Program-made: the position numbers and the translations under genes
Shown: positions 1-64,000 of the stretch, piece after piece
How positions within the stretch are numbered: the first letter of the stretch is position 1
How the letters are laid out: each line of letters opens with the position of its first letter
NCBI RefSeq assembly: GCF_902729425.1
Contig: NZ_CACVCH010000070.1
Location: 186,001-250,000 of the forward strand
DNA length: 64,000 nucleotides
Origin: Magnetospirillum sp. SS-4
Lineage (GTDB): Bacteria > Pseudomonadota > Alphaproteobacteria > Rhodospirillales > Magnetospirillaceae
Reading direction: 5' to 3'
Notes under the pieces: model-generated
Databases searched by the model: none
What the model was told of the DNA's origin: nothing
Seen by the model: only the letters and a program-made list of their open reading frames with translations

Positions 1-2276
1 CCGGCGGCGCGCACCTGGGCGGTGATGCGCTCCGACGACGCGGTCAGGTCGCGGATGCCGGCCCGCAGCATGTCGCCGGCGGCGGTGACCTGGGCCGCGG
101 TCTTGTTGGAGGTTTCCTCGAAATCACGGCTGATGGTGCGCAAGGAATCGCCGGCGGTCTGCGACTGGGCAAACACCTGCTGGGCCGCCTCGCCCAGTTC
201 GACGGCGTTCTGCTGGATGGCCTGGCCGAACGCCTTCAGCACGTCGGTGGAATCGTCGGCGACACGGGCCAGGGACTGGGCCTGCACCCGCAGGCTTTCG
301 CCGACGCCGCCCACCGAGGCCTCGGCCTGATCGGCGGAGACCACCACCTGTTCGGTCTGCTTGCGCAGCACCTCGGTGGCGGCGCGCACCCGCGAGCTGA
401 GCTGTTCGGCCACATGGGTCAACTGTTCCGACCGCTTCTCCAGCACCTCGGAAACACCGCCGGTCTCGGCGATGGCGTGGGTGGCGGCGGTGCCGACGTC
501 GGTGGCGCGCTGACGCAGGTTCTCGCCCACCGCCTCCAGTTCGACGCCGACCCGGCTCGACATCGCGATAAGATCGTTGGTGCCCTGGCGCAGGGTGTCG
601 GCGATGGTCTTGACCTTGCCCATCACCTGGTCGGACGTCGCGATAAGATGGCGCGACTGCTGATTGAGCGAGGCTTCCGACAGCTTGGACTGGGTCGAGA
701 CCACGTTGGCGGCGTCGGCCAGCTCGTCGGCCTGCTTCCGAAGCGACTGGCGGATGGCCTCGGCCTGGGCGGCGGCGCGCTCGGCCCCCTTGCTGAGGTC
801 CTCGATATGCAGGCGGACGGTCTCGGAGATTTCACGGCCGCGGGCGGTCATCTGGTCGGATGCCGCCGACAGGGCGCGGGTCTGGGCCTGGAAGCCCTCG
901 CCGGTTTCGCGGATGCGGGCCAGGGCGCGTTCGACGGCGGCATCGACGTCGTCGCGGCGCTGGGCGAACACCTCGCCCACCGCACCCATCTGGGCGGTGG
1001 CGTCGTCGCCGGCGGTCTTGAGATTCTCGGTATGGCGCGCCAGCACGTCCTCGATCTCGCGGAAGCGGCCCATGGCCTGATCCGAGGCCGAGACCAGCTC
1101 GCGCGACTGAACCCCCAGCGCCTCCTCGACGATCTTGACGCGCGACAGCACGCGCTCGGTGATCTGGTCGAGGCCGGTGGCCTGCTGCTGCAACGACGCC
1201 GAGATGCGGCCGGTCTGCTCGGCCAGACGCTCGGCGGCGAGGTCGAGATCGGTGTTCTGGCGGGTGAACAGCGTCTCCAGCGCGTCGACGCGCTCGGCCA
1301 GGGCGGTGGCGACCACCTCGGTCCGGTTGGTGGCCTGCTCGGCGGCGCTGCCCAACTGAGAGGCCTGGCGCTCGAACATGGTGACCACCTGCTCGGCGCG
1401 GGCCACGGCGGCCTGCGAGGTGCGGTCCAGCGCCTCGGCCTGGCCGCGGACCTGCTCGGCCACCACGTCGGCGCGGGAGGCGGCGCGGGCCGACGTGGTG
1501 TCGATGGCCTCGATCTGGCCACGCAGCAGGTCGCCGAAGTCGCGGATGCGATTGGCCGAGGCCTCGGTGACGGTGTTGAGATCCTGGGTCTGAATGCGCA
1601 GCAGGTGCTCGACCTCGCGGGCGCGGGCGGTGGCGGTGTCGGCCGCCTGGGTCAGTTGCACCACCTCCTGGCGCAGGGCCTCGACCGCCGACTGGGCCTC
1701 GCTGTTGACGCGGCCGACCACGCCGGTCATGGCCTCGACCTGGGCGGCCAGCATGTCGCGGATGGCCTCGCCCTTGGCGGCGGCCCCGGCGGAGGCGCGC
1801 GTCAGTTCCTCGGCCTGGAACCGCAGCGACTCGGCGATGGCGGAAACCCGCGCGTCTGCCCCCTCGGCGGGATAGGTGAGGCGGGCCAGATGCCGGTTGA
1901 TGTCGGCGGAAGCCGACCGCAGGTCGCGCCCGCGATCGAGATAGGCCACCACCAGCCACAAAAAGGCCAGCGGCACGAAGGCGGCGCCGGCCAGCCCGCC
2001 CACTTCCTGGGGCTGCATGAAGACCATGTTGGCCCAGCCGATGGCGGTGTCGCCATACCAGCCGCACAGCCCGAGCCAGGCCGCGGACAGCACCAGGGCG
2101 ACACCCTGGACCACGCGCCCCCCGCCCGAGGCGGGGGAAGGCTGGAGAGAGGCCACCGGGGCCGGTCTCGAATCGGAGGAAGGCGGAATGGTGGGGGACA
2201 CCGTGTCCGTCGCCGCCGGAGCCGCTCCCGCTCCCTGCTCCTCGGTCTCGCCTCTGGTCATCGTCGTATCGCCCAT
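1..2276 (-). CDS. Large membrane-anchored coiled-coil protein (TipN-like architecture), 3' end beyond window
   Basis: The reading frame opens at an ATG at 2276, preceded by an AAGGCGG ribosome site. It stays open to base 1, so at least 758 residues are present and the C-terminus is missing. A Pro/Ser/Ala-rich N-terminus of about 50 residues is followed by two hydrophobic segments near residues 52-72 and 90-110. The rest is a very long, alanine/glutamate/glutamine-rich helical region with repeated blocks of the form ...AxxRAxxVxxxLxxQ..., typical of apolipoprotein-like or chemoreceptor-like coiled coils. Two N-terminal membrane spans plus a long coiled coil is the layout of the Caulobacter polarity factor TipN. 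That resemblance is architectural only, and a signalling-type coiled coil remains possible. No enzymatic domain is visible. A second in-frame ATG at 2261 is a possible start. Confidence 0.8.
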   Translation of the reverse strand, partial: MGDTTMTRGETEEQGAGAAPAATDTVSPTIPPSSDSRPAPVASLQPSPASGGGRVVQGVALVLSAAWLGLCGWYGDTAIGWANMVFMQPQEVGGLAGAAFVPLAFLWLVVAYLDRGRDLRSASADINRHLARLTYPAEGADARVSAIAESLRFQAEELTRASAGAAAKGEAIRDMLAAQVEAMTGVVGRVNSEAQSAVEALRQEVVQLTQAADTATARAREVEHLLRIQTQDLNTVTEASANRIRDFGDLLRGQIEAIDTTSARAASRADVVAEQVRGQAEALDRTSQAAVARAEQVVTMFERQASQLGSAAEQATNRTEVVATALAERVDALETLFTRQNTDLDLAAERLAEQTGRISASLQQQATGLDQITERVLSRVKIVEEALGVQSRELVSASDQAMGRFREIEDVLARHTENLKTAGDDATAQMGAVGEVFAQRRDDVDAAVERALARIRETGEGFQAQTRALSAASDQMTARGREISETVRLHIEDLSKGAERAAAQAEAIRQSLRKQADELADAANVVSTQSKLSEASLNQQSRHLIATSDQVMGKVKTIADTLRQGTNDLIAMSSRVGVELEAVGENLRQRATDVGTAATHAIAETGGVSEVLEKRSEQLTHVAEQLSSRVRAATEVLRKQTEQVVVSADQAEASVGGVGESLRVQAQSLARVADDSTDVLKAFGQAIQQNAVELGEAAQQVFAQSQTAGDSLRTISRDFEETSNKTAAQVTAAGDMLRAGIRDLTASSERITAQVRAA

Positions 2277-2485
2277 GAGTCCGCCTTGAACATCAGAATT
2301 GCAGATACCGTCACCGTCGGGCCACCCGTAACAGCGACCGTCCGCGAATCGCTTCCGCGATCGCGCCACTTTCCCAAGACATAGGCGGGCCTTGCTCCCC
2401 CTTTCCCCCCCGGACCTTGGACAGCGCCTCGCAGAATGCCTTTTTCAAGGCGGAAAATCAAACACTGATCCCGTTCGCGCCGGCG

Positions 2486-4438
2486 CTACATATGTTTCAA
2501 CTTGTGACTGCGACTCCACTGGCGACCGCCGCGGCGCGGCGCTTTGGACTTCATGGCGACGGCCTCATCTTTCTGTTTCCCGACGGATTTCTTCTCCGGC
2601 GGAGCGGCAATCCTGACCGAGGATTGCGACAGCCGCCACCGGGTGGAATCGTCGAGATAGCGGATCTGATCGGCGTCGAGACCGGCCAGCATCTCGGCGA
2701 TGTAGGGCGACGGCCCGGCGGCCTTGCGGCGCTCGCCGGCGAAGCTCAGCACCAGCCAGCGCCGGGCGCGGGTGGCCGCCACGTACATCAGCCGGCGCTC
2801 CTCTTCCAGATCGGGAGAGGATTCGTGGGGCATCAGGTCGTTCTCGCATCCAGCCACCACCACCGCCGCCCATTCCAGGCCCTTGGCGGCGTGGATGGTG
2901 GACAAGGTGACGGCGTCGCCGCCGGTTTCGGCCCGGCGCAACGACCGGCGCTGCTCTTCCATCAGGGCGACGAAGCCGGCCAGGCCGTCGCATTCGGCGG
3001 CCAGATCGGCGGCGGTGAAGCAGAGATCGCGCCACTGCACCCCTTCCTCTCCCGGCGGCCGCGCCGTCGACGACACCAGCCGTCCCACCTGGCGGCACAG
3101 GGCCGGCCAGGGCTGGCCGATGTCGATCCTGTCGGGTGCCTGTTCCAGCAACCTGTCGACCCGCTTGCCATGGCCCAGCATGGCGCGGGCGTCCATGTCG
3201 CGCGGGTCCAGCAGCAGCCGGATCAGCCCCGCGGTCAGCCGCACCGGCGCCAGTTGCCAGAATTCGCCGGCGCCGCGCACCACCAGCGGAATTCCGGCGT
3301 CGGCCAGGGCGATCTGAATGCGCGACCCCACATGGCCGGCGCGGTAGAGCACCGCCATCTCGCGCCAGGGAATGCCGCTGCCGGCCAGGCCGCGCACCAC
3401 GCGAAGCACGTAGGCGGCCTCGTCCTGATCATCGGCCAGCCCGGCCACCGTCACCGCCACCCGGGACGCGCTGTTGGCGTCCTGTCCCTTGATATGGCGG
3501 CGGCGGTTGCCGCCGATCAGCGCCGCCGCCGCCCGGACGATGGTGGCGGTGGAACGGTAGTTGCGCGACAGTCGGAACAACGCCGCATCGGGCCAGGAGG
3601 TCTCGAAATCCAGGATGTAGGCGGGGTCGGCCGACCGCCAGGCGTAAAGGCACTGATCGTCGTCACCCACCGCCCACAGCCGGGCGCCCTGGCCGCGAAG
3701 CAGGCGCAGCATGCGTTCCTGCGCCGGATTGATGTCTTGGTATTCGTCGATCAGCAGGTGGTCGAAGAAGCCGGCGATACGCTCGCCATAGGCCGGATCG
3801 GCCTCCATGGCCGTCACCAGCGCCATGATCAGGTCGCCGAAGTCGAAGCCGCCCTCCTCGGCCAGCGCCGCCTGATAGGCCGCGTATTTCTGCGCCGCCT
3901 CCAGCAGGTCGGCATCGTTCCTGATCCGGGCCTCGGCCAGCGCCGCCGCCGGGTCCATCAACCGGTCCTTGTAGGCGCCGAAGACGTCCATGGGCCGGCG
4001 GGACTCGTCGGACAGGTACAGGCGATGCCGCGCGATCAGCCGGCCGCTGTCGCGGTCGTCGAAGATGCGAAAGCGCGGACAGCCCGCCGGCGGATGACGC
4101 ATCAGCAGCCGCGCCGCCATGCCGTGCAGGGTGCCGATGGGAAGGCGGCGCAGACGGTCCGGATCGAAGCCGTCGAGACCGTCCAGCCGCGCCTGGATGC
4201 GCAACCGCATCTCCTCGGCGGCACGGGCCGAGAAGGTGGAGACGAACAGCCGCGGCGCCGCCTCGCCCCGGTTCAGCAGATGCAGGTAGCGGCCGACCAG
4301 CGTGGTGGTCTTGCCGGTGCCCGGCCCGGCCAGGACCAGCACCGAGGCCGCCGAGGCCTGGGCGGCAGCACGCTGCTCGGAATCGAGGGGAATATGGGCC
4401 GGATCGGAAACCGGAGCCGCCGCCTGTGCTGAATTCAT
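2486..4438 (-). CDS. UvrD/PcrA-family superfamily 1 DNA helicase
   Basis: This 650-residue protein is an ATP-dependent 3'-5' helicase of the UvrD/Rep/PcrA group, acting in DNA repair or replication-fork processing. The Walker A motif GPGTGKTT lies at residues 38-45. It is followed by motif II (IDEYQD), motif III (GDDDQCLYAWR), motif IV (LSRNYRS), motif V (STIHAAKGLEW) and motif VI (RLMYVAATRA), all intact and in order. It is shorter than E. coli UvrD (720 residues), and the C-terminus is a short basic tail. The ATG at 4438 is chosen because homology begins just after it; the same frame runs on to 4975 but only through the antisense of mtnP. No strong ribosome site is visible at this start. 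Confidence 0.93.
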   Translation of the reverse strand: MNSAQAAAPVSDPAHIPLDSEQRAAAQASAASVLVLAGPGTGKTTTLVGRYLHLLNRGEAAPRLFVSTFSARAAEEMRLRIQARLDGLDGFDPDRLRRLPIGTLHGMAARLLMRHPPAGCPRFRIFDDRDSGRLIARHRLYLSDESRRPMDVFGAYKDRLMDPAAALAEARIRNDADLLEAAQKYAAYQAALAEEGGFDFGDLIMALVTAMEADPAYGERIAGFFDHLLIDEYQDINPAQERMLRLLRGQGARLWAVGDDDQCLYAWRSADPAYILDFETSWPDAALFRLSRNYRSTATIVRAAAALIGGNRRRHIKGQDANSASRVAVTVAGLADDQDEAAYVLRVVRGLAGSGIPWREMAVLYRAGHVGSRIQIALADAGIPLVVRGAGEFWQLAPVRLTAGLIRLLLDPRDMDARAMLGHGKRVDRLLEQAPDRIDIGQPWPALCRQVGRLVSSTARPPGEEGVQWRDLCFTAADLAAECDGLAGFVALMEEQRRSLRRAETGGDAVTLSTIHAAKGLEWAAVVVAGCENDLMPHESSPDLEEERRLMYVAATRARRWLVLSFAGERRKAAGPSPYIAEMLAGLDADQIRYLDDSTRWRLSQSSVRIAAPPEKKSVGKQKDEAVAMKSKAPRRGGRQWSRSHKLKHM

Positions 4439-4497
4439 GGCCGATACAGTAGACGGGCGCCCCTCCGGACACAACATCTGCCGAAGCGGTCCGTCCC

Positions 4498-5385
4498 CTA
4501 CCCCTTCAGCACCCGGCCGGCGACAGCGTCGAGCCGACCCACCACCGCCGGGTCGCGGACCTCGCCATGGGTGATGACGGCGTTGTCGAGAGCGGTATGG
4601 CAACCCTTGGCGCACGGCCCCTCGCGCCCCGCCACGCCGGGCGCCACCGCCTTGACCAGGGCGCGGGCGCGATCGGCATTGGCCAGCAGCACCTTGACGA
4701 TGGCGTCCACCGTCACCGCGTCGTGATCGGGATGCCAGCAATCGTAATCGGTGACCATGGCGACGCTGGCGTAGCACATCTCGGCCTCGCGGGCCAATTT
4801 GGCCTCGGGCATGTTGGTCATGCCAATAACGTCGCAGCCCCACTGGCGATAGAGGTTGCTTTCGGCCTGGGTCGAGAATTGCGGCCCTTCCATCACCAGA
4901 TAGGTGCCGCCGCGCACCGCGACGATGCCGGCCGCCCTGGCCGCCGCCTCGACCATGTCGCCCAGGCGGCCGCACACCGGATGCGCCATGCTGACATGGG
5001 CGACCAGCCCGGTCTCGAAGAAGCTCTTGGTGCGGGCGAAGGTCCGGTCGATGAACTGGTCGACGATGACGAAGGTGCCGGGCGGCAATTCCTCCTTCAG
5101 CGACCCCACCGCCGACACCGACAGGATCTCGGTGACGCCGGCCCGCTTCATCGCGTCGATATTGGCGCGGAAGTTCAGCTCGGACGGCGGAATGCGGTGG
5201 CCGCGGCCGTGACGGGGCAGGAACACCAGCTTCTGGCCGTCAAGCTCGCCGAACAGGAACTCGTCCGAGGTCGGGCCGAACGGGCTGTCGATCCGGCGCC
5301 ATTGCGTGTTGGTCAAGCCGTCGATGTCGTAGACGCCGCTGCCGCCGATGATGCCGAGCACGGGTGTGGAATGTCCATCCGCCAT
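4498..5385 (-). CDS. mtnP: S-methyl-5'-thioadenosine phosphorylase
   Basis: A 295-residue member of the trimeric purine nucleoside phosphorylase family. It phosphorolyses methylthioadenosine, a by-product of polyamine and AHL synthesis, to adenine and methylthioribose-1-phosphate. Diagnostic stretches are GIIGGSGVYD at the N-terminus, FLPRHGRGH, the phosphate-site region SAVGSL, and MEGPQFSTQAES followed by GMTNMPEAKLAREAE. The ATG at 5385 follows an AAAGGGCGG ribosome site. Length and motifs are typical. MTA salvage is of interest in this genome because form II RuBisCO (cbbM in this window) has been tied to MTA metabolism in Rhodospirillum rubrum, but no other salvage genes are present here. 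Confidence 0.95.
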   Translation of the reverse strand: MADGHSTPVLGIIGGSGVYDIDGLTNTQWRRIDSPFGPTSDEFLFGELDGQKLVFLPRHGRGHRIPPSELNFRANIDAMKRAGVTEILSVSAVGSLKEELPPGTFVIVDQFIDRTFARTKSFFETGLVAHVSMAHPVCGRLGDMVEAAARAAGIVAVRGGTYLVMEGPQFSTQAESNLYRQWGCDVIGMTNMPEAKLAREAEMCYASVAMVTDYDCWHPDHDAVTVDAIVKVLLANADRARALVKAVAPGVAGREGPCAKGCHTALDNAVITHGEVRDPAVVGRLDAVAGRVLKG

Positions 5386-5451
5386 GAAACCGCCCTTTCC
5401 GCAGGAAGAGTATTGCGGAACGGTGTTAGGGCAAAACCCGGCTGGATGCAA

Positions 5452-6345
5452 TCACCCCATCTTCATGCCGGCGCGGGGATCGTAGCCGTGGCGCGGCCCC
5501 CATTTCTCCACCATCTTCCTGAACTCGGCATCGTTTTCGGGCAGGATCACCCGCAGCGTCACCAGTTGGTCGCCCCTGGCGCCGCCCTCGCCGGCCATGC
5601 CCTTGCCCTTCAGCCGCAGCACCGTACCGGTGTTGGACCCGGGCGGCACCGTCAGCGTCACCTTGCCGTCGATGGTGGGAACGGTGATCTTGCCTCCCAG
5701 GACCGCTTCCTGCACCGAGACGGGAATGTCGATCAGCAGGTCCAGGTCGCGGCGGGTGAACAGCGAAACCCCATCCACCCGAAGGTCGATATAGGCGTCC
5801 CCCGCCCCGCCGGCGCCGGACTGGCCTTGACCCTTCAGCCGCAGGGTCTGGCCGTCGGTCGAACCCGGAGGAATGCGCACCTCGACCGTACGGCCGGGCG
5901 CCAGGGTGACGCGCCGCGTCGCGCCGATCAGCGCCTCTCCCGGACCGATGGTCAGGGTGTGACGGATATCGGCGCCCCGAACGGCCTTGCCCGAGGCCTG
6001 GGCGCGGCCCTTGTCGCGGCGGCGCAGCAATTCGGCCAGGATGTCGTCCACATTGCCGCCGAACGGCGAGCCGCCGGCGCGGCGTCCCTCGCCCGGCTGC
6101 GCCCGCCACGGCCGGCGGCGGACGGCGCCGCTGGCGTCGATCTCGCCGGAATCGAACCTGGCCCGGCGGTCCGGATCGGACAGGAAGTCGTAGGCGGCCG
6201 AGATTTCCTTGAAGCGGTCCTCGGCCCGCTTGTCGCCGGGATTGAGGTCGGGATGCAGCTCGCGCGCCAGCACCCGGTACGCCTTCTTGATCTCGTCGTC
6301 ACTGGCGTTCCGGGCCACGCCCAGAACCTGATAGGGATCCTTCAC
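5452..6345 (-). CDS. DnaJ-class co-chaperone (CbpA/DnaJ2 type)
   Basis: A 297-residue J-domain protein. The N-terminal J domain (about residues 3-66) carries the HPD tripeptide in [11 protein letters not shown], which stimulates DnaK ATPase. A Gly/Arg-rich linker and the two beta-barrel client-binding domains of the DnaJ C-terminal region follow. The cysteine-rich zinc finger of true DnaJ is absent, so this is a class B (CbpA-like) co-chaperone. The start is GTG at 6345 with a GGGAAGGCGG ribosome site just upstream. It lies 45 bases downstream of the hyf-like operon on the same strand and could receive read-through from it. Confidence 0.92.
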
Positions 6346-6390
6346 CGCACCCGCCTTCCCGCTAAATCCGGCCCGCTCTCCGGCATCACA

Positions 6391-6927
6391 CTATCTGGCG
6401 GATGCGGTGTCGAGCAAGGCCAGCAATCCGGCCAGGATCTGCCGGGGGCTGGGCGGGCAGCCGGGAATGTGCAGATCCACCGGCACCACCTCGTGGACGC
6501 CGCCCATCACGGCGTAGGAGCCCTTGAAGCAGCCGCCGTCCAGGGCGCATTCGCCCATGGCCACAACCCAGCGCGGCTGGGGCGTCGCCTCGACGGTGCG
6601 CCGCAGCGCCTCCGCCATGTTGCGGCTGACCGGGCCGGTGACCAGCAGCACGTCGGCGTGACGCGGGCTGGCGACGAAGCGGATGCCGAACCGTTCCAGG
6701 TCGTAGACCGGGCCGTTGACGGCGTGAATTTCCAGCTCGCAGCCATTGCACGAGCCGGCGTCGATCTCGCGGATGGCCAGCGAGCGCCCCAGGCGGTTCC
6801 GCGTCCGCTCGGCCAGGGCGCGGGCCAGTTCATCGACGCCGTCGGGGTCGGCGGGCGGCGCGTCCCGCAGGGTGTGCGGTCCCTTGATCAGATGGCGGAA
6901 CAAGATCTTGCCGATCGGGGGAATCAT
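6391..6927 (-). CDS. hyfI: Hydrogenase-4/complex I-like small subunit (NuoB/HyfI family)
   Basis: The 178-residue last gene of the complex operon. It is the peripheral [4Fe-4S] subunit that passes electrons to or from the large subunit, equivalent to NuoB and HyfI. Cysteines able to hold the proximal cluster are present: C60 and C63 in GSCNGCELE, C127 in MGEC, C133 in GGCF and C157 in IPGCPPSP. The ATG at 6927 overlaps the stop of the hyfG-like gene in an ATGA junction, so the two should be translationally coupled. Because the partner lacks [NiFe] ligands (see hyfG), this subunit may connect to a quinone-like or unknown site rather than to a hydrogenase centre. Confidence 0.9.
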   Translation of the reverse strand: MIPPIGKILFRHLIKGPHTLRDAPPADPDGVDELARALAERTRNRLGRSLAIREIDAGSCNGCELEIHAVNGPVYDLERFGIRFVASPRHADVLLVTGPVSRNMAEALRRTVEATPQPRWVVAMGECALDGGCFKGSYAVMGGVHEVVPVDLHIPGCPPSPRQILAGLLALLDTASAR

Positions 6928-8444
6928 AGGTCGTGCCCCGAATAGGAACAATTGAACGACTTGTTGCACAGCGGGAAGTCGGCGACGATGTTGCCCTCGA
7001 TGGCGGCTTCCAGCAGCGGCCACTGGAACCACGACGGGTCGTGGGCGTGGGCGCGCAGCACATGGCCGTCCTCGGCCATCCGAACCCATGACAGCACCTC
7101 GCCGCGAAAGCTTTCCACCATGGCCATGCCCTCGCCCGCCACGCGGGGCAGCGGCCGGCGCACCGCGCCGTCCGGCATCTCCAGCAAGATGAGGCCGAGC
7201 AGGCGTAGGCTTTCGCGCACCTCGTCGAAGCGAACCATCAGACGGGCGTTGACGTCGCCGTCAGTATAGACCGGCACCGCCAGATCCATCTGGTCGTAGG
7301 GGACTTGGCCGGGGGCCTTGCGGCTGTCGTGGCCGCGGCCCGACGCCCGCCCGACGAAGCCGCCGGCGGCGAAGCGGTGGACCAGGGAGGTGGCGACAAC
7401 CCCGGTGCCCAGCGTGCGGTCCGACAGCGACGGCGTGTTCTCGTAGATCAGGAAGGCGCGCTCGAAATCCCTGCGGAAGTGGGGCAGCAGGTGCCGCAAC
7501 GTTTCGGCGCCGTCCCCGGTCAGGTCGGCGGCGACGCCGCCCGGCTCCACCCGGTCCATCAGCAGGCGATGGCCGAACATGGCGTGATTGGCGCGCAAGA
7601 CCGTCTCGCGCAGCACGCCCATGTGCGACAGCATGATGGCGAAGGCGGCGTCGTTGCACACCGCGCCGATATCGAAGACGTGGTTGGCGACGCGCTCCAG
7701 CTCGGCCATCAGCGCCCGCAGCCAGAGGGCGCGCGGGGGAGGCTCGCAGCCCACCGCCGCCTCGACCGCCCGCGAGAACGCCAGGGCATGGGCCACCGTG
7801 GCGTCGCCCGACACCCGTCCGGCCACCCGAAGGGCCTGATCCAGCGGCCGGCCGGACAGCAGGCCGGAAATGCCCTTGTGGACATAGCCCAGCCGTTCCT
7901 CCAGCCGCACCACCGCCTCGCCCTGGCAGTGAAAGCGGAAATGCCCCGGCTCGATGACGCCGGCATGGACGGGTCCCACCGGAATCTGATGCAGGCCGTC
8001 GCCCTCGGCCTTGAGGAAGTCGTAGGCGTGGGGGACTTCCGCCGCCGGTTTCGGATTGGACGCCAGCGGCAGGCGGGACGGCCAGCGGCCGTGGTCCAGC
8101 CACGGGCGGCGATCCTCCAGCCCCATCGGCGCCAGCCCCCACAGATCGTGAATGGCCCGTTCCAGCCGGATCGCCGCCGGACGCGCCCGGCTCAACGACG
8201 GGAACCAGAACTCGGGACAGGGATGCGAGGCCACGGCGACCTCGCCGCTGTCGTCGTCGCGAAGCGCGACGTGAACCTCGTCCGGTTCGCCCCACATGGC
8301 CATCACCGACCACTCGGCCATGGCCATCTGCGCCACCATGGCCCGCCAGGCGCGCAGGTCGAGACGAAACCGCGGAAACGGCCGGTGCCCGGGCACCGGC
8401 TGGCCCGAGGACAGGAAGTCCAGCAAGGTGACGTGTCCCATCAT
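6924..8444 (-). CDS. hyfG: Hydrogenase-4/complex I-like large subunit (HyfG/NuoCD family), [NiFe] ligands absent
   Basis: A 506-residue fusion of an N-terminal NuoC-like (30 kDa) domain, about residues 1-135, and a NuoD/HyfG-like (49 kDa) domain. In true group 4 hydrogenases this subunit holds Ni-Fe through an N-terminal CGxC and a C-terminal DPCxxC. Here the first site reads RVSGDATVAH (residues 210-219), with Ser212 and Ala215 where the cysteines should be. The C-terminus ends in a stretch with only C493 and C499 and no DPCxxC. The family is therefore clear but hydrogenase activity is not expected; it fits the energy-converting hydrogenase-related (Ehr) group. ATG 8444 overlaps the upstream stop (ATGA); the next codon, ATG 8441, is an alternative start. 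Confidence 0.9.
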   Translation of the reverse strand: MMGHVTLLDFLSSGQPVPGHRPFPRFRLDLRAWRAMVAQMAMAEWSVMAMWGEPDEVHVALRDDDSGEVAVASHPCPEFWFPSLSRARPAAIRLERAIHDLWGLAPMGLEDRRPWLDHGRWPSRLPLASNPKPAAEVPHAYDFLKAEGDGLHQIPVGPVHAGVIEPGHFRFHCQGEAVVRLEERLGYVHKGISGLLSGRPLDQALRVAGRVSGDATVAHALAFSRAVEAAVGCEPPPRALWLRALMAELERVANHVFDIGAVCNDAAFAIMLSHMGVLRETVLRANHAMFGHRLLMDRVEPGGVAADLTGDGAETLRHLLPHFRRDFERAFLIYENTPSLSDRTLGTGVVATSLVHRFAAGGFVGRASGRGHDSRKAPGQVPYDQMDLAVPVYTDGDVNARLMVRFDEVRESLRLLGLILLEMPDGAVRRPLPRVAGEGMAMVESFRGEVLSWVRMAEDGHVLRAHAHDPSWFQWPLLEAAIEGNIVADFPLCNKSFNCSYSGHDL

Positions 8445-9931
8445 CCCAGTATCCCCGCCACCGCCTGGAACCACTCCACCAGTTCCCTCGGCAGGTAAAG
8501 GCCGGCGACCAGCACCAGCAGCATGTGAACCCATAACGGCGTCAACGCCAGGATGCTCGACAGCGTCGAGGCGCGGGCATGGGCGTGGACCGGCTTCGTC
8601 GGCTCGCCGAACGCCATCATCTGCAAGCGGCTGGCCAGGGCGCCGAACGCCAGCAGCAATCCCAGCACCAGCGGAATCGCCAGCAGCGGCTGGCGGGCGA
8701 AGGTGGAACTGACCACCAGGAACTCGCTCATGAAGACGCCCATGGGCGGCATGCCGGCAATGGCGAGAACCGCCAGGACGAACCCCCAGCCCAGCACCGG
8801 ATGGGACGAGGTCAGGCCGCGGATGTCGGCGATGCGCTTGGTTCCCGCGTTCTGGCTGATGATGCCGACCGCGAAGAAGATGGCCGACTTGGTCAGCGAA
8901 TGCATGGTCATGTGCATCAGGCCGGCGAAATTGGCGAGCGCGCCGCCCATGCCGAAGGCGAAGGTGATCACCCCCATGTGCTCGATCGATGAATAGGCGA
9001 ACAGCCGCTTGATGTCGCCGCGCCGGTACAGCATGAACGCCGCCAGGAACAGGCTCGACAGCCCCATCATCACCAGCAGCGGCCCCGGCGTCAGGGCGTT
9101 CTCGTTGGCGCTGATCAGCATCTTGAACCGCAGCAGGGCGTACAGCGCCACGTTGAGCAGCAGCCCCGACAGCACCGCCGAGATCGGCGTCGGCCCCTCG
9201 GCATGGGCATCGGGCAGCCAGGAATGCAGCGGCGCCAGACCGACCTTGGTGCCGTAGCCCACCAGCACGAACACGAAGGCCAGATTCATCAGATCGGGCT
9301 GAAAGGCGTGGGCCTGCTTGATCATCATGGTCCAGGCCATGGCCTCGGCGCCGTCGCCCATGACCGGCTGCGCCGCCAGATAGACCAAGGTGGTGCCGAA
9401 CAGCGCCAGCCCGATGCCGACCGAGCACAAGATGAAATACTTCCACGCCGCCTCGATGGCTTCCCTGGTGCGGTACAGGCTGACCATCAGAACCGTGGTC
9501 AGCGTCGCCGATTCCACCGCCACCCACATGACGCCGGTGTTGTTGGCGGTCAGCGCCAGCAGCATGGTGAACAGGAAGGCCTGGTACATGGAATGGTAGA
9601 AGCGCAGATGCAGTTCGGACAGACGCTCGGACGCGGTTTCGCGGGCGATGTAGGCGGCCGAGAAGACGGCGGTGGTCATGCCGACGAAGGTGGTCAGCAG
9701 GACCAGATAGATGTTGAAGTCGTCGATGAACAGCAGCTTGTTGGGCGGCGGCCGCAACCGCAGCAGCAGCAGCGAGGCGCCGAAGGTGATGGCCGACGCC
9801 GCCACGTTGACCCAGGTCGCCACCCGCCAGTCCCGCAGCACCGCCAGGAAGCCGGCGGCGCCCAGCGGCACCCCCAGTATCCACAGCAGCGGGTTGTCGG
9901 CACCGGGCAGCGATGACAGATATCCGATCAT
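8441..9931 (-). CDS. hyfF: Hydrogenase-4 component F-like antiporter subunit (NuoM/N family)
   Basis: A 496-residue, very hydrophobic protein of the Mrp antiporter/NuoL-M-N family, with about 13-14 membrane spans. It is expected to be a proton- or cation-pumping subunit of the complex. The family signature around the key lysine and histidine is seen in GTKVGLAPLHSWLPDAHAEGPTPISAVLSG, and a conserved glutamate lies in WVAVESATL. Length is close to E. coli HyfF (526). Its ATG at 9931 overlaps the hyfE stop and its own stop overlaps the hyfG start, both as ATGA junctions. Confidence 0.92.
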   Translation of the reverse strand: MIGYLSSLPGADNPLLWILGVPLGAAGFLAVLRDWRVATWVNVAASAITFGASLLLLRLRPPPNKLLFIDDFNIYLVLLTTFVGMTTAVFSAAYIARETASERLSELHLRFYHSMYQAFLFTMLLALTANNTGVMWVAVESATLTTVLMVSLYRTREAIEAAWKYFILCSVGIGLALFGTTLVYLAAQPVMGDGAEAMAWTMMIKQAHAFQPDLMNLAFVFVLVGYGTKVGLAPLHSWLPDAHAEGPTPISAVLSGLLLNVALYALLRFKMLISANENALTPGPLLVMMGLSSLFLAAFMLYRRGDIKRLFAYSSIEHMGVITFAFGMGGALANFAGLMHMTMHSLTKSAIFFAVGIISQNAGTKRIADIRGLTSSHPVLGWGFVLAVLAIAGMPPMGVFMSEFLVVSSTFARQPLLAIPLVLGLLLAFGALASRLQMMAFGEPTKPVHAHARASTLSSILALTPLWVHMLLVLVAGLYLPRELVEWFQAVAGILG

Positions 9932-10596
9932 TGCCGGTCGCCCCGCCAGGTTTCCAGGTCATGCAGATCCAAGGTGTCGAACCGTTCGCGAATCCGGAAG
10001 AAGAAGATGCCGAACAGGGTCATGGCCACCAGCACCGAGAAGGCGATGGAGATTTCCACCACCAGGGGCATGCCCTTGGCCGACACCGCAGCCAGGATCA
10101 GGCCGTTCTCCAGCGCCATGAAGCCGACCACCTGCGACACCGCGTTGCGCCTTGTGATCATCATCAGCAGGCCCAGCAGCACCACGCTCATGGCCAGGGC
10201 CAGGCTTTCCCGGGTCAGGGCGGCGGCGTTGGCGGTGACCGGCAGCACCAGAAGGATGGACAGCGCCACCAACCCCACCCCGGCCATCATGGTCCAGCCG
10301 ATGGACATGGCGGTTTCCACCGAACGCTGGATACCCAGCTTCTCGACCAGCCAGTGCAGCGCGAAGGGAACGATCATCGCCTTGAACACCAGGGCGATGA
10401 CGGCGGTGACGTAAAGGTGGGGGGCGTCCTGGATGTGGGCCTGCCACGCCGCCGCCGCCGCCAGCGCCACCGCCTGGAAGGCAAAGGTGTTGAGCACCGC
10501 GAACAGCCGGCGCTGGTACAGAAGCTGGAAACCGGCCATCAGCACGGTGGCGCCGATCAGATGCGCCAGTTCGTAGGAAATCTGGCTGATGGCCAT
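9928..10596 (-). CDS. hyfE: Hydrogenase-4 component E-like membrane subunit
   Basis: A 222-residue protein with about 6-7 predicted membrane helices. Its second half resembles NuoK, with a conserved glutamate in VGFMALENGLILAAV. HyfE subunits combine a NuoK-like part with extra N-terminal spans, and length and position between the HyfC-like and HyfF-like subunits fit this. ATG 10596 overlaps the upstream stop by one base (TGATG). The C-terminus is short, polar and cytoplasmic. Confidence 0.88.
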   Translation of the reverse strand: MAISQISYELAHLIGATVLMAGFQLLYQRRLFAVLNTFAFQAVALAAAAAWQAHIQDAPHLYVTAVIALVFKAMIVPFALHWLVEKLGIQRSVETAMSIGWTMMAGVGLVALSILLVLPVTANAAALTRESLALAMSVVLLGLLMMITRRNAVSQVVGFMALENGLILAAVSAKGMPLVVEISIAFSVLVAMTLFGIFFFRIRERFDTLDLHDLETWRGDRQ

Positions 10597-11543
10597 CACA
10601 CCGCCTCCGACACGTAGAGGAAGATGGTGGCAAGCAGGCCCAGCAGCAGGGCGCCCCCCAGGAAATCGGCGTAGCGGAACACCCGCATCTTGGCGATCAT
10701 GGTCTCGAACACCGCCAGCGCGGTGGCCAGGACGAAGCACTTGGCGAGAAAGCCGCCCAGCCCCAGGGCGAGGCCGGCCGTGCCGGCTCCCGGCGTCGCG
10801 ATACCCCACGGCGCGAAGATGCCGCCGATCAGCGCCATGAACAAGGTCAGGCGCACCATGCCCGCGCCCTCCATCAGGGCCAGATGGCGGCCGGAATATT
10901 CCAGCACCATGGCCTCGTGCACCATGGTCAGTTCCAGATGGGTGGCGGGATTGTCGATGGGAATGCGGCCGTTCTCGGCGATGGCGACCATGACCAGCGC
11001 CGCCAGGGCGAGGCCCATGGACACCTCGATGCCGATGCCGCCGCCCAGGATGAAGCCGATGATATGGGCCGGCGAGGTGGTGCCCGAGATCAGCGACAGC
11101 GAAAAGCTGACCATCAGCATGGCCGGCTCGGCCAGCGAGGCGATCATCATCTCGCGCGACGCGCCCAGGCCGCCGAACGAGGTTCCGACATCCATGCCGG
11201 CCAGCGCCGTCCAGAACCGCGCCACCGCCAGCAGGGCCACCAGGGCGATCAGATCGGCGGCCGGCGCCAGGACGATGTCGGTGGTGAAGGTGGGAATGAT
11301 GGCGGCGGCCAGCCACACCGCCGCGAAGGTGACATAGGGGGCGGCGCGGAACACCCACGACGCCGAATGGGCCACCACGGCTTCCTTCTGCAACAGGCGG
11401 TAGATGTCGCGATAGGGTTGCAGCGGCGAGGCGCCGATGCGGCCGTTCAGCCGCGACTTCACCAGCCGCACCCAGCCGGTGATCAGCGGCGCCAGCGCCA
11501 CCACCAGGAAAATCTGGGCGATCTGAGAGAGAAGGGAGTTCAT
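10596..11543 (-). CDS. hyfC: Hydrogenase-4 component C-like membrane subunit (NuoH family)
   Basis: A 315-residue membrane protein of the NuoH/HyfC/HycD family, which anchors the peripheral arm and forms part of the chamber beside the catalytic subunit. Family landmarks are the early RLNGRIGASPLQPYRDIYRL loop, the SLAEPAMLM stretch, and the acidic loop AENGRIPIDNPATHLELTM followed by EAMVLEYSG. About 8 membrane spans are predicted. ATG 11543 overlaps the hyfB stop (ATGA). Confidence 0.92.
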   Translation of the reverse strand: MNSLLSQIAQIFLVVALAPLITGWVRLVKSRLNGRIGASPLQPYRDIYRLLQKEAVVAHSASWVFRAAPYVTFAAVWLAAAIIPTFTTDIVLAPAADLIALVALLAVARFWTALAGMDVGTSFGGLGASREMMIASLAEPAMLMVSFSLSLISGTTSPAHIIGFILGGGIGIEVSMGLALAALVMVAIAENGRIPIDNPATHLELTMVHEAMVLEYSGRHLALMEGAGMVRLTLFMALIGGIFAPWGIATPGAGTAGLALGLGGFLAKCFVLATALAVFETMIAKMRVFRYADFLGGALLLGLLATIFLYVSEAV

Positions 11544-13549
11544 TTCTGCTGCCTCACCGCCACCACCAGCAGCATGAACACCAAGGTGGCGAACATCATC
11601 AGCAGATAGCGCCGCACCGTCAGGAACTGCATGCGGTTGACCCGGTCGGCGATGAAATCCACCACCCGGCCGATGCCGAGATAGAGGTAGACCCAGATGG
11701 GATCGATCAGCCGGACCTTCAGGCTGGCCGGGGCCATGTCGCCGGGCTCGGGCATCCGGACGGTCTCGCGCGCTCCGAACAACGACGAGCAGAACACCCG
11801 GCGCAGCGGCTGGGCGAAGCTCTGGCCGGTGTACTGGCTTTCGGGAATGTCCTCCGGGTGGCCGCAATCCCAGGCATCGGCGCGGCGCACCCGGGTGGTG
11901 CCGAAACCGTGGACCAGCAGGATGGTGACCGCGAACAGGCCAAGGCCGACCATCACCAGCACGGTGCCGGAATAAGAGCCCCTGGTCGAACTGACCGGCG
12001 ACAGCCACGGCCAGCCCAGATCGGACGACACCGCGAAGTGAACCCCGGTCAGCGGAAACACCACCCCGGACAGGGCGTCGGTCACCGTCACCGGCATGGC
12101 GCCCAGGACGATGCACAGCGCCGCCAGCGCCGCCATGGGCAGCCGCATGGAATAGGGCAACTGGTGCGCCTCGGCGGCCTCCCTCGACCGCGGCCGCCCC
12201 AGGAAGGCGATGCCAAACGCCCGCACGAAGCACGCCGCCGCCAGCGCCGCCGCCAGCGCCAGCATGGCGCCCACCACCGGCACTCCGAATTTCATGGCCC
12301 AATGAGGCAGGCTCGGCCCCTTGAACAGCGACTGGAAGATCAGCCATTCCGACACGAACCCGTTGAGCGGCGGCAGCGCCGCGATCGCCGCCGCGCCGAC
12401 CAGGGTGGCGGCGCCGGTCCACGGCATGCGCTTCAGCAAGCCGCCCAGCCGGCCGAGGTCACGGTGGCCGGTGGCGGTGATCACCGCGCCGGCCGACAGG
12501 AACAGCAGGGTCTTGAAGATGGAGTGGTTGACGATGTGATAAAGCCCCGCCACCAGCGCCAGCGCCGCCAGCATGTTCTCGCCGCTGCCCTTGAAGGCGA
12601 TGGCGAGGCCAAGGCCGATCATCACCACCCCGATATTCTCGACGGTGGAATAGGCCAGCAGCGTCTTGAGGTCGTCCTGCAACACGGCGTACAACACGCC
12701 CAGCACGGCGGTGACGCCGCCGATCACCATGATCGCCGGCCCCCAGCCCCACGGCACCTGGCCGTGCAGGTCGAACAATATCCGGATCAGGCCGTAGAGG
12801 GCGACCTTGGTCATCACCCCGCTCATCAGCGCCGAGACGTGGCTGGGCGCCGCCGGATGGGCCAGCGGCAGCCAGGCGTGCAGCGGCACCAGCCCGGCCT
12901 TGGACCCGGCCCCCAGCAGCGCCAGCGCCACCACCAGGAACCCGGCCGTCGAATCCAGCGTCGCCTTGCGCATGGCGGGGAAGGAATAGCCGCCCTCCGC
13001 CCCGGCCAGCAGGCCGAAGCAGGTCAGCAGGCAGAACGTGCCGAATGTCGCCATCATCAGATAGATCATGGCCGCCGAGCGGTTCTCGGGCTTCTTGTGA
13101 TCGGCCAGCACCAGCAGCCAGGACGCCAGCGACATGAATTCCCACGACACCAGGAACATGAAGGCGTCGTCGGCGATCAGCACCGCGTTCATGCCGAACA
13201 GGAACAGGGGAAAGAACGGGGTGACCCGCCGGGGTTCGGGCAGATGCGAGCAATAGCCGATCCCGTAGAACGACGCCGCCGCGGTGGACAGGTTGACCAC
13301 CACCATGAACAGGGCCGACAGGTTGTCGAGGCGGAAATGGGCCTGCATCCACGGCAGGCCGATGGGCAGCACCACCTCGGGACCGGTTCCGGGCGTGGTT
13401 CCCAGATGCTTCAGCCCGCCGGCCAGCAGCACCAGCGAGGCGAGGCCGCAGCAGAAATAGACCACGCGATGCCGCCACATCTCGCCCCCGGCCAGCACGC
13501 CAAGCAGGGCGAGCGCCAGAAGAGCCGACAGGGCGGACGCGATCAGCAT
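11540..13549 (-). CDS. hyfB: Hydrogenase-4 component B-like antiporter subunit (NuoL family)
   Basis: The first structural gene of the operon encodes a 669-residue antiporter-type membrane subunit with about 14-16 spans. The channel signature is visible in GSKAGLVPLHAWLPLAHPAAPSHVSALMSG, with further conserved lysine/glutamate positions in VSWEFMSLASW and LLAYSTVENIG. Length matches E. coli HyfB (672). ATG 13549 is preceded by GAGGCGG and also lies inside the end of a 14-codon leader frame (13543-13587). A sigma70-like promoter lies at 13612-13639. The operon has no HyfA/HyfH ferredoxin-like subunit and no hydrogenase maturation gene. Confidence 0.93.
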   Translation of the reverse strand: MLIASALSALLALALLGVLAGGEMWRHRVVYFCCGLASLVLLAGGLKHLGTTPGTGPEVVLPIGLPWMQAHFRLDNLSALFMVVVNLSTAAASFYGIGYCSHLPEPRRVTPFFPLFLFGMNAVLIADDAFMFLVSWEFMSLASWLLVLADHKKPENRSAAMIYLMMATFGTFCLLTCFGLLAGAEGGYSFPAMRKATLDSTAGFLVVALALLGAGSKAGLVPLHAWLPLAHPAAPSHVSALMSGVMTKVALYGLIRILFDLHGQVPWGWGPAIMVIGGVTAVLGVLYAVLQDDLKTLLAYSTVENIGVVMIGLGLAIAFKGSGENMLAALALVAGLYHIVNHSIFKTLLFLSAGAVITATGHRDLGRLGGLLKRMPWTGAATLVGAAAIAALPPLNGFVSEWLIFQSLFKGPSLPHWAMKFGVPVVGAMLALAAALAAACFVRAFGIAFLGRPRSREAAEAHQLPYSMRLPMAALAALCIVLGAMPVTVTDALSGVVFPLTGVHFAVSSDLGWPWLSPVSSTRGSYSGTVLVMVGLGLFAVTILLVHGFGTTRVRRADAWDCGHPEDIPESQYTGQSFAQPLRRVFCSSLFGARETVRMPEPGDMAPASLKVRLIDPIWVYLYLGIGRVVDFIADRVNRMQFLTVRRYLLMMFATLVFMLLVVAVRQQK

Positions 13550-13587
13550 GGACCGGGCCGCCTCGACATCCGTTGCTCAGGAATCAC
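13543..13587 (-). CDS. Possible 14-residue leader peptide overlapping hyfB start
   Basis: A GTG at 13587 is preceded, with a 5-base gap, by a perfect GGGAGG ribosome site (13593-13598). It opens a 14-codon frame (VIPEQRMSRRPGPC) whose TGA lies within the first codons of hyfB, 3-5 bases downstream of its ATG. This looks like a leader peptide used for translational coupling of the operon. It is too short for coding statistics. The GGGAGG could instead be a fortuitous site, so confidence is low. Confidence 0.3.
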   Translation of the reverse strand: MIPEQRMSRRPGPC

Positions 13588-13611
13588 CGGAACCTCCCGT
13601 TGAGGCCGGGA

Positions 13612-13639
13612 AGCATACCACTTATCGCGATTCGCGCAA
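13612..13639 (-). promoter_or_regulatory. Sigma70-like promoter of the hyf-like operon
   Basis: TTGCGC at 13634-13639 and TATGCT at 13612-13617 (minus strand) are separated by 16 bases. They lie 63 bases upstream of the hyfB start and 25 bases upstream of the leader GTG. The spacer contains the near-palindrome CGCGAATCGCG, which could be an operator. No competing promoter is obvious in the 130-base gap between hyfB and the next upstream gene. Confidence 0.45.
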
Positions 13640-13679
13640 GATTGACGGCGAGATGTTGTTGCCGCACCCAACCAGAAGG

Positions 13680-14864
13680 TTACAGGCCGCGCTCGAAATC
13701 GGCCGGGGCGCGCAGATAGGCGTTGAAGATGTCCGGCAGTTTCTTGCGCAGGTCGGCGTCGGGGTCGTCGGGGTCCAGCTTGGCGACCTTGATCTTCTCG
13801 CAGAATATCTTGACCAGCTTCTTGTTGCCGGGCACGCCGAAGATCTCGGCGAACTTGTCCTCGCCCAGCCTCTCGCTGCCGACCTCCAGGATGATCGGGA
13901 TCTGCGAGAACTGGAGGAAACGGACGAACTGGTTGATGGCCTCGCCCGACAGGATGTGCAGGTGCGACGCCATCTGCTCCAGATCCTTGGCGTTCTGGAC
14001 CTCCATGGCCTCCAGCCGGTCGGTGTCGACGCACATTTCCCAGAACTTCTCGCCCATCTTGTCGTAGACGGTGCCGTGCAGGTAGTCGTAGCGCTCCTTG
14101 CCCAGGAAGGCGACACCCTTGGCCGCCAGCGGCTGGGTGTCCAGCATCTCGCGCATCATGTCGTCGGACAGGATGCGCTTGGCCTGATCCATGGAATGGC
14201 GACCGATGTCGGCCAGGGCGGCGATGCCCTCGGGGGTGCGCAAGGTGGTGACGCCGCGCCCCATCTCGCGGATCAGCTTGACCGGCAATTCGGCGAAATA
14301 GGGGATCAACGGCACCTGCCAGTCGTAATCCAGGTAATCGCTGATGGCGTTGTAGAAGATGTCGGCCTGGGTGGGCGACGGCTTGGGAACCTCCATGTCC
14401 CCCCACTTGCCCGACACCAGGGCGGTGATCTTCTCCAGCAGGGTCCTCGGTTCCGACTTGGCCGTCTTGGCAGCCAGTTGGGCCTCGGCGTCGGGCGGAG
14501 CGAAGCGCTTGGTGGCATAGGCCTTGGCCCCGGACCGCACCACCATGCTGATGATCTGGTCAAGGCTGCGCTCGCAACGCAGCGGCTTGTCGTCCTCGGC
14601 CACCGGATTGCCGACGGCATCCACCAGGAATTCGGCGAACAGCTCGCGCTTGGTCCGCACCAGTTGCATGCAGGCGTAAAGCAGCTCGGGCGTCGCCAGA
14701 ACCGAGGCGTAGGGATTGGGAAACGCCGCCAGGGCGGGAATCAGCTTGGTCACCTTGTCGGTGACCGGCCCCTTGATGGTGGTGATGATTTCCCTGCGGA
14801 ACGCGGCATCCCTGTCGACAGGCTTCGCCCCCTTGTCCGCCGGCTTTACCGCCTTGCTGGCCAT
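13680..14864 (-). CDS. Conserved-looking hypothetical protein, mostly helical, soluble
   Basis: A 394-residue protein that I do not recognise. It has a basic N-terminus, no signal peptide and no membrane span. The sequence is rich in charged helices and carries no obvious nucleotide-binding or catalytic motif. ATG 14864 is preceded by a strong AAAGGAAGG ribosome site. It starts 28 bases after the stop of the DUF2336 gene on the same strand, so the two are probably co-transcribed and may work together. Codon use matches its neighbours, and there is no sign of transfer. Confidence 0.8.
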   Translation of the reverse strand: MASKAVKPADKGAKPVDRDAAFRREIITTIKGPVTDKVTKLIPALAAFPNPYASVLATPELLYACMQLVRTKRELFAEFLVDAVGNPVAEDDKPLRCERSLDQIISMVVRSGAKAYATKRFAPPDAEAQLAAKTAKSEPRTLLEKITALVSGKWGDMEVPKPSPTQADIFYNAISDYLDYDWQVPLIPYFAELPVKLIREMGRGVTTLRTPEGIAALADIGRHSMDQAKRILSDDMMREMLDTQPLAAKGVAFLGKERYDYLHGTVYDKMGEKFWEMCVDTDRLEAMEVQNAKDLEQMASHLHILSGEAINQFVRFLQFSQIPIILEVGSERLGEDKFAEIFGVPGNKKLVKIFCEKIKVAKLDPDDPDADLRKKLPDIFNAYLRAPADFERGL

Positions 14865-14892
14865 GCCCTTCCTTTCCCCTTCTTCTTGTCCG

Positions 14893-16026
14893 TCAGTCGC
14901 CGAGCACGGTGGTCGGAAGCTGGTTCATCTTGGCCAGCAGGTATTCCAGGTCGTCGTTCTCGAAATCGACGCCAAGATCGCCGTACTGGGTCAGAATCCG
15001 CTCGATCATGCGGCGCGAGAAGCGTTCGCGATCATTGGGCTTGCCGTCGTATTCCATCTCGTAGGACACGTCGATGGCGGCGCGCATGGCGGCATAGAAC
15101 GCCTTGGGCAGACTGGCCTTCTCGAACAGCGCCTCGAAGCCGCGCTTGCCGGCGTCGTGGATCAGGGTGCGGCAATTCTCGACCTTGATGCGGGCCAGCT
15201 TGGCCAGGGCCACTTCCAGGAAAGTCATGTCGCCCATGCAGACGGCGCGCAGCATGATGGAGGGCGTCAGGCGGCCGACGCGATAGAGATGATCGACCAG
15301 GGCGGCGACGTCGCTGTCGGAGCTGGACAGGCCGAGCACGGCCAGTTCGCGCGCCTGGATCATCATGGCGGCGGCGGCCTCCGGCGTCATGTCCGGGCGG
15401 GCCATCAGGTGCTGGCGCAGATTTTCCGAGACCTTGGTCATCAGCCGTTCGGCCACCGAGATCGGCAGGGCCTTGCGCTCGACCAGCGACTTGCCGACCA
15501 CCTCGCTCTCGCCGTAGCGGTCGGCGACGTTCAGTAAGGTCTTCTCGGTAAGCTCGGCGCCCTCGTTGGAGACCAAGGTGGCCACCGCCGCCTCGTTCCC
15601 GGTTTCCACCAGGGCGTCGGCCAGTCCGGCGGAGACCGAGTGGCGGGACGCCACCGCCACCTGCTTTTCCGGTCCCTGGCTCTGGACGATCTCGATCAGG
15701 TCCTCGTCGGTCAGGACCTCCGAGAACTGGAGCATGGGCAGCGACACGTCCTCGACGTCGCGGGCCAACGCCAGGGCCACGTCGTGGGGAACCGTCGGAT
15801 TCTCCTTCAACTGGCGGGCCAGGGCTTCGCGCACCCTGACCTCGGCATCCTTCACCATCAGGCGGAAGATATCCTCGGCCAGCTTGCGTTCGCCCGCGCT
15901 CAACCCCTGATGCTGCGAGGCGATCTTGTCGGCGATCTCGGTGCGCGTGTCCCCGGTCGGATTGGAGAGCAGGCGCTTGACGTCTTCCTCGTTGAGCTTT
16001 TCTTCCACGGCGGTTCTCTCAACCAT
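14893..16026 (-). CDS. DUF2336 family protein
   Basis: A 377-residue soluble, all-helical protein resembling the DUF2336 family of alphaproteobacteria. Repeated HEAT-like helix pairs are seen, for example VREALARQLKENPTVPHDVALALARD near residues 64-89 and again around 200. The family has no assigned biochemical role; HEAT-like folds usually mediate protein contacts, so a scaffold or regulator is an inference. ATG at 16026. It sits directly upstream of the 394-residue unknown protein in the same apparent operon. Confidence 0.82.
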   Translation of the reverse strand: MVERTAVEEKLNEEDVKRLLSNPTGDTRTEIADKIASQHQGLSAGERKLAEDIFRLMVKDAEVRVREALARQLKENPTVPHDVALALARDVEDVSLPMLQFSEVLTDEDLIEIVQSQGPEKQVAVASRHSVSAGLADALVETGNEAAVATLVSNEGAELTEKTLLNVADRYGESEVVGKSLVERKALPISVAERLMTKVSENLRQHLMARPDMTPEAAAAMMIQARELAVLGLSSSDSDVAALVDHLYRVGRLTPSIMLRAVCMGDMTFLEVALAKLARIKVENCRTLIHDAGKRGFEALFEKASLPKAFYAAMRAAIDVSYEMEYDGKPNDRERFSRRMIERILTQYGDLGVDFENDDLEYLLAKMNQLPTTVLGD

Positions 16027-16080
16027 TCGGCCGGACTATACATGCCTTTCCCCCTGGTGAACAGGCGGGAGACCGGGGCG

Positions 16081-16788
16081 TCAGCCAAGCATCATATCAG
16101 ACAGGAAACCGGCCAGCACCCCCGGACAGCATTCCTCCAGAAGCGGGGCGTGGCGCCGGGTTTCGGCGCGCAGGTCCCGGACCGACAGGCCCGGAACCCC
16201 GGCGATCTCGCAGGCATGGCCGATGAACCAGCGCTCCAGCCCGTGGCGGGTCGCCTCCACATGGAATTGCAGTCCCAGGGCGGAGCGCCCCCACGAAAAG
16301 GCCTGGTGGCGGGTGAGCGGGGTCGAAGCCAGCAAGGTGGCGCCGTCGGGCAGGTCGAAGGTGTCGCCGTGCCAGTGCAGCACCGGCACGGCGTCGAGGG
16401 CGGCCAGGCAGGACGCCCGCCCGGCATCGGTCAGGTCCAGCGGCGACCAGCCGATTTCCTTGACGCCGCCATTGGGATAAACGCGGGCGCCCAGGGCGCG
16501 GGCGATCAGCTGTGCGCCGAGGCAGATGCCGACGATGGGGCGCCCGGCCTTGAGACGGGCCTCGATCAGCTTCAGTTCGTCGGCAAGAAAAGGATAGGAT
16601 TCGTCCTCATAGGCGCCGATGGGACCGCCCAGCACCACCATCAGATCGGGGGCCAGCGGGTCGACCGCGTCCAGTTCGTCCCAGCCGGCCTCGCGGTAGG
16701 CGACGTCGAAGCCGCGTTCCCACAAGACCGGCTCGAAGCTGCCGAGATCCTCGAAGGCGACATGGCGTATGGCGATGCAGGTCTTCAT
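16081..16788 (-). CDS. Class I glutamine amidotransferase-like protein
   Basis: A 235-residue stand-alone glutaminase domain of the GATase class I fold, the family often annotated as GMP synthase-like or YfeJ-type amidotransferases. The triad is visible: nucleophile C89 in GICLGAQ, then H176 and E178 in GLQFHVEAT. An LGGPIGAY oxyanion-type loop is also present. ATG 16788 follows a GGGAGGGGAG ribosome site. No synthetase partner is encoded next to it, so the ammonia acceptor is unknown; related proteins hydrolyse gamma-glutamyl compounds. It is divergent from hemN, with 164 bases between the starts. Confidence 0.88.
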   Translation of the reverse strand: MKTCIAIRHVAFEDLGSFEPVLWERGFDVAYREAGWDELDAVDPLAPDLMVVLGGPIGAYEDESYPFLADELKLIEARLKAGRPIVGICLGAQLIARALGARVYPNGGVKEIGWSPLDLTDAGRASCLAALDAVPVLHWHGDTFDLPDGATLLASTPLTRHQAFSWGRSALGLQFHVEATRHGLERWFIGHACEIAGVPGLSVRDLRAETRRHAPLLEECCPGVLAGFLSDMMLG

Positions 16789-16952
16789 GGCTCCCCTCCC
16801 AAGGCCGACGCGAGTCATACCCGAGCCGCCGCATCCCGTCGAGACCATTGAACGCGGAGCGGCCGGCGGGCCTTTACGCCTTGACCGAGCCCGTTGCAAT
16901 GCAAACATGGACGGGAGTAGGGTGCTCTCCCGGATTGACAGGACCCTTGCCC

Positions 16953-18308
16953 ATGCGCCCCGACCTCGCGGCGAAGTATGACCTTCGCGTCCCCCGCTAC
17001 ACCTCGTATCCCACCGCGCCCCATTTCCATCCGGGCGTGACCGGCGAGACCTATCGCGGATGGTTGGGCGCCATCGACCCGGAACTGGAACTGTCGCTGT
17101 ACCTGCACATCGCGTTCTGCGCCGAGATGTGCTGGTTCTGCGGCTGCCATACCAAGATCACCAAGAAGTACGGTCCGGTCGCCGCCTATATGGAGGCGCT
17201 GTGGCGCGAGATCGATCTGGTGGCCGAGGCGCTGCCCGGCCGCATGACGGCGCGACACATCCATTTCGGCGGCGGCAGCCCCACCATCCTCAAATCCGAT
17301 GATTTCGTCCGCACCATCGACCGGCTGAAAAGCCGGTTCCTGCTGAAGGACGGCGCCGAGGTGGCGGTGGAACTCGACCCTCGCACCGCCGACGAGGCCT
17401 ATGTCAAGGCCATGGCCGGGGCCGGGGTGACGCGGGCCTCCATCGGCGTCCAGGATCTCGACCCCAAGGTGCAGCGGGCCATCAACCGCATCCAGCCCTA
17501 CGAGGTCACCGAGCGGGTGGTGGGCTGGCTGCGCCGGCACGGCGTGCCCGAGGTCAATATCGATCTGGTCTACGGCCTGCCGCACCAGACGGTGGACGGC
17601 CTGCTGGAAACCATCGACACCGCCATCCGGGGGTTCACGCCGCGCCGCGTCGCCCTGTTCGGCTATGCCCATGTGCCGTGGATGAAAAAGCACATGCGCC
17701 TGATCCCCGACGAGACCCTGCCCGACACCGAGACCCGCTGGCAGCAATACGAGCAGGGTTGCAAGCTGCTGACCGAGACCCACGGCTATGTCCAGATCGG
17801 CCTGGACCATTTCGCCGCGCCCGACGACGCCATGGCGGTGGCGCTTCGGGAAAAGCGCCTGCACCGCAACTTCCAGGGCTACACCACCGACAGCGCCGCC
17901 ACCCTGATCGGCTTCGGCGCCTCGGGCATCGGCGCCCTGCCCCAGGGTTATGTGGTCAACGAGGGCGAGGTCCACGCCTATCAGCGCGCCATCGCCGAGG
18001 GCGGCCTCGCCACCGTGCGCGGCTTCGCCGTCAGCGACGAGGACCGCCTGCGCCGCGAGATCATCGAACGCCTGATGTGCGACCTGGAAATCGACCTGGA
18101 CGCCGTCGCCGGCCGCCATGGCGTCGACGGGGCGCGCTTCGCCGAGGAGGTGGCCGCCCTGGCGCCGCTTCAGGCCGACGGACTGGTCACGGTGGACGGC
18201 CGGCGCATCGGCGTCACCCATGACGGCCGCACCCTGGTCCGCGCCGTCTGCGCCGCCTTCGACCGTTACCTGAAGGCCGGCGAGCAGCGCCATTCCAAGG
18301 CGGTTTAG
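16953..18308 (+). CDS. hemN: Oxygen-independent coproporphyrinogen III oxidase
   Basis: A 451-residue radical SAM enzyme. It oxidatively decarboxylates coproporphyrinogen III to protoporphyrinogen IX without O2, serving heme and bacteriochlorophyll-type synthesis under low oxygen. The cluster motif CxxxCxxC is at C56, C60 and C63 (FCAEMCWFCGC), preceded by the YTSYPTAPHF signature and followed by GGGSPTIL and GVQDLDPKVQRAINRIQP. This is true HemN rather than HemW: it has the N-terminal extension and the full C-terminal domain. ATG 16953 is chosen because homology starts at MRPDLAAKYDLRVPRYTSYP; the frame is open upstream to 16848. A short palindrome TTGCAATGCAA lies at 16894-16904, 49 bases upstream of the start. 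Confidence 0.95.
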   Translation: MRPDLAAKYDLRVPRYTSYPTAPHFHPGVTGETYRGWLGAIDPELELSLYLHIAFCAEMCWFCGCHTKITKKYGPVAAYMEALWREIDLVAEALPGRMTARHIHFGGGSPTILKSDDFVRTIDRLKSRFLLKDGAEVAVELDPRTADEAYVKAMAGAGVTRASIGVQDLDPKVQRAINRIQPYEVTERVVGWLRRHGVPEVNIDLVYGLPHQTVDGLLETIDTAIRGFTPRRVALFGYAHVPWMKKHMRLIPDETLPDTETRWQQYEQGCKLLTETHGYVQIGLDHFAAPDDAMAVALREKRLHRNFQGYTTDSAATLIGFGASGIGALPQGYVVNEGEVHAYQRAIAEGGLATVRGFAVSDEDRLRREIIERLMCDLEIDLDAVAGRHGVDGARFAEEVAALAPLQADGLVTVDGRRIGVTHDGRTLVRAVCAAFDRYLKAGEQRHSKAV

Positions 18309-18315
18309 CCCCTAC

Positions 18316-18350
18316 CCCCACCACCTCTTCGGGGTGGGGTTGCCCCACCC
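18316..18350 (+). terminator. Overlapping alternative hairpins after hemN
   Basis: Three segments can pair in two exclusive ways. CCCCACC (18316-18322) pairs with GGTGGGG (18333-18339), or GGGTGGGG (18332-18339) pairs with CCCCACCC (18343-18350) across a 3-base loop. Neither stem is followed by a T-run. Their position 8 bases after the hemN stop suggests a transcription end or attenuator between hemN and cbbM. Confidence 0.45.
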
Positions 18351-18360
18351 AACTAATTTC

Positions 18361-18383
18361 GAACACTCCCCGCACGGGTGTTC
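18361..18383 (+). promoter_or_regulatory. Inverted repeat in cbbM upstream region
   Basis: GAACAC (18361-18366) and GTGTTC (18378-18383) form a perfect inverted repeat, with CCC and GGG pairing nearly continuously inside it. It lies 61 bases upstream of the cbbM ATG. It could be an operator for a dyad-binding regulator or a 5' leader hairpin. No cbbR gene is present in the window, so assignment to CbbR would be a guess. Confidence 0.35.
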
Positions 18384-18443
18384 TCCCCCGGCCGCATTCC
18401 AGGCACATTGAGCGCCAAGAAAGCCAAAGGGAGACGTCGGATC

Positions 18444-19820
18444 ATGGATCAATCCAAGCGCTACGCCAATCTCGCCCTCGACGAGGACAGCCTGATCAGG
18501 GGTGGACGCCATGTTCTGTGCGCCTACCGCATGAAGCCGAAGGCCGGATACGGCTATCTCGCCACCGCCGCCCATTTCGCCGCGGAATCCTCGACCGGCA
18601 CCAATGTGGAGGTCTGCACCACCGACGACTTCACCCGCGGCGTCGACGCCATCGTCTATCAGGTCGACGAACAGCGCGAACTGATGAAGATCGCCTATCC
18701 CATCGACCTGTTCGACCGCAACATCATCGACGGCCGCGCCATGATCGTGTCGTTCCTGACGCTGGCCATCGGCAACAACCAGGGCATGTCGGACGTCGAA
18801 TACGCCAAGATGCTGGATTTCTACGTGCCGCCGGCCTATCTGCGGCTGTTCGACGGCCCCGCCTGCAACATCAGGGACATGTGGCGGGTGCTGGGCCGGC
18901 CGCAGGAGAACGGCGGCATGGTGGTCGGCACCATCATCAAGCCGAAGCTGGGCCTGCGGCCCAAGCCGTTCGCCGACGCCTGCCACCAGTTCTGGCTGGG
19001 CGGCGACTTCATCAAGAACGACGAGCCCCAGGGCAACCAGGTCTTCGCCCCGCTGAAGGAGACCATCCGGCTGGTGGCCGACGCCATGGACCGCGCCCAG
19101 GACGCCACCGGCCAGCCCAAGCTGTTCTCGGCCAACATCACCGCCGACGACCCGGCCGAGATGCTGGCGCGCGGCCATTACATCCTGGAGACCTTCGGCA
19201 AGAACGCCAGCCACGTCGCCTTCCTGGTGGACGGCTATGTGGGCGGCCCCACCGCCATCACGCTGTGCCGGCGCAACTTCCCCAACCAGTTCCTGCACTA
19301 TCACCGGGCCGGCCACGGCGCCGTCACCTCGTCCCAGTCCAAGCGCGGCTACACCGTGCTGGTCCACATGAAGATGGCCCGCCTGCAAGGCGCGTCGGGC
19401 ATCCACACCGGCACCATGGGCTACGGCAAGATGGAGGGCGAGCCCGGCGAGAAGATGGTGGCCTACATGCTGGAGAACGACGTGGCCGAGGGCAGCCATT
19501 TCCGCCAGGAATGGCTGGGGATGAAGGCCTGCACCCCCATCATCTCGGGCGGCATGAACGCGCTGCGCCTGCCCGGCTTCTTCGCCAATCTGGGCCACTC
19601 CAACGTCATCCAGACCTCGGGCGGCGGCGCCTTCGGCCACAAGGACGGCGCCGTGGCCGGCGCGCTGTCGCTGCGCCAGGCCCATCAGGCCTGGATCCAG
19701 GGGGTCGATCTGGTGGACTACGCCAAGGATCATCCCGAATTGAAGGGAGCGTTCGAATCCTTCCCCGCCGACGCCGACAATCTCTATCCCGGCTGGCGCG
19801 AAAAGCTGAAGATCGCCTGA
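18444..19820 (+). CDS. cbbM: Form II ribulose-1,5-bisphosphate carboxylase/oxygenase
   Basis: A 458-residue form II RuBisCO large subunit, a homodimer-type enzyme with no small subunit (R. rubrum type, 466 residues). It carboxylates RuBP in the Calvin cycle. Catalytic K166 lies in [10 protein letters not shown] and the carbamylated K191 in [10 protein letters not shown], matching R. rubrum numbering. The later loop HRAGHGA and the phosphate-binding [11 protein letters not shown] and SGGGAFGH stretches are intact. ATG 18444 follows AAAGGGAGA. It lies 28 bases upstream of cbbP, forming a two-gene cbbMP unit that ends at the terminator at 20759. Form II enzymes suit high-CO2, low-O2 conditions, consistent with the neighbouring hemN. 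Confidence 0.97.
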
Positions 19821-19848
19821 CGCGGCCGAGAACAGGGGGGAAGAATCC

Positions 19849-20742
19849 ATGTCGAGAAAACATCCCATCATCGCGGTGACCGGTTCGTCGGGGGCCGGCA
19901 CCAGTACGGTCAAGGAAGCCTTCGAGCATATGTTCCGGCGCGAGGGCATCAAGCCGGCCATCATCGAGGGCGACTCGTTCCACCGCTTCAACCGCGCCGA
20001 CATGAAGAAGGCCATGGCCGAGGCCGAACGGAAGGGATGCACCAATTTCAGCCATTTCGGCCCCGAGGCCAACCTGTTCGCCGAACTGGGCGAACTGTTC
20101 GGCAGCTACGGCGATACCGGCCGCGGCCGCCGGCGGCTGTACATGCATAACGACGAGGAAGCGGCCCGCTTCGCCCATCTCGGCGTCAAGTCCGGCGAGT
20201 TCACCCCGTGGGAGGACGTGCCCGAGGATACCGACTGCCTGTTCTACGAGGGACTGCACGGCTGCGTCGTCACCAAGGACGTCAATGTCGGCCAGTTCGC
20301 CGACCTGAAGATCGGCGTGGTGCCGGTGATCAACCTGGAATGGATTCAGAAGATCCACCGCGACACCAACCAGCGCGGCTATTCGGAAGAGGCGGTGATG
20401 GAAACCATCCTGCGCCGCATGCACGACTACGTCCATTACGTGGTGCCGCAGTTCAAGCTGACCGACATCAACTTCCAGCGGGTGCCCATCGTCGACACCT
20501 CGGACCCCATCATCGCCCGCGACATCCCCACCGCCGACGAGAGCCTGGTGGTGATCCGCTTCCGGAAGCCCGACCGCTTCCGGGTCGATTTCCCGTTCCT
20601 GCTTCAGATGCTGAAGGATTCATGGATGAGCCGGCGCAACACCATCGTGGTCCCCGGCGGCAAGATGGGTCTGGCCATGGAGCTCATACTAACCCCGATC
20701 CTTCGTCGGATCATGGAGGACCGAAGGTCCGTCCTTGGCTGA
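19849..20742 (+). CDS. cbbP: Phosphoribulokinase, class I
   Basis: A 297-residue kinase that converts ribulose-5-phosphate and ATP to RuBP, the substrate of the adjacent RuBisCO. The P-loop GSSGAGTST is near residues 12-20, followed by GDSFHRFNRADMKKAM and a YEGLHG motif. Length and the octameric bacterial (class I) sequence type fit proteobacterial enzymes. ATG 19849 is preceded by AGGGGGGAAG. It is co-transcribed with cbbM. No other Calvin-cycle genes are in the window. Confidence 0.96.
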   Translation: MSRKHPIIAVTGSSGAGTSTVKEAFEHMFRREGIKPAIIEGDSFHRFNRADMKKAMAEAERKGCTNFSHFGPEANLFAELGELFGSYGDTGRGRRRLYMHNDEEAARFAHLGVKSGEFTPWEDVPEDTDCLFYEGLHGCVVTKDVNVGQFADLKIGVVPVINLEWIQKIHRDTNQRGYSEEAVMETILRRMHDYVHYVVPQFKLTDINFQRVPIVDTSDPIIARDIPTADESLVVIRFRKPDRFRVDFPFLLQMLKDSWMSRRNTIVVPGGKMGLAMELILTPILRRIMEDRRSVLG

Positions 20743-20758
20743 CGGGGGAGCCACACCT

Positions 20759-20792
20759 GGGCCGGCGCATCACTTCGCCGGCCCTTTTTTTT
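20759..20792 (+). terminator. Rho-independent terminator of cbbMP
   Basis: A perfect 9-bp stem, GGGCCGGCG (20759-20767) with CGCCGGCCC (20776-20784) and an 8-base loop, is followed by eight T residues (20785-20792). It lies 17 bases after the cbbP stop and 13 bases before the end of convergent metZ. The T-run is only on the plus strand, so it primarily serves cbbMP. Confidence 0.93.
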
Positions 20793-20804
20793 GGTTCCCC
20801 GGCA

Positions 20805-22010
20805 TCAGGCCGTCAGCGCCCGTTCCAGGTCCTCGACCAGATCGTCGCCGTCCTCCAGCCCCACCGACAGGCGCACCAGTCCCTCGCCGATGCCCATGGC
20901 CAGCTTGTCGTCGGGCGACAGCCGCTGATGGGTGGTGGTCCAGGGGTGGGTGATCAGGCTCTTGGAATCGCCGAGATTGTTGGAGATGTCGATCAGCTCC
21001 AGATTGTCGAGCAGGCGATAGGCCGCCGCCTTGCCGCCCTTCAGCTCCAGCGCCAGGATCGAGCCCCAGCCCCGCATCTGCCGGGCCGCCAGTTCGTGCT
21101 GGGGATGGCTTTCCAGGCCGGGATAGAGCACCCGGGCCACTTCGGGGCGGCCCTCCAGGAACCGGGCGATCTTCATCGCGTTGGCGCAGTGGCGTTCGAT
21201 TCTGAGGTCCAGGGTCTCCAGCCCCTTCAGCAACACCCAGGCGTTGAACGGCGACAGCGCCGGGCCGGTGTTGCGCAGGTAAGGCCCCAGAACGTCCTGG
21301 CAGAAGGCCAGATCGCCCAGCACGGCGCCGCCCAGGCAGCGCCCCTGGCCGTCGATGTGCTTGGTGGCGGAATAGACCACGATGTCGGCGCCGAGATCGA
21401 GCGGGCTTTGCAGGATCGGGGTGGCGAAGACGTTGTCGACCACCAGGCGGGCGCCGGCCTTGTGGACCAGGTCGGCGACGGCCCGGACGTCGATGATTTC
21501 CAGGGTGGGATTGGCCGGAGTCTCGATGAAGACGCAGGCGGTGGGCTTGGACAGCGCCCGTTCCCAGGCCCCGATGTCCGGGCCGTCGACGAACACCCGC
21601 TCGATGCCGAAGCGCGGCATCAGTTCGTTGATGATCCACTGGCACGAGCCGAACAGGGCACGCGACGCCACCACCCGGTCGCCGGCCTTGAGCTGGCACA
21701 TCAGGGCGGCATGGACGGCGGCCATGCCCGACGCGGTGGCGCGGCAGGCGGCGGCGCCCTCGATCTCGGCCAGACGCTGCTCGAACATGGCCACGGTCGG
21801 ATTCTTGAAGCGGGAATAGACCATGCGGTCCAGGGTGCCGTCGAAGCTGTGTTCGGCCTCGGCGGCGCTGCCGTAGACATAGCCCGAGGTCAGGAACAGG
21901 GCCTCCGACGTCTCGGAAAAGCCGGTCCGCTCCAGGCCGCCGCGCACCTGACGGGTGCGGGGGCGCCAGGATCTTGCCGGACGGGAGGTGCTGGAATCGC
22001 CGCTGCTCAT
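20805..22010 (-). CDS. metZ: O-succinylhomoserine sulfhydrylase
   Basis: A 401-residue PLP enzyme of the Cys/Met metabolism family. MetZ makes homocysteine directly from O-succinylhomoserine and sulfide. The PLP lysine is in VYSATKHIDGQGR. Other family signatures are YSRFKNPTV, ASGMAAVHAAL, the IETPANPTLEIID cofactor aspartate region and LITHPWTTTHQRL. The MetZ assignment over MetB or MetC is supported by overall sequence and by the SAM-II riboswitch, which in alphaproteobacteria precedes metA, metX and metZ. ATG 22010 is chosen because AGGAGA lies 7 bases upstream; ATG 22028 in the same frame has no such site. Confidence 0.93.
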   Translation of the reverse strand: MSSGDSSTSRPARSWRPRTRQVRGGLERTGFSETSEALFLTSGYVYGSAAEAEHSFDGTLDRMVYSRFKNPTVAMFEQRLAEIEGAAACRATASGMAAVHAALMCQLKAGDRVVASRALFGSCQWIINELMPRFGIERVFVDGPDIGAWERALSKPTACVFIETPANPTLEIIDVRAVADLVHKAGARLVVDNVFATPILQSPLDLGADIVVYSATKHIDGQGRCLGGAVLGDLAFCQDVLGPYLRNTGPALSPFNAWVLLKGLETLDLRIERHCANAMKIARFLEGRPEVARVLYPGLESHPQHELAARQMRGWGSILALELKGGKAAAYRLLDNLELIDISNNLGDSKSLITHPWTTTHQRLSPDDKLAMGIGEGLVRLSVGLEDGDDLVEDLERALTA

Positions 22011-22031
22011 GCTGGTCTCCTGAAACACGAA

Positions 22032-22063
22032 AGCCCCAACCCGGAAAACAAGGGGTCAGGGCT
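22032..22063 (-). promoter_or_regulatory. Hairpin between SAM-II aptamer and metZ (possible expression platform)
   Basis: On the minus strand AGCCC then CCC pair with GGG then GGGCT to form an interrupted stem, followed by the T-rich TTCGTGTTTC that leads into the metZ ribosome site. It could act as a riboswitch-controlled terminator or sequester the start region. The aptamer's own 3' end is about 70 bases from the metZ ATG, unusually far if the control is direct ribosome-site occlusion. Confidence 0.4.
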
Positions 22064-22082
22064 CGGACACGGAGCGCGCAAA

Positions 22083-22137
22083 CCTCTTTAGCGGAATGTT
22101 TAACGTGGCCGCAATCCGGTCGGACAAATCACCACGG
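22083..22137 (-). promoter_or_regulatory. SAM-II riboswitch aptamer
   Basis: Read on the minus strand, the segment has the layout of the SAM-II (metA motif) aptamer: a P1 arm CGTGG (22132-22136), a TGATTTG loop, a GC-rich middle, the returning arm CCACG (22104-22108), then TTAAA, and the conserved 3' element GCTAAAGAGG (22083-22092). These conserved blocks and the H-type pseudoknot arrangement are diagnostic for SAM-II. SAM binding should turn down metZ, closing the methionine-synthesis loop. Confidence 0.9.
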
Positions 22138-22142
22138 CCAAG

Positions 22143-22172
22143 ACATAGCGCCCAGCCGGGACGGCCGTCAAG
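22143..22172 (-). promoter_or_regulatory. Sigma70-like promoter of metZ
   Basis: TTGACG (22167-22172) and TATGTC (22143-22148) are spaced by 18 bases on the minus strand. Transcription would begin about at the 5' arm of the SAM-II aptamer, exactly as needed for the riboswitch to be the leader. Confidence 0.6.
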
Positions 22173-22285
22173 CCCGATCGCCGCCCCGGATTCACCGCCG
22201 CCGCCCGTCCATGACGAAATCATTGCGAGTCGCGGGGCCGGAGTCGTATCCTTGGCCGGGTTGTTCCTCGAACGGGGAGGTTTGG

Positions 22286-22729
22286 GTGTCGCTGGACGGC
22301 ATCGGCGGATCGGGCGCGAGCATCGACCCGCGCGGCGTGGCCGCCGCGGTTCGGACGGAGAATCTCGCCGCCGCCCAGGCCGCCCAGCAACGCTTCGTTC
22401 CGCCCGATCCACCCCAGATATCGCGGCGTCCACCGTCGCACCGCTTCGATGCCGCCGACGAGCGGCCGTCCGACCGGCATTCGCAGCCCCCTTTCGCCGT
22501 CCCTCGCGATGGCGGGGACGCTTCCGCCCAGGCCTTCACCGCCTTCGTCGTCCAGTCCATCGCCCAGGAACAGGGCGGAGACGAGGGGGCGTTCCTGTCC
22601 TCGGCCATCGTGGCGGGAGCCGAAGCCTACGCCCGCGCCGCCGGGCCGGGACGCCCGCCAGGGCAGGACGGGGTGGAAATCATCCCCCCGACCCTATCCT
22701 CCGGTCATGCTCTCGACCTTACCGTATAG
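22286..22729 (+). CDS. Small hypothetical protein
   Basis: A 147-residue soluble protein that I do not recognise. The start is GTG 22286, chosen because GGGGAGG lies 5 bases upstream; an ATG at 22211 in the same frame lacks a ribosome site. The N-terminus (VSLDGIGGSGASIDPRGVAAAV) is followed by a Pro/Arg-rich low-complexity middle and a more ordered alanine-rich helical C-terminal half (about residues 80-125). There is no signal peptide or membrane span. Third-position GC is high, as in real genes of this window. The ordered tail and strong ribosome site argue it is real, but function is unknown. Confidence 0.6.
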   Translation: MSLDGIGGSGASIDPRGVAAAVRTENLAAAQAAQQRFVPPDPPQISRRPPSHRFDAADERPSDRHSQPPFAVPRDGGDASAQAFTAFVVQSIAQEQGGDEGAFLSSAIVAGAEAYARAAGPGRPPGQDGVEIIPPTLSSGHALDLTV

Positions 22730-22772
22730 CAATAAGCATATACCCTTGGCGCTATTCGTATGATGAGCCTAT

Positions 22773-22790
22773 GAACCCCTGGTAGGGTTC
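22773..22790 (+). terminator. Hairpin downstream of the small hypothetical gene
   Basis: GAACCC (22773-22778) and GGGTTC (22785-22790) form a 6-bp stem with a 6-base loop, about 45 bases after the stop at 22729. No T-run follows, so it is at best a weak terminator. It begins a relatively AT-rich 290-base stretch (22730-23020) in which I see no gene and which presumably contains the promoter of the XRE regulator. Confidence 0.35.
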
Positions 22791-23020
22791 CGGCCTCGCC
22801 ACCACATGATCGGTATCGGCAACGGCACGTCCTTGCCGTACGGCATTCTGGCGCTCCCGCATGGTTTTTCAAAGATATTCCACGCAGCCGCGTCAGGCTA
22901 GCATCACTATAAATTAAGTACCTTGGGTTGATTGAAAGCCAAACATTCGGTTTTCCACAAGCAAGGAAGTTTCGGGTTGCCCGGCTGTCCAATTCCGACT
23001 ATGTGAAGGGAAGAGTCGCC

Positions 23021-23476
23021 ATGCCTGATTTGACTGATGCGGCTCCCATATCGGGTAAGTCAACTCGTGATAAATTGAATATTATGCCTCAGAAGACCAA
23101 TGCGAAAGCAGCGCGTCCCGTCAACCGTGCCAATGACATCGACCGGCATGTCGGAACCCGCATCCGCGAGCGGCGCATCATGCTGGGCCTGTCCCAGCAG
23201 CAGATGGCCGACCTGATCGGAGTCACCTACCAGCAGGCCCACAAGTACGAGCGCGGCATCAACCGCATCTCGGCCGGCCGGCTGTTCGAGATCGCCCAGG
23301 TCCTGGGGGTCCCGGTGGGCTTCTTCTACGAGGGGCTGGAAAACCGGCGCGGCGCCGATCTTTCCGCCCGTCAGCGCATGTGCCTGGAACTGGCGCGCAA
23401 CTTCACCAGCATCTCCAACGAGAAGCATCAGGACGCGCTGTCACAGTTGGCCCGAGCCCTGGCCAGCGAGGGCTGA
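23021..23476 (+). CDS. XRE-family transcriptional regulator
   Basis: A 151-residue DNA-binding protein with a helix-turn-helix of the Cro/cI (XRE) type at about residues 44-100. Typical core: RIRERRIMLGLSQQQMADLIGVTYQQAHKYERG, then ISAGRLFEIAQVLGVPVGFFYEG. The C-terminal 40 residues are a short helical tail without a ligand domain. Similar short regulators are common in Rhizobiales and Rhodospirillales. ATG 23021 follows GAAGGGAAG; the frame is open upstream but without a comparable ribosome site. Its 3' end overlaps the convergent queG gene by 36 bases. Confidence 0.9.
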   Translation: MPDLTDAAPISGKSTRDKLNIMPQKTNAKAARPVNRANDIDRHVGTRIRERRIMLGLSQQQMADLIGVTYQQAHKYERGINRISAGRLFEIAQVLGVPVGFFYEGLENRRGADLSARQRMCLELARNFTSISNEKHQDALSQLARALASEG

Positions 23477-24481
23477 CGCCGCCCAATCCGCCATGGCGCG
23501 GACCAGCGGCGACGGGTCGTTCCGCAGCCGCTCGACATGGACCGCCAGTTCGGCCCGGCCGCTGTTGCCGATGGCGACCAGCACGCTGGCGACGAAGCGG
23601 TCCCGCCCGGCCCGCTTCACCGGGGACGCGGTGAACACCTCGCGAAACCCCGCCTCGTCCAGCCGCGCCAGATCGGCCAGCAGCGGCGCCGTCAGTTCCA
23701 CCCTGGGCAGGAAGTCGGGCTCGGTGGTCGGCGGGGCGAACTTGTTCCACGGGCACGCCGCCATGCAATCGTCGCAGCCGTAGACGCGATTGCCCATCAG
23801 CGGGCGCAATTCGGCCGGAATCCCGCCCCGGGTCTCGATGGTCAGGTACGAGATGCAGCGGCGCGGCTCGATATGGCCGTCGCCGTCCAGCGCCGCCGTC
23901 GGGCAGGCGTCGACGCAGGCGCGGCAGGACCCGCAGCGGTCGGGTTCCGGCGGGTCGGGCTCGATCTCCAGGGTGGTGAAGATTTCCGACAGGAACAGCC
24001 ACGAGCCGAAGCTGCGCGACACGATGTTGGTGTGGCGGCCGCGCCAGCCCAGCCCGGATTGCCCGGCCAAGGGCTTTTCCATCACCGGGGCGGTGTCGAC
24101 GAACACCTTCAGCGCGCAGCCGGTGGTTTCGGCCAGCCAGCGTCCCAGCGCCTTCAGCCGCTTCTTCACCGTGTCGTGATAGTCGCGGTTGCGGGCATAG
24201 ACGCTGATGACGCCGCGTTCGGGCCGGCGGATCAGGTCCAGGGGATCGCCCTTGGGGGCGTAGCTGGTGCCCAGCACGACGACGCTGCGGACCTCGGGCC
24301 ACAGCGCCTGGGGATCGGCGCGGCGGTCCAGGGTATCGGCCATCCAGCCCATGTCGCCGTGACGGCCGTCGGCGACATAGGCGGCGAGATCGGCCTTCCA
24401 GCCCGGCGGAGCGGCGGCGGCGGCGAACCCAACCTGGGAAAACCCCAGTTCAAGCGCCTTGGCGCGGATGGCGTCCTTCAT
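23441..24481 (-). CDS. queG: Epoxyqueuosine reductase
   Basis: A 346-residue iron-sulfur, cobalamin-dependent enzyme catalysing the last step of queuosine synthesis on tRNA (epoxyqueuosine to queuosine). Two ferredoxin-like cluster motifs are visible: CGSCRACVDACPTAAL, and the pair CISYLTIE and GCDDCMAACPWN. The N-terminal cobalamin-binding domain contains VVVLGTSYAPKGDP and the catalytic aspartate region KVFVDTAPVMEKPLA. The C-terminus has HEAT-like helices. ATG 24481. queF lies 112 bases upstream on the same strand, with a palindromic repeat between them. Confidence 0.96.
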   Translation of the reverse strand: MKDAIRAKALELGFSQVGFAAAAAPPGWKADLAAYVADGRHGDMGWMADTLDRRADPQALWPEVRSVVVLGTSYAPKGDPLDLIRRPERGVISVYARNRDYHDTVKKRLKALGRWLAETTGCALKVFVDTAPVMEKPLAGQSGLGWRGRHTNIVSRSFGSWLFLSEIFTTLEIEPDPPEPDRCGSCRACVDACPTAALDGDGHIEPRRCISYLTIETRGGIPAELRPLMGNRVYGCDDCMAACPWNKFAPPTTEPDFLPRVELTAPLLADLARLDEAGFREVFTASPVKRAGRDRFVASVLVAIGNSGRAELAVHVERLRNDPSPLVRAMADWAASALAGQGSGQL

Positions 24482-24493
24482 GGCAAGGATACT

Positions 24494-24584
24494 TCATCCT
24501 TCGAGACGGCCCATTCGGGCCTCCTCAGGATAAGGTCGGGATAAAGCGGCCTCATCCTGAGGAGCGAAGCGTCTCGAAGGATGA
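24494..24584. repeat. Extended palindromic repeat between queF and queG
   Basis: Outer arms of 15 bases (24494-24508 and 24570-24584, TCATCCTTCGAGACG and its exact complement) enclose inner arms of 11 bases (24521-24531 and 24554-24564, CTCCTCAGGAT and its complement). The 22-base centre is unpaired. Elements with CATCCTTCGAGAC and CATCCTGAGGAG arms are common dispersed intergenic repeats in alphaproteobacteria. It could fold into a long cruciform or RNA hairpin that partly insulates queG from queF. Confidence 0.88.
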
Positions 24585-24592
24585 GCGGCGTC

Positions 24593-25042
24593 CTACCGCC
24601 CACGATAGCCCGGCACGCCCTGGTCGGGCAGCCACAGCCCCTCGGGCGGGATTCCTGTCTGCCAGAACACGTCGATGGGAATGCCGCCGCGCGGATACCA
24701 ATAGCCGCCGATGCGCAGCCAGCGGGGCTTGCAGGCCTCCACCAGCCGCTTGGCGACGGCGATGGTGCAGTCCTCGTGAAAGGCGCCGTGATTGCGGAAG
24801 CTGCCCAGGAACAGCTTCAGCGACTTGCTTTCCACCAGGGCGCCGTCGGGGGCGTAGTCGATCACCAGATGGGCGAAGTCGGGCTGGCCGGTAACCGGGC
24901 ATAGCGAGGTGAATTCCGGCGCCGAGAACCGCACCAGATAGAGCGTGCCGGGATGGGGGTCGGGCACCGTCTCCAGCACCGCCGAATCGGGGCTGGCGGG
25001 CAGCGCCGTGGCTTGTCCCAGTTGGGTGAGGCCGCCGGTCAC
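24593..25042 (-). CDS. queF: NADPH-dependent 7-cyano-7-deazaguanine reductase
   Basis: A 149-residue type I (unimodular) QueF of the tunnel-fold family, reducing preQ0 to preQ1 for queuosine. The nucleophile C48 is in [11 protein letters not shown], with the catalytic aspartate shortly after. The QueF signature [16 protein letters not shown] binds NADPH. The start is GTG 25042 with a GGGAG ribosome site about 8 bases upstream, inside the end of hldE; the stop of hldE is only 3 bases before it, so the two are co-transcribed. Confidence 0.96.
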
Positions 25043-25045
25043 GGC

Positions 25046-26512
25046 TCAGCTCCCGTTCATGCGGCGGATAGTGTTGGTGGTGCTCTGGCCGTCCACCAGA
25101 CCGGCCAGCACCACCTTGCCGCCCCAGGACTGGACCAGGTCGGCGCCCACCACCTTGTCGATGGTGTAGTCGGCGCCCTTGACCAGCACATCGGGCTTCA
25201 GCGTCTCGATCAGCTTCAGCGGCGTGTCCTCGCCGAAGATCACCACCAGATCCACCGTCGCCAGCGACGACAGCACGGTGGCGCGCGAGGCCTCGGACTG
25301 CACCGGCCGGTTCGGCCCCTTGAGACGCTGGACCGAGGCGTCGCTGTTCAACCCCACCACCAACCGGTCGCAGGCGGCCCTGGCCTGGGCCAGGATCGAG
25401 ACGTGGCCGGGATGCAGCAGGTCGAAGCAGCCGTTGGTGAAGCCGACCTTGTGGCCCTTGCGGCGCCAGCGGGCGACGATCTCGGCGGCGGCGACCGCCG
25501 ACAGGATCTTGGATTCGCCGGCGGTCAGGTCGTCGTGATGCAGCGCCGCCACCACTTCCTCGGCATAGGCGACGGCGGTTCCCACCTTGCCCACCACGAT
25601 GCCGGCGGCGACGTTGGCGAGGCGGGCGCCTTCCAGAAGCGAGGCCCCGGAGGCCATGGCCGCCGCCAGGGTCGCCACCACGGTGTCGCCGGCTCCCGAT
25701 ACGTCGAACACCTCGCGGGCCTCGGCCGGCAGATGGTGAACCTCGCCCGCGGCGGTGACCAGGGTCATGCCGTCCTGGCTGCGGGTGACCAGCACCGCCT
25801 CCAGGCCGCAGGTGCCGATGAGGTGACGGGCGGCGGCCACCACCGCGTCGTCACCGTCCACCGGCATGCCGGTGGCTTCCTGCAATTCCTTGCGGTTGGG
25901 GGTGACGATGGTGGCGCCCGCGTAGATGGAGTAATCGGCACCCTTGGGATCGACCACCACCATCTTGCCCTTGGCCGTGGCGCGGCGGATCAGTTCGCCC
26001 GCCACCGGCGGGGCCAGCACGCCCTTGCCGTAATCGGACAGCACCACCACCCCGGCCCTGGCCAGCAGCCGGTCGGCGCGGGTCAGCAACTGGTCGCGGA
26101 TGGAATCGTTGACGGCGGCGCGCGATTCGCGGTCGGCGCGCAGCAATTGCTGGTGCGAGGCGAAGAAGCGGGACTTGATGGTGGTCTGGCGGCCGGGCTC
26201 GACCACGATGCAGGGGTCGATCTCGCCATGCTCGCCCACCAGGCGGGTGATCTCGCGGCCGGCGGCGTCGTCGCCCACCACCGACACGAAGGCCGGCGCG
26301 GCGCCCAGCGCCACCAGATTGCGCACCACGTTGCCGGCCCCGCCCAGCATGGCAGTCTCGCGCTCGATGAACAGCACCGGAATGGGGGCCTCGGGACTGA
26401 CCCGGTCGACCGAGCCATAGACGAAACGGTCCAGCATGGCGTCGCCGATGCACAGCACCGGGGTGTCGCGCAGCAATTCGACGCGGGCGGCAAGGGCGGA
26501 AAGTTCGGTCAT
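25046..26512 (-). CDS. hldE: Bifunctional heptose-7-phosphate kinase / heptose-1-phosphate adenylyltransferase
   Basis: A 488-residue two-domain enzyme of ADP-heptose synthesis for the lipopolysaccharide inner core. The N-terminal PfkB/ribokinase-type kinase (about residues 1-320) has GGAGNVVRNL and the catalytic DVSGAGDTVVA. The C-terminal nucleotidyltransferase (about 345-488) has the TNGCFDLLHPGHV motif. Both active sites look intact. ATG 26512. A 181-base divergent intergenic region separates it from the coiled-coil gene at 26694. Heptose-LPS genes besides this one are not in the window. Confidence 0.96.
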   Translation of the reverse strand: MTELSALAARVELLRDTPVLCIGDAMLDRFVYGSVDRVSPEAPIPVLFIERETAMLGGAGNVVRNLVALGAAPAFVSVVGDDAAGREITRLVGEHGEIDPCIVVEPGRQTTIKSRFFASHQQLLRADRESRAAVNDSIRDQLLTRADRLLARAGVVVLSDYGKGVLAPPVAGELIRRATAKGKMVVVDPKGADYSIYAGATIVTPNRKELQEATGMPVDGDDAVVAAARHLIGTCGLEAVLVTRSQDGMTLVTAAGEVHHLPAEAREVFDVSGAGDTVVATLAAAMASGASLLEGARLANVAAGIVVGKVGTAVAYAEEVVAALHHDDLTAGESKILSAVAAAEIVARWRRKGHKVGFTNGCFDLLHPGHVSILAQARAACDRLVVGLNSDASVQRLKGPNRPVQSEASRATVLSSLATVDLVVIFGEDTPLKLIETLKPDVLVKGADYTIDKVVGADLVQSWGGKVVLAGLVDGQSTTNTIRRMNGS

Positions 26513-26693
26513 GGAGCCCCGGATCGTCAGAGGGATCGGCCTTGCGGCTCGGTTAACCCAACGGGGGCCGGCTTGCAAGACAAAACCCGTCCGCCCCGGC
26601 GGTCTTGTGCGGCAAGGCCGGAGCAGACCACAAAATATAGTTTGAAACCACGGGGGCGATGGGACAGAATCGCCCGGTCTCAAGGGGTTGTCC

Positions 26694-27401
26694 ATGGACG
26701 TTCACAAACTCGCCAAGGTGCTGGCCATGGCGGCCTCGGACAACGAGGCCGAGGCGGTGCACGCGCTGCGCACCGCCGCCCGGCTGCTGGACAATGCCGG
26801 CCTCGATTTCGTCGCCCTGGCCGAACGGCTGTCGGAATCGGAGCCGCCGGCCGCCGCCGGCCGCCTGGACGAACTGGAAGATACCGTCTTCGATCTCCGG
26901 AACGAACTGCGCCACCTGCGCGCCGAGAACGAGCGCCTGCGCCGGGAAACGCCGCCCCCGCCGGCGGCGGCCAGCCTGGCCGGCGCCGCCCAGGATGCCG
27001 CCCACATCATCCGCCTGCGCGCCGAACTGGACGCCGCCCGCGACGACCTCGCCCGCGCCATGGCGGACGGACTGGCGCGGGACCAGGCATTCCATTCCGA
27101 CCTCGCCCAGGCCGCCGACATGGTCGGGCGCCTGACGGAGCAGGTCGAGCAGGCCAGGGGGCGCGCCGCCCGCCTGGAGGCCGAGAACCGCCGGCTGTCC
27201 CTGGTGGCCGGCGCCTTGAAGGCGGAACTGGACGAACGTGCCGCCGACCGCCTGCACCCGCTGCCCAGCCCGACCCAGCGGCCGGAAACCATTGTCCGGC
27301 CCGAACCCATGGCGAGGCCGGAGCCGTCGCCGCGACGTCCGCCGCCCGCCGCCGCCCGCCGCGGCAAGGCCGCTCCGGCGGGACAATACGCCCTGTTCTA
27401 G
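26694..27401 (+). CDS. DUF2786-like N-terminus with coiled-coil domain
   Basis: A 235-residue soluble protein of unknown function. Residues 5-40 (KLAKVLAMAASDNEAEAVHALRTAARLLDNAGLDF, broken into helices) resemble the DUF2786 helical domain. Residues about 60-185 form an Ala/Glu/Arg-rich coiled coil with a Pro-rich break. The last 45 residues are Pro/Arg-rich and basic, possibly nucleic-acid binding. ATG 26694 has AAGGGG 6 bases upstream; a TTG two codons earlier is less likely. Monocistronic by spacing. Confidence 0.78.
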   Translation: MDVHKLAKVLAMAASDNEAEAVHALRTAARLLDNAGLDFVALAERLSESEPPAAAGRLDELEDTVFDLRNELRHLRAENERLRRETPPPPAAASLAGAAQDAAHIIRLRAELDAARDDLARAMADGLARDQAFHSDLAQAADMVGRLTEQVEQARGRAARLEAENRRLSLVAGALKAELDERAADRLHPLPSPTQRPETIVRPEPMARPEPSPRRPPPAAARRGKAAPAGQYALF

Positions 27402-27513
27402 GCGTGAACGCCGCCTCGAAGGACGGACGACCGCCTGGAAGGCGGCTAGAATCCTTTTACTTGGCGGCCGCCGGGCTTAGAGTGGGGCACTGAACCCCGA
27501 GGGTGCTTTCCGC

Positions 27514-27906
27514 ATGTACAGCCAGACAACCCGCGACATCGTGGTGACGGTCAAGCCGTTCTACCTGGAGGACCAGTCCTCGCCGGCCGACAACCACTAT
27601 GTCTGGGCCTACCGCGTCCGCATCGAGAACCACGGTTCCTGCACCGTGCGGCTGATGCGGCGCCACTGGATCATCACCGACGCCATCGGCCGGGTCCAGG
27701 AGGTCAGAGGGCCGGGGGTGGTCGGCGAGCAGCCGGTGCTGAACCCCGGAGACGGCTACGAATACACCAGCGGCACGCCGCTGCCGACGCCATCGGGCAT
27801 CATGCACGGCACCTACGAGATGGAGGACGAGAAGGGCGAGGTCTTCGACATCGTCATCCCCGCATTCTCGCTGGACTCCCCCCACGACCGCCCGATGCTG
27901 AACTGA
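27514..27906 (+). CDS. apaG: ApaG protein
   Basis: A 130-residue single-domain protein of the ApaG/DUF525 family, an immunoglobulin-like beta fold. Hallmarks are [24 protein letters not shown]-like [30 protein letters not shown] and MHGTYEM. ApaG is linked genetically to Co/Mg ion homeostasis and to diadenosine tetraphosphate metabolism, but its biochemical role is unsettled. ATG 27514. Length and motifs are standard. Confidence 0.95.
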
Positions 27907-27975
27907 TCCACTTGCACGGGGGCGGGGGCGGACCCACATGCGGTAGGGTCAACTCCGCAGCCAAGGGACAACGCC

Positions 27976-28641
27976 ATGACGTCCGACGACACCACCCTTC
28001 CGGTCCCGCTTCCCAGGGAGCTTGTCCCGCAGGAGCGTCCGCGCGTCCAGCGCCCCAGCCGCGCTGAGGCCGAGAACGCGGTCCGCACCCTGCTGCGCTG
28101 GGCTGGCGACGACCCGGACCGCGAGGGACTGATCGGTACTCCCGACCGGGTGGTCCGCGCCTACGAGGAGTTCTTCTCCGGCTACGACCAGGACCCCACC
28201 GAAATCCTGCACCGGACCTTCGAGGAGACCGACGGCTACGACGAGATGGTGTTGCTGCGCGACATCCGCCTGGAATCCCATTGCGAGCACCATGTGGTGC
28301 CCATCATCGGCAAGGCCCATGTCGCCTACCTGCCGAACCGCCGGGTGGTGGGAATCTCGAAGCTGGCCCGCGTCGTCGAGATCCATGCCCGCCGCCTCCA
28401 GATTCAGGAGAAGCTGACCGCCCAGATCGCCAACACCATCAACGACGTGCTCCAGCCCAAGGGGGTGGCGGTGGTGATCGAGGCCGCGCACCAGTGCATG
28501 ACCACCCGGGGCATCCACAAGCCGGGCGTCACCATGGTGACCAGCCGGATGCTGGGCGAATTCCGCGACAATCCCGCCACCCGCCGGGAACTCATGGCCC
28601 TGATCCACAACCAGCACAGCGGCGGCCTGTCCAACGTGTGA
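27976..28641 (+). CDS. folE: GTP cyclohydrolase I
   Basis: A 221-residue FolE that converts GTP to dihydroneopterin triphosphate, the first step of folate synthesis and also the entry to preQ0/queuosine. Zinc ligands are C103 and H106 in SHCEHH and C174 in HQCMTTRG, with the same 71-residue spacing as in E. coli (C110 to C181). The N-terminal 25 residues are variable and Pro-rich. ATG 27976 follows AAGGGACAACGCC. With queF and queG nearby, the locus carries three enzymes relevant to queuosine. Confidence 0.97.
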
Positions 28642-28643
28642 GG

Positions 28644-28662
28644 CCCCGCCCGCCGGGCGGGG
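28644..28662. terminator. Bidirectional GC hairpin between convergent genes
   Basis: CCCCGCCC (28644-28651) pairs perfectly with GGGCGGGG (28655-28662) around a 3-base loop. It lies between the folE stop at 28641 and the end of the small minus-strand gene at 28668. There is no T-run on either side, but the position suits transcript-end protection for both genes. Confidence 0.6.
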
Positions 28663-28667
28663 GAGCG

Positions 28668-28913
28668 TCACATGCCGAAGGCGGCGCTCATGTCCATTTC
28701 CAGTTCCAGACGCTCCAGGCCCAGGCTGCCGAAGGTGCGCTGTTGGCGGGCGTTGACCAGCAATTTCTCCAGCGCCCGCTCGCTGCATCTGACGCACTGA
28801 TTGCAACCGCGCTCCGAGGCGCAATTAAGAACCTTGTGCAGTTCCTCCACATCCATTTCGCCGTTGCGCCGGTCCCAGTCGCAGGGGCCTTCTTGCGGGC
28901 CGTATTTTCCCAT
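28668..28913 (-). CDS. Small cysteine-rich protein, unknown function
   Basis: An 81-residue soluble protein. C31, C37, C40 and C43 form a compact CX5CX2CX2C cluster within NCASERGCNQCVRCSE, with another cysteine at C11. This suggests a zinc or iron-sulfur site, but I do not recognise the family. The N-terminus is polar and the C-terminal third helical. ATG 28913 has an imperfect CAGGGAT ribosome site about 9 bases upstream; the frame extends to 28988 but would then run through a terminator hairpin. A rho-independent terminator and a structured RNA region lie just upstream on the same strand, suggesting controlled read-through. Confidence 0.72.
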   Translation of the reverse strand: MGKYGPQEGPCDWDRRNGEMDVEELHKVLNCASERGCNQCVRCSERALEKLLVNARQQRTFGSLGLERLELEMDMSAAFGM

Positions 28914-28933
28914 GATCAATATCCCTGCCTGAA

Positions 28934-28963
28934 TAAAAAAAGGGCTCCGCCAATGGCGAGCCC
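28934..28963 (-). terminator. Intrinsic terminator in leader of the small Cys-rich gene
   Basis: On the minus strand GGGCTC (28958-28963) pairs with GAGCCC (28942-28947). GCC and GGC pair inside with a one-base bulge and an AAT loop, and seven T residues follow (28935-28941). Transcripts from upstream would end here, about 21 bases before the ATG at 28913. It is either an attenuator for that gene or the end of a separate small RNA. Confidence 0.8.
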
Positions 28964-28982
28964 GTCCATATACAAAGCTTAG

Positions 28983-29117
28983 ACCCATAATGTTTCTGTG
29001 GGTATCGGGGCATCCGTATATGCAAAGACCGTAACGGAAAGACGTCAGCCCGGAATGTCTAACCCTTTAGCCGTATGGTTGGCGATACGTCCCACCCTTG
29101 GCGTGAAAAGCCCCAAG
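28983..29117 (-). other. Structured non-coding region, candidate riboswitch-like leader or small RNA
   Basis: The 324-base gap 28914-29237 holds no gene but has strong pairing potential. GTGGG+TATCG (28998-29007) pairs with CGATA+CCCAC (29083-29087, 29091-29095), a closing helix around about 75 bases. Inside are GCAT/ATGC (29010-29013/29020-29023), CCG/CGG (29029-29031/29035-29037) and AACC/GGTT (29061-29064/29077-29080). A competing hairpin, ACCCA/TGGGT (28983-28987/28999-29003), would break the closing helix. CTTGG/CCAAG (29097-29101/29113-29117) forms another. Because the terminator at 28934-28963 works on the minus strand, that is the likely strand. It matches no riboswitch class I can name. 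Confidence 0.5.
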
Positions 29118-29237
29118 TCCTGAAAAAATTTGAATAAAATTGTTCCTTTTAGATGAAGAATAAGAAGAACCAGGAATTCCCTTATGATGGTGGCCGGTGT
29201 ATCAATGCCACCTCGACGCAGCCATATGTCATAGACC

Positions 29238-30989
29238 ATGAAAAAGCCGCCAGGGCAGGACCGGAACCAGGGGGCAAGCGGCGAAGCCAGGATCGGCCGG
29301 CCGCAGGAGGCCTATGTCGCCTTCGCCTTCGCCGCCGCCGACCTGCTGATGGAGACCGACCATTCCGGCCGCATCATCTTCGCCGTCGGCGCGTCCATGT
29401 CGCTGGTGGGACGGCCGGCGCGGCTGCTGGCCACCATGACGCTGGAGCAGTTGATCCGCCCCGAGGACATGGCGCGGACCCGCAACGCCCTGCGCCGGAT
29501 GGCCAGGGGCGAGCGCGTCCGCCACACCCTGTTGCATGTGGCGGTGCCCGACGGCGACATCGTGCCGGTGGCGCTGTCGGGCTACCCCCACCCCGATCAC
29601 GAGGGGCGCCTGCTGCTGGTCCTGACCCACGGCGGCACCATCATGACGCCGACGGTGAAGCGCAACGACGAGGGATTGCTCGGCCGCGAGGGGTTCGAGG
29701 CCCTGGCCGGCGGCCTGATCAAGGAAAGCGCCAAGGACTCCGACGACAGCTATCGCATGACCCTGCTGGACCTGCCGGAACTGGCCGGGCTGCGCGCCAA
29801 GGTGGGCGCCGAGGCCACCGCCGGATTCATCGCCCGCTTTACCGATTACCTGCGCCAGTGCTCGGTGGGAGGCGAAGCCGCCGCCGATCTCGGCGATTCC
29901 AAATACGGCCTGATTCACGGCCCCGACCTCTCGGCCGGACAGATCGAAACGGCCATATCCGGGCTGGCCCAGTCGATCCTGGGCGCCGACCTCCACCCCG
30001 ACGCCGCCACCATTTCGTTCGACGGCGGCGAGATCTCGCCGCAAGAGGCCACCAACGCCCTGGTCTACACCCTGAACCGCTTCGCCCAGGATGGCAGCGC
30101 CACCATCCAGGACCTGTCCAGGATGGCCCGGCCGACCCTGTCCCTGACCGTCACCAAGATGCGCGAGATCAAGCAGACCATCGGCCGGGGCGATTTCCAG
30201 CTCCACTTCCAGCCCATCGTCGACCTATGGAGCGGGGCCGTCCATCATTTCGAATGCCTGGTCCGGTTCGGCGACAGCGGCGCCTCGCCCTACAACACCG
30301 TCGTCTTCGCCGAGGATACCGGCCTGGTGGGCGAACTGGACTGCGCCATCCTGGCCCGGGCCATCGCCTTCATGCGCCAGGACCCCGGCGCGGAACCATC
30401 GCTGCGCTTCGCCGTCAACCTGTCGGGGCGGTCGCTGTCCAGTTCCAGCGTGGCCGCCCGCCTGGTGCGGATGATCTCGGAGGCGTCGGACCTGCGCGGC
30501 CGGCTGCTGTTCGAACTGACGGAATCGGCCGCCATCAGCGATCTGGTGGCGGCCAACGCCATCATCCAGGAAATCAGGGGGCGCGGCCATCCGGTGGGAA
30601 TCGACGATTTCGGCTCGGGGGCGGCGGCGTTCCACTATCTGCGCGGCCTCAAGGTCGATCATGTGAAGATCGACGGCAGTTATGTCCGCGAGGCCGCCAG
30701 CAAGCCGGAAAGCCTGCCCTTCCTGCGCGCCATCACCCAATTGTGCCGGGAACTGAAGGTCGCCACCATCGCCGAGCAGGTCGAGGACGAGGCCACCGCC
30801 AATCTGCTGCGGGTCTACAACGTGCGCTACGGCCAGGGCTATTACTTCGGCCGGCCGATGCAGCCGTCGTCCCGCCATCAGGGCGGCCGGGCCCCCTGGG
30901 TGACGCCGCTGACCCAGTGGCGCAACGGCCTGCTGTTCTTCGGCGCCCCCCAGGCGGGCGCCTCCACGCCGTCCATCGGCGTTTCCTGA
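29238..30989 (+). CDS. PAS-like and EAL domain protein (c-di-GMP phosphodiesterase)
   Basis: A 583-residue cytoplasmic protein. An N-terminal PAS-like domain (about residues 25-130), which may sense a ligand or redox cue, is followed by a helical linker and a C-terminal EAL domain (about 310-560). The signature reads E-C-L at E339 (variant of EAL). Other catalytic elements look intact: AVNLSG, ELTES, GIDDFGSG, VKIDG, IAEQVED and GQGYYFGRP. It is therefore probably an active phosphodiesterase hydrolysing c-di-GMP. There is no GGDEF domain. ATG 29238 lacks a strong ribosome site. A hemerythrin gene starts 59 bases downstream on the same strand, so the two are likely co-transcribed. Confidence 0.9.
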   Translation: MKKPPGQDRNQGASGEARIGRPQEAYVAFAFAAADLLMETDHSGRIIFAVGASMSLVGRPARLLATMTLEQLIRPEDMARTRNALRRMARGERVRHTLLHVAVPDGDIVPVALSGYPHPDHEGRLLLVLTHGGTIMTPTVKRNDEGLLGREGFEALAGGLIKESAKDSDDSYRMTLLDLPELAGLRAKVGAEATAGFIARFTDYLRQCSVGGEAAADLGDSKYGLIHGPDLSAGQIETAISGLAQSILGADLHPDAATISFDGGEISPQEATNALVYTLNRFAQDGSATIQDLSRMARPTLSLTVTKMREIKQTIGRGDFQLHFQPIVDLWSGAVHHFECLVRFGDSGASPYNTVVFAEDTGLVGELDCAILARAIAFMRQDPGAEPSLRFAVNLSGRSLSSSSVAARLVRMISEASDLRGRLLFELTESAAISDLVAANAIIQEIRGRGHPVGIDDFGSGAAAFHYLRGLKVDHVKIDGSYVREAASKPESLPFLRAITQLCRELKVATIAEQVEDEATANLLRVYNVRYGQGYYFGRPMQPSSRHQGGRAPWVTPLTQWRNGLLFFGAPQAGASTPSIGVS

Positions 30990-31048
30990 TTGATCCCATG
31001 TCCGGCAGGGGGTATGGACAGCCGGGACGGCACATGGGGGAGGATACG

Positions 31049-31438
31049 GTGACCTGGAGCGATGATCTCAGCGTCGGCGTCGACAGCCTCGACCAGCACC
31101 ACCGCCACCTGTTCGCCCTGGTGGAGGAACTGCCCCGGGCCTCGGATATCGGCGTCGAGGCCGTCACCGGGGTTCTGGCCCAGCTGACCGATTACGTGGC
31201 CTACCATTTCGCCGAGGAAGAGGGAATGATGGAGCGCTCGGGCTTTCCCTTCCTCGACCTTCACCGTCACTCGCACCAGACCATCGCGCTGCGGGTCGCC
31301 GAAATGGCCGCCAACCTGCGCCCGGACAATTTCGGCGTCGTCGCCGAGGAATTGCGAACCTTTCTCTCCGGCTGGCTGATCCATCATATCGAGATCGAGG
31401 ATTTCGAATACCGCCCCTATCTCGCAGTTGCAAAATAA
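31049..31438 (+). CDS. Bacteriohemerythrin
   Basis: A 129-residue four-helix di-iron O2-binding protein. All expected ligands are present: H17 (DQHH), H53 and E57 (HFAEE), H72 and H76 (HRHSH), H113 and D118 (HIEIED). The start is taken as GTG 31049 because GGGGGAGG lies 6 bases upstream and the mature fold begins at once (TWSDDLSVGVDSLD); ATG 31034 and ATG 30998 are in-frame alternatives. It could buffer or sense O2, and its position after the EAL gene suggests a link to c-di-GMP control. Confidence 0.88.
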   Translation: MTWSDDLSVGVDSLDQHHRHLFALVEELPRASDIGVEAVTGVLAQLTDYVAYHFAEEEGMMERSGFPFLDLHRHSHQTIALRVAEMAANLRPDNFGVVAEELRTFLSGWLIHHIEIEDFEYRPYLAVAK

Positions 31439-31524
31439 TCCGGGCTTCGATGTTAAGTTGAAGTGTCGGCATGCCGCTGCTAGACTGCCGAGTCACGGGT
31501 GACGATGCCGGGGCAGATGCGATC

Positions 31525-31959
31525 ATGGCGCCGCTGACGCAGGAGCTGGAAACCGGGGTTCCGGCCATCGACGCCGGCAACGAGGGCCTGCGCTTCCTGC
31601 TGCGCCGCGTCTTCCAGCCAGGGGTGGAATGCCGCCGCGGCGAGGGGGGACGGGGGGAATGCGACCACAGCCGCTGTACCCGCATCGAGGCGATCATGCG
31701 CTATGCGGGACGCAATTTCGCCGTCCAGGAGCGGGTGATGACCGAAGCCGGCTATCCCGCCGCCGAACGTCACCTCGACGACCACGCCACGCTCATCGAC
31801 CGCCTGTCGGTGATGCTGAACGCCCAGGTCTGCGCCGACCGCGACGGCGGCAAGGTCCACGATCTGGTCGCCCACTGGATGACCGAGCACGCCCGGCACT
31901 GCGACCAGCCGCTGGGACGCTGGGCCGTCACCCGACGGGTTCTGGACCCCAAGCGCTGA
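31525..31959 (+). CDS. Hemerythrin-like protein with incomplete di-iron site
   Basis: A 144-residue protein with the hemerythrin four-helix pattern (ETGVPAID at the N-terminus, HLDDH and WMTEHARHCD later). The first histidine is Asn19, the second is Asn64 and the bridging glutamate is Gln68. H83, H87, H122 and D127 remain. An insert between helices A and B carries C36, C46 and C51. At most one metal could bind in the classical way. ATG 31525 is chosen for homology; ATG 31471 is in frame. It probably arose by duplication of a neighbouring hemerythrin and then diverged. Confidence 0.75.
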   Translation: MAPLTQELETGVPAIDAGNEGLRFLLRRVFQPGVECRRGEGGRGECDHSRCTRIEAIMRYAGRNFAVQERVMTEAGYPAAERHLDDHATLIDRLSVMLNAQVCADRDGGKVHDLVAHWMTEHARHCDQPLGRWAVTRRVLDPKR

Positions 31960-31965
31960 CCGCCG

Positions 31966-32436
31966 TCACTGGCAGACCTTGTAATCGCCGATCACCTCGT
32001 TGTGGACCCGCTTCGACTGGGTGGCGAAGGCGCCATAGCCGCGCTTGCCGATTTCCTTCAACTGTCCGTCGATATTGTCGCAAAAGGCCCCGGTGCGGGG
32101 AAGATGACGGGCGAAGGTGACGAGGCGACCGTCGGCATGGGTCATCTTGGTCTGCCAGTCGTCGGGAAATTCCCGCTTCCAGGCCTTGACGCGCTTGGCG
32201 TTGGCGGCCCGGAACCGGGTGCCGTTGGCGGTTTCGAACTTCTGCCACGCCGCCGCCGAGCCTTTCAGATAGTCCTCGTCGCAGCGCCGGGCCGCCTCGC
32301 GCAGGTAGATGCCGTGGCGGATCTCCCGCTCGGCACCGATCTCGGCGGCGCTGAAGCAGTTCTTGGGCTTGGCCGCCGCCGGCGCGGCCGCCGACGCGGC
32401 TAGGACGAGGATGGCGATGATGAGCGGACGGCGCAT
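31966..32436 (-). CDS. Secreted hypothetical protein
   Basis: A 156-residue protein with a clear N-terminal signal peptide (MRRPLIIAILVLAASAAAPAAA, about 22 residues), so it is probably periplasmic. The mature part has three cysteines (in KNCFSA, RRCDED and FCDNID, plus a C-terminal VCQ), enough for disulfides, and is otherwise helical and charged. I do not recognise the family. ATG 32436 lies inside the 3' end of msrQ (37-base overlap), so it may be coupled to the msrPQ operon and help in envelope redox stress, which is an inference. Confidence 0.78.
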   Translation of the reverse strand: MRRPLIIAILVLAASAAAPAAAKPKNCFSAAEIGAEREIRHGIYLREAARRCDEDYLKGSAAAWQKFETANGTRFRAANAKRVKAWKREFPDDWQTKMTHADGRLVTFARHLPRTGAFCDNIDGQLKEIGKRGYGAFATQSKRVHNEVIGDYKVCQ

Positions 32437-33053
32437 GGCGTTGCCTGCCTGACTTCTGTTCGGCCACCATTATGCCGCTTCGCCCGCCACGCCGCCAGCA
32501 CCCGCCATCCCAGCAGGATTATCAGGATGGTGGCGTGCATCATCGGTTCGGTCAGATCCTTCTTCACCATCATCCAGTGGTGCGTCACTCCCAGTGGCGC
32601 GATGACGTAGACCAGCCGGTGCAGCGCCCGCCAGCGCCGCCCGCCCAGACGGCGGATCATGGAATCGGTGGAGGTGAGCGCCAGCGGCAGCAGCAGCAGC
32701 ACCGCCGCCATGCCGATGGTGATGTAGGTCCGCTTGGCGATGTCGCGGCCGATGGCGCCCCAGTCGAAGAACTGGTCGATTCCCGCATAGGCCAGCAGAT
32801 GCAGGATCACGTAGAAGAAGGCGAACAGCCCCAGCATCCGGCGCAGCCGGGCCAGCGGCGACCATCCGCTGAGCTGGCGCAGCGGCGTCACCGCCAGGGC
32901 GATCAGCAGGAAGCGCAACGCCCAATCGCCAAGAAAGCGGATCAGCGCCTCGATGGGATTTGCCCCCAGTCCGACGGTCATGGCCCTGGCCGCCAGCCAG
33001 GCCAGCGGCAGCAGGCAGAGTGCGAAGACCAGCGGCTTGAGCGCCCGCCCCAT
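32400..33053 (-). CDS. msrQ: MsrQ heme-binding membrane subunit of methionine sulfoxide reductase
   Basis: A 217-residue protein of the ferric reductase-like transmembrane family with six spans. It delivers electrons from the quinone pool or flavin reductase to MsrP. Heme-ligand histidines are expected in FYVILHLLAY, RALHRLVYV and VTHHWMM, all present. ATG 33053 overlaps the msrP stop by one base (TGATG). A Ser/Arg tail follows the last span. Confidence 0.93.
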   Translation of the reverse strand: MGRALKPLVFALCLLPLAWLAARAMTVGLGANPIEALIRFLGDWALRFLLIALAVTPLRQLSGWSPLARLRRMLGLFAFFYVILHLLAYAGIDQFFDWGAIGRDIAKRTYITIGMAAVLLLLPLALTSTDSMIRRLGGRRWRALHRLVYVIAPLGVTHHWMMVKKDLTEPMMHATILIILLGWRVLAAWRAKRHNGGRTEVRQATPCAVRSSSPSSS

Positions 33054-33988
33054 CAGTAATTGACCGCCAGGTCCATGCCGGCATACAGGCCGGCCACCTG
33101 CTCGGCATAGCCGTTGAAGGCCAGGGTGTCGCGCTTGAGGAACTCGCCGATGCGCCGTTCCTTGGCCTGGCTCCAGCGCGGATGATCCACCCTGGGGTTG
33201 ACGTTGGCGTAAAAGCCATACTCGCGCGGGGCCGACTTCATCCAGGTGGAGCGGGGCTGGCTTTCGGTGAAGCGGATGGTGACGATGGACTTGATGCTTT
33301 TGAAGCCGTACTTCCACGGCACCACCAGCCGGATGGGCGCGCCGTTCTGCGGCAGCAGTTCCTCGCCATATAGCCCCACCGCCAGCAGAGCCAGCGGATG
33401 CATGGCCTCGTCCATGCGCAGCCCCTCCACATAGGGCCAGTCCAGCATTCTGCCGCGCTGGCCGGGAAAGCGCTCGGGATCGACCAGGGTGGTGAATTCC
33501 ACGTACTTGGCGTTGGAATTGGGTTCGAACCGCTTCAGCACGTCGGCCAGCGGCACGCCCACCCAGGGAATGACCATGGACCACGCCTCGACGCAGCGCA
33601 GCCGGTAGATGCGTTCCTCCAGCCGGTGCGGCCGGATCAGGTCCTCGTAGCCGATGGGACCGGGCTTGCCGCACTCGCCGGAAACGGTGACGGTCCACGG
33701 CCGGGGCGGCTTGCCGAAGAAGCTGGGGGCCATCTGGGCCGGGTCGCCCTTGTCGGTGCCGAATTCGTAGAAGTTGTTGTAGTGGGTGACGTCCTTCAGC
33801 GGCGTCAGCGCGTCATCGACCCGATGGGGCGACTTGACCACCCCGGCCAGCGGCCCCGCCTGCGCCGGCCAGGCCGTGGCGGCGACCATGCCGCCGGCCC
33901 CCAGGGCCAGGAAGCGGCGGCGGTCGAGCCACAGGGCCTTGTCGGTAACCTCGGCCTCGCCGGGGCTGTATCCGGTCCGGATCAGCAT
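33053..33988 (-). CDS. msrP: Periplasmic methionine sulfoxide reductase catalytic subunit MsrP
   Basis: A 311-residue molybdenum-cofactor protein that repairs oxidised methionines in periplasmic proteins. A twin-arginine signal is seen in [19 protein letters not shown]. The Moco-coordinating cysteine lies in [15 protein letters not shown], and other family blocks are [15 protein letters not shown] and [21 protein letters not shown] 33988 has GGGAGACG upstream. It is the first gene of msrP-msrQ and is 78 bases downstream of the NUDIX gene. Confidence 0.95.
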
Positions 33989-34066
33989 CTCTCGTCTCCC
34001 GAATGTCCTGTCGGCGGTTCGCCGCAAGGAGCCTGCCGGTTACATGGGGACGGAAAACGTGGAAAT

Positions 34067-34633
34067 CTACGCGCGCTCGGGACGGCCGCGCGGGGGAAAG
34101 CTGTCCAGGCCCTTGACCTCGCGCTCGTGGTTCAGCGACCAGCCGACATTGGGATAGGCCAGATGATCCCAGGGAATCTCGTCCCAGGTGAACAGGCCGG
34201 CATCCAGGCTTTCCGGCCCCGGCTCGAAGGAATCCGACAGCATCTCGGCCCGGTAGATCATGTGAACCTGACTGATCTCCGGAATGGAATAGATGGACAG
34301 CAGCCCGCTGATGCGGGCGCGGGCGCGGGCCTCCTCCCACACCTCGCGGAGCGCGCCCTGCTCGGTGGTCTCGCCCAGTTCCATGTAACCGATGGGCATG
34401 GTCCAGTATCCCAGCCGGGGCTCGATGGCCCGGCGCACCATCAGATAGCGGTCCCGCCAGGTGCAGACCGCGCCGACGATGATCTTTGGATTGTCGTAAA
34501 CGACAAAGCCGCAATCGCCGCACACCAGACGCTCGCGGTCGTCTCCCACGGGGATGGTGCGGATATTGGGGCCGGGCAGCTTCATGGCGCCAGTTTCGCC
34601 GAAATCCGGGCCGCTGTCATTCTTCTCCGGCAT
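34067..34633 (-). CDS. NUDIX hydrolase with N-terminal CxxC knuckle
   Basis: A 188-residue pyrophosphohydrolase. The NUDIX box [21 protein letters not shown] fits GX5EX7REUXEEXG closely, though its last conserved glycine is replaced. A short zinc-knuckle-like LVCGDCGF precedes the domain, as in NudC-related and ADP-ribose or CoA-type hydrolases; the substrate cannot be assigned. ATG 34633 overlaps the end of ptsI by 17 bases, suggesting coupling; ATG 34585 (172 residues) is an alternative start. Neither has a strong ribosome site. Confidence 0.87.
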
Positions 34634-36425
34634 TGAAGCCGTCCAGTATCCGGACGATATGGCCGCCGTCGCTCTGTTCCATGATCCGCTGGGCGCAGCG
34701 GATGGCGCCGCCGAGGTCGAGGGACCGGATGCGGTTCTTGACCACCGGCACGTTGGAGGTGGTCATGGACAGGTCGCGGATGCCCAGCCCCAGCAGCAGG
34801 GCGGTGAAGCGCGGGTCGCCGGCGACCTCGCCGCAGACGCAGACCGGGATGCGGGCGCGCGTCGCCGCCTCGGCCGAGAACTGGATCAGCCGCAGCACCG
34901 CCGGATGCAGGGGGTTGTACAGATGCGCCACCGCCTCGTCCGAACGGTCGATGGCCAGGGTGTACTGGGTCAGGTCGTTGGTGCCGATGGCAAAGAAATC
35001 GGCGTGCCAGGCGATGGAATCGGCCGACAGCGCCGCCCCTGGAATCTCGATCATGGCGCCCAGCGGCGGCGGCGGGTCCGCCATGGCGGTTCCTGCCTTG
35101 CGCAGCCGGCGGATGACCCGGTTCATCACCTCGCGGGTGACGCGCAACTCGCCGACCGTGGCGATCATGGGAATCAGGATACGGACCGGTCCGTGCGCCG
35201 AGGCGCGCAGGATGGCGGCCAGTTGCGCCTCCAGCAGGTCCTGGCGGGCAAGGCCAAGGCGGATGGCGCGCAGCCCCAGCGACGGATTGGGGCCGATGGT
35301 GCAGCCCAGGGCCGGGGCCAGCTTGTCGCCGCCGGCGTCGAAGGTGCGAATGGTGACGCAGCGCCCGCCCATCCGCTCGACCACGTCGCGCAGCACCTGA
35401 TACTGCTCGTCCTCGGACGGCACGTCGTCGCGGTTCATGAACAGGAACTCGCTGCGCAGCAGGCCGATGCCCTCGGCCCCGGACTCCAGCACCGACGGAA
35501 CCTCGTTGGGCAGCTCCATGTTGGCCTGAAGCACGATGCGGGCGCCGTCGCGGGTCACCGCCGGCACGTCGCGCAGCCGCCCCAGCACCCGGCGCTGGCG
35601 CAGGAAGGCGGCCCGTTCGCGCCGGTAATGCCCGATGGTGGCGGGAAGCGGGTTGATGATCACCAGGCCGTTGCCGCCGTCGACCACGATTGTCTCGCCA
35701 CCCCGCACCCCGGCCAGCAGGTCGGCGATTCCCAGCACCGACGGCAGGTTCAGCGAGCGGGCCATGATGGCGGTATGGCCCTCGGCGCCGCCCATCACCG
35801 TCGCCAGTCCGGCCACCCGGCGCGGGTCCAGCAAGGCGGTGTCGGCCGGCGTCATCTCCTCGGCGACGATGACGGCGTTGCCGGGCAGGGCGGTGAACGG
35901 GCGATAGGTGGTGTCGGTGAGGTTGCGCAGCAGGCGGCGGCCGATGTCGCGGATATCGGCGACGCGGGCCGACAGATAGGCGTCGTCCATGGCCTCGAAG
36001 CCGTGGACGATCTCGTTTATCTCCTGCTGCACCGCCGCCTCGGCATTGATGCGCTCGCCCCGGATGCGCCGTTCGACCCCACGGATCAGGCGCGAGCCGC
36101 GCAGCATCTGGTGATAGGCCTCCAGCAGGTAGCCCAGTTCCTCGCCGGCCGAGCCGCCCAGCCGCCCGGCCTTGTCCTGCAACTGCTCCACCTGGTGGCT
36201 GGCCATGGAGGCGGCCTCGGTGAAGCGAAGGCATTCCGCGTCCAGCAGCGACGCGGCGACGCGGCGTTCGGGCACGCTGATGGTGCCGGAATCGTGAAGA
36301 TAGAGAACCCCGATGGCGATTCCGCGCGACACGCCCAGCCCGCTCAGCACGATCTCGCGATCATGTCCGCCGGTCTCGGGCCGCGCCAGGATTCGCCCGG
36401 GTGATTTATTGCCGCCGCGAGGCAA
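34617..36425 (-). CDS. ptsI: Phosphoenolpyruvate-protein phosphotransferase (Enzyme I)
   Basis: A 602-residue Enzyme I that autophosphorylates from PEP on H217 ([13 protein letters not shown]) and passes the phosphate to HPr. The C-terminal PEP-binding barrel has [36 protein letters not shown] and [11 protein letters not shown]. There is no GAF domain, so it is distinct from ptsP in this window. The start is TTG 36425, supported by GAGGGGGG 5 bases upstream; GTG 36350 is possible. It is the fifth gene of hprK-rapZ-EIIA-HPr-EI. No sugar permease (EIIBC) is nearby, so the chain is regulatory. Confidence 0.93.
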
Positions 36426-36444
36426 GGCGCCCCCCTCGTGTGGT

Positions 36445-36747
36445 TCAGTCCTCGTCGAACTTACGGTCGATCAGGTCGCACAGGGCGTCCAGCACCGCCT
36501 CGGCCTGATTGCCGCTGGCCCGCAGGTCGATGCAGCAGCCGGGAGCCGCCGCCAGCATCATCAGCCCCATGATCGACAGGCCGGAAACCTCGGTGCCGCG
36601 ATGGCCGACGATCACCTGGGCGTCGAAGGTGGCGGCCAACTTGACGAACTTGGCGGCGGCGCGGGCGTGCAGGCCGCGACGGTTGGCAATGGTGGCGCTG
36701 CGGCGGGGGCCGGTCTCGTCCGGGCTGTCAAGCGCTTCGGGGGTCAT
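36445..36747 (-). CDS. ptsH: HPr-family phosphocarrier protein
   Basis: A 100-residue HPr/NPr protein. The phosphorylated histidine is H27 in NRRGLHARAAAKFV. The serine region that HPr kinase modifies appears in TEVSGLSIMGLMMLAA. A polar N-terminal extension of about 15 residues precedes the domain. ATG 36747 overlaps the EIIA stop (ATGA), so translation is coupled. It receives phosphate from Enzyme I and passes it to the EIIA encoded upstream. Confidence 0.94.
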   Translation of the reverse strand: MTPEALDSPDETGPRRSATIANRRGLHARAAAKFVKLAATFDAQVIVGHRGTEVSGLSIMGLMMLAAAPGCCIDLRASGNQAEAVLDALCDLIDRKFDED

Positions 36748-37151
36748 TTCCGATCCTGGGTCAGAAGCTTGGAGGCGACGTTGATGTATTTGCGGCCGGC
36801 TTCCTGGGCGCTGGCGACGGCGTCGGCCAGCGGCTCGGAATGGCGGACCGAGGCCAGCTTGATCAGCATGGGCAGATTGACGCCGGCGATGACCTCGACC
36901 TTGGCCTTGTCCATGATGGAAATGGCAAGGTTGGACGGCGTGCCGCCGAACATGTCGGTCAGCACCACCACGCCGCTGCCGTCGTCGCACTTGGCGACGC
37001 TGGCCAGGATGTCGTTGCGGCGCTGCTCCATGTCGTCGTCGGGGCCGATGCAGACCGAACCGACATTGGGTTGCGGTCCGACCACGTGCTCGAACGCGGC
37101 GACGAGTTCGTCGGCGAGCCGGCCGTGGGTGACGAGAACCAATCCGATCAT
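36744..37151 (-). CDS. PTS EIIA component, mannose family
   Basis: A 135-residue cytoplasmic EIIA of the mannose/sorbose (EIIA-Man) fold. The phosphoacceptor is H9 in VLVTHGRLADELV, with a conserved FGGTPSN loop in VVLTDMFGGTPSNLA. In alphaproteobacteria such stand-alone EIIA proteins act as regulatory outputs (for example on sensor kinases or stringent response), not in sugar uptake. ATG 37151 lies 13 bases after rapZ. Confidence 0.93.
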   Translation of the reverse strand: MIGLVLVTHGRLADELVAAFEHVVGPQPNVGSVCIGPDDDMEQRRNDILASVAKCDDGSGVVVLTDMFGGTPSNLAISIMDKAKVEVIAGVNLPMLIKLASVRHSEPLADAVASAQEAGRKYINVASKLLTQDRK

Positions 37152-37164
37152 CTCAATCCCCTTG

Positions 37165-38088
37165 TCATGATCCCCCCTGGTCGAGTTCGCGGTGACGCAA
37201 CTCGACCAGGCTGCCCCGGGCCTTGAGCCAGGCGGCGATGCGTTCGGCGACGGCGACGGAGCGGTGACGTCCGCCGGTGCAGCCGATGGCGATGGTCAGA
37301 TAGCTCTTACCCTCGGCGGCGAAGCGCGGCAACAGCGGTTCGAGCAGACGGGTCACCGAATCCATGAAGCCGGCGAAACCGGGGTCGGCGGCGACGAACC
37401 CGGCCACCGCCGCGTCCCGGCCGGTCAGGGGCCTCAGGACGGGGTCGTAATGCGGATTGGCCAGGAAGCGGGCGTCCAGCACCAGATCGGCTTCACGCGG
37501 CAGGCCGTTGCGATAGGCGAACGAGGTGACGAACACCACCAGGCCATGTTCCCGGTCGAGCCCGAAATGGGCCGCCAGCACCCGCTTGAACTCGGCCGGC
37601 GGCTGATCGGTGGTGTCGATGGTGATGTCGGCGCGGCTTCGAAGCGGCGACACCAGGGCGCGTTCGTGGCGGATGCCGTCCAGCAGCGGCCGGTCCACCG
37701 CCAGCGGATGGCGCCGGCGCGTCTCGGTGAAGCGGCGGCACAGCACGTCGTCGCCGCAATCGAGGAACAGCAGCCGCACCTCCAGGCCGGGCTCGGCCAT
37801 CAGGCGGTCGATGGCGGCCAGCACCGGCTCGACCCCGAAATCGCGGGTGCGGATATCGACGCCGATGGCCAGCGGACGGGGCACGCCGTCGCCCGGACGC
37901 ACCAGGCTGCCCACCAGCGACAGCGGCATGTTGTCGACCGCCTCCCAGCCCATGTCCTCCAGGGCCTTCAGCGCCAGCGTCTTGCCGGCGCCGGACATGC
38001 CGGTGATGATGACGACGCGGTTGCCGCCCGCGGCCACCGCGGCCGCCGGTGGAGGCGCCGAAAGGGAAGAGGATCGATCCGTATTCAC
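37165..38088 (-). CDS. rapZ: RNase adapter protein RapZ
   Basis: A 307-residue P-loop protein. The Walker A motif ITGMSGAGKT is at about residues 28-37, and the Walker B-like LLFLDCGDDVL follows. The C-terminal signature SYLTIAIGCTGGRHRSVA is typical. In E. coli RapZ controls glucosamine-6-phosphate synthase through small RNAs and also binds UDP-GlcNAc precursors; in alphaproteobacteria the direct target is less clear. The start is GTG 38088, overlapping the hprK stop (GTGA). Confidence 0.95.
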   Translation of the reverse strand: MNTDRSSSLSAPPPAAAVAAGGNRVVIITGMSGAGKTLALKALEDMGWEAVDNMPLSLVGSLVRPGDGVPRPLAIGVDIRTRDFGVEPVLAAIDRLMAEPGLEVRLLFLDCGDDVLCRRFTETRRRHPLAVDRPLLDGIRHERALVSPLRSRADITIDTTDQPPAEFKRVLAAHFGLDREHGLVVFVTSFAYRNGLPREADLVLDARFLANPHYDPVLRPLTGRDAAVAGFVAADPGFAGFMDSVTRLLEPLLPRFAAEGKSYLTIAIGCTGGRHRSVAVAERIAAWLKARGSLVELRHRELDQGGS

Positions 38089-38516
38089 GACCTCATTATA
38101 TCCCGCTTTGCCGAAAGTATCGCAAGACGAACCTTCGCCGCCGCCGAGGCGTGGAACGGAACCAGGTCCATGCGCGGCACCGGAAGCCCCAGCAGATGGG
38201 CCAGGGATGGCTCGGGCAGGCGCTCGACCCCTCCATCCGCGACCAGGTCAACCACCAGAGCCAGCGGCGCCCATGCCCGGTGCGGCACGGAAACGATTCC
38301 GAGGCCGCGAATCTCCAGCAGGCCGGCGATGGCGTCGGGCGCCCTGGCGACGATCCGGTCGCCCTGGGTGGAAAGCCGGGTCTGATCATCGGCCACCAGA
38401 ACGGCGCCGCCATCGATCAGGCGCAACGCCAGATCGGACTTGCCGCCGCCCGAGGGACCGCGGATCATCACCCCCTGGCCGGCGATTTCCACCGTGGTCG
38501 CATGGACGAGAAGCAT
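38085..38516 (-). CDS. hprK: HPr kinase/phosphorylase, short alphaproteobacterial form
   Basis: A 143-residue protein containing only the kinase core: P-loop RGPSGGGKSD (residues 19-28, K26) and the downstream DDQ and SVPHRA blocks. The N-terminal half of Gram-positive HprK (about 310 residues in total) is missing, as is usual in alphaproteobacteria. It would phosphorylate HPr on serine to tune the phosphorelay. ATG 38516. First gene of the cluster; usually a ChvG-like kinase lies upstream in related genomes, but here a lytic transglycosylase gene does. Confidence 0.9.
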   Translation of the reverse strand: MLLVHATTVEIAGQGVMIRGPSGGGKSDLALRLIDGGAVLVADDQTRLSTQGDRIVARAPDAIAGLLEIRGLGIVSVPHRAWAPLALVVDLVADGGVERLPEPSLAHLLGLPVPRMDLVPFHASAAAKVRLAILSAKRDIMRS

Positions 38517-38551
38517 GGGAAAAGCGTGACGGGGCCAACCGGCCGAGTCAA

Positions 38552-40381
38552 TCAGTTCCTGGTCTTGGGCAGGGTCGCCGGACGCGGGTCCTGGCTGCGG
38601 TAGAGCGGCCATTCCCCGGAGGCGACGGCGTCGAGCGTCTCGGCCGGCTGCCCCAGGCGGGAACGGTAGACCCAGTAGCTGGTCATCACCCGCTGGACGA
38701 ACGGACGGGTTTCCCGCGACGGCAGGCTTTCCACGAACAGCAGCGGATCGTCGCCGTGGCGGATGGCCTTCAGCCACTTGGACAGATTGCCCGGACCGGC
38801 GTTGTAGGCCGCCGCCATCATCATCATGTTGCCGTTGACGATGTCGAGGCCCAGCAGCTTGGTGATGTAGGCCTGGCCCAGCGCCAGATTGTATTCGGGA
38901 TCGCCCAGGCGGTCGCGGGTGTGGCGGCCGCCGGCAAGGGCGGCGGCGGTGGCCGGCATCAACTGCATCAGCCCGACGGCGCCGGCGTTGCTGCGGGCGG
39001 CGGGGTTGAACGACGATTCCTGGCGGACCATGGCGTAGATCAGCGCCTTGTCCACCTGCCAGCCGCCCTTGGGCGCCCAGTTGGGCATCGGAAAGGCGGC
39101 GGCGTCGTGCAGGCGGCCGTTGACGCGGGGCAACGCCCCGCCCAGGCGCACGGCCAGGGCCGGCATGTCGCCGGCATAGGCCAGGACCAGCATGGACTGG
39201 CGCGCGGCCTTGCTGGCGGTGGGGTGCAGCTTGCGCAACTCGTCCTCGGCGGCCTGGCGCTCGCCCAGTTGCAGCAGGCCCAGGGCGCGCCGGGCCGCCG
39301 GAATCCGCATCAGAATCTCGGCGTCGCCGTCGGTGAAGGGCGGGGTCTCGAACGAGAACCGGGTCTGATAGCCCAGTTCGGCGTTGGCCAGCAGGCCGTA
39401 GAAGGTGCGGGGATAGGTGGCGGCCACCTCAAGCCAGTGATTGACCGCCTCGGGACGCCGGGTCGCCAGATTGGCCCGCGCGGCCCAGAAGGCGCCGGCC
39501 GCCGACAGCCACTCGTGCCCCTCGGGAGCGTTGGCGACGGCCTCGAAATGACGCCGCGCCACGTCGGGCTGGCCCATGCGCCACAGCGCCAGGCCGCTGA
39601 CCCAATGGGCGGCGGGCAAGTCGTCGCCGGACCGCTCGGCGGCGGCGGCGGCCAGGGCGGCGGCCGGGTCGTCGCGCCCGCCGGCGAAATGATCGGCGGC
39701 GACCATCAGGCGAAGGCGGTCGAAGTCCAGGCTGGTCAGGGCGGCGGCCTCCGCCGAGGACAGCATGGCCTCGGCCCGGCCGGACTGGTCGTCGCGCAGG
39801 GCCTGGCGCAGCCTGGCCTTGAAGGTCCGAACCCGGGGCGAGGAATCCTCGACGTTGAAGGCCGCGTCCTCCCACCGGGCGCCGTCAGCGTCGGCGTCGA
39901 TGCCGGTGCCCCTCAGCCCGCCCCGCACCGGCGCGCGCAGGGCGCCGGAAGCCTTGCCCTTGACCGCCGTCGCCAGCTTGTGGACGGCCTCGGCCTGGGG
40001 GTGGTCGGAGAAATCCTCCAGCCAGGCGCGCAATTCCTGGAACTTGGGCTTGACGCCATGAGCCAGCAGCCGCCGGGCCAGCACATGCCCCTTCAGCAGG
40101 TCGTCCCTGACCCGGCCAAGCTCGCGGTCGGCGGCGGCGAACTGCCCCTGGGCCTGCAACAGAAGGGCGCGGCGATAGATGTCGGAATCGGCGGCGGACA
40201 GGGGACGCGGCAGCGGCACGACCCGCGCCTCGCGATTGGCTCCGGGCAGGATGGCGGCGGTCATCCGTCCATCGGCCGACGCGATTCGCACATCCGCAGA
40301 CTGGACGGACTCGGCGGCCAGGGAAGGGGATGTCGCAGCCAAGATCGCCAGCATCGCTGCCGGGAGGAGCCTGTCGCGCAA
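38552..40381 (-). CDS. Soluble lytic murein transglycosylase
   Basis: A 609-residue periplasmic muramidase-type enzyme that cleaves peptidoglycan with 1,6-anhydro product formation. A signal peptide (about residues 1-22) leads a long alpha-helical superhelix of TPR-like repeats. The C-terminal SLT domain (about 435-590) has catalytic E455 in MVRQESSFNP, then AVGLMQLMPATA, AYNAGPGN and SLPSRETRPFVQRV. The start is TTG 40381 with AAGAGGAG 8 bases upstream. The AT-rich 197 bases upstream (40382-40578) separate it from the divergent DUF1848 gene. Confidence 0.94.
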   Translation of the reverse strand: MRDRLLPAAMLAILAATSPSLAAESVQSADVRIASADGRMTAAILPGANREARVVPLPRPLSAADSDIYRRALLLQAQGQFAAADRELGRVRDDLLKGHVLARRLLAHGVKPKFQELRAWLEDFSDHPQAEAVHKLATAVKGKASGALRAPVRGGLRGTGIDADADGARWEDAAFNVEDSSPRVRTFKARLRQALRDDQSGRAEAMLSSAEAAALTSLDFDRLRLMVAADHFAGGRDDPAAALAAAAAERSGDDLPAAHWVSGLALWRMGQPDVARRHFEAVANAPEGHEWLSAAGAFWAARANLATRRPEAVNHWLEVAATYPRTFYGLLANAELGYQTRFSFETPPFTDGDAEILMRIPAARRALGLLQLGERQAAEDELRKLHPTASKAARQSMLVLAYAGDMPALAVRLGGALPRVNGRLHDAAAFPMPNWAPKGGWQVDKALIYAMVRQESSFNPAARSNAGAVGLMQLMPATAAALAGGRHTRDRLGDPEYNLALGQAYITKLLGLDIVNGNMMMMAAAYNAGPGNLSKWLKAIRHGDDPLLFVESLPSRETRPFVQRVMTSYWVYRSRLGQPAETLDAVASGEWPLYRSQDPRPATLPKTRN

Positions 40382-40578
40382 GGCTGTTCTCCTCTTCAGG
40401 GGTTATCGGCAATACCAATCGCGGTCAGCGGTTTTATAAATGACCAGCCCGGCCAGAGCAACCCAAAAAGACTCGAGATTCGATCCCGCATCGCAGAAAT
40501 GCATTTAATATCAATTAGATAATAACATACACCTCAGCCATGATGGCAGACACGGCCGCTAATCGTCATAATGGCCGG

Positions 40579-41514
40579 ATGATCGTTTCGGCCAGCTATC
40601 GCACCGATATTCCGGCATTTTACGGCAAGTGGTTCCTCAACCGCTTCCGGGCCGGCTGGGTCCGCGTCGTCAATCCGTATGGCCGGCAGGTCTCGACCGT
40701 GGCACTGCGGGCCGGGGTGGACGGCTTCGTGTTCTGGACCCGCAACGCCGGTCCGTTCCGCGCCGCCCTGGCCGAGGTGCGCAAGGCCGCCCTGCCCTTC
40801 GTGGTCCAGTACACCGTGACCGGCTATCCCCGGGCGCTGGAGAGTTCGGTAATCGACGCGGAGCGCTCGGTCGCCCTGATTCGGGAACTGGCCGAGACGT
40901 TCGGGCCGCGCGCGGTGGTGTGGCGCTACGACCCCGTCGTCATTACCACCCTGACCCCGCCCGAGTGGCATCTGGCCACCTTCGAAGCCCTGGCCCGATC
41001 CCTGGCCGGGGCGGTGGACGAGGTATCGGTCTCGTTCGCCTCCATCTATCGCAAGACCGGGCGCAACATGGCGGCGGCGGCGCGGGCCGGAGGCTTCGGC
41101 TGGAGCGATCCGCCGGCCGACGTCAAGCTGGCCCTGGCGCGGCGCCTGGGCGAACTGGCGGCGGCGCGGGGCATCAAGGCCACCTTGTGCTCGCAGCCCG
41201 ATTATCTGGTTCCCGAATGCCAGCCGTCGCGCTGCGTCGACGCCCGCCGGCTGGAGGACGTCGCCGCCGCCTGGGGCGCGCCGCGCCCGATTCCGGCCCG
41301 GCTCAAAGGCAACCGCCCCGGCTGCCTGTGTTATGAAAGCCGCGACATCGGCGAATACGACACCTGTCCGCACGGCTGCGTCTATTGCTACGCCGTCGGA
41401 ACGCGGACCCTGGCCAAGCGCCGCCATGGCGAGCACGACCCCGGCTCGGAATTCCTGCTGACGCCGCCCTGGTGGACGCCGCCCCCGTCCGATTCCGGCC
41501 AGTTGGACCTGTGA
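40579..41514 (+). CDS. DUF1848 family protein with C-terminal cysteine cluster
   Basis: A 311-residue soluble protein of the DUF1848 family. The N-terminal two thirds look like a TIM-type barrel (IVSASYRTDIPAFYGKWF, DGFVFWTRN, VVQYTVTGY, VVWRYDPV). At the C-terminus C-L-C is followed by TCPHGCVYCYA, a C-x3-C-x2-C motif of the kind that holds the [4Fe-4S] cluster of radical SAM enzymes such as spore photoproduct lyase, but here at the end of the chain. The substrate is unknown. ATG 40579 is chosen for the conserved start; ATG 40540 is in frame. It converges on holC with 2 bases between the stops. Confidence 0.87.
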   Translation: MIVSASYRTDIPAFYGKWFLNRFRAGWVRVVNPYGRQVSTVALRAGVDGFVFWTRNAGPFRAALAEVRKAALPFVVQYTVTGYPRALESSVIDAERSVALIRELAETFGPRAVVWRYDPVVITTLTPPEWHLATFEALARSLAGAVDEVSVSFASIYRKTGRNMAAAARAGGFGWSDPPADVKLALARRLGELAAARGIKATLCSQPDYLVPECQPSRCVDARRLEDVAAAWGAPRPIPARLKGNRPGCLCYESRDIGEYDTCPHGCVYCYAVGTRTLAKRRHGEHDPGSEFLLTPPWWTPPPSDSGQLDL

Positions 41515-41516
41515 CG

Positions 41517-41972
41517 CTACGTCCTTGATTTCTCTTCCCAGCCGCCCGCCGCCGTCTGCTGGTAATAGACGAGCTGGTGTCCTTCGTCCTTCCAGCGCTT
41601 CCAGCGCAGGCGGGCGGCGGCGACCGCCTCGGAATCGTTGCCGTCGAACAGGTCCAGGCAGCGGGCGTAGGGCGCCACCGCTTCCGACGCGGCGCCGTCG
41701 CACATCACCAGGATGGTGGCCTGATTGGGATTCTCGTCCTGGTCGGTGAGCCAGACGGGCTGCAACGCCGCGTCGCCGTCGCGGCGCGATCCGTGCGGCA
41801 GCCACGATTCGGGCTCGAAGGTCCACAGGCGGTCGCTCAGCATCTCGACCCGCTCGGGCGAGCCGGCCAGCACCACCGCCCGAAAGCCGGCGGACAGGGC
41901 CTTTTCCAGCAGCTTCGGCAACGCCTGTTCCAGCGGCAGCCGGGTCAGGTGGTAGAAGCCGATCTGGGTCAT
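41517..41972 (-). CDS. holC: DNA polymerase III chi subunit
   Basis: A 151-residue HolC. It links the clamp loader to single-strand binding protein. Family features are the start IGFYHLTRLPLEQALPKLLEKAL, the LWTFEPESWLPHG stretch and the C-terminal RLRWKRWKDEGHQLVYYQ. ATG 41972 overlaps the stop of the glycosyltransferase gene (ATGA). In many proteobacteria holC directly follows pepA; here two sugar-transfer genes lie between. Confidence 0.94.
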   Translation of the reverse strand: MTQIGFYHLTRLPLEQALPKLLEKALSAGFRAVVLAGSPERVEMLSDRLWTFEPESWLPHGSRRDGDAALQPVWLTDQDENPNQATILVMCDGAASEAVAPYARCLDLFDGNDSEAVAAARLRWKRWKDEGHQLVYYQQTAAGGWEEKSRT

Positions 41973-42892
41973 GGGGCGCCGGGCGCCCGATGGCCGAGAT
42001 AATGCAGCCGCTTGATCTCGCGCCGGCCATGGGTGACGGTGTCGAGCACCACGCCGGCGGTCAGGCTGAGAAACGCCAGGATCATGATGCCGGTGGCCAG
42101 CAGCGCGGTGGGCAGGCGCGGCACCTGCCCGGTCTGGAGATAGGTCGCCACCACCGGCTCGGCCAGGATCAGCGCCAGCAGCGCCAGCAGGGCGAAGATG
42201 GCGCCGAACAGCGCCAGCGGCCGTTCCCGCTTCAGCAGGGCCAGAATGGTCATCAGGATGCGCCAGCCGTCGCGGTAGGTGTTCAGCTTGGACACCGACC
42301 CCTCGGGACGGGCGAAATAGGGCGTCTCGATCTCGGCCACCGGCATGGACAGGCTGAGCGCGTGCACCACCAGCTCGGTCTCGGTCTCGAAGCCCTTGGA
42401 CATGGCGGGAAACGACTTGACGAAGCGGCGCGAGAACACCCGGTAGCCCGACAGCATGTCCTGGAAACGGTCGCCAAACAGCCAGGCGACGAAACCGGTC
42501 AGCATGCGGTTGCCCAACTGGTGCCCGGCGCGGAAGGCGCCTTCCTCCTCGCTGTGCAGGCGGGTGCCGACCACCATGTCCAGGGATTCGTCCACCAGCC
42601 GGGCCACCATCCTCGGCGCGCTGGGGGCGTGATAGGTGGCGTCGCCGTCCACCATCACGTAGACGTCGGCCTCGATGTCCGAGAACATGCGCCGCACCAC
42701 GTTGCCCTTGCCCTGCTGCGGCTCGGACCGGACGATGGCCCCGGCGGCGCGGGCCAGATCCACCGTGCGGTCGCGGGAATTGTTGTCGTAGACGTGGATC
42801 GCCGCCTCGGGCAGGGCGGCGCGGAAGTCGCGCACCACCTGCTCGATGGAGTGTTCCTCGTTGTAGCAGGGAATCAGGACGGCGATCTTCAT
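41969..42892 (-). CDS. Family 2 glycosyltransferase (polyprenyl-phosphate sugar synthase type)
   Basis: A 307-residue membrane-associated GT2 enzyme. The catalytic domain starts with VLIPCYNEEHSIEQVV, with the donor motif MVDGDATYH (DxD-like) and a later SGYRVFSRRF. Two or three C-terminal membrane spans (about residues 225-285) follow. It resembles dolichol/undecaprenyl-phosphate mannose or glucose synthases, which load a sugar onto a lipid carrier. The next gene upstream (42951-44753) encodes a GT-C-like membrane protein that could use this product. ATG 42892. Confidence 0.88.
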   Translation of the reverse strand: MKIAVLIPCYNEEHSIEQVVRDFRAALPEAAIHVYDNNSRDRTVDLARAAGAIVRSEPQQGKGNVVRRMFSDIEADVYVMVDGDATYHAPSAPRMVARLVDESLDMVVGTRLHSEEEGAFRAGHQLGNRMLTGFVAWLFGDRFQDMLSGYRVFSRRFVKSFPAMSKGFETETELVVHALSLSMPVAEIETPYFARPEGSVSKLNTYRDGWRILMTILALLKRERPLALFGAIFALLALLALILAEPVVATYLQTGQVPRLPTALLATGIMILAFLSLTAGVVLDTVTHGRREIKRLHYLGHRAPGAP

Positions 42893-42950
42893 GAGGCGGT
42901 GCGAATCCAGGAATCGGGATGCCCCAGACTTTTGGAAAAGCCCCCCATTG

Positions 42951-44753
42951 TCAATCCTTCTCGGCCGCCGGGTCCAGGCCGTCCGGATAGGGCCAAGACC
43001 TCACCGGCCGCCAGCCGCCCTCCTCCCGCGCCAGCAGGTGGGCGGCGCGCTCGTCCAGGGCGAGGCCAAGCTCGGCCGCCGTCGCCGGCTGAAGCGTGCG
43101 GACCCACAGGTAATCGGGCCGCGTGGCGACGATGTTGGCGGCGAAGCCGGTGGGATGGAAGGCACTGACGCTTCCCGTCACCTGACGCCCGAACCCCAGG
43201 TGGTAATCGGTGAAATGGGCGTAGAAGCCGGTGCCCCGCGCGTCGATCAGCATCACCCGGGCATGGGGGCCGATCAGGGCGGCCATGTCGCGGACGGCCT
43301 CGCGCGCGTGCTGCTTGGCCGGCTGACGGTCGAAACGGAGGAAGCGCGCCCCGGCGAAGGGGCCGGCCACCACGGCGACGGCCCCCAGGACCAGCAGGGC
43401 GCGCGACAGCGCCGCCCCCGCCCGCGCCCGCCTGGCCGCCATGCCGGCCAGGACGGCCAGGGCCAGCATTTCCAGCACGCCGAGATGGGTGTTGTAGCGC
43501 CAGTACGACGCCGCGTTGGCGCTTTCGTAGCCGCCCAGGATGGCCAGGTAGACGAACAGGAGAAAGGCGTTGTAGCCGAGGAACATCAGGGCGAACAGCG
43601 GCGCCAGCCGCTGGTCCGGACCGCTCAGCCGCCCTGCCGCCGCCAGCCCCGCCACCAGCAGGCCGAAACCGAAATAGCCGCCCTTGGAGGTGGAGACATG
43701 CCACATGCTGGCCAGGGTCTGGGGCAGCAGGTCCCATTGCCAGTCGGCGACGGCGCGAATCGCCATCTCGCCGCCGGCCTCCGACAGATGCAGCCGCCAC
43801 GCCAGCACCATCGCCGCCGCCGGAACCAGCGCCAGCGCCAGCCTCAGCCCCGGCCGCCCCAGATCGCCGCCGCGCCGCCAGACATCGGCCCCCAGTGCCA
43901 GGACCAGCAGGCCCATCAGGGCGAAATTGCCCTGCTTGATCATGGGCAGCAGGGCGAACACCGCCGCGAACTGGATCAGCCGCCCCGGCCCCCGCCCCCC
44001 GTCCACCAGACGCAGGCCGAGTACGGCCGCCGCCGCGACCGCCACGGCGGTGGCGTTGTCGGCATAGGCGGACAGGACCAGCTTGGGCACGAAGGTGGTG
44101 CCCAGCACGGTGACGCCCAGCACGCCCCAGGCCGCCGCCGTCCATCCGGCCCGATGGTCGGTGCGCATCATCCGCACCATCAGGCGGGCCGCCACCGCCA
44201 GCAGCAGCAGGTTGAACCACGGCGCCACCGAATCGACGAAGCCCCCGGCCAGCCGGCCGGTCAGGTAGAGCACCACCGTGGTCCCCGGCGGATAGCCGGG
44301 AAAGACGCTGTCGCTGGCGGGGTTGCCGGGACCGGGAAAGACGTCGAACAGGGCCAGATAGCGGGCGTTGGGCAGCCACTGGGAGAATTCGTCCCATTGC
44401 GACGGCTGCATGGAGGCGGAGGCCAGCAGGATCGGAACCATCCAGGCCAGCACCTTGAGCAAGCCGCCCTCCAGCGGCGCCTCGACCCGGCGCCACAGGA
44501 CCAGCGCCGAGATCGCGGCCAGCGCCAGACAGGCCAGGGCGACCTGGGTCAGCGGCAGGTTCAGCGCGCCGCCGGCCACGGTGAACAGCCCCGCCACCAC
44601 CGCCCAGCCCACCAGCAGGTCGGCCTCGGGCAGGCGATCGCGGCCGCCCAGGGCGGCGCCGATGACGGTAAAGCCCAGCGCCACCGCCAGCAGGCAGAGC
44701 AGGGCCAGCGCCTGGGTGGCGCCCGGCAGGTAGGTCAGCACGGTCTCGGTCAT
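42951..44753 (-). CDS. Polytopic membrane protein, GT-C glycosyltransferase-like
   Basis: A 600-residue protein with about 12-13 membrane spans and a C-terminal soluble region of about 120 residues. After the third or fourth span comes QWDEFSQWLPNARYL, an acidic first large loop like the DE motif of ArnT/PMT-type (GT-C fold) sugar transferases that use polyprenyl-phosphate sugars. This fits the adjacent GT2 gene. The acceptor is not evident; lipid A, O-antigen or protein are options. ATG 44753 overlaps the pepA stop (ATGA). The family assignment is tentative. Confidence 0.75.
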   Translation of the reverse strand: MTETVLTYLPGATQALALLCLLAVALGFTVIGAALGGRDRLPEADLLVGWAVVAGLFTVAGGALNLPLTQVALACLALAAISALVLWRRVEAPLEGGLLKVLAWMVPILLASASMQPSQWDEFSQWLPNARYLALFDVFPGPGNPASDSVFPGYPPGTTVVLYLTGRLAGGFVDSVAPWFNLLLLAVAARLMVRMMRTDHRAGWTAAAWGVLGVTVLGTTFVPKLVLSAYADNATAVAVAAAAVLGLRLVDGGRGPGRLIQFAAVFALLPMIKQGNFALMGLLVLALGADVWRRGGDLGRPGLRLALALVPAAAMVLAWRLHLSEAGGEMAIRAVADWQWDLLPQTLASMWHVSTSKGGYFGFGLLVAGLAAAGRLSGPDQRLAPLFALMFLGYNAFLLFVYLAILGGYESANAASYWRYNTHLGVLEMLALAVLAGMAARRARAGAALSRALLVLGAVAVVAGPFAGARFLRFDRQPAKQHAREAVRDMAALIGPHARVMLIDARGTGFYAHFTDYHLGFGRQVTGSVSAFHPTGFAANIVATRPDYLWVRTLQPATAAELGLALDERAAHLLAREEGGWRPVRSWPYPDGLDPAAEKD

Positions 44754-46219
44754 TGTTTCCTCACCAGGGCGTCGAACAGGCGGACGCCGAAGCCGCTGGC
44801 CGCCTCGGGCGCCAGCGGATCGTCCTCGTCGGCCCATTCCTTGCCGGCCATGTCGATATGCGCCCATGGCAGGCCCTTGGGCACGAAGCGCGACAGGAAG
44901 CGGGCGGCATCGTCGTTGTCGGGGACCTCGCCCCAGGCGCAGTTCCTCAGGTCGGCGATGTCGGATTTGACGTCGTCGTCGCAAGATCGGGTCAGCGGCA
45001 GCCGCCACAGCGGCTCGGCCTCCGCCCTGGCCGCCCGCAGCAGCCGCTTCGCCAGCCCGTCGTCATTGGCGTAGAGCCCGGCATAGGCGTCGCCCAGCAC
45101 CAGCTCCACCGTTCCGGTCAGGGTGGCGATGTCGACCATGGCCCTGGGGTCCAGGGTCGCCGCCGCCCAGGCAAGGGCGTCGGCCAGCACCAGCCGCCCC
45201 TCGGCGTCGGTGTCGATCACCTCGACCGACAGGCCGGAAAACGAGCGGACCACGTCGCCCGGCCGCTGCGCCCGGCCCGACGGCATGTTCTCGGCCAGGG
45301 CCAGCACGCCGCAGACGTGGGCGGGCGCCTTGCGGCCGGCCAGGGCGCGAATCGCCCCCATCACCGCCGCCGCACCGGCCATGTCGCCCTTCATGGCGTC
45401 CATGTCGTCGTCACCGAACTTGATGGTGATGCCGCCGGAATCGAAGGTGATGCCCTTGCCCACCAGCACCAGCGGCCGTCCCCCCGCGCCCCGCCAGCGC
45501 AGCAGCACCAGACGCGGCGGCCGGTCGCTGCCCATGCCCACCGCCGCCAGCAGGTTCAAACCCGCCTCGCGGAGGGCGGTCTCGTCCAGCACGGCGACCT
45601 CGACCCCCAGGGGCTCCAGCAGGCGGGCGCGCCGGACGAATTCCTCCGGCCCCAGGATGTTGCCGGGCTCGGCGGTCAGGTCGCGGGCCAGGAACACCCC
45701 CTGGGCCACCTGATCGGCCTCGGCGAAACGGCGGGCGGCGGCGGCGGGGTCGGTGGTGGTGATCGCCACCGCCTCCAGCACCGGCGGGACGTCGTCCTCG
45801 TCGTCGGGATCGAGCCTGGTGCGGTATTGACGCGGCGGCCGATAGGATTTCAGCCGCAGGCCATAGGCCAGTTCCGCCGCCTGTTCCGGCTCCAGGTCGA
45901 GGGCGACGGTGGCGGCGGCGGCGCGGCTGTCGTCCAGTTCGTCCAGAATGGCGCCGCCGATGCGCCGCAGCCGGGCGGCCTTCAGCTTGCCCGGCCGCCC
46001 CAGCCCGGCGACGATCAGGCAATCCAGCGGCGGGGCGGGGGCGCGCAGCAATTCGGTCTCCTCGGACTCGCCGTCGAAGCCCAGCCGCTTCAGCACCTTC
46101 AGCAGCCGGCCGTCGCCGTCGACGCGGCCAAAGGATGCGGTCGGCCGCCGCCCCCGCCAGAGTCCGACCACGACGGCGCCGGACAGGTTGGCGGAGGGGG
46201 GCTGGAAGGAGATTCGCAA
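44750..46219 (-). CDS. Leucyl aminopeptidase family M17, second copy
   Basis: A 489-residue M17 aminopeptidase, the downstream member of a tandem pair. Metal and catalytic residues are intact: VGKGITFDSGGITIK (Lys, Asp, Lys), the KGDMAGAAAV aspartate, and DTDAEGRLVLADA (Asp, Glu, Arg). The loop after the first motif (FGDDDMDAM) is unlike the usual PGAGM and may alter specificity. The start is TTG 46219, 3 bases after the upstream stop, with no clear ribosome site, suggesting re-initiation. Its N-terminal domain is strongly diverged from its neighbour. Confidence 0.9.
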   Translation of the reverse strand: MRISFQPPSANLSGAVVVGLWRGRRPTASFGRVDGDGRLLKVLKRLGFDGESEETELLRAPAPPLDCLIVAGLGRPGKLKAARLRRIGGAILDELDDSRAAAATVALDLEPEQAAELAYGLRLKSYRPPRQYRTRLDPDDEDDVPPVLEAVAITTTDPAAAARRFAEADQVAQGVFLARDLTAEPGNILGPEEFVRRARLLEPLGVEVAVLDETALREAGLNLLAAVGMGSDRPPRLVLLRWRGAGGRPLVLVGKGITFDSGGITIKFGDDDMDAMKGDMAGAAAVMGAIRALAGRKAPAHVCGVLALAENMPSGRAQRPGDVVRSFSGLSVEVIDTDAEGRLVLADALAWAAATLDPRAMVDIATLTGTVELVLGDAYAGLYANDDGLAKRLLRAARAEAEPLWRLPLTRSCDDDVKSDIADLRNCAWGEVPDNDDAARFLSRFVPKGLPWAHIDMAGKEWADEDDPLAPEAASGFGVRLFDALVRKQ

Positions 46220-46222
46220 CGG

Positions 46223-47728
46223 CTATTGTCCGGCCTTGTCCTCGCAGTAATCGGCCACCAGCCGGTCCAGCAGGCGGACGCCGAAGGCGGTGGCGCCCTT
46301 GGGGCAGGTGGCGGTGTCCTTGGACGACCAGGCCATGCCGGCGATGTCCAGATGCGCCCAGGCGACGTCGTTGGTGAAGCGCTTGAGGAACTGGGCGGCG
46401 GTGATGGAGCCGCCTTCCCGGCCGCCGACATTCTTCATGTCGGCGATGTCGGATTTGATCTGCTTGTCGTAGGCCTCGCCCATGGGCAGGCGCCACAACT
46501 GCTCGCCCACCGCCTTGCCGGCGGCGTCCAGCCGCTTGGCCAGGGTGTCGTCGCTGGCGAACAGGCCGGCGTATTCGTGACCCAGGCTGATGACGATGGC
46601 CCCGGTCAGGGTGGCGAGATCCACCATGAACCTGGGCTTGAAGCGGTCCTGGGTGTACCACAGCGCGTCGGCCAGGACGAGGCGGCCCTCGGCGTCGGTG
46701 TTGATGACCTCGATGGTCTGGCCCGACATGGAGGTGACCACGTCGCCCGGCCGCTGGGCGGTGCCCGACGGCATGTTCTCGACCAGCCCGACCACGCCGA
46801 CGGCGTTCACCTTGGCCTTGCGGCCGGCGATGGCGGCCATGGCGCCGATCACCGCGCCGGCCCCGGCCATGTCCCACTTCATCTCCTCCATGCCGGCACC
46901 CGGCTTGATGGAGATGCCGCCGGAATCGAAGGTGACGCCCTTGCCGACGAAGGCGACCGGGGCGCAATCCTTGTCGGCCGAGCCGTTCCAGCGCATCACC
47001 ACCAGCCTGGATTCCCGCTCCGAGCCCTGGCCGACACCCAGCAGCGAGCCCATGCCGAGCTTCCTCATCTGCTTTTCGCCCAGCACCTCGACCTCGACGC
47101 CGAGATCCTTCAGCCCCTCGGCCACCTCGGCCAGGCTTTCGGGGTGGATGACGTTGGCCGGCTCGCTGACCACGTCGCGGGTCAGGACGACGCCGTCGGC
47201 CACCTTGTCCAGCACGGCGAAGAAGGTCTTGGCCCCGGCGGCGTCGGCGGTGGCGACGGTCAGCCGCTTCAGCGAGGGCTTGTCCTCCTTCTTCCGCTTG
47301 GTCATGTACTTGTCGAAGCGATACGACCGCAGACGGGCGCCGAAACCGGCCTGGGCGGCGAACTCGGTCTCCGGCAGCGGCGCGCCTTCCACCGGATCGA
47401 CCGCCAGCACCGCGCCGGTCTCGCCCGAGGTCAGGAGTTGGGCCACGGCGGCGCCGCCGAACGCCTGGGCGGCCAGGGCGTCCATATCCTTGGCCTTGCC
47501 CAGGCCGATCAGCACCACGCGGGAGACGTCCAGGCCGGCGGGAGCGAGGATGGTCAGGGATTGCCCCTTCTTGCCCTCGAACCGGCTGGCGGCGACGGCG
47601 CGCGACAGGCCGCCCCCGGCGGCCTCGTCCAGCGCCCGCGCCGTGGCGCCCAGCGCCTTGCCTTCGAGCACGCCGGCGACGATGGCGCCCTCGGTGGGAA
47701 GCGACGGCTTGGAAAATGCGATCTTCAT
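46223..47728 (-). CDS. pepA: Leucyl aminopeptidase PepA (M17)
   Basis: A 501-residue hexameric two-metal aminopeptidase that releases N-terminal residues from peptides; in E. coli PepA also binds DNA in Xer recombination and carAB control. The motifs VGKGVTFDSGGISIKPGAGM, WDMAGAGAV and NTDAEGRLVLADAL are all present. Length matches E. coli (503). ATG 47728 has GAGGAATT upstream. It heads an operon pepA - second M17 - GT-C - GT2 - holC with tight junctions. Confidence 0.96.
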   Translation of the reverse strand: MKIAFSKPSLPTEGAIVAGVLEGKALGATARALDEAAGGGLSRAVAASRFEGKKGQSLTILAPAGLDVSRVVLIGLGKAKDMDALAAQAFGGAAVAQLLTSGETGAVLAVDPVEGAPLPETEFAAQAGFGARLRSYRFDKYMTKRKKEDKPSLKRLTVATADAAGAKTFFAVLDKVADGVVLTRDVVSEPANVIHPESLAEVAEGLKDLGVEVEVLGEKQMRKLGMGSLLGVGQGSERESRLVVMRWNGSADKDCAPVAFVGKGVTFDSGGISIKPGAGMEEMKWDMAGAGAVIGAMAAIAGRKAKVNAVGVVGLVENMPSGTAQRPGDVVTSMSGQTIEVINTDAEGRLVLADALWYTQDRFKPRFMVDLATLTGAIVISLGHEYAGLFASDDTLAKRLDAAGKAVGEQLWRLPMGEAYDKQIKSDIADMKNVGGREGGSITAAQFLKRFTNDVAWAHLDIAGMAWSSKDTATCPKGATAFGVRLLDRLVADYCEDKAGQ

Positions 47729-48011
47729 GGAATTCCTCGCGGGCAGGACGGGAAACGAACGGATGCCCTCAATCTAACGATCCTGGCGCGGAAGGGAAGA
47801 GAGCAACGCGCCCGGTCGCCGGCGACATGCCGTCAGCGCGAGGTTGAATGTCCCATCGATCGGCAGTAGGGTTATCGGGAAACGGGTTGCAACGGGATGT
47901 ATTCCGTTCGTCGCGTCGATATCCTGGGACCAAAGAGCCCGCCGGGGCACGATGTTCCGCCCGAAAGCCGTCTTGAACACATCATCCTTGGCGTAATCAT
48001 CAGGAGGAAAC

Positions 48012-48356
48012 ATGTCTCAGCAGACTTCCCTCTCTCTCGCGGAGGAGCAGGCGTTTCAGTTGTCCCAGGCCGCCATCATGCTTGACCAGACCCGCGGCGA
48101 CCGCGACAGCAACATCGGCCCCTTCGCCGCCGCCCTGAAGACCAATCTGGACACCTGGGTGGCCCTGTGCACCATCATCTCGCACGAGGACTGCACCTTG
48201 TCCGAGGACGTGAAGCGCAATCTCCGCCGTCTCGCCCAGTTCGTCGCCGACAAGACCCTGGCCGGGCTGGACGCCGTCACCAACGAGACCATCGATTCCT
48301 TCATCAACATCAACCTTCAGATTTCCGAAGGCCTGCTCGAAGGCGGCCGGAGCTGA
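48012..48356 (+). CDS. flaF: FlaF-like flagellar regulator
   Basis: A 114-residue small helical protein matching the FlaF pattern: an EEQAFQLSQAAIMLDQTRGD start, AALKTNLDTWVAL in the middle, LRRLAQFVADKTLAGLD and a SFININLQISEGL end. FlaF and FlbT adjust flagellin secretion and translation in alphaproteobacteria. AGGAGGAAAC precedes ATG 48012, an excellent ribosome site. Flagellin and FlbT genes are not in the window. The 283-base divergent gap to pepA (47729-48011) must hold its promoter, but I see no convincing consensus. Confidence 0.8.
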   Translation: MSQQTSLSLAEEQAFQLSQAAIMLDQTRGDRDSNIGPFAAALKTNLDTWVALCTIISHEDCTLSEDVKRNLRRLAQFVADKTLAGLDAVTNETIDSFININLQISEGLLEGGRS

Positions 48357-48477
48357 CCGCCCCGCGCGGGAGGCGGCTTTTCCCGAGGCTCCCGTTTACC
48401 GCCACTTAAGGCGGGCCGGTTCATCATCCCCGCCGGAGATGAACGGAGGGACGCCCCCTCCCCGGGAGAGTGAGCAG

Positions 48478-49875
48478 ATGCTGCGGGAACAGGTGAGGCC
48501 GGTCAACGCCGTGGACGCGGCCATCGCCGAGGCGTTGAGGCAAAGGGAGCGGGAACCGCTGACCCCCGTCAGGGAGTCCATCGATTCCGCCACCCTGGAA
48601 ACCCTCGGGAAGCTGCTGGATGACCCGGACGAAATCGAACCGTGGGAACGTCTGGCGCGGGCACTGGACAGCGCCGGCCTCGACGCCGCCGCGCTCACCG
48701 CCTATGAACGGCTGGCCGGACTGGCGCGGGGGCTGGACATCACCGACTGGCGGCGGCGCGCGCCCTATTACACCCGCATGGCCGAAATCGAACGCCGCCG
48801 GAACATGGTCTGGGCCGCCGCCACCCACGACAGGGTGGTCAACCGCCTGATGGGGCGCGACAACGCCGGCGGCGGCGGCATGCTGGAACTGGAGGAGGGC
48901 GACCTCTACGTCGTCACCGCCCACCTCGACCCGGCCGAATTCTCCCGGCTGACCACGGCGCTGCCCGACCATCCCCTGCGCCACGACCCGCTGCGCGACC
49001 CCACCTTCACCAAGCAGAATTCCCTGGCCCCGCCGCCCTCGGGCGACGCCGCCTCGGACGATTGCTCGTTCCTGGTGCTGGACGGCGACGGCCGGCCGGT
49101 GGTCCTGGTCGAGGCCGACGCCATGGGAGACCGTCACCTCGGCTGCCGCGAGACCGCCATCCTGTTCACCCGCCTGGCCAACGACCATCCCCGGATCGAG
49201 GCCGCCGCCGACCTGGCGGTGCGTCAGGTCCGCATCGCCCTCGAATGGTCGGGCTGCAACTACCTGATGGTCGAGCGGGGGCAGAACGAGCCGCTTCCGT
49301 CCCTGTTGCGGGCGTGGATCGCCCAGGTCGACCCCAATCCCATCCGGATGACCTCGGCCTGGGTCGACCTGTCGGAAAGCGAGGAGGCCATCGAGCGGAA
49401 CTACCGCGAGGCCCATCGCCAGAGCCTGCGCTGGGGCCGCAGGAACATCCGGATCGAACGCACCGACCACCCCACCCCCCGCCTCGTCGCCGACTACGTC
49501 CACATCCACCGCGCCGGCCATCGCACGCCGGCGGTGACCGCCCCCACGCTGGAAAAATACCTGCTGGCGGGACGCATGACCCTCTATATCGGCTATTTCG
49601 AGGACCGGCCGGTGGTCGCCTTGCTGTCATCGCGCCACGGCGACACCACCTATTACTGGGCCAGCGCCAAGCTGCCGGTGGGCAACAAGCCCATCGGTCA
49701 CGTCGTGCTGCACCAGGCCATCATGGACGCCAGGGCCGAGGGCAAGCGGCGGTTCTATTTCGGCCTGCTGGACACCCACGGCAATTACAGCGAGAAGACC
49801 CGGAGCATCGCGCTTTACAAACGCGGCTTCGCCAACCGCACCGAGGACATCATCCATTACGGGCTGAGGCTGTGA
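48478..49875 (+). CDS. FemAB/GNAT-like acyl- or aminoacyltransferase
   Basis: A 465-residue protein. Residues 1-120 are helical (TPR-like: WERLARALDSAGLDAAALTAYERLAGL). The middle (about 165-300) is an alpha/beta region. The C-terminal 170 residues resemble FemAB/BioF2-like GNAT folds: NYREAHRQSLRWGRRNI, a TLYIGYFEDRPVVALLSSRHGDTTYYWASA strand pair and a LHQAIMDARAEGKRRFYFGLLD helix-strand. The acyl donor and acceptor are unknown. ATG 48478 follows GGGAGAG; ATG 48439 is in frame but poorly spaced. It lies 121 bases after flaF on the same strand, so a role in flagellar or surface modification is possible. Its stop abuts the convergent ubiG stop. Confidence 0.75.
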   Translation: MLREQVRPVNAVDAAIAEALRQREREPLTPVRESIDSATLETLGKLLDDPDEIEPWERLARALDSAGLDAAALTAYERLAGLARGLDITDWRRRAPYYTRMAEIERRRNMVWAAATHDRVVNRLMGRDNAGGGGMLELEEGDLYVVTAHLDPAEFSRLTTALPDHPLRHDPLRDPTFTKQNSLAPPPSGDAASDDCSFLVLDGDGRPVVLVEADAMGDRHLGCRETAILFTRLANDHPRIEAAADLAVRQVRIALEWSGCNYLMVERGQNEPLPSLLRAWIAQVDPNPIRMTSAWVDLSESEEAIERNYREAHRQSLRWGRRNIRIERTDHPTPRLVADYVHIHRAGHRTPAVTAPTLEKYLLAGRMTLYIGYFEDRPVVALLSSRHGDTTYYWASAKLPVGNKPIGHVVLHQAIMDARAEGKRRFYFGLLDTHGNYSEKTRSIALYKRGFANRTEDIIHYGLRL

Positions 49876-50634
49876 TCAACCCCGCCGTTTCGTGCCCACC
49901 AGCATGTAGTTGACGTCAAGGGATTCGGTCTCGCGCCACGAATCGGTCAGCGGCGAATAGGCCATGCCGGCCATGCGATCCACCTCGATTCCCTGCGGCC
50001 GCAGCATGGCGGCGAATTCCGACGGACGGACGAACTTGTTCCAGTCGTGGGTTCCCCGGGGCAGCCAGCCCAGCACGTATTCGGCGCCGACCACAGCCAG
50101 GGCCCAGGCCTTCACGGTGCGGTTGAGGGTGGCGCCCACCAGCGCTCCGCCGGGCTTCAGCCGGGCGCAGGCGTGCGCCAGGAAGGCGGCGATGTCGGGA
50201 ACATGCTCAACCACCTCCATGCACAGCACCACGTCGAACATCTCGCCCCGGTCCAGGCGCTCGGGGGTGGCGACCCGGTACTGGACCGGGACGCCCGATT
50301 GTTCGGCGTGCAGGCGGGCGACGGCGACGTTCCGGTCGCCGGCGTCGATGCCGGTGACGGCGAACCCCATGCGGGCCAGCGGCTCGGACAGCAGGCCGCC
50401 GCCGCAGCCGACGTCAAGCAGGCTCAGCCCCTCGAACGGGCGGATGGCAGCCTCGTCGCGGCTAAAATGGGCGACAAAGTGGCGGCGCATGAAGTCCAGC
50501 CGGATCGGGTTGAACCGATGCAGCGGCTTGAACTTGCCATCGGGGTCCCACCACGCCTCCGCCATGGCGGTGAAACGGGCGACTTCCTCCGGGGAGGCGG
50601 TCCCTCCGGAATGCGGGGACGCTTGCAGGTCCAT
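49876..50634 (-). CDS. ubiG: Ubiquinone biosynthesis O-methyltransferase
   Basis: A 252-residue SAM-dependent methyltransferase doing both O-methylations of ubiquinone synthesis, including the last step after Coq7 hydroxylation. SAM-binding motif [17 protein letters not shown] is near residue 65; other UbiG blocks are [32 protein letters not shown] and [14 protein letters not shown] 50634 has GGAGAGGAATTC directly upstream. Divergent from lysC. coq7, encoding the preceding hydroxylation, is also in this window at 61478. Confidence 0.96.
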
Positions 50635-50803
50635 GAATTCCTCTCCATATAGGCGCTTCGCGACGGGTGCCGCGCTTGCGTCCGCATTGGCGACAGAGTA
50701 TGAATACGCGCCCTTCCGGCAGCAACCGGGCATACAATAGAATTCCAGAACCGACCGCAAGCGTTCACCGCAATCGGACGCCAGGGTCCAAAAGGGTTTC
50801 CAC

Positions 50804-52024
50804 ATGGCTCGCATCGTCATGAAGTTCGGCGGCACCTCGGTCGCCGATATCGAGCGGATCAAGAACGTCGCCAACCGCGTCAAGCGCGAGGTCGACAGCG
50901 GCAACGAGGTCGCGGTGGTGGTGTCGGCCATGTCGGGCGCCACCAATCAACTGGTCGCGTGGTGCAACCAGGTGGCGCCGCTGCACGACGCCCGCGAATA
51001 CGACGCCGTCGTCGCCACCGGCGAACAGGTCACCATCGGCCTGCTGGCCATCGCGTTGCAGGAACTGGGGCAGGCCGCCCGGTCGTGGTGCGGCTGGCAA
51101 TTGCCCATCCATACCGACGGCGTCCACGGCAAGGCGCGCATTCTCTCCATTGAGACCGAGGAGATGATCGGATGCATGTCCCGGGGCGAGGTGGCGGTGG
51201 TCGCCGGCTTCCAGGGACTGGGTCCGGACCGGCGCATCTCCACCCTGGGCCGCGGCGGCTCGGACACCTCGGCGGTGGCGCTGGCGGCGGCCTTGAAAGC
51301 CGATCGCTGCGACATCTACACTGACGTCGACGGGGTCTACACCACCGACCCCCGGATCGTGGCCAAGGCGAGGAAGCTCGACAAGATCACCTACGAGGAA
51401 ATGCTGGAACTGGCCTCGGTCGGCGCCAAGGTGCTTCAGACCCGCTCGGTCGAGATGGCCATGAAGCACCGGGTTCGCGTCCAGGTCCTGTCCAGCTTCG
51501 AGGACAAGCCCGGTACTCTCGTTTGCGATGAGGATGAGATCGTGGAAAAGGAATTGCTGAGCGGCATCGCCTACAGCCGTGACGAGGCGAAGATCACCCT
51601 GGTTCGCGTCGCCGACCGCCCCGGCGTCGCCGCCGCCATCTTCGGCCCGCTGGCCGAGGCGGCGGTCAACGTGGACATGATCGTCCAGAACGTTTCCGAG
51701 GACGGCAAGTCCACCGACCTCACCTTCACGGTCGGCAACGCCGACCTGGAGCGCGCCCGCAAGGTGCTGGAGGACAACAAGGGCACCCTGGGCTACGAAA
51801 AGCTGCTGTCCGATCCCAACGTGGTCAAGGTGTCGGTGATCGGCGTCGGCATGCGCTCGCATGCCGGCATCGCCCAGAAGATGTTCCAGACCCTGGCGTC
51901 GGAAGGCATCAACATCCAGGTCATCTCCACCTCCGAGATCAAGATCAGCGTCCTGATCGACGAGAAGTACACCGAACTGGCGCTCAGGGCGCTGCACACC
52001 GCCTACGGTCTCGATGCCGCCTGA
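50804..52024 (+). CDS. lysC: Aspartate kinase
   Basis: A 406-residue aspartokinase, first enzyme for lysine, threonine, methionine and diaminopimelate. The kinase domain starts with [19 protein letters not shown] and contains [15 protein letters not shown]. Two C-terminal ACT domains (about residues 265-400, [17 protein letters not shown] and [19 protein letters not shown]) mediate feedback inhibition. ATG 50804 follows AAAGGG. It is followed on the same strand by an FMN oxygenase and ptsP; lysC next to ptsP is a recurrent alphaproteobacterial order. Confidence 0.97.
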
Positions 52025-52050
52025 CCAGAGGCGTCGGGTCAGGGGATCGC

Positions 52051-53091
52051 ATGGATAAGGCCAGGGCGCGGCTTGAACGACTGTGGCATCGCGGGCGCGA
52101 GTTCCTCGGCGCCGAATACGCCGTCATGGGCGGAGCCATGTCCTGGATTTCCGAGCGCCATCTGGTCGCCGCCATCTCCAACGGCGGCGGGTTCGGGGTT
52201 CTGGCCTGCGGTTCCATGCCCCCCGGCCTGCTGGCCGAGGAGGTTCGGGCCACCCAGGCGATGACCAGCCAGCCGTTCGGCGTCAACCTGATCACCATGC
52301 ATCCCGATCTCGACACCCTGATCGACGTCTGCGGCGACCTGCGGGTGGGCCATATCGTCCTGGCCGGCGGGCTGCCGTCCGCCGCCGCCATCCGGCGGGC
52401 CAAGGCCACCGGCGCCAAGGTGATCTGCTTCGCGCCGGCCATGGTGCTGGCCAGGAAGCTGCTGCGCTCGGGCGTCGACGCCCTGGTGATCGAGGGCACC
52501 GAGGCCGGCGGCCATATCGGACCGGTGGCGACCAGCGTCCTGGCCCAGGAAATCCTGCCGGTGGTCCGCGAGGTGCCGGTATTCGTCGCCGGCGGCATCG
52601 GCCGGGGCGAGGCGCTGCTGTCGTTCCTGGAGATGGGGGCGTCGGGCTGCCAGTTGGGCACCCGCTTCGTCTGCGCCACCGAATGCATCGCGCATCCCAA
52701 CTTCAAGCAGGCCTTCATCAAGGCCGCCGCCCGCGACGCGGTGCCCAGCGTCCAGGTCGACCCGCAGTTCCAGGTGATTCCGGTGCGCGCCCTGGCCAAC
52801 AACGCCACCCGCCGCTTCACCTTGTTCCAGCTGGACATGGTCGCCCGCGTCAAGGCCGGCGAGATCGACGTCAAGGAAGCCCAGCTCCGCATCGAGCATT
52901 TCTGGGCCGGGGCGCTGAAACGCGCCGTCATCGACGGAGACGTCGAGAATGGATCCCTCATGGCAGGCCAGAGCGTCGGCATGGTGACGCGGGAGCAGCC
53001 CACCACCGAGATTCTCCAGGAACTGGTGGATCAGGCGCTGGCCGCGCTGGACGCCAGGGAAGGATCGGTTCCGGCGCTGGTCCGATGCTGA
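52051..53091 (+). CDS. Nitronate monooxygenase / FabK-like FMN enzyme
   Basis: A 346-residue TIM-barrel flavoprotein of the 2-nitropropane dioxygenase family. Features are the FMN-binding GGAMSWISERHLVAAISNGGGFGVLA at the N-terminus, VIEGTEAGGHIGP in the middle and VFVAGGIGRGEALLSFLEMGASGCQLGTRF. This family covers nitronate monooxygenases and FabK-type enoyl-ACP reductases; the sequence alone does not decide which. ATG 52051 follows AGGGGATCGC. Its last 7 bases overlap the ptsP start. Confidence 0.88.
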   Translation: MDKARARLERLWHRGREFLGAEYAVMGGAMSWISERHLVAAISNGGGFGVLACGSMPPGLLAEEVRATQAMTSQPFGVNLITMHPDLDTLIDVCGDLRVGHIVLAGGLPSAAAIRRAKATGAKVICFAPAMVLARKLLRSGVDALVIEGTEAGGHIGPVATSVLAQEILPVVREVPVFVAGGIGRGEALLSFLEMGASGCQLGTRFVCATECIAHPNFKQAFIKAAARDAVPSVQVDPQFQVIPVRALANNATRRFTLFQLDMVARVKAGEIDVKEAQLRIEHFWAGALKRAVIDGDVENGSLMAGQSVGMVTREQPTTEILQELVDQALAALDAREGSVPALVRC

Positions 53092-55364
53092 GCGCCGCCA
53101 CCACCTCGGTGTCGCGGCGGCTGCTGGGCCGGCTGCGCGACGTCATGGCCGGAGGCGGCCGCGCCCAGGAACGCCTGGACAAGGTGGTGACCCTGATCGC
53201 CGCCGACATGGTGGCCGAGGTGTGCTCGTGCTACGTCATGCGCGCCGGCGAGGTGCTGGAACTGTTCGCCACCGAGGGATTGCGCAAGGACGCCGTCCAC
53301 ATGACCCGCCTGCGGGTGGGCGAGGGCCTGGTGGGCGACGTCGCCGCCCATGCCCGGCCGCTGGCCCTGGCCGACGCCCAGTCCCATCCCCACTTCGCCT
53401 TCCGGCCCGAAACCGGCGAGGAGATCTTCCACTCGCTGATGGGCGTGCCCATCATCCGGGGTTCGCGCGTCGTCGGCGTGCTGGTGGTGCAGAACCGCAC
53501 CATGCGCCACTACACCGACGAGGAAATCGAGACCCTGGAAACCGTCGCCATGGTGCTGGCGGAACTGGTGGCCTCGGGCGAGTTGGTGGACAAGGCCGAA
53601 CTGATGCCGGTGGACGGCAACGCCCTGCTGCCGCTGCGTATCGAGGGGCTCAGGCTCAACGGCGGCGTCGGCGTCGGCGTCGCCGTGCTGCACCGGCCGC
53701 GCATCACCATCCGCCGCCTGGTCGCCGAGGACCCCGACATCGAGCTGGAACGCCTGAGAAAGGCCCTGGCCGGCATCAAGATGGCGCTGGAGGAACTGTT
53801 CTCGCGCCCCGAGATGCGCGACGGCGAGCATCGCGACGTGCTCGAAACCTACCGCATGTTCACCGAGGACAAGGGCTGGCTGAACAAGATCAGCGAGGCC
53901 ATCCGCACCGGCCTGACCGCCGAGGCGGCGGTGCAGAAGGTCCACGACGACACCCGCGCCCGCATGAGCCAGATCACCGACCCGTACCTGCGCGAGCGCA
54001 TGCACGATTTCGAGGATCTGGCCAACCGCCTGCTGCAATTCCTGTCGGACGAGGGCGAGGACGGAGACCTCCCGCGCGCCGACCTGCCCGAAGCCGCCAT
54101 CCTGATCGGCCGCAACATGGGGCCGATGGAGCTGTTCGACTACGACCCCAAGCGGTTGCGCGGACTGGTCCTGGAAGAGGGCTCGGCCACCGCCCATGTC
54201 GCCATCGTCGCCCGCGCGCTGGACATTCCGGTGGTCGGCCGGGTCAAGGACGTGCTGGACAAGATCGAGCCGCTGGACCCGGTGATCTGCGACGGCGACA
54301 ACGGCCAGGTGTTCATCCGCCCGCCCGAGGACATCCGCGAAAGCTTCATCGACGCGCTCTCCCAGCGCCAGTTGCGCAAGGAGGTCTATGCCAGGCTGCG
54401 CGACCTGCCGGCGGTCACCAGCGAGGGCAAGGGCGTCGCCATCGCCATCCACATGAACGCCGGCCTGTTGCTGGACCTCCAGCACCTGCACGATTCCGGC
54501 TGCGACGGCATCGGCCTTTACCGCACCGAACTGCCGTTTATGGCCCGCTCCAGCTTGCCCGACGTCGCCGCCCAGACCCTGCTGTACCGCAAGATCCTGG
54601 ATCAGGCCGAGGGCAAGCCGGTGGTGTTCCGCACCCTGGACGTGGGCGGCGACAAGGTGCTGCCCTACTGGAATCCCTACGACGAGGACAATCCCGCCCT
54701 GGGCTGGCGCTCCATCCGCATCACCCTCGATCGCCCGGCGGTGATGCGCCATCAGCTGCGCGCCCTGCTGCGCGCCGCCGCCGGACGCGAATTGTCGGTG
54801 ATGTTCCCGATGATCGCCGAGGTGGCCGAACTGGTGCAGGCCCGGCGCATCCTCGACCTGGAACTGAATCACGAGCGCCAGATGGGCAACGACCTGCCGT
54901 CCCGCGTCAAGGTCGGGACCATGCTGGAGGTTCCGGCCCTGGCGCTGCAACTGGACGCCCTGCTGCCGCTGGTCGATTTCGTCTCGGTCGGCACCAATGA
55001 CCTGCTTCAGTTCATGTTCGCGGTGGACCGCGGCAATCCGCGCATTTCGGAACGCTACGACCCGCTGGCGCCCACCATGATCCGCTTCATGCGCTATGTC
55101 GGGGCCAAGTGCCGCGATTACGGCGTGCCGCTGTCGGTATGCGGGGAAATGGCGGGACGGCCGCTGGAGGCCATGGCGCTGATCGGCGTCGGCATCCGTT
55201 CGCTGTCGGTGTCGGCGCCGGCGATCGGCCCGGTCAAGACCATGGTGCGCAGCCTCGACCTGCCGGCGCTGGAATCCTACATGCTGACCCTGCTGGATTC
55301 CCCCGACCACAGCCTGCGGGGCAAGCTCAACGCCTTCGCCCGCGACCACGGCGTGGCGCTTTGA
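53085..55364 (+). CDS. ptsP: PTS nitrogen-system Enzyme I (EI-Ntr) with GAF domain
   Basis: A 759-residue EI-Ntr. An N-terminal GAF domain (about residues 20-160), which senses glutamine or 2-oxoglutarate in relatives, is followed by an Enzyme I module with phosphoacceptor H371 (EGSATAHVAIVARAL). The PEP-binding barrel has GIGLYRTELPFM, RTLDVGGDKVLPY, GTNDLLQFMFAVDRGN and VCGEMAGRP. It should feed phosphate from PEP to NPr/HPr and EIIA proteins in response to nitrogen status. ATG 53085 overlaps the end of the FMN oxygenase gene (ATGCTGA). A second Enzyme I, ptsI at 34617, lacks the GAF. Confidence 0.95.
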   Translation: MLSAATTSVSRRLLGRLRDVMAGGGRAQERLDKVVTLIAADMVAEVCSCYVMRAGEVLELFATEGLRKDAVHMTRLRVGEGLVGDVAAHARPLALADAQSHPHFAFRPETGEEIFHSLMGVPIIRGSRVVGVLVVQNRTMRHYTDEEIETLETVAMVLAELVASGELVDKAELMPVDGNALLPLRIEGLRLNGGVGVGVAVLHRPRITIRRLVAEDPDIELERLRKALAGIKMALEELFSRPEMRDGEHRDVLETYRMFTEDKGWLNKISEAIRTGLTAEAAVQKVHDDTRARMSQITDPYLRERMHDFEDLANRLLQFLSDEGEDGDLPRADLPEAAILIGRNMGPMELFDYDPKRLRGLVLEEGSATAHVAIVARALDIPVVGRVKDVLDKIEPLDPVICDGDNGQVFIRPPEDIRESFIDALSQRQLRKEVYARLRDLPAVTSEGKGVAIAIHMNAGLLLDLQHLHDSGCDGIGLYRTELPFMARSSLPDVAAQTLLYRKILDQAEGKPVVFRTLDVGGDKVLPYWNPYDEDNPALGWRSIRITLDRPAVMRHQLRALLRAAAGRELSVMFPMIAEVAELVQARRILDLELNHERQMGNDLPSRVKVGTMLEVPALALQLDALLPLVDFVSVGTNDLLQFMFAVDRGNPRISERYDPLAPTMIRFMRYVGAKCRDYGVPLSVCGEMAGRPLEAMALIGVGIRSLSVSAPAIGPVKTMVRSLDLPALESYMLTLLDSPDHSLRGKLNAFARDHGVAL

Positions 55365-55453
55365 GACACGGGTGGTTGCCACCGGCCGGCGGGATTTGCT
55401 ACACAGGTCGGGCTTTCCCGGGGCGGCCGGGGTTGAGAGAAGGTTGACGCGCC

Positions 55454-56752
55454 GTGGTGGAAACCCCCGTTTCTGACAACCAGCAACCCGAAACCACCGC
55501 CCCCAGCGAACCCGCCGTCGCGCCCGAAACCGGGATGCCCGTTTCCGAACCCGCTCCCGTTTCCGAACCCGCTCCCGTTTCCGAACCCGTCCCCGTTTCC
55601 GAACCCGTCCCCGTTTCCGAACCCGTCCCCGTTTCCGAACCCGTCCCCGTTTCCGAACCCGTCCCCGTTTCCGAACCCGACACGGAATCCGAGACCGCAC
55701 CGCCGCCCGAATCCCCGCATGGCGTCGGACCGACCCTGCGCGCCGCCCGCGAGCGCAAGGGCAGCACCGTCGCCGAATGCGCCAGCCGCCTGCGCATCCG
55801 CCAGCCCTTCCTGGAAGCGCTGGAGGACGGACGCCACCGCGATCTTCCCGGCGGCACCTATGCCGTCGGCTTCCTGCGCACCTATGCCGAGTTCCTCGGC
55901 CTGGACGGCGAGGAACTGGTCCGCCGTTTCCGTCAGGAGGGGGCCGGCGGCTTCGCCGTCCGTTCCGAACTGTCGTTCCCGTCACCGGCGTCGGAGGGAC
56001 GCATCCCCGGCGGCGCCGTCATCTTCCTGGGCCTGATCCTGGCGGGAATCGCCTATGGCGCCTGGTACATGCTGTCGTCGCGGGAATCCAACGTCGCCGA
56101 GATGGTGCCGCCGCTGCCCGAGCGCCTGTCCAACATGCTGTCCCGCCCGGCGGCCCTGACCGGCGAGAACAAGCCCCCGCCCGCCGCGACGCCGCCCGCC
56201 GCCGAGACCTCCAGGCCGGCCGAAGATCCTGCCAAGGCCAGGGAGGACATGGTCCCCCCCGCCGAGGCGGAGGAAGAGAAGCCGCCATCTCCCGCGCCCG
56301 TCGCCGCTCCGGCCGAAGCGCCCGCCCCCGCCACGCCCCCGCCCCCCGCTCCGACGACCGAGGCTCCGGCGGCCGAGGCTCCGCCTCCGGAAGCGGCTCC
56401 CGCCCCGGCCCCGACGTCCCCCCCGGCCACCGAGGCGCCCAGGGTCGAAACCACCGCCGAGGGCAAGATCTACGGCGCCGAGCATGTCAATTCCCGCGTG
56501 ACCCTCAAGGCCGCCGACGACGATTGCTGGATTCAGGTGCGCGAGATGGACGGCTCGCTGCTGATGAGCCGGCTGCTGCGCAAGGGCGATATCTTCAAGG
56601 TTCCCAACCGCCCCGGCCTCAGCCTGATGGTCGGCAACGCCGGCGCGCTGGAGGTCACCATCGACGGAACCAAGGGGCCGTCGCTGGGGGGGGTGGGCCA
56701 GGTCCGCCGCGATATCCGCCTCGACCCCGACAGGCTGTCCACCGGCGGCTGA
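55454..56752 (+). CDS. rodZ: RodZ-like cytoskeletal HTH membrane protein
   Basis: A 432-residue bitopic inner-membrane protein that couples MreB to cell-wall synthesis. Order: a Pro/Glu-rich N-terminus with eight PVSEPx hexapeptide repeats (about residues 29-77); a helix-turn-helix (about 92-160, TLRAARERKGSTVAECASRLRI); a membrane span near 185-205; a long Pro/Ala/Glu periplasmic linker (about 235-330); and a C-terminal DUF4115 beta domain (DCWIQVREMDGSLLMSRLLRKG). The repetitive N-terminal extension is unusual, since RodZ normally starts at the HTH. The start is GTG 55454 with AGAAGG 10 bases upstream; GTG 55457 is possible. Confidence 0.9.
   Translation: MVETPVSDNQQPETTAPSEPAVAPETGMPVSEPAPVSEPAPVSEPVPVSEPVPVSEPVPVSEPVPVSEPVPVSEPDTESETAPPPESPHGVGPTLRAARERKGSTVAECASRLRIRQPFLEALEDGRHRDLPGGTYAVGFLRTYAEFLGLDGEELVRRFRQEGAGGFAVRSELSFPSPASEGRIPGGAVIFLGLILAGIAYGAWYMLSSRESNVAEMVPPLPERLSNMLSRPAALTGENKPPPAATPPAAETSRPAEDPAKAREDMVPPAEAEEEKPPSPAPVAAPAEAPAPATPPPPAPTTEAPAAEAPPPEAAPAPAPTSPPATEAPRVETTAEGKIYGAEHVNSRVTLKAADDDCWIQVREMDGSLLMSRLLRKGDIFKVPNRPGLSLMVGNAGALEVTIDGTKGPSLGGVGQVRRDIRLDPDRLSTGG
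55541..55684 (+). repeat. 18-base tandem repeat within rodZ (8 copies)
   Basis: GTTTCCGAACCC recurs at 55541, 55559, 55577, 55595, 55613, 55631, 55649 and 55667, always 18 bases apart. The variable six bases are GCTCCC in the first two copies and GTCCCC in the next five; the last copy leads into unique sequence. Each unit adds six residues (PVSEPV or PVSEPA) in frame. Near-perfect identity implies recent expansion, and copy number could vary among strains. Confidence 0.95.
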
Positions 56753-56868
56753 TACCCGCACGGAGGTTGTCGCTTTCGAAGCGGTCCCCACATGCGCTAT
56801 AACCCGACCCTCCGGGCGACCGCTTCGGCCGTCCGGGCGATATTGCCAGTCCCAGCGAGAGCGATGCC

Positions 56869-57981
56869 ATGAGCCTGCGGCCCTACCGCGAAATCAGCCG
56901 GCGCAAGTCCCGGCAAATCCATGTCGGCCCGGTGGCCGTTGGCGGCGGCGCGCCGATTTCGGTGCAGACCATGACCAACACGCTGACCACCGACGTAGAA
57001 GGCACCCTGGCGCAGATTCGCCGCGCCGCCGAGGCCGGCGCCGACATCGTGCGGGTATCGTGCCCGGACGAGGACTCGACGGCGGCCTTCAGGCACATCG
57101 CCGCCGGCTCTCCCGTCCCGCTGATCGCCGACATCCACTTCCACTACAAGCGCGCCATCGAGGCCGCCGAGGCCGGCGCCGCCTGCCTGCGCATCAATCC
57201 CGGCAACATCGGCTCGCATGATCGGGTGCGGGACGTGGTCAAGGCCGCCAAGGATCATGGCTGTTCCATGCGCATCGGCGTCAACGCCGGCTCGCTGGAC
57301 AGGCATCTGCTGGAGAAGTACGGCGAGCCCTGCCCCGAGGCGCTGGTGGAAAGCGCGCTGGAGCATGCCCGGCTGCTGGAGGACAACGATTTCTTCGAGT
57401 TCAAGATCGCGGTCAAGGCATCCGACGTCTTCCTGGCGGTGGCGGCCTACCGGGGGCTGGCCGAGGCCTGCGACTATCCGCTTCACCTCGGCATCACCGA
57501 GGCCGGCGGCCTGATCGGCGGCACGGTGAAATCGGCCATCGGCATCGGCAACCTGCTGCTGGCCGGTATCGGCGACACGCTGCGGGTCTCGCTGTCCGCC
57601 GATGTGGCCGAGGAGATCAAGGTCGGATTCGAGATCCTGAAATCGCTGGATCTGCGCCATCGCGGCGTGCGCATCGTGTCGTGCCCATCCTGCGCCCGCC
57701 AGGGCTTCGACGTCATCAAGACGGTCGAGACCCTGGAAAACCGCCTGTCCCACGTCCGCGCCCCGGTCACGGTCAGCATCCTCGGCTGCGTCGTCAACGG
57801 CCCCGGCGAGGCGCGCGAGACCATGGTCGGCATCACCGGCGGCGGCAGCGACAACCACAAGGTCTATATCGGCGGCTCGCCCGATCACAACATCGACGGC
57901 GGCTCCATGATCGACCACATCGTCGAACTGGTCGAGGCCCGCGCCGCCGCCATCGAAGCCGCCCAGAAGAAGGAAGCCTGA
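56869..57981 (+). CDS. ispG: 4-hydroxy-3-methylbut-2-en-1-yl diphosphate synthase
   Basis: A 370-residue [4Fe-4S] enzyme (GcpE) of the non-mevalonate isoprenoid pathway, converting MEcPP to HMBPP. The TIM-barrel part contains [22 protein letters not shown] and LRINPGNIG. The cluster cysteines lie in [11 protein letters not shown] and [13 protein letters not shown] 56869 is the first in the conserved frame. It sits 4 bases before hisS, so the two form an operon following rodZ. It supplies precursors for ubiquinone side chains as well as undecaprenyl. Confidence 0.97.
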
Positions 57982-57984
57982 ACC

Positions 57985-59223
57985 GTGTCCAGCCTTCAGC
58001 CGGTGCGCGGCACCCACGACCTGCTTCCCGACGACGCCCGCCGCCACCGCCGGGTCGAGGAGGCGGCGCTGGCCGCCGCCCGGCGCTATGGCTTCGGCGA
58101 GATCATGACCCCCATCTTCGAGTTCACCGAGGTGTTCTCGCGCACCCTGGGTGAGACCTCGGACGTGGTGACCAAGGAAATGTACACCTTCGCCGACCGT
58201 TCCGGCGAATCCATCACGCTACGGCCCGAGGGCACCGCCGGAGTGGCGCGGGCCTTCATCTCGGGCGGCCTCGCCCAGTCGCTGCCCCTGAAGCTGTTCT
58301 ACCGCGGCCCCATGTTCCGCCATGAACGCCCGCAGAAGGGCCGCCTGCGCCAGTTCCATCAGGTCGGCGTCGAATTGCTGGGCGTCGAATCGCCGCTGGC
58401 CGACGTCGAGGTGATCGCCCTGGCCTGGGGACTGCTGAACGACCTGGGGCTGGCCGACAAGGTCAGGCTTGAGATCAACACCCTGGGCGATGCCGAATCG
58501 CGGGCCGCCTATCGCAATACCCTGACCGCCTATCTGTCGGAGTTCCGCTCGTCCTTGAGCGAGGACAGCCGCGCCCGGCTGGACCGCAACCCGCTGCGCG
58601 TGCTGGATTCCAAGGACGAGGGCGACCGCCGCATCGTCGAGAACGCGCCGCTGATGACCGAATCGCTGACGCCGTCCGCCCGCGAATTCTTCGACGCGGT
58701 CACCGCCGGACTGACCCGGCTGGACATTCCCTACACCCACAATACCCGGCTGGTGCGCGGCCTCGACTATTATTGCCATACCGCCTTCGAGTTCACCACC
58801 ACCGCCCTGGGCGCCCAGGGCACCGTGCTGGCCGGCGGCCGCTACGACGAACTGATCGCCCAGATGGGCGGCCCCCGCACACCCGGGATCGGCTGGGCCG
58901 CCGGTGTCGAGCGCCTGTCCATGCTGGCCGGCGACGTCGCCGACCAGACCCGCCCGGTGGCCGTCATCCCCATGGGCGATCCGCTTGCCGCCATGGCGGT
59001 GGCCGAGCGGCTGCGCCGCGCCGGCCTTGCCGCCGACCTGGGCTATTCCGGCAACATGAAGAAGCGCATGGCGCGGGCCAACAAGGTCAACGCCCGCTTC
59101 GCCGTCATCCTGGGCGAGGACGAGGCCGCCCGGGGCGCGGCCACGCTGCGCGATCTGGATGGCGGAACCCAGGATGAAATTCCGCTGGCGGCGCTGGAGG
59201 ATCACCTCCGCCGGTTGCTGTAG
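57985..59223 (+). CDS. hisS: Histidyl-tRNA synthetase
   Basis: A 412-residue class II aminoacyl-tRNA synthetase. Motif 1 region QPVRGTHDLLPDD, motif 2 FYRGPMFRHERPQKGRLRQFHQ, the histidine-specific RGLDYYCHTAFEF and motif 3 GIGWAAGVERL are intact. The C-terminal anticodon-binding domain (about 325-412) follows. The start is GTG 57985, 4 bases after ispG, with AGGAAGCC upstream. Confidence 0.97.
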   Translation: MSSLQPVRGTHDLLPDDARRHRRVEEAALAAARRYGFGEIMTPIFEFTEVFSRTLGETSDVVTKEMYTFADRSGESITLRPEGTAGVARAFISGGLAQSLPLKLFYRGPMFRHERPQKGRLRQFHQVGVELLGVESPLADVEVIALAWGLLNDLGLADKVRLEINTLGDAESRAAYRNTLTAYLSEFRSSLSEDSRARLDRNPLRVLDSKDEGDRRIVENAPLMTESLTPSAREFFDAVTAGLTRLDIPYTHNTRLVRGLDYYCHTAFEFTTTALGAQGTVLAGGRYDELIAQMGGPRTPGIGWAAGVERLSMLAGDVADQTRPVAVIPMGDPLAAMAVAERLRRAGLAADLGYSGNMKKRMARANKVNARFAVILGEDEAARGAATLRDLDGGTQDEIPLAALEDHLRRLL

Positions 59224-59239
59224 AAGGGGGAAGAACCGC

Positions 59240-60490
59240 TTGGCGGCATCCCACCATCGGCTGGTTCTGGTCGGGGCCAACCACAAGACGGCCTCGCTGT
59301 CGCTGCGCGACGCCCTGTTCGTGGACGACGCCGCCGCGCCCGCCTTCCTGGAGGGGTTGAAACGGGCCGGACTGGCCGAGGCCATGGTGCTGTCCACCTG
59401 CGACCGGGTGGAAATCTGGACCGCCGCCCCCGACCCCGACCATGCCGCCCGCCTGGTCGGTGAGGCGCTGGCGGTCCGCGCCGGGCTGGAGGCCGCCGCC
59501 CTGGCCTGCCATCTTTACGTCCTGTCGGGAACCGAGGCGGTGCGTCACGGCTTCGCCGTCACCGCCGCGCTGGATTCGCTGGTGATCGGCGAACCCCACG
59601 TCGCCGGCCAGGTCAAGGCCGCCCACCGCCTCGCCCGCGAGGCCGGCACCCTGGGCGGCGAACTGGAATCCTTCGTCCAGGCCGCCTTCGCCGCCGCCAA
59701 GCGGGTCCGCTCCGAGACCGCCATCGGCGAGGGGCCGGTCAGCATCGCGGCGGCGGCGGTGCAGACCGCCCGCGACCTGCACGGCGACCTCGCCCAGTGC
59801 CGGGCGCTGCTGATCGGCACCGGCGAGATGGGGGAGCTGGTGGCGGAAAGCCTGCTGGCGGCCGGACTGACCGACCTGACGGTGACCGGACCGCGCGCCA
59901 GCCGTGCCGAGGCCCTGGCCAAGACCCTGAATTGCCATGTCCTGGCCTTCGAGGACATGCGGGACTCCCTGGCCGGAGCCGACGTGGTGATGACCTGCGT
60001 CGGCAGCCGCAACCTGACGGTCACCGCCGACCTGGTGGCGCAGGCGCTGAAGAAGCGCCGCCGCCGGCCGGTCTTCCTGGTCGACGCCGGCATTCCCGGC
60101 GATGTGGAGCCCGCCGTCAACCGCATGGAGGGCGCCTTCCTCTACGATCTCGGTGACCTGGAGAAGGTGGCACTGGCCGGCCGCGCCACCCGCGAGGCCG
60201 CCGCCCGCGAGGCCCGCGCCATCGTCGAGGCCGAAACCGAGGCCTTCCTGCGCGGCCGCCAGTCCCGTGCCGCCGTGCCAGCCATCGTCGCCCTGCGCTC
60301 CCATTTCGAGGCGGCGCGGGACGCGGTGCTGGCCGAGACCGCCGCCACCGATGCCGCCGAGGCCACCCGCCTGCTGGTCAACCGCCTGCTGCACGCTCCC
60401 AGCGAGTCCTTGAAGGACGCCGCCGCCGATTCCCCAGATTGGCGCGCCATGGAAAGGACTCTCAGAACCCTGTTCCGGCTGGAGGAGTGA
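59240..60490 (+). CDS. hemA: Glutamyl-tRNA reductase
   Basis: A 416-residue HemA of the C5 pathway, reducing Glu-tRNA to glutamate-1-semialdehyde for heme. Catalytic C54 is in LSTCDRVEIW. Other blocks are VGANHKTASLSLRD, ALDSLVIGEPHVAGQVK and the NADPH-binding GTGEMGELVAESLL. The start is TTG 59240, with AAGGGGGAAG about 8 bases upstream; an upstream ATG at 59159 lies inside hisS. Its presence means 5-aminolevulinate here can come from glutamate; some alphaproteobacteria instead use the glycine-succinyl-CoA synthase, also called HemA. It shares the heme theme with hemN at 16953. Confidence 0.95.
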   Translation: MAASHHRLVLVGANHKTASLSLRDALFVDDAAAPAFLEGLKRAGLAEAMVLSTCDRVEIWTAAPDPDHAARLVGEALAVRAGLEAAALACHLYVLSGTEAVRHGFAVTAALDSLVIGEPHVAGQVKAAHRLAREAGTLGGELESFVQAAFAAAKRVRSETAIGEGPVSIAAAAVQTARDLHGDLAQCRALLIGTGEMGELVAESLLAAGLTDLTVTGPRASRAEALAKTLNCHVLAFEDMRDSLAGADVVMTCVGSRNLTVTADLVAQALKKRRRRPVFLVDAGIPGDVEPAVNRMEGAFLYDLGDLEKVALAGRATREAAAREARAIVEAETEAFLRGRQSRAAVPAIVALRSHFEAARDAVLAETAATDAAEATRLLVNRLLHAPSESLKDAAADSPDWRAMERTLRTLFRLEE

Positions 60491-60581
60491 TCTCCGCCTC
60501 CTTTTCAACGTCTCGCTATCGCGCCAGGACCGATTCAGGCGCATAATGGTGGCCTTGGGGGAGATCGAGAGGAGAGGCGCC

Positions 60582-61463
60582 ATGTCCGCCTACAAATCCA
60601 TTCTGGTGCCGGTGGGCGATGCCCGATCGGCGGCGGTGCCGCTGGATACCGCCCTGCGTCTGGCCAACCGCTTCGCCAGCCACGTCACGGCCTTGCATGT
60701 GCGTTTCGATCCGACCACGGCGGTGCCGCTGGTGGGCGAAGGCATGTCGGGCGCCATGATCGACGAGATGATCGGCCGGGCCGAGACCCAAGCGGGAGAG
60801 CGCGCAGCCGAAGCCCGCGCCGCCTTCGAGGCCGCCTGCGAGCGGCTTGAAGTGGCCCGCCTCGGCCAGCCGCCCGCGACCGGAGCGTCGGCGGAGTGGG
60901 CCGAGACGGTGGGCCGCGAGGACGAGACGGTCGCGTGGCGCGGCCGCCTGTCCGACCTGCTGGTGTTCGGCCACCCCGGCGGCGAGGCCGAAGCCCCCGC
61001 CATGCTGACCATGAACGATGCGCTGATGGCCAGCGGCCGGCCGCTGCTGCTGTGTCCGGCCGAACCGGCCGCCCCTCCCGAGGCGCTGGGATCGTCGATC
61101 GCCATCGCCTGGAACGGCAGCGCCGAGGCCGCCCGCGCCGTCGGCTGGGCCATGCCGCTGCTGCGCCACGCCCGGACCGTCACCGTCCTGGCGGTGAGCG
61201 AGCATTCCGGCCGCCCGGTGGACGCCCCCGCCGGCGAACTGGCCGCCTATCTCGCCTGGAACGGCGTCACCGCCGCAACCAGCGTGGTTCAGGCCAGCGC
61301 CTCCCACGCCGGCGAGGAATTGCTGCGCCAGTCGCGGCTGTGCGGCGCCGACCTGCTGGTGATGGGGGCCTATACCCATTCGCGGCTGCGTCAGCTGATC
61401 CTGGGCGGCGTCACCCGCCATGTCATCGCCCACGCGCCGCTTCATGTCCTGATGTGCCACTAG
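60582..61463 (+). CDS. Universal stress protein (UspA family), two-domain
   Basis: A 293-residue cytoplasmic protein with two Usp folds. The first starts YKSILVPVGDARSAAVPLDTALRLANRF; the second (from about residue 168) contains SIAIAWNGSAEAARAVGWAMPLL and ends with LLVMGAYTHSRLRQLILGGVTRHVIAHAPLHVLM, the ATP-binding G-x9-G(S/T)-like region. Its role in stress survival is inferred from the family. ATG 60582 follows GAGAGGAGAGGCGCC. It is convergent with coq7, with 14 bases between the stops. Confidence 0.92.
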   Translation: MSAYKSILVPVGDARSAAVPLDTALRLANRFASHVTALHVRFDPTTAVPLVGEGMSGAMIDEMIGRAETQAGERAAEARAAFEAACERLEVARLGQPPATGASAEWAETVGREDETVAWRGRLSDLLVFGHPGGEAEAPAMLTMNDALMASGRPLLLCPAEPAAPPEALGSSIAIAWNGSAEAARAVGWAMPLLRHARTVTVLAVSEHSGRPVDAPAGELAAYLAWNGVTAATSVVQASASHAGEELLRQSRLCGADLLVMGAYTHSRLRQLILGGVTRHVIAHAPLHVLMCH

Positions 61464-61477
61464 GCTAGATGTGCGGC

Positions 61478-62020
61478 CTACACCCGCTCGCTCAGCCAGA
61501 TGGCGACCCGGCAGCCGCCACGGATGGCGGCCGACAGCAGCGGATAGGCCGGCGCCCGCTCGGCGCCCCGCTCCAGCCCGATGTCGCGGTGCCCGATCTC
61601 GTCGTCGCGGAATTTCAGGATGGTTTCCTTCAGGGCGGGTTCGTCGTCCCCCAGGATTTCGGCCTGGCGGGCGTAATGCCGGTCGATGGTTTCCTCCACC
61701 GCCACGGTGCAGGCCATGGCCGCCTTCTCGCCCAGCAGCGCGGTTCCGGCCCCCAGAGCGAAACCGGCCACATGCCACAGCGGCGACAGCAGGGTCGGCC
61801 GCACCCGCCGCTCGCCGATCAGGCGGTTGAAGGTCTCCAGATGGACCTGTTCCTGCTCGGCCATGCGGCGGATGACCGGCCCGGCCTTTCCCTTGCCCAG
61901 CACCGCCATCTGTCCCCGGTAGATGCGCACCGCCCCCAGTTCGCCGGCCTGATCGACCCGCAGGATACGGTTCACCACCGCCTTACGGTCGAGGTCGCCG
62001 GGAAGGAATGGTCTGGTCAT
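61478..62020 (-). CDS. coq7: Demethoxyubiquinone hydroxylase (Coq7 family)
   Basis: A 180-residue di-iron monooxygenase that hydroxylates demethoxyubiquinone before the final UbiG methylation. Carboxylate-histidine ligands fall in DQAGELGAVRIYRGQ, EQEQVHLETFN, VAVEETIDRHY and FRDDEIGHRD. The length is that of the short bacterial Coq7 form, replacing E. coli UbiF. ATG 62020 overlaps the dsbB-like stop (ATGA). Confidence 0.95.
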   Translation of the reverse strand: MTRPFLPGDLDRKAVVNRILRVDQAGELGAVRIYRGQMAVLGKGKAGPVIRRMAEQEQVHLETFNRLIGERRVRPTLLSPLWHVAGFALGAGTALLGEKAAMACTVAVEETIDRHYARQAEILGDDEPALKETILKFRDDEIGHRDIGLERGAERAPAYPLLSAAIRGGCRVAIWLSERV

Positions 62021-62493
62021 GGCCGCGAGCCCCGCGTCGAGATCAGGACGAAGAGGCCCAGCAGGGCCGAGAACGGCACGTTCAGCGCCGCCATGGTGAT
62101 GCCCATGAACGACCATGCCGGAGTGTCGCACGACACCTCCACCGGCCGGTTCATCTCCTCCAGCAGATTGGCCACCGACACCGGACCGCCGCCGGCGGTG
62201 GCCGGACACACCGCCGAGACCCACCAGTGCTGTTCGACCCCCACATGATAGACGGCGATGCCGCCATTGATCAGCAGGACGACGCCGGCCAGCCGCAACA
62301 GCCAAACCGCCGCGCCCGGCCGCAGCCACGCCGCAGCCGCCAGCAGGGCCGCCAGGACAAAGGGCACCCGCTGGATCAGGCACAGATTGCAGGGCCGGAG
62401 GCCAAAGCCGTGCTCGGCGACCAGGGCGGTCGCCAGGGCCGCGACGCAGACGGCCAGCAGGCCGGCGGAGAGGAGGGGAGTCGAAATTTTCAT
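62017..62493 (-). CDS. dsbB: Disulfide bond formation protein B (DsbB family)
   Basis: A 158-residue inner-membrane protein with four spans that re-oxidises a DsbA-like thiol oxidase using quinone. The first cysteine pair is in RPCNLCLIQRVPF. The second pair is split between SAVCPATAGGG and EVSCDTPAW, with a conserved arginine after the first pair. It shares an operon with coq7, linking quinone synthesis with a quinone user. ATG 62493 lacks an obvious ribosome site. Only 52 bases separate it from the divergent DUF6134 gene. Confidence 0.92.
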   Translation of the reverse strand: MKISTPLLSAGLLAVCVAALATALVAEHGFGLRPCNLCLIQRVPFVLAALLAAAAWLRPGAAVWLLRLAGVVLLINGGIAVYHVGVEQHWWVSAVCPATAGGGPVSVANLLEEMNRPVEVSCDTPAWSFMGITMAALNVPFSALLGLFVLISTRGSRP

Positions 62494-62545
62494 TGCGATG
62501 CAGTATAAAGCTTGGCTTCGGCCTTGACCACCGTCCGTGTTCGCC

Positions 62546-63217
62546 ATGATCCGCCGCCTTCTGCTCGTCGCCTCCGTCCTGCTGCCGGCCGCCATGCCCG
62601 CCCTGGCGCTGCCGCCGTTTCTCGATGGCGCCGCCAGCCGCCGCCTGGACTTCGACATCATCCGCCATGGCGAGACCATCGGCAGCCACTCGATGGCGTT
62701 CAGCACCCGCCAGGGCGTCACCGAGGTGGAGTTCAAGGTCAGGGTCCGGGTCAAGATCCTGTCCATCACCGCCTATCGCTACGACCAGCACGGCGTCGAG
62801 GTCTGGGACGGCGACCGCCTCACGTCGCTGAGCGCCGACACCGACGACGACGGCGACGTCTACAAGGTGAGGGCGGAACGCCATGGCGACCGGCTGCGGG
62901 TGACCTCCAACGACACGGTCGCGGAATATTCCGAAATGCCGGTCCTCAACCTGTGGCGGGTGGTCCCGCCCCAGGCGTCCCAGGTCCTGGACCCCACCGA
63001 CGGCAAGCCGACCCCCATCGCCGCCGCCGACAACGGCTGGGAAACCATCACCGTGCGCGGCAATCCCGTCCGCGCCCAGCGCTGGACCTGGGACGGCGAT
63101 CTGAAACGGCAGTTGTGGTACGACGACTCGGGTCGGCTGCTTCAGGTCCATGTGAAGGGCAGCGACGGATCGGACATCTATTATGTCCTGAAAGAGCCTG
63201 CTAACCTGGGACGATGA
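62546..63217 (+). CDS. Secreted DUF6134-type protein
   Basis: A 223-residue protein with a signal peptide (MIRRLLLVASVLLPAAMPALA). The mature part is beta-rich, with alternating strands such as FDIIRHGETIGSHSMAF, VEFKVRVRVKIL, VYKVRAERHGDRL and RQLWYDDSGRLLQVHVKG. This resembles DUF6134 or lipid-binding DUF3108-like periplasmic proteins, with no known enzyme motif. ATG 62546 is chosen because it starts the signal peptide; GTG 62537 is in frame. Its stop overlaps the rnr start (ATGA). Confidence 0.82.
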   Translation: MIRRLLLVASVLLPAAMPALALPPFLDGAASRRLDFDIIRHGETIGSHSMAFSTRQGVTEVEFKVRVRVKILSITAYRYDQHGVEVWDGDRLTSLSADTDDDGDVYKVRAERHGDRLRVTSNDTVAEYSEMPVLNLWRVVPPQASQVLDPTDGKPTPIAAADNGWETITVRGNPVRAQRWTWDGDLKRQLWYDDSGRLLQVHVKGSDGSDIYYVLKEPANLGR

Positions 63218-64000
63218 AAAAGCCTCCCAAGCACGTCCCCATCCCGTCCAAGCAGGACGTCCTCGACTTCATCAGATCCTCGCCCGGACGGGTCGGCAAG
63301 CGCGAGCTGGCCCGCGCCTTCGGGCTGCGCGGTTCGGACAAGATCGACCTCAAGGCCATCTTGCGCGAACTGGAACGCGACGGCTCGGTCGAGCGCGGCC
63401 ACAAGAAACGCCTGGGACGGCCCGGCTCGCTGCCCGATACGGCGGTGGTCGAGATCGTCGGCACCGATTCCGACGGCGAATTGCTGGCCCGTCCGCTAGC
63501 CTGGGAACAGGACGGCCGGCCACCGCGCATCTTCATGGCGCCGTTCCGCCAGGGGGAACCGGCGCTGGGCATCGGCGACCGCGCCCTGTGCAAGCTGAAA
63601 CGGCTGCGCGACGACACCTACGAAGGCCGCGCCATACGGGTGGTGGGCGAGGCCAAGGCCCGGGTGATGGGGGTGTTCGAGCCCAATCCCGACGGCTCGG
63701 GCCGGCTGCGCCCCACGTCGCGCAAGGAAAAGGCGGAATACGTGGTGCCTCGGGGCGAGACCCTTGAGGCCAAGACCGGCGAGCTGGTGCTGGCCGACAT
63801 CATGCCGGGCCGGCTTTACGGCCTGCGTCAGGCCAGCGTCAAGGAACGGCTGGGCATGATGGGCGCGGCCCGCTCGGTCAGCCTGATCGCCATCCACGCC
63901 AACGACATTCCGTTCGAGTTCCCCGAGGACGCCCTGAAGCAGGCCGCCGCCGAAGGCCCCGCCCCGATGGAGTCCCGCACCGACCTGCGCGCCGTTCCGC
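63214..64000 (+). CDS. rnr: Ribonuclease R, 3' end beyond window
   Basis: The first 262 residues of RNase R, a processive 3'-5' exonuclease that degrades structured RNA. Visible are an N-terminal winged-helix-like segment (PSKQDVLDFIRSSPGRVGKRELARAFGL) and the start of the cold-shock domains (VVEIVGTDSDGELLARPLAW, then VMGVFEPNPDGSGRLRP). The RNB catalytic domain and S1 domain lie outside the window. ATG 63214 overlaps the upstream stop (ATGA), with CTGGGACG before it. Confidence 0.93.
   Translation, partial: MKKPPKHVPIPSKQDVLDFIRSSPGRVGKRELARAFGLRGSDKIDLKAILRELERDGSVERGHKKRLGRPGSLPDTAVVEIVGTDSDGELLARPLAWEQDGRPPRIFMAPFRQGEPALGIGDRALCKLKRLRDDTYEGRAIRVVGEAKARVMGVFEPNPDGSGRLRPTSRKEKAEYVVPRGETLEAKTGELVLADIMPGRLYGLRQASVKERLGMMGAARSVSLIAIHANDIPFEFPEDALKQAAAEGPAPMESRTDLRAVP

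What the first reader, a model, noticed from the sequence alone, without database searches (positions are those of the whole stretch)
6391..13549. Six-subunit hydrogenase-4-like complex whose catalytic subunit lacks the [NiFe] cysteines
Seen: the large subunit has SGDA (S212, G213, D214, A215) where group 4 hydrogenases have CGxC. Its C-terminus has C493 and C499 spaced by five residues instead of DPCxxC. The small subunit keeps its cluster cysteines and the membrane subunits keep channel residues. No maturation genes and no ferredoxin-type subunit are in the operon. Known: hydrogenase-related (Ehr) complexes without Ni-Fe ligands exist but have no settled substrate. Inference: this is a redox-driven or redox-coupled ion pump with an unknown electron partner, which most automatic annotation would mislabel as hydrogenase-4.
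Basis: partly seen in the sequence, partly recalled or inferred. Interest (0 to 1): 0.65.

Follow-up and report, generated by a model that had tools for sequence, protein, structure and literature searches.

The report
Hydrogenase-like pump without its metal site
A six-gene bacterial membrane machine that software calls a hydrogenase has lost the nickel-iron site of hydrogenases, is nevertheless strictly conserved in many bacteria, and most likely couples ferredoxin and quinone electron transfer to ion pumping.

Summary
The operon hyfB-C-E-F-G-I (6391-13549, minus strand) encodes a complex whose large subunit has SGDA and NCSYSG where [NiFe] hydrogenases have CGxC and DPCxxC. This is not decay: of 141 distinct relatives 137 keep none of the four ligand cysteines and none keeps more than one, while K495 (141), D214 and D265 (140 each) stay. 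All 6 Hyf/Hyc and 3 Coo/Ech-type control genes keep four. A tree puts it outside true group 4 and complex I (split 100/100), and 35 of 56 carrier genomes lack HypD, so a hidden [NiFe] site is very unlikely. It is best filed as an Ehr ("energy-converting hydrogenase-related") complex, a known kind of unknown function. New leads: (1) a NiFe-less sister clade lies behind fluoride riboswitches (7 of 7 loci; one holds only the large subunit), and 4 of 4 of its small subunits tested carry fused ferredoxin-type domains, suggesting a ferredoxin donor; (2) a 0.9-Mb relative kept the operon while complex I decayed, beside menaquinone, fumarate reductase and ATP synthase genes. Best explanation: ferredoxin-coupled, ion-translocating quinone oxidoreductase (0.45). 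Pumping, donor and acceptor are inferred.

The parts
11540..13549 (-). hyfB: NuoL/MrpA-like antiporter subunit, 669 aa
   Evidence: NCBIfam NF005086 850.9 bits, cut-off 667; channel residues E137, K217, K248, K346, E401
10596..11543 (-). hyfC: NuoH-like subunit, 315 aa
   Evidence: PF00146; best PDB hit HycD 7z0s_D
10908..10943 (-). hyfC loop THLELTMVHEAM (residues 201-212), in place of the AEAEQEL loop of E. coli HyfC, HycD and NuoH
   Evidence: 111 of 113 distinct relatives match the motif
9928..10596 (-). hyfE: hydrogenase-4 subunit E / NuoK-like membrane subunit, 222 aa
   Evidence: NF008556 84.1 bits, below its cut-off of 136; PF00420 23 bits, below its cut-off of 26.1
8441..9931 (-). hyfF: second antiporter-like subunit, 496 aa
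   Evidence: NF005043 816.3 bits, cut-off 533; E140, K229, K348, E403
6924..8444 (-). hyfG: NuoC/NuoD- and HycE-like large subunit, 506 aa (or 505 aa from the next ATG at 8441)
   Evidence: predicted fold matches HycE 7z0s_E Z 39.8 (472 aligned, rmsd 3.0) and NuoCD 7p7j_C Z 39.1 (461 aligned, rmsd 2.8), tied
7800..7811 (-). S212-G213-D214-A215, at the first ligand pair of [NiFe] hydrogenases
7650..7652 (-). D265, at the position of a conserved NuoD Asp (D in 5 of 5 NuoD genes, F in 6 of 6 Hyf/Hyc genes)
6930..6965 (-). C-terminal motif N494-K-S-F-N-C-S-Y-S-G-H-D505, in place of DPCxxC
6391..6927 (-). hyfI: NuoB-like small subunit, 178 aa
   Evidence: model pLDDT 87.7, best match complex I NuoB-type chain 7aqr_B Z 19.5 (133 aligned, rmsd 1.8), MBH 6cfw_J Z 18.5
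6457..6750 (-). span of the four cluster cysteines of HyfI (C60, C63, C127, C157)
13612..13639 (-). probable sigma-70 promoter of the operon: TTGCGC, 16 nt, TATGCT, similar in part of the genus
   Evidence: alignment of upstream regions; position counted from the sequence printed; not tested experimentally

Best explanation
An Ehr-type, NiFe-less relative of the hydrogenase-4/complex I family, working as a ferredoxin-coupled, ion-translocating quinone oxidoreductase. Proposed steps: (1) a soluble low-potential 2[4Fe-4S] ferredoxin exchanges electrons directly with the single [4Fe-4S] cluster of HyfI (cluster ligands shown by sequence; donor inferred); (2) electrons reach the former NiFe cavity in HyfG, now marked by S212, D214, D265, K495, N498 and S500, next to a rebuilt HyfC loop, where a quinone is reduced (site shown by conservation only; substrate and geometry inferred); (3) the change is passed through HyfC and HyfE to HyfF and HyfB, which move H+ or Na+ (channel residues present; transport inferred). 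It could run in reverse, using the membrane potential to reduce ferredoxin from quinol.
For: Not a hydrogenase: ligands absent throughout the family; HypD absent in 35 of 56 carrier genomes. Selected, not decaying: K495 in 141 of 141, D214 and D265 in 140 of 141 distinct genes. Quinone hint: D265 matches the NuoD Asp (5 of 5 genes) and not Hyf/Hyc (F in 6 of 6). Ferredoxin hint: in the sister clade 4 of 4 small subunits tested carry Fer4-type domains fused in front of the NuoB domain, dicluster type in three and single-cluster type in the fourth; the two clades lie on one side of a 100/100 split and share a lengthened HyfC loop. Respiratory context: an unnamed 0.9-Mb genome of the same family keeps all six genes (hyfC split over two contig ends), with cluster and site motifs intact, but has no NuoD, no NuoF, no hit for E. 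coli NuoE, G, H or I and only an 87-aa NuoB remnant; MenA, FrdB and GlpC exceed NCBIfam cut-offs, an FrdA fragment and FixABCX match below them; ATP synthase alpha and gamma are clear; a 64-aa 2[4Fe-4S] ferredoxin is present. Channel residues are kept in the antiporter subunits. Strict FNR and sigma-54 patterns: 0 of 106 upstream regions, unlike an anaerobically induced formate hydrogenlyase (recalled).
Against: No activity was measured. The NuoD His and Tyr that hold the quinone head (roles recalled) are replaced by I164 and G213, so the classical quinone site is not kept. D265 is T or A and K495 is A in the fluoride clade, so the two clades do not share one site chemistry. The active-site loops of the model have pLDDT under 50, so no cavity could be inspected. 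The small subunit of the Allomeiothermus plasmid complex lacks all four cluster cysteines, so at least one relative may not use electrons at all. 52 of 56 carrier genomes also have NuoD, so it is no general substitute for complex I. FixX was found at E 1e-10 in only 7 of 57 carriers, none over cut-off, and not in the window's genome, so FixABCX is not the general partner. The ferredoxin of the small genome is closest to YfhL, just below its cut-off, and may serve something else. The E. coli queries are weak probes: NuoH did not find the hyfC that is there.
Confidence: 0.45

Rival explanations
1. Redox-driven ion pump as above, but the substrate in the former NiFe cavity is not quinone: a small cytoplasmic acceptor such as a sulfur species, as in the archaeal Mbs complex (recalled).
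For: D214 and K495 and the HyfC loop occur in none of the hydrogenase-type or NuoD rows compared; the quinone His and Tyr positions are changed.
Against: D265 is shared with NuoD; the reduced genome points to a menaquinone chain.
Confidence: 0.2
2. A cation/proton antiporter or pH-homeostasis device of Mrp type in which the redox module is regulatory or vestigial.
For: One relative (L180) has lost all four cluster cysteines while HyfB/HyfF channel residues stay; the sister clade sits in fluoride-resistance islands, where proton and ion balance matter.
Against: 119 of 121 distinct SGD small subunits keep all four cluster cysteines, one is cut off by a contig end and one is L180; the sister clade adds further Fe-S domains.
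Confidence: 0.15
3. Energy-coupled CO2/bicarbonate handling, since the operon lies about 5 kb from RuBisCO and phosphoribulokinase-like genes.
For: Adjacency in this window only. 39 of 57 carriers against 59 of 242 other genomes of one sample have a RuBisCO-family gene, not corrected for kinship and including RuBisCO-like proteins.
Against: 0 of 16 related genomes show any of ten flanking window genes within the fetched 20 kb; many RuBisCO-positive carriers come from one family (f51) in which many genomes without a detected operon also have RuBisCO.
Confidence: 0.05
4. A cryptic [NiFe] hydrogenase with replacement ligands.
For: Overall similarity to HycE.
Against: No row keeps more than one ligand cysteine; HypD missing in 35 of 56 carrier genomes, 22 of 41 among the near-complete ones; placement outside group 4.
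Confidence: 0.03

Closest known systems
Ehr (energy-converting hydrogenase-related) complexes, as named in PMC10284858, PMC6349859 and PMC10432482
   Same: Group-4-like subunits without the Ni-Fe binding residues; function unknown (passages read).
   Different: Named Ehr reference sequences were not in my tree. This branch has six subunits, no dedicated electron-input subunit, and its own SGD / NKSFN[CL]SY / THLELTMxHEAM signature.
E. coli hydrogenase-4 (Hyf) and formate hydrogenlyase (Hyc, 7z0s)
   Same: Shared gene order and folds; HyfG best PDB match 7z0s_E.
   Different: No [NiFe] ligands; no HyfA, D, H or J in the operon; different HyfC loop.
Complex I / NDH-1 (NuoB, D, H, K, L-N)
   Same: Fold; D265 as in NuoD; antiporter residues.
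   Different: No NuoE, F, G or I in the operon; cluster motif CNGC instead of tandem CC; quinone His and Tyr positions changed.
Fluoride-riboswitch-controlled genes named 'formate hydrogen lyase' in Weinberg 2010 (PMC2864571, passage read)
   Same: The clade found here has the same six subunits in six of seven loci, no NiFe ligands and a lengthened HyfC loop.
   Different: Small subunit fused to ferredoxin-type domains (4 of 4 tested), riboswitch upstream, different site residues, loop longer by two residues instead of three in five of six and of a different sequence in the sixth; the window's genome has no such riboswitch. That the 2010 genes are this very clade is my inference.

Membership tests
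Group 4 [NiFe] hydrogenase (Hyf/Hyc) | Four cysteines binding Ni and Fe in the large subunit | tested here: not met
   0 of 4 in the window protein; controls 6 of 6 Hyf/Hyc genes and 3 of 3 Coo/Ech-type genes (labels mine) keep four
Group 4 [NiFe] hydrogenase (Hyf/Hyc) | Dependence on Hyp maturation | tested here: not met
   HypD in only 21 of 56 carrier genomes; the window's own genome was not in that search and has other hydrogenases
Group 4 [NiFe] hydrogenase (Hyf/Hyc) | Phylogenetic placement among them | tested here: not met
   Split of SGD and fluoride clades from Hyf, Coo/Ech-type and NuoD rows 100/100 (unrooted; two long-branch rows fell inside SGD)
Group 4 [NiFe] hydrogenase (Hyf/Hyc) | H2 turnover | not testable with these tools
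   -
Complex I | NADH input module NuoE, F, G and NuoI | tested here: not met
   None in the operon
Complex I | Quinone-site residues of NuoD (His, Tyr, Asp) | tested here: not met
   His position I164, Tyr position G213; only the Asp (D265) is kept (roles of the residues recalled)
Ehr | Group-4/complex I subunit set with NiFe ligands missing | tested here: met
Ehr | Small-subunit cluster ligands kept | tested here: met
   C60, C63, C127, C157
Ehr | Clusters with published Ehr large subunits | not tested
   No named Ehr reference sequence was in the tree
Fluoride-riboswitch clade | Fluoride riboswitch (RF01734) upstream and fused ferredoxin domain | tested here: not met
   No RF01734 in the window or own genome; HyfI matches only the NuoB domain
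Mbx/Mbs of Thermococcales | Placement and site residues of MbxL | tested here: inconclusive
   6u8y_L is a weaker PDB hit (1.4e-22) than HycE and MBH; its residues were not inspected

The most novel reading that the evidence does not exclude
The SGD complexes and the fluoride-riboswitch 'formate hydrogenlyases' are two branches of one NiFe-less, ferredoxin-linked pump family that lost hydrogenase chemistry once. The SGD branch is a minimal ferredoxin:quinone pump (or a reverse ferredoxin charger); the fluoride branch re-energises cells in which HF entry and F- export act as a proton leak.
Probability: 0.3. Interest if true: 0.8.

Novelty: new member of a known kind. Interest (0 to 1): 0.5.

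Why it matters
Ehr complexes are widespread, mislabelled as hydrogenases, and without a settled function. This family gives concrete handles: a three-residue site signature (D214, D265, K495) to mutate, a fused ferredoxin in the sister clade as a clue to the donor, a fluoride-controlled sister clade, and a reduced genome in which the complex outlived complex I. If the reading holds, many 'hydrogenase-4' annotations in Proteobacteria should become ferredoxin-linked pumps, changing predicted H2 metabolism and energy budgets.

Tried and rejected
Conserved partner genes: clustering of ORFs around 80 named relatives plus the window gave mainly hyf genes, antisense-looking ORFs and scattered neighbours; the commonest plausible non-hyf gene was a small HTH protein in 19 of 81 loci. 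In 25 further loci an XRE-cupin regulator recurred in 10 (Pfam run on one of them). Neither names a substrate. RuBisCO adjacency was rejected as chance. Strict FNR and sigma-54 patterns: 0 of 106 regions; a loose sigma-54 pattern hit 7 of 106 against 6.8 in shuffles, and a sigma-70-like pattern 16 against 2.5 (a first extraction, used only 29 regions). Fluoride control of the SGD clade: no RF01734 in the window, in 7 named or unnamed loci or in L178-L182; the other SGD loci were not searched. FixABCX as general donor: rejected. RuBisCO co-occurrence: inconclusive because of kinship. The structure model could not show the cavity: residues 141-190 and 478-506 are under pLDDT 50. Rows L164/L166 sit on a branch of length 4.72 inside SGD; I treat that as long-branch error. 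G203, a partial hit, was dropped from the carriers. My first residue table counted some control genes twice under two locus names (8 Hyf/Hyc and 6 NuoD rows); the recount by distinct gene is (6 and 5), and the SGD count stayed 141. HyfC loop: 111 of 113 distinct SGD rows match; the exceptions are L148 and L066, which is masked there.

Literature: no paper in the library held all of fluoride, riboswitch, hydrogenase, NADH dehydrogenase and CrcB; one, on PFAS and E. coli, judged off-topic from its listing, held fluoride, crcB and formate hydrogenlyase. Searches returned nothing; searches listed nothing that I judged useful beyond papers already seen. Two papers recalled as early Ehr sources were not held.
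Full report
What is there. On the minus strand, 6391-13549, six genes overlap by 1-4 bases: hyfB, C, E, F, G, I. A probable sigma-70 promoter (TTGCGC, 16 nt, TATGCT, 13612-13639) resembles that of part of the genus; strict FNR and sigma-54 patterns were found in 0 of 106 upstream regions. HyfB and HyfF exceed NCBIfam's hydrogenase-4 cut-offs and HyfI that of a NuoB subfamily; HyfG, HyfE and HyfC exceed none. The best PDB matches of HyfG are HycE of formate hydrogenlyase, the archaeal membrane-bound hydrogenase and complex I. The AlphaFold model (pLDDT 78.6) matches HycE and NuoCD equally well (Z 39.8 and 39.1, tied), and HyfI matches NuoB-type chains (Z 19.5, 133 residues aligned).

The metal site is gone and something else is conserved. 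SGDA replaces CGIC and NCSYSG replaces DPCYSC. Of 141 distinct SGD-type large subunits, 137 have none of the four ligand cysteines and four have one; 6 of 6 Hyf/Hyc and 3 of 3 Coo/Ech-type genes have four. K495 is in 141, D214 and D265 in 140, S212 in 137 and S500 in 136. The variable C493 (121) and C499 (128) are not substitutes. D265 is the position of a NuoD aspartate (D in 5 of 5) that is F in 6 of 6 Hyf/Hyc genes; the NuoD His and Tyr positions hold I164 and G213 (their quinone roles are recalled). HyfC has THLELTMVHEAM where E. coli HyfC, HycD and NuoH have AEAEQEL and a three-residue gap; 111 of 113 distinct SGD rows match the motif. 119 of 121 distinct SGD small subunits keep all four cluster cysteines. 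The channel residues of HyfB and HyfF are kept.

Family and tree. The gene is in 17 of 17 genomes of the genus searched, own included, and in 56 other genomes of a 299-genome sample of the phylum that I counted as carriers. The 80 named loci kept, the best of 571, are mostly Alphaproteobacteria, with some Betaproteobacteria and a few others. Plasmids and secondary replicons add members in Azospirillum, Rhizobium, Cupriavidus, Burkholderia, Rhodococcus and Allomeiothermus. A maximum-likelihood tree of 78 rows separates the SGD and fluoride clades from Hyf/Hyc, Coo/Ech-type and NuoD rows by a 100/100 branch; the fluoride clade is 100/97 (unrooted; two very long-branch rows fall inside SGD). HypD is absent from 35 of 56 carriers (22 of 41 near-complete ones), so a hidden [NiFe] site is very unlikely. 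I file it as Ehr, a kind described in print as lacking the Ni-Fe binding residues and of unknown function (passages of PMC10284858, PMC6349859 and PMC10432482). I did not have named Ehr sequences in the tree.

A sister clade with a clue. On plasmids of Burkholderia, Caballeronia, Mycobacterium and Alicyclobacillus and in two unnamed relatives there is a divergent NiFe-less relative. In the four annotated loci it lies near CrcB, DUF190, enolase, pyrophosphatase or MutS genes; L185, L186 and L192 carry no annotation. Fluoride riboswitches (RF01734) lie upstream on the same strand in 7 of 7 loci: 125-261 bases before the first aligned hyfC codon in five, 524 bases in the Mycobacterium locus with a NUDIX gene between, and before the large-subunit gene in Alicyclobacillus, where none of the other five subunits was found in the stretch. 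The 2010 paper that described this RNA named formate hydrogen lyase genes among its targets (PMC2864571, passage); I infer that at least some of these are this clade. In 4 of 4 small subunits tested, Fer4-type domains precede the NuoB domain. Gene fusion of this sort suggests that a ferredoxin feeds the HyfI cluster. The HyfC loop is also changed there: two residues longer with THIEVYM in five loci, and different (THTGTIEFGM) in Mycobacterium; but D214, D265 and K495 are not shared. The window's branch has no fusion and no fluoride control.

A natural deletion experiment. An unnamed 0.9-Mb genome of the same family (completeness 100, GC 0.33) retains hyfB, E, F, G and I intact and hyfC split over two contig ends. 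NuoD and NuoF are absent; E. coli NuoE, G, H and I give no hit, though NuoH also misses the hyfC that is there; an 87-aa fragment of NuoB remains. HypB gives no hit and HypD none. MenA, FrdB and GlpC exceed NCBIfam cut-offs; FrdA (a fragment at the edge of a fetched stretch) and FixABCX match below them; ATP synthase alpha and gamma are clear, subunit a is weak and c was not found; a 64-aa 2[4Fe-4S] ferredoxin close to YfhL is present. So in this lineage the complex outlived complex I beside a menaquinone/fumarate chain. This is one genome and rests on homology. Elsewhere NuoD coexists in 52 of 56 carriers.

Mechanism. Shown by sequence: subunits, loss of the metal site, conserved new site, cluster ligands, channel residues. 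Inferred: ferredoxin as donor, quinone as acceptor, ion pumping, direction. Against: no classical quinone residues; the relative L180 has lost all four cluster cysteines; no conserved partner gene was found; FixX in only 7 of 57 carriers. I therefore put 0.45 on the full mechanism and keep a non-quinone acceptor (0.2) and a non-redox transporter (0.15) as serious rivals.

Novelty. The complex is a new member of a known kind. What I did not find in print is the SGD/K495 signature, the changed loop shared with the fluoride clade and the ferredoxin fusion; the library lacks most subscription papers and I read only listings and passages, so this is a limited statement.

Noticed in passing
L180 11260-12132 (Allomeiothermus silvanus plasmid pMESIL01): Ehr-type operon whose small subunit has lost all four cluster cysteines (T, D, E, S) while the antiporter residues checked stay: a candidate non-redox version.
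   Followed up: partly
L183 6167-13893, L190 9064-16797, L191 4600-12654, L184 9537-11239: NiFe-less relatives behind fluoride riboswitches in fluoride-resistance islands; small subunits fused to ferredoxin-type domains where tested; in L184 only the large subunit was found.
   Followed up: partly
L181 4877-12024 and L190 9064-16492 (one Burkholderia multivorans plasmid): The plasmid carries an SGD-type and a fluoride-type complex about 20 kb apart.
   Followed up: no
L148 / L045: Divergent SGD member with altered entry loop (GPVFGGVEASSQF), altered C-terminal motif and altered HyfC loop.
   Followed up: no
L187 and L188: Very divergent relatives (large-subunit motifs RINA[LV]DS and SFG) with neighbouring membrane-protein-like ORFs in two genomes of one family, on an extremely long branch; function unknown.
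   Followed up: no
L218 6107-6370 (genome G027): 87-aa NuoB remnant in a 0.9-Mb genome that keeps the Ehr operon: complex I decayed, Ehr stayed.
   Followed up: yes
L173 7901, L174 3547 and 5926, L175 4482: The window's genome holds other [NiFe] hydrogenase-type large subunits; two show both CGxC and DPCxxC by pattern, one only the first and one only the second.
   Followed up: partly
window 22067-22145: SAM-alpha riboswitch (RF00521), minus strand, just upstream of a 407-aa ORF at 20805-22028 that looks like a MetZ-type enzyme (not searched).
   Followed up: no
window 18378-20742: RuBisCO large-subunit gene (PF00016 hit) and a phosphoribulokinase-like ORF (by eye) about 5 kb from the operon; not found near the operon in 16 related genomes.
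   Followed up: yes
L136 736-1440 and nine other loci: An XRE-cupin regulator gene recurs next to hyfB in 10 of 25 loci; its ligand might hint at the function.
   Followed up: partly
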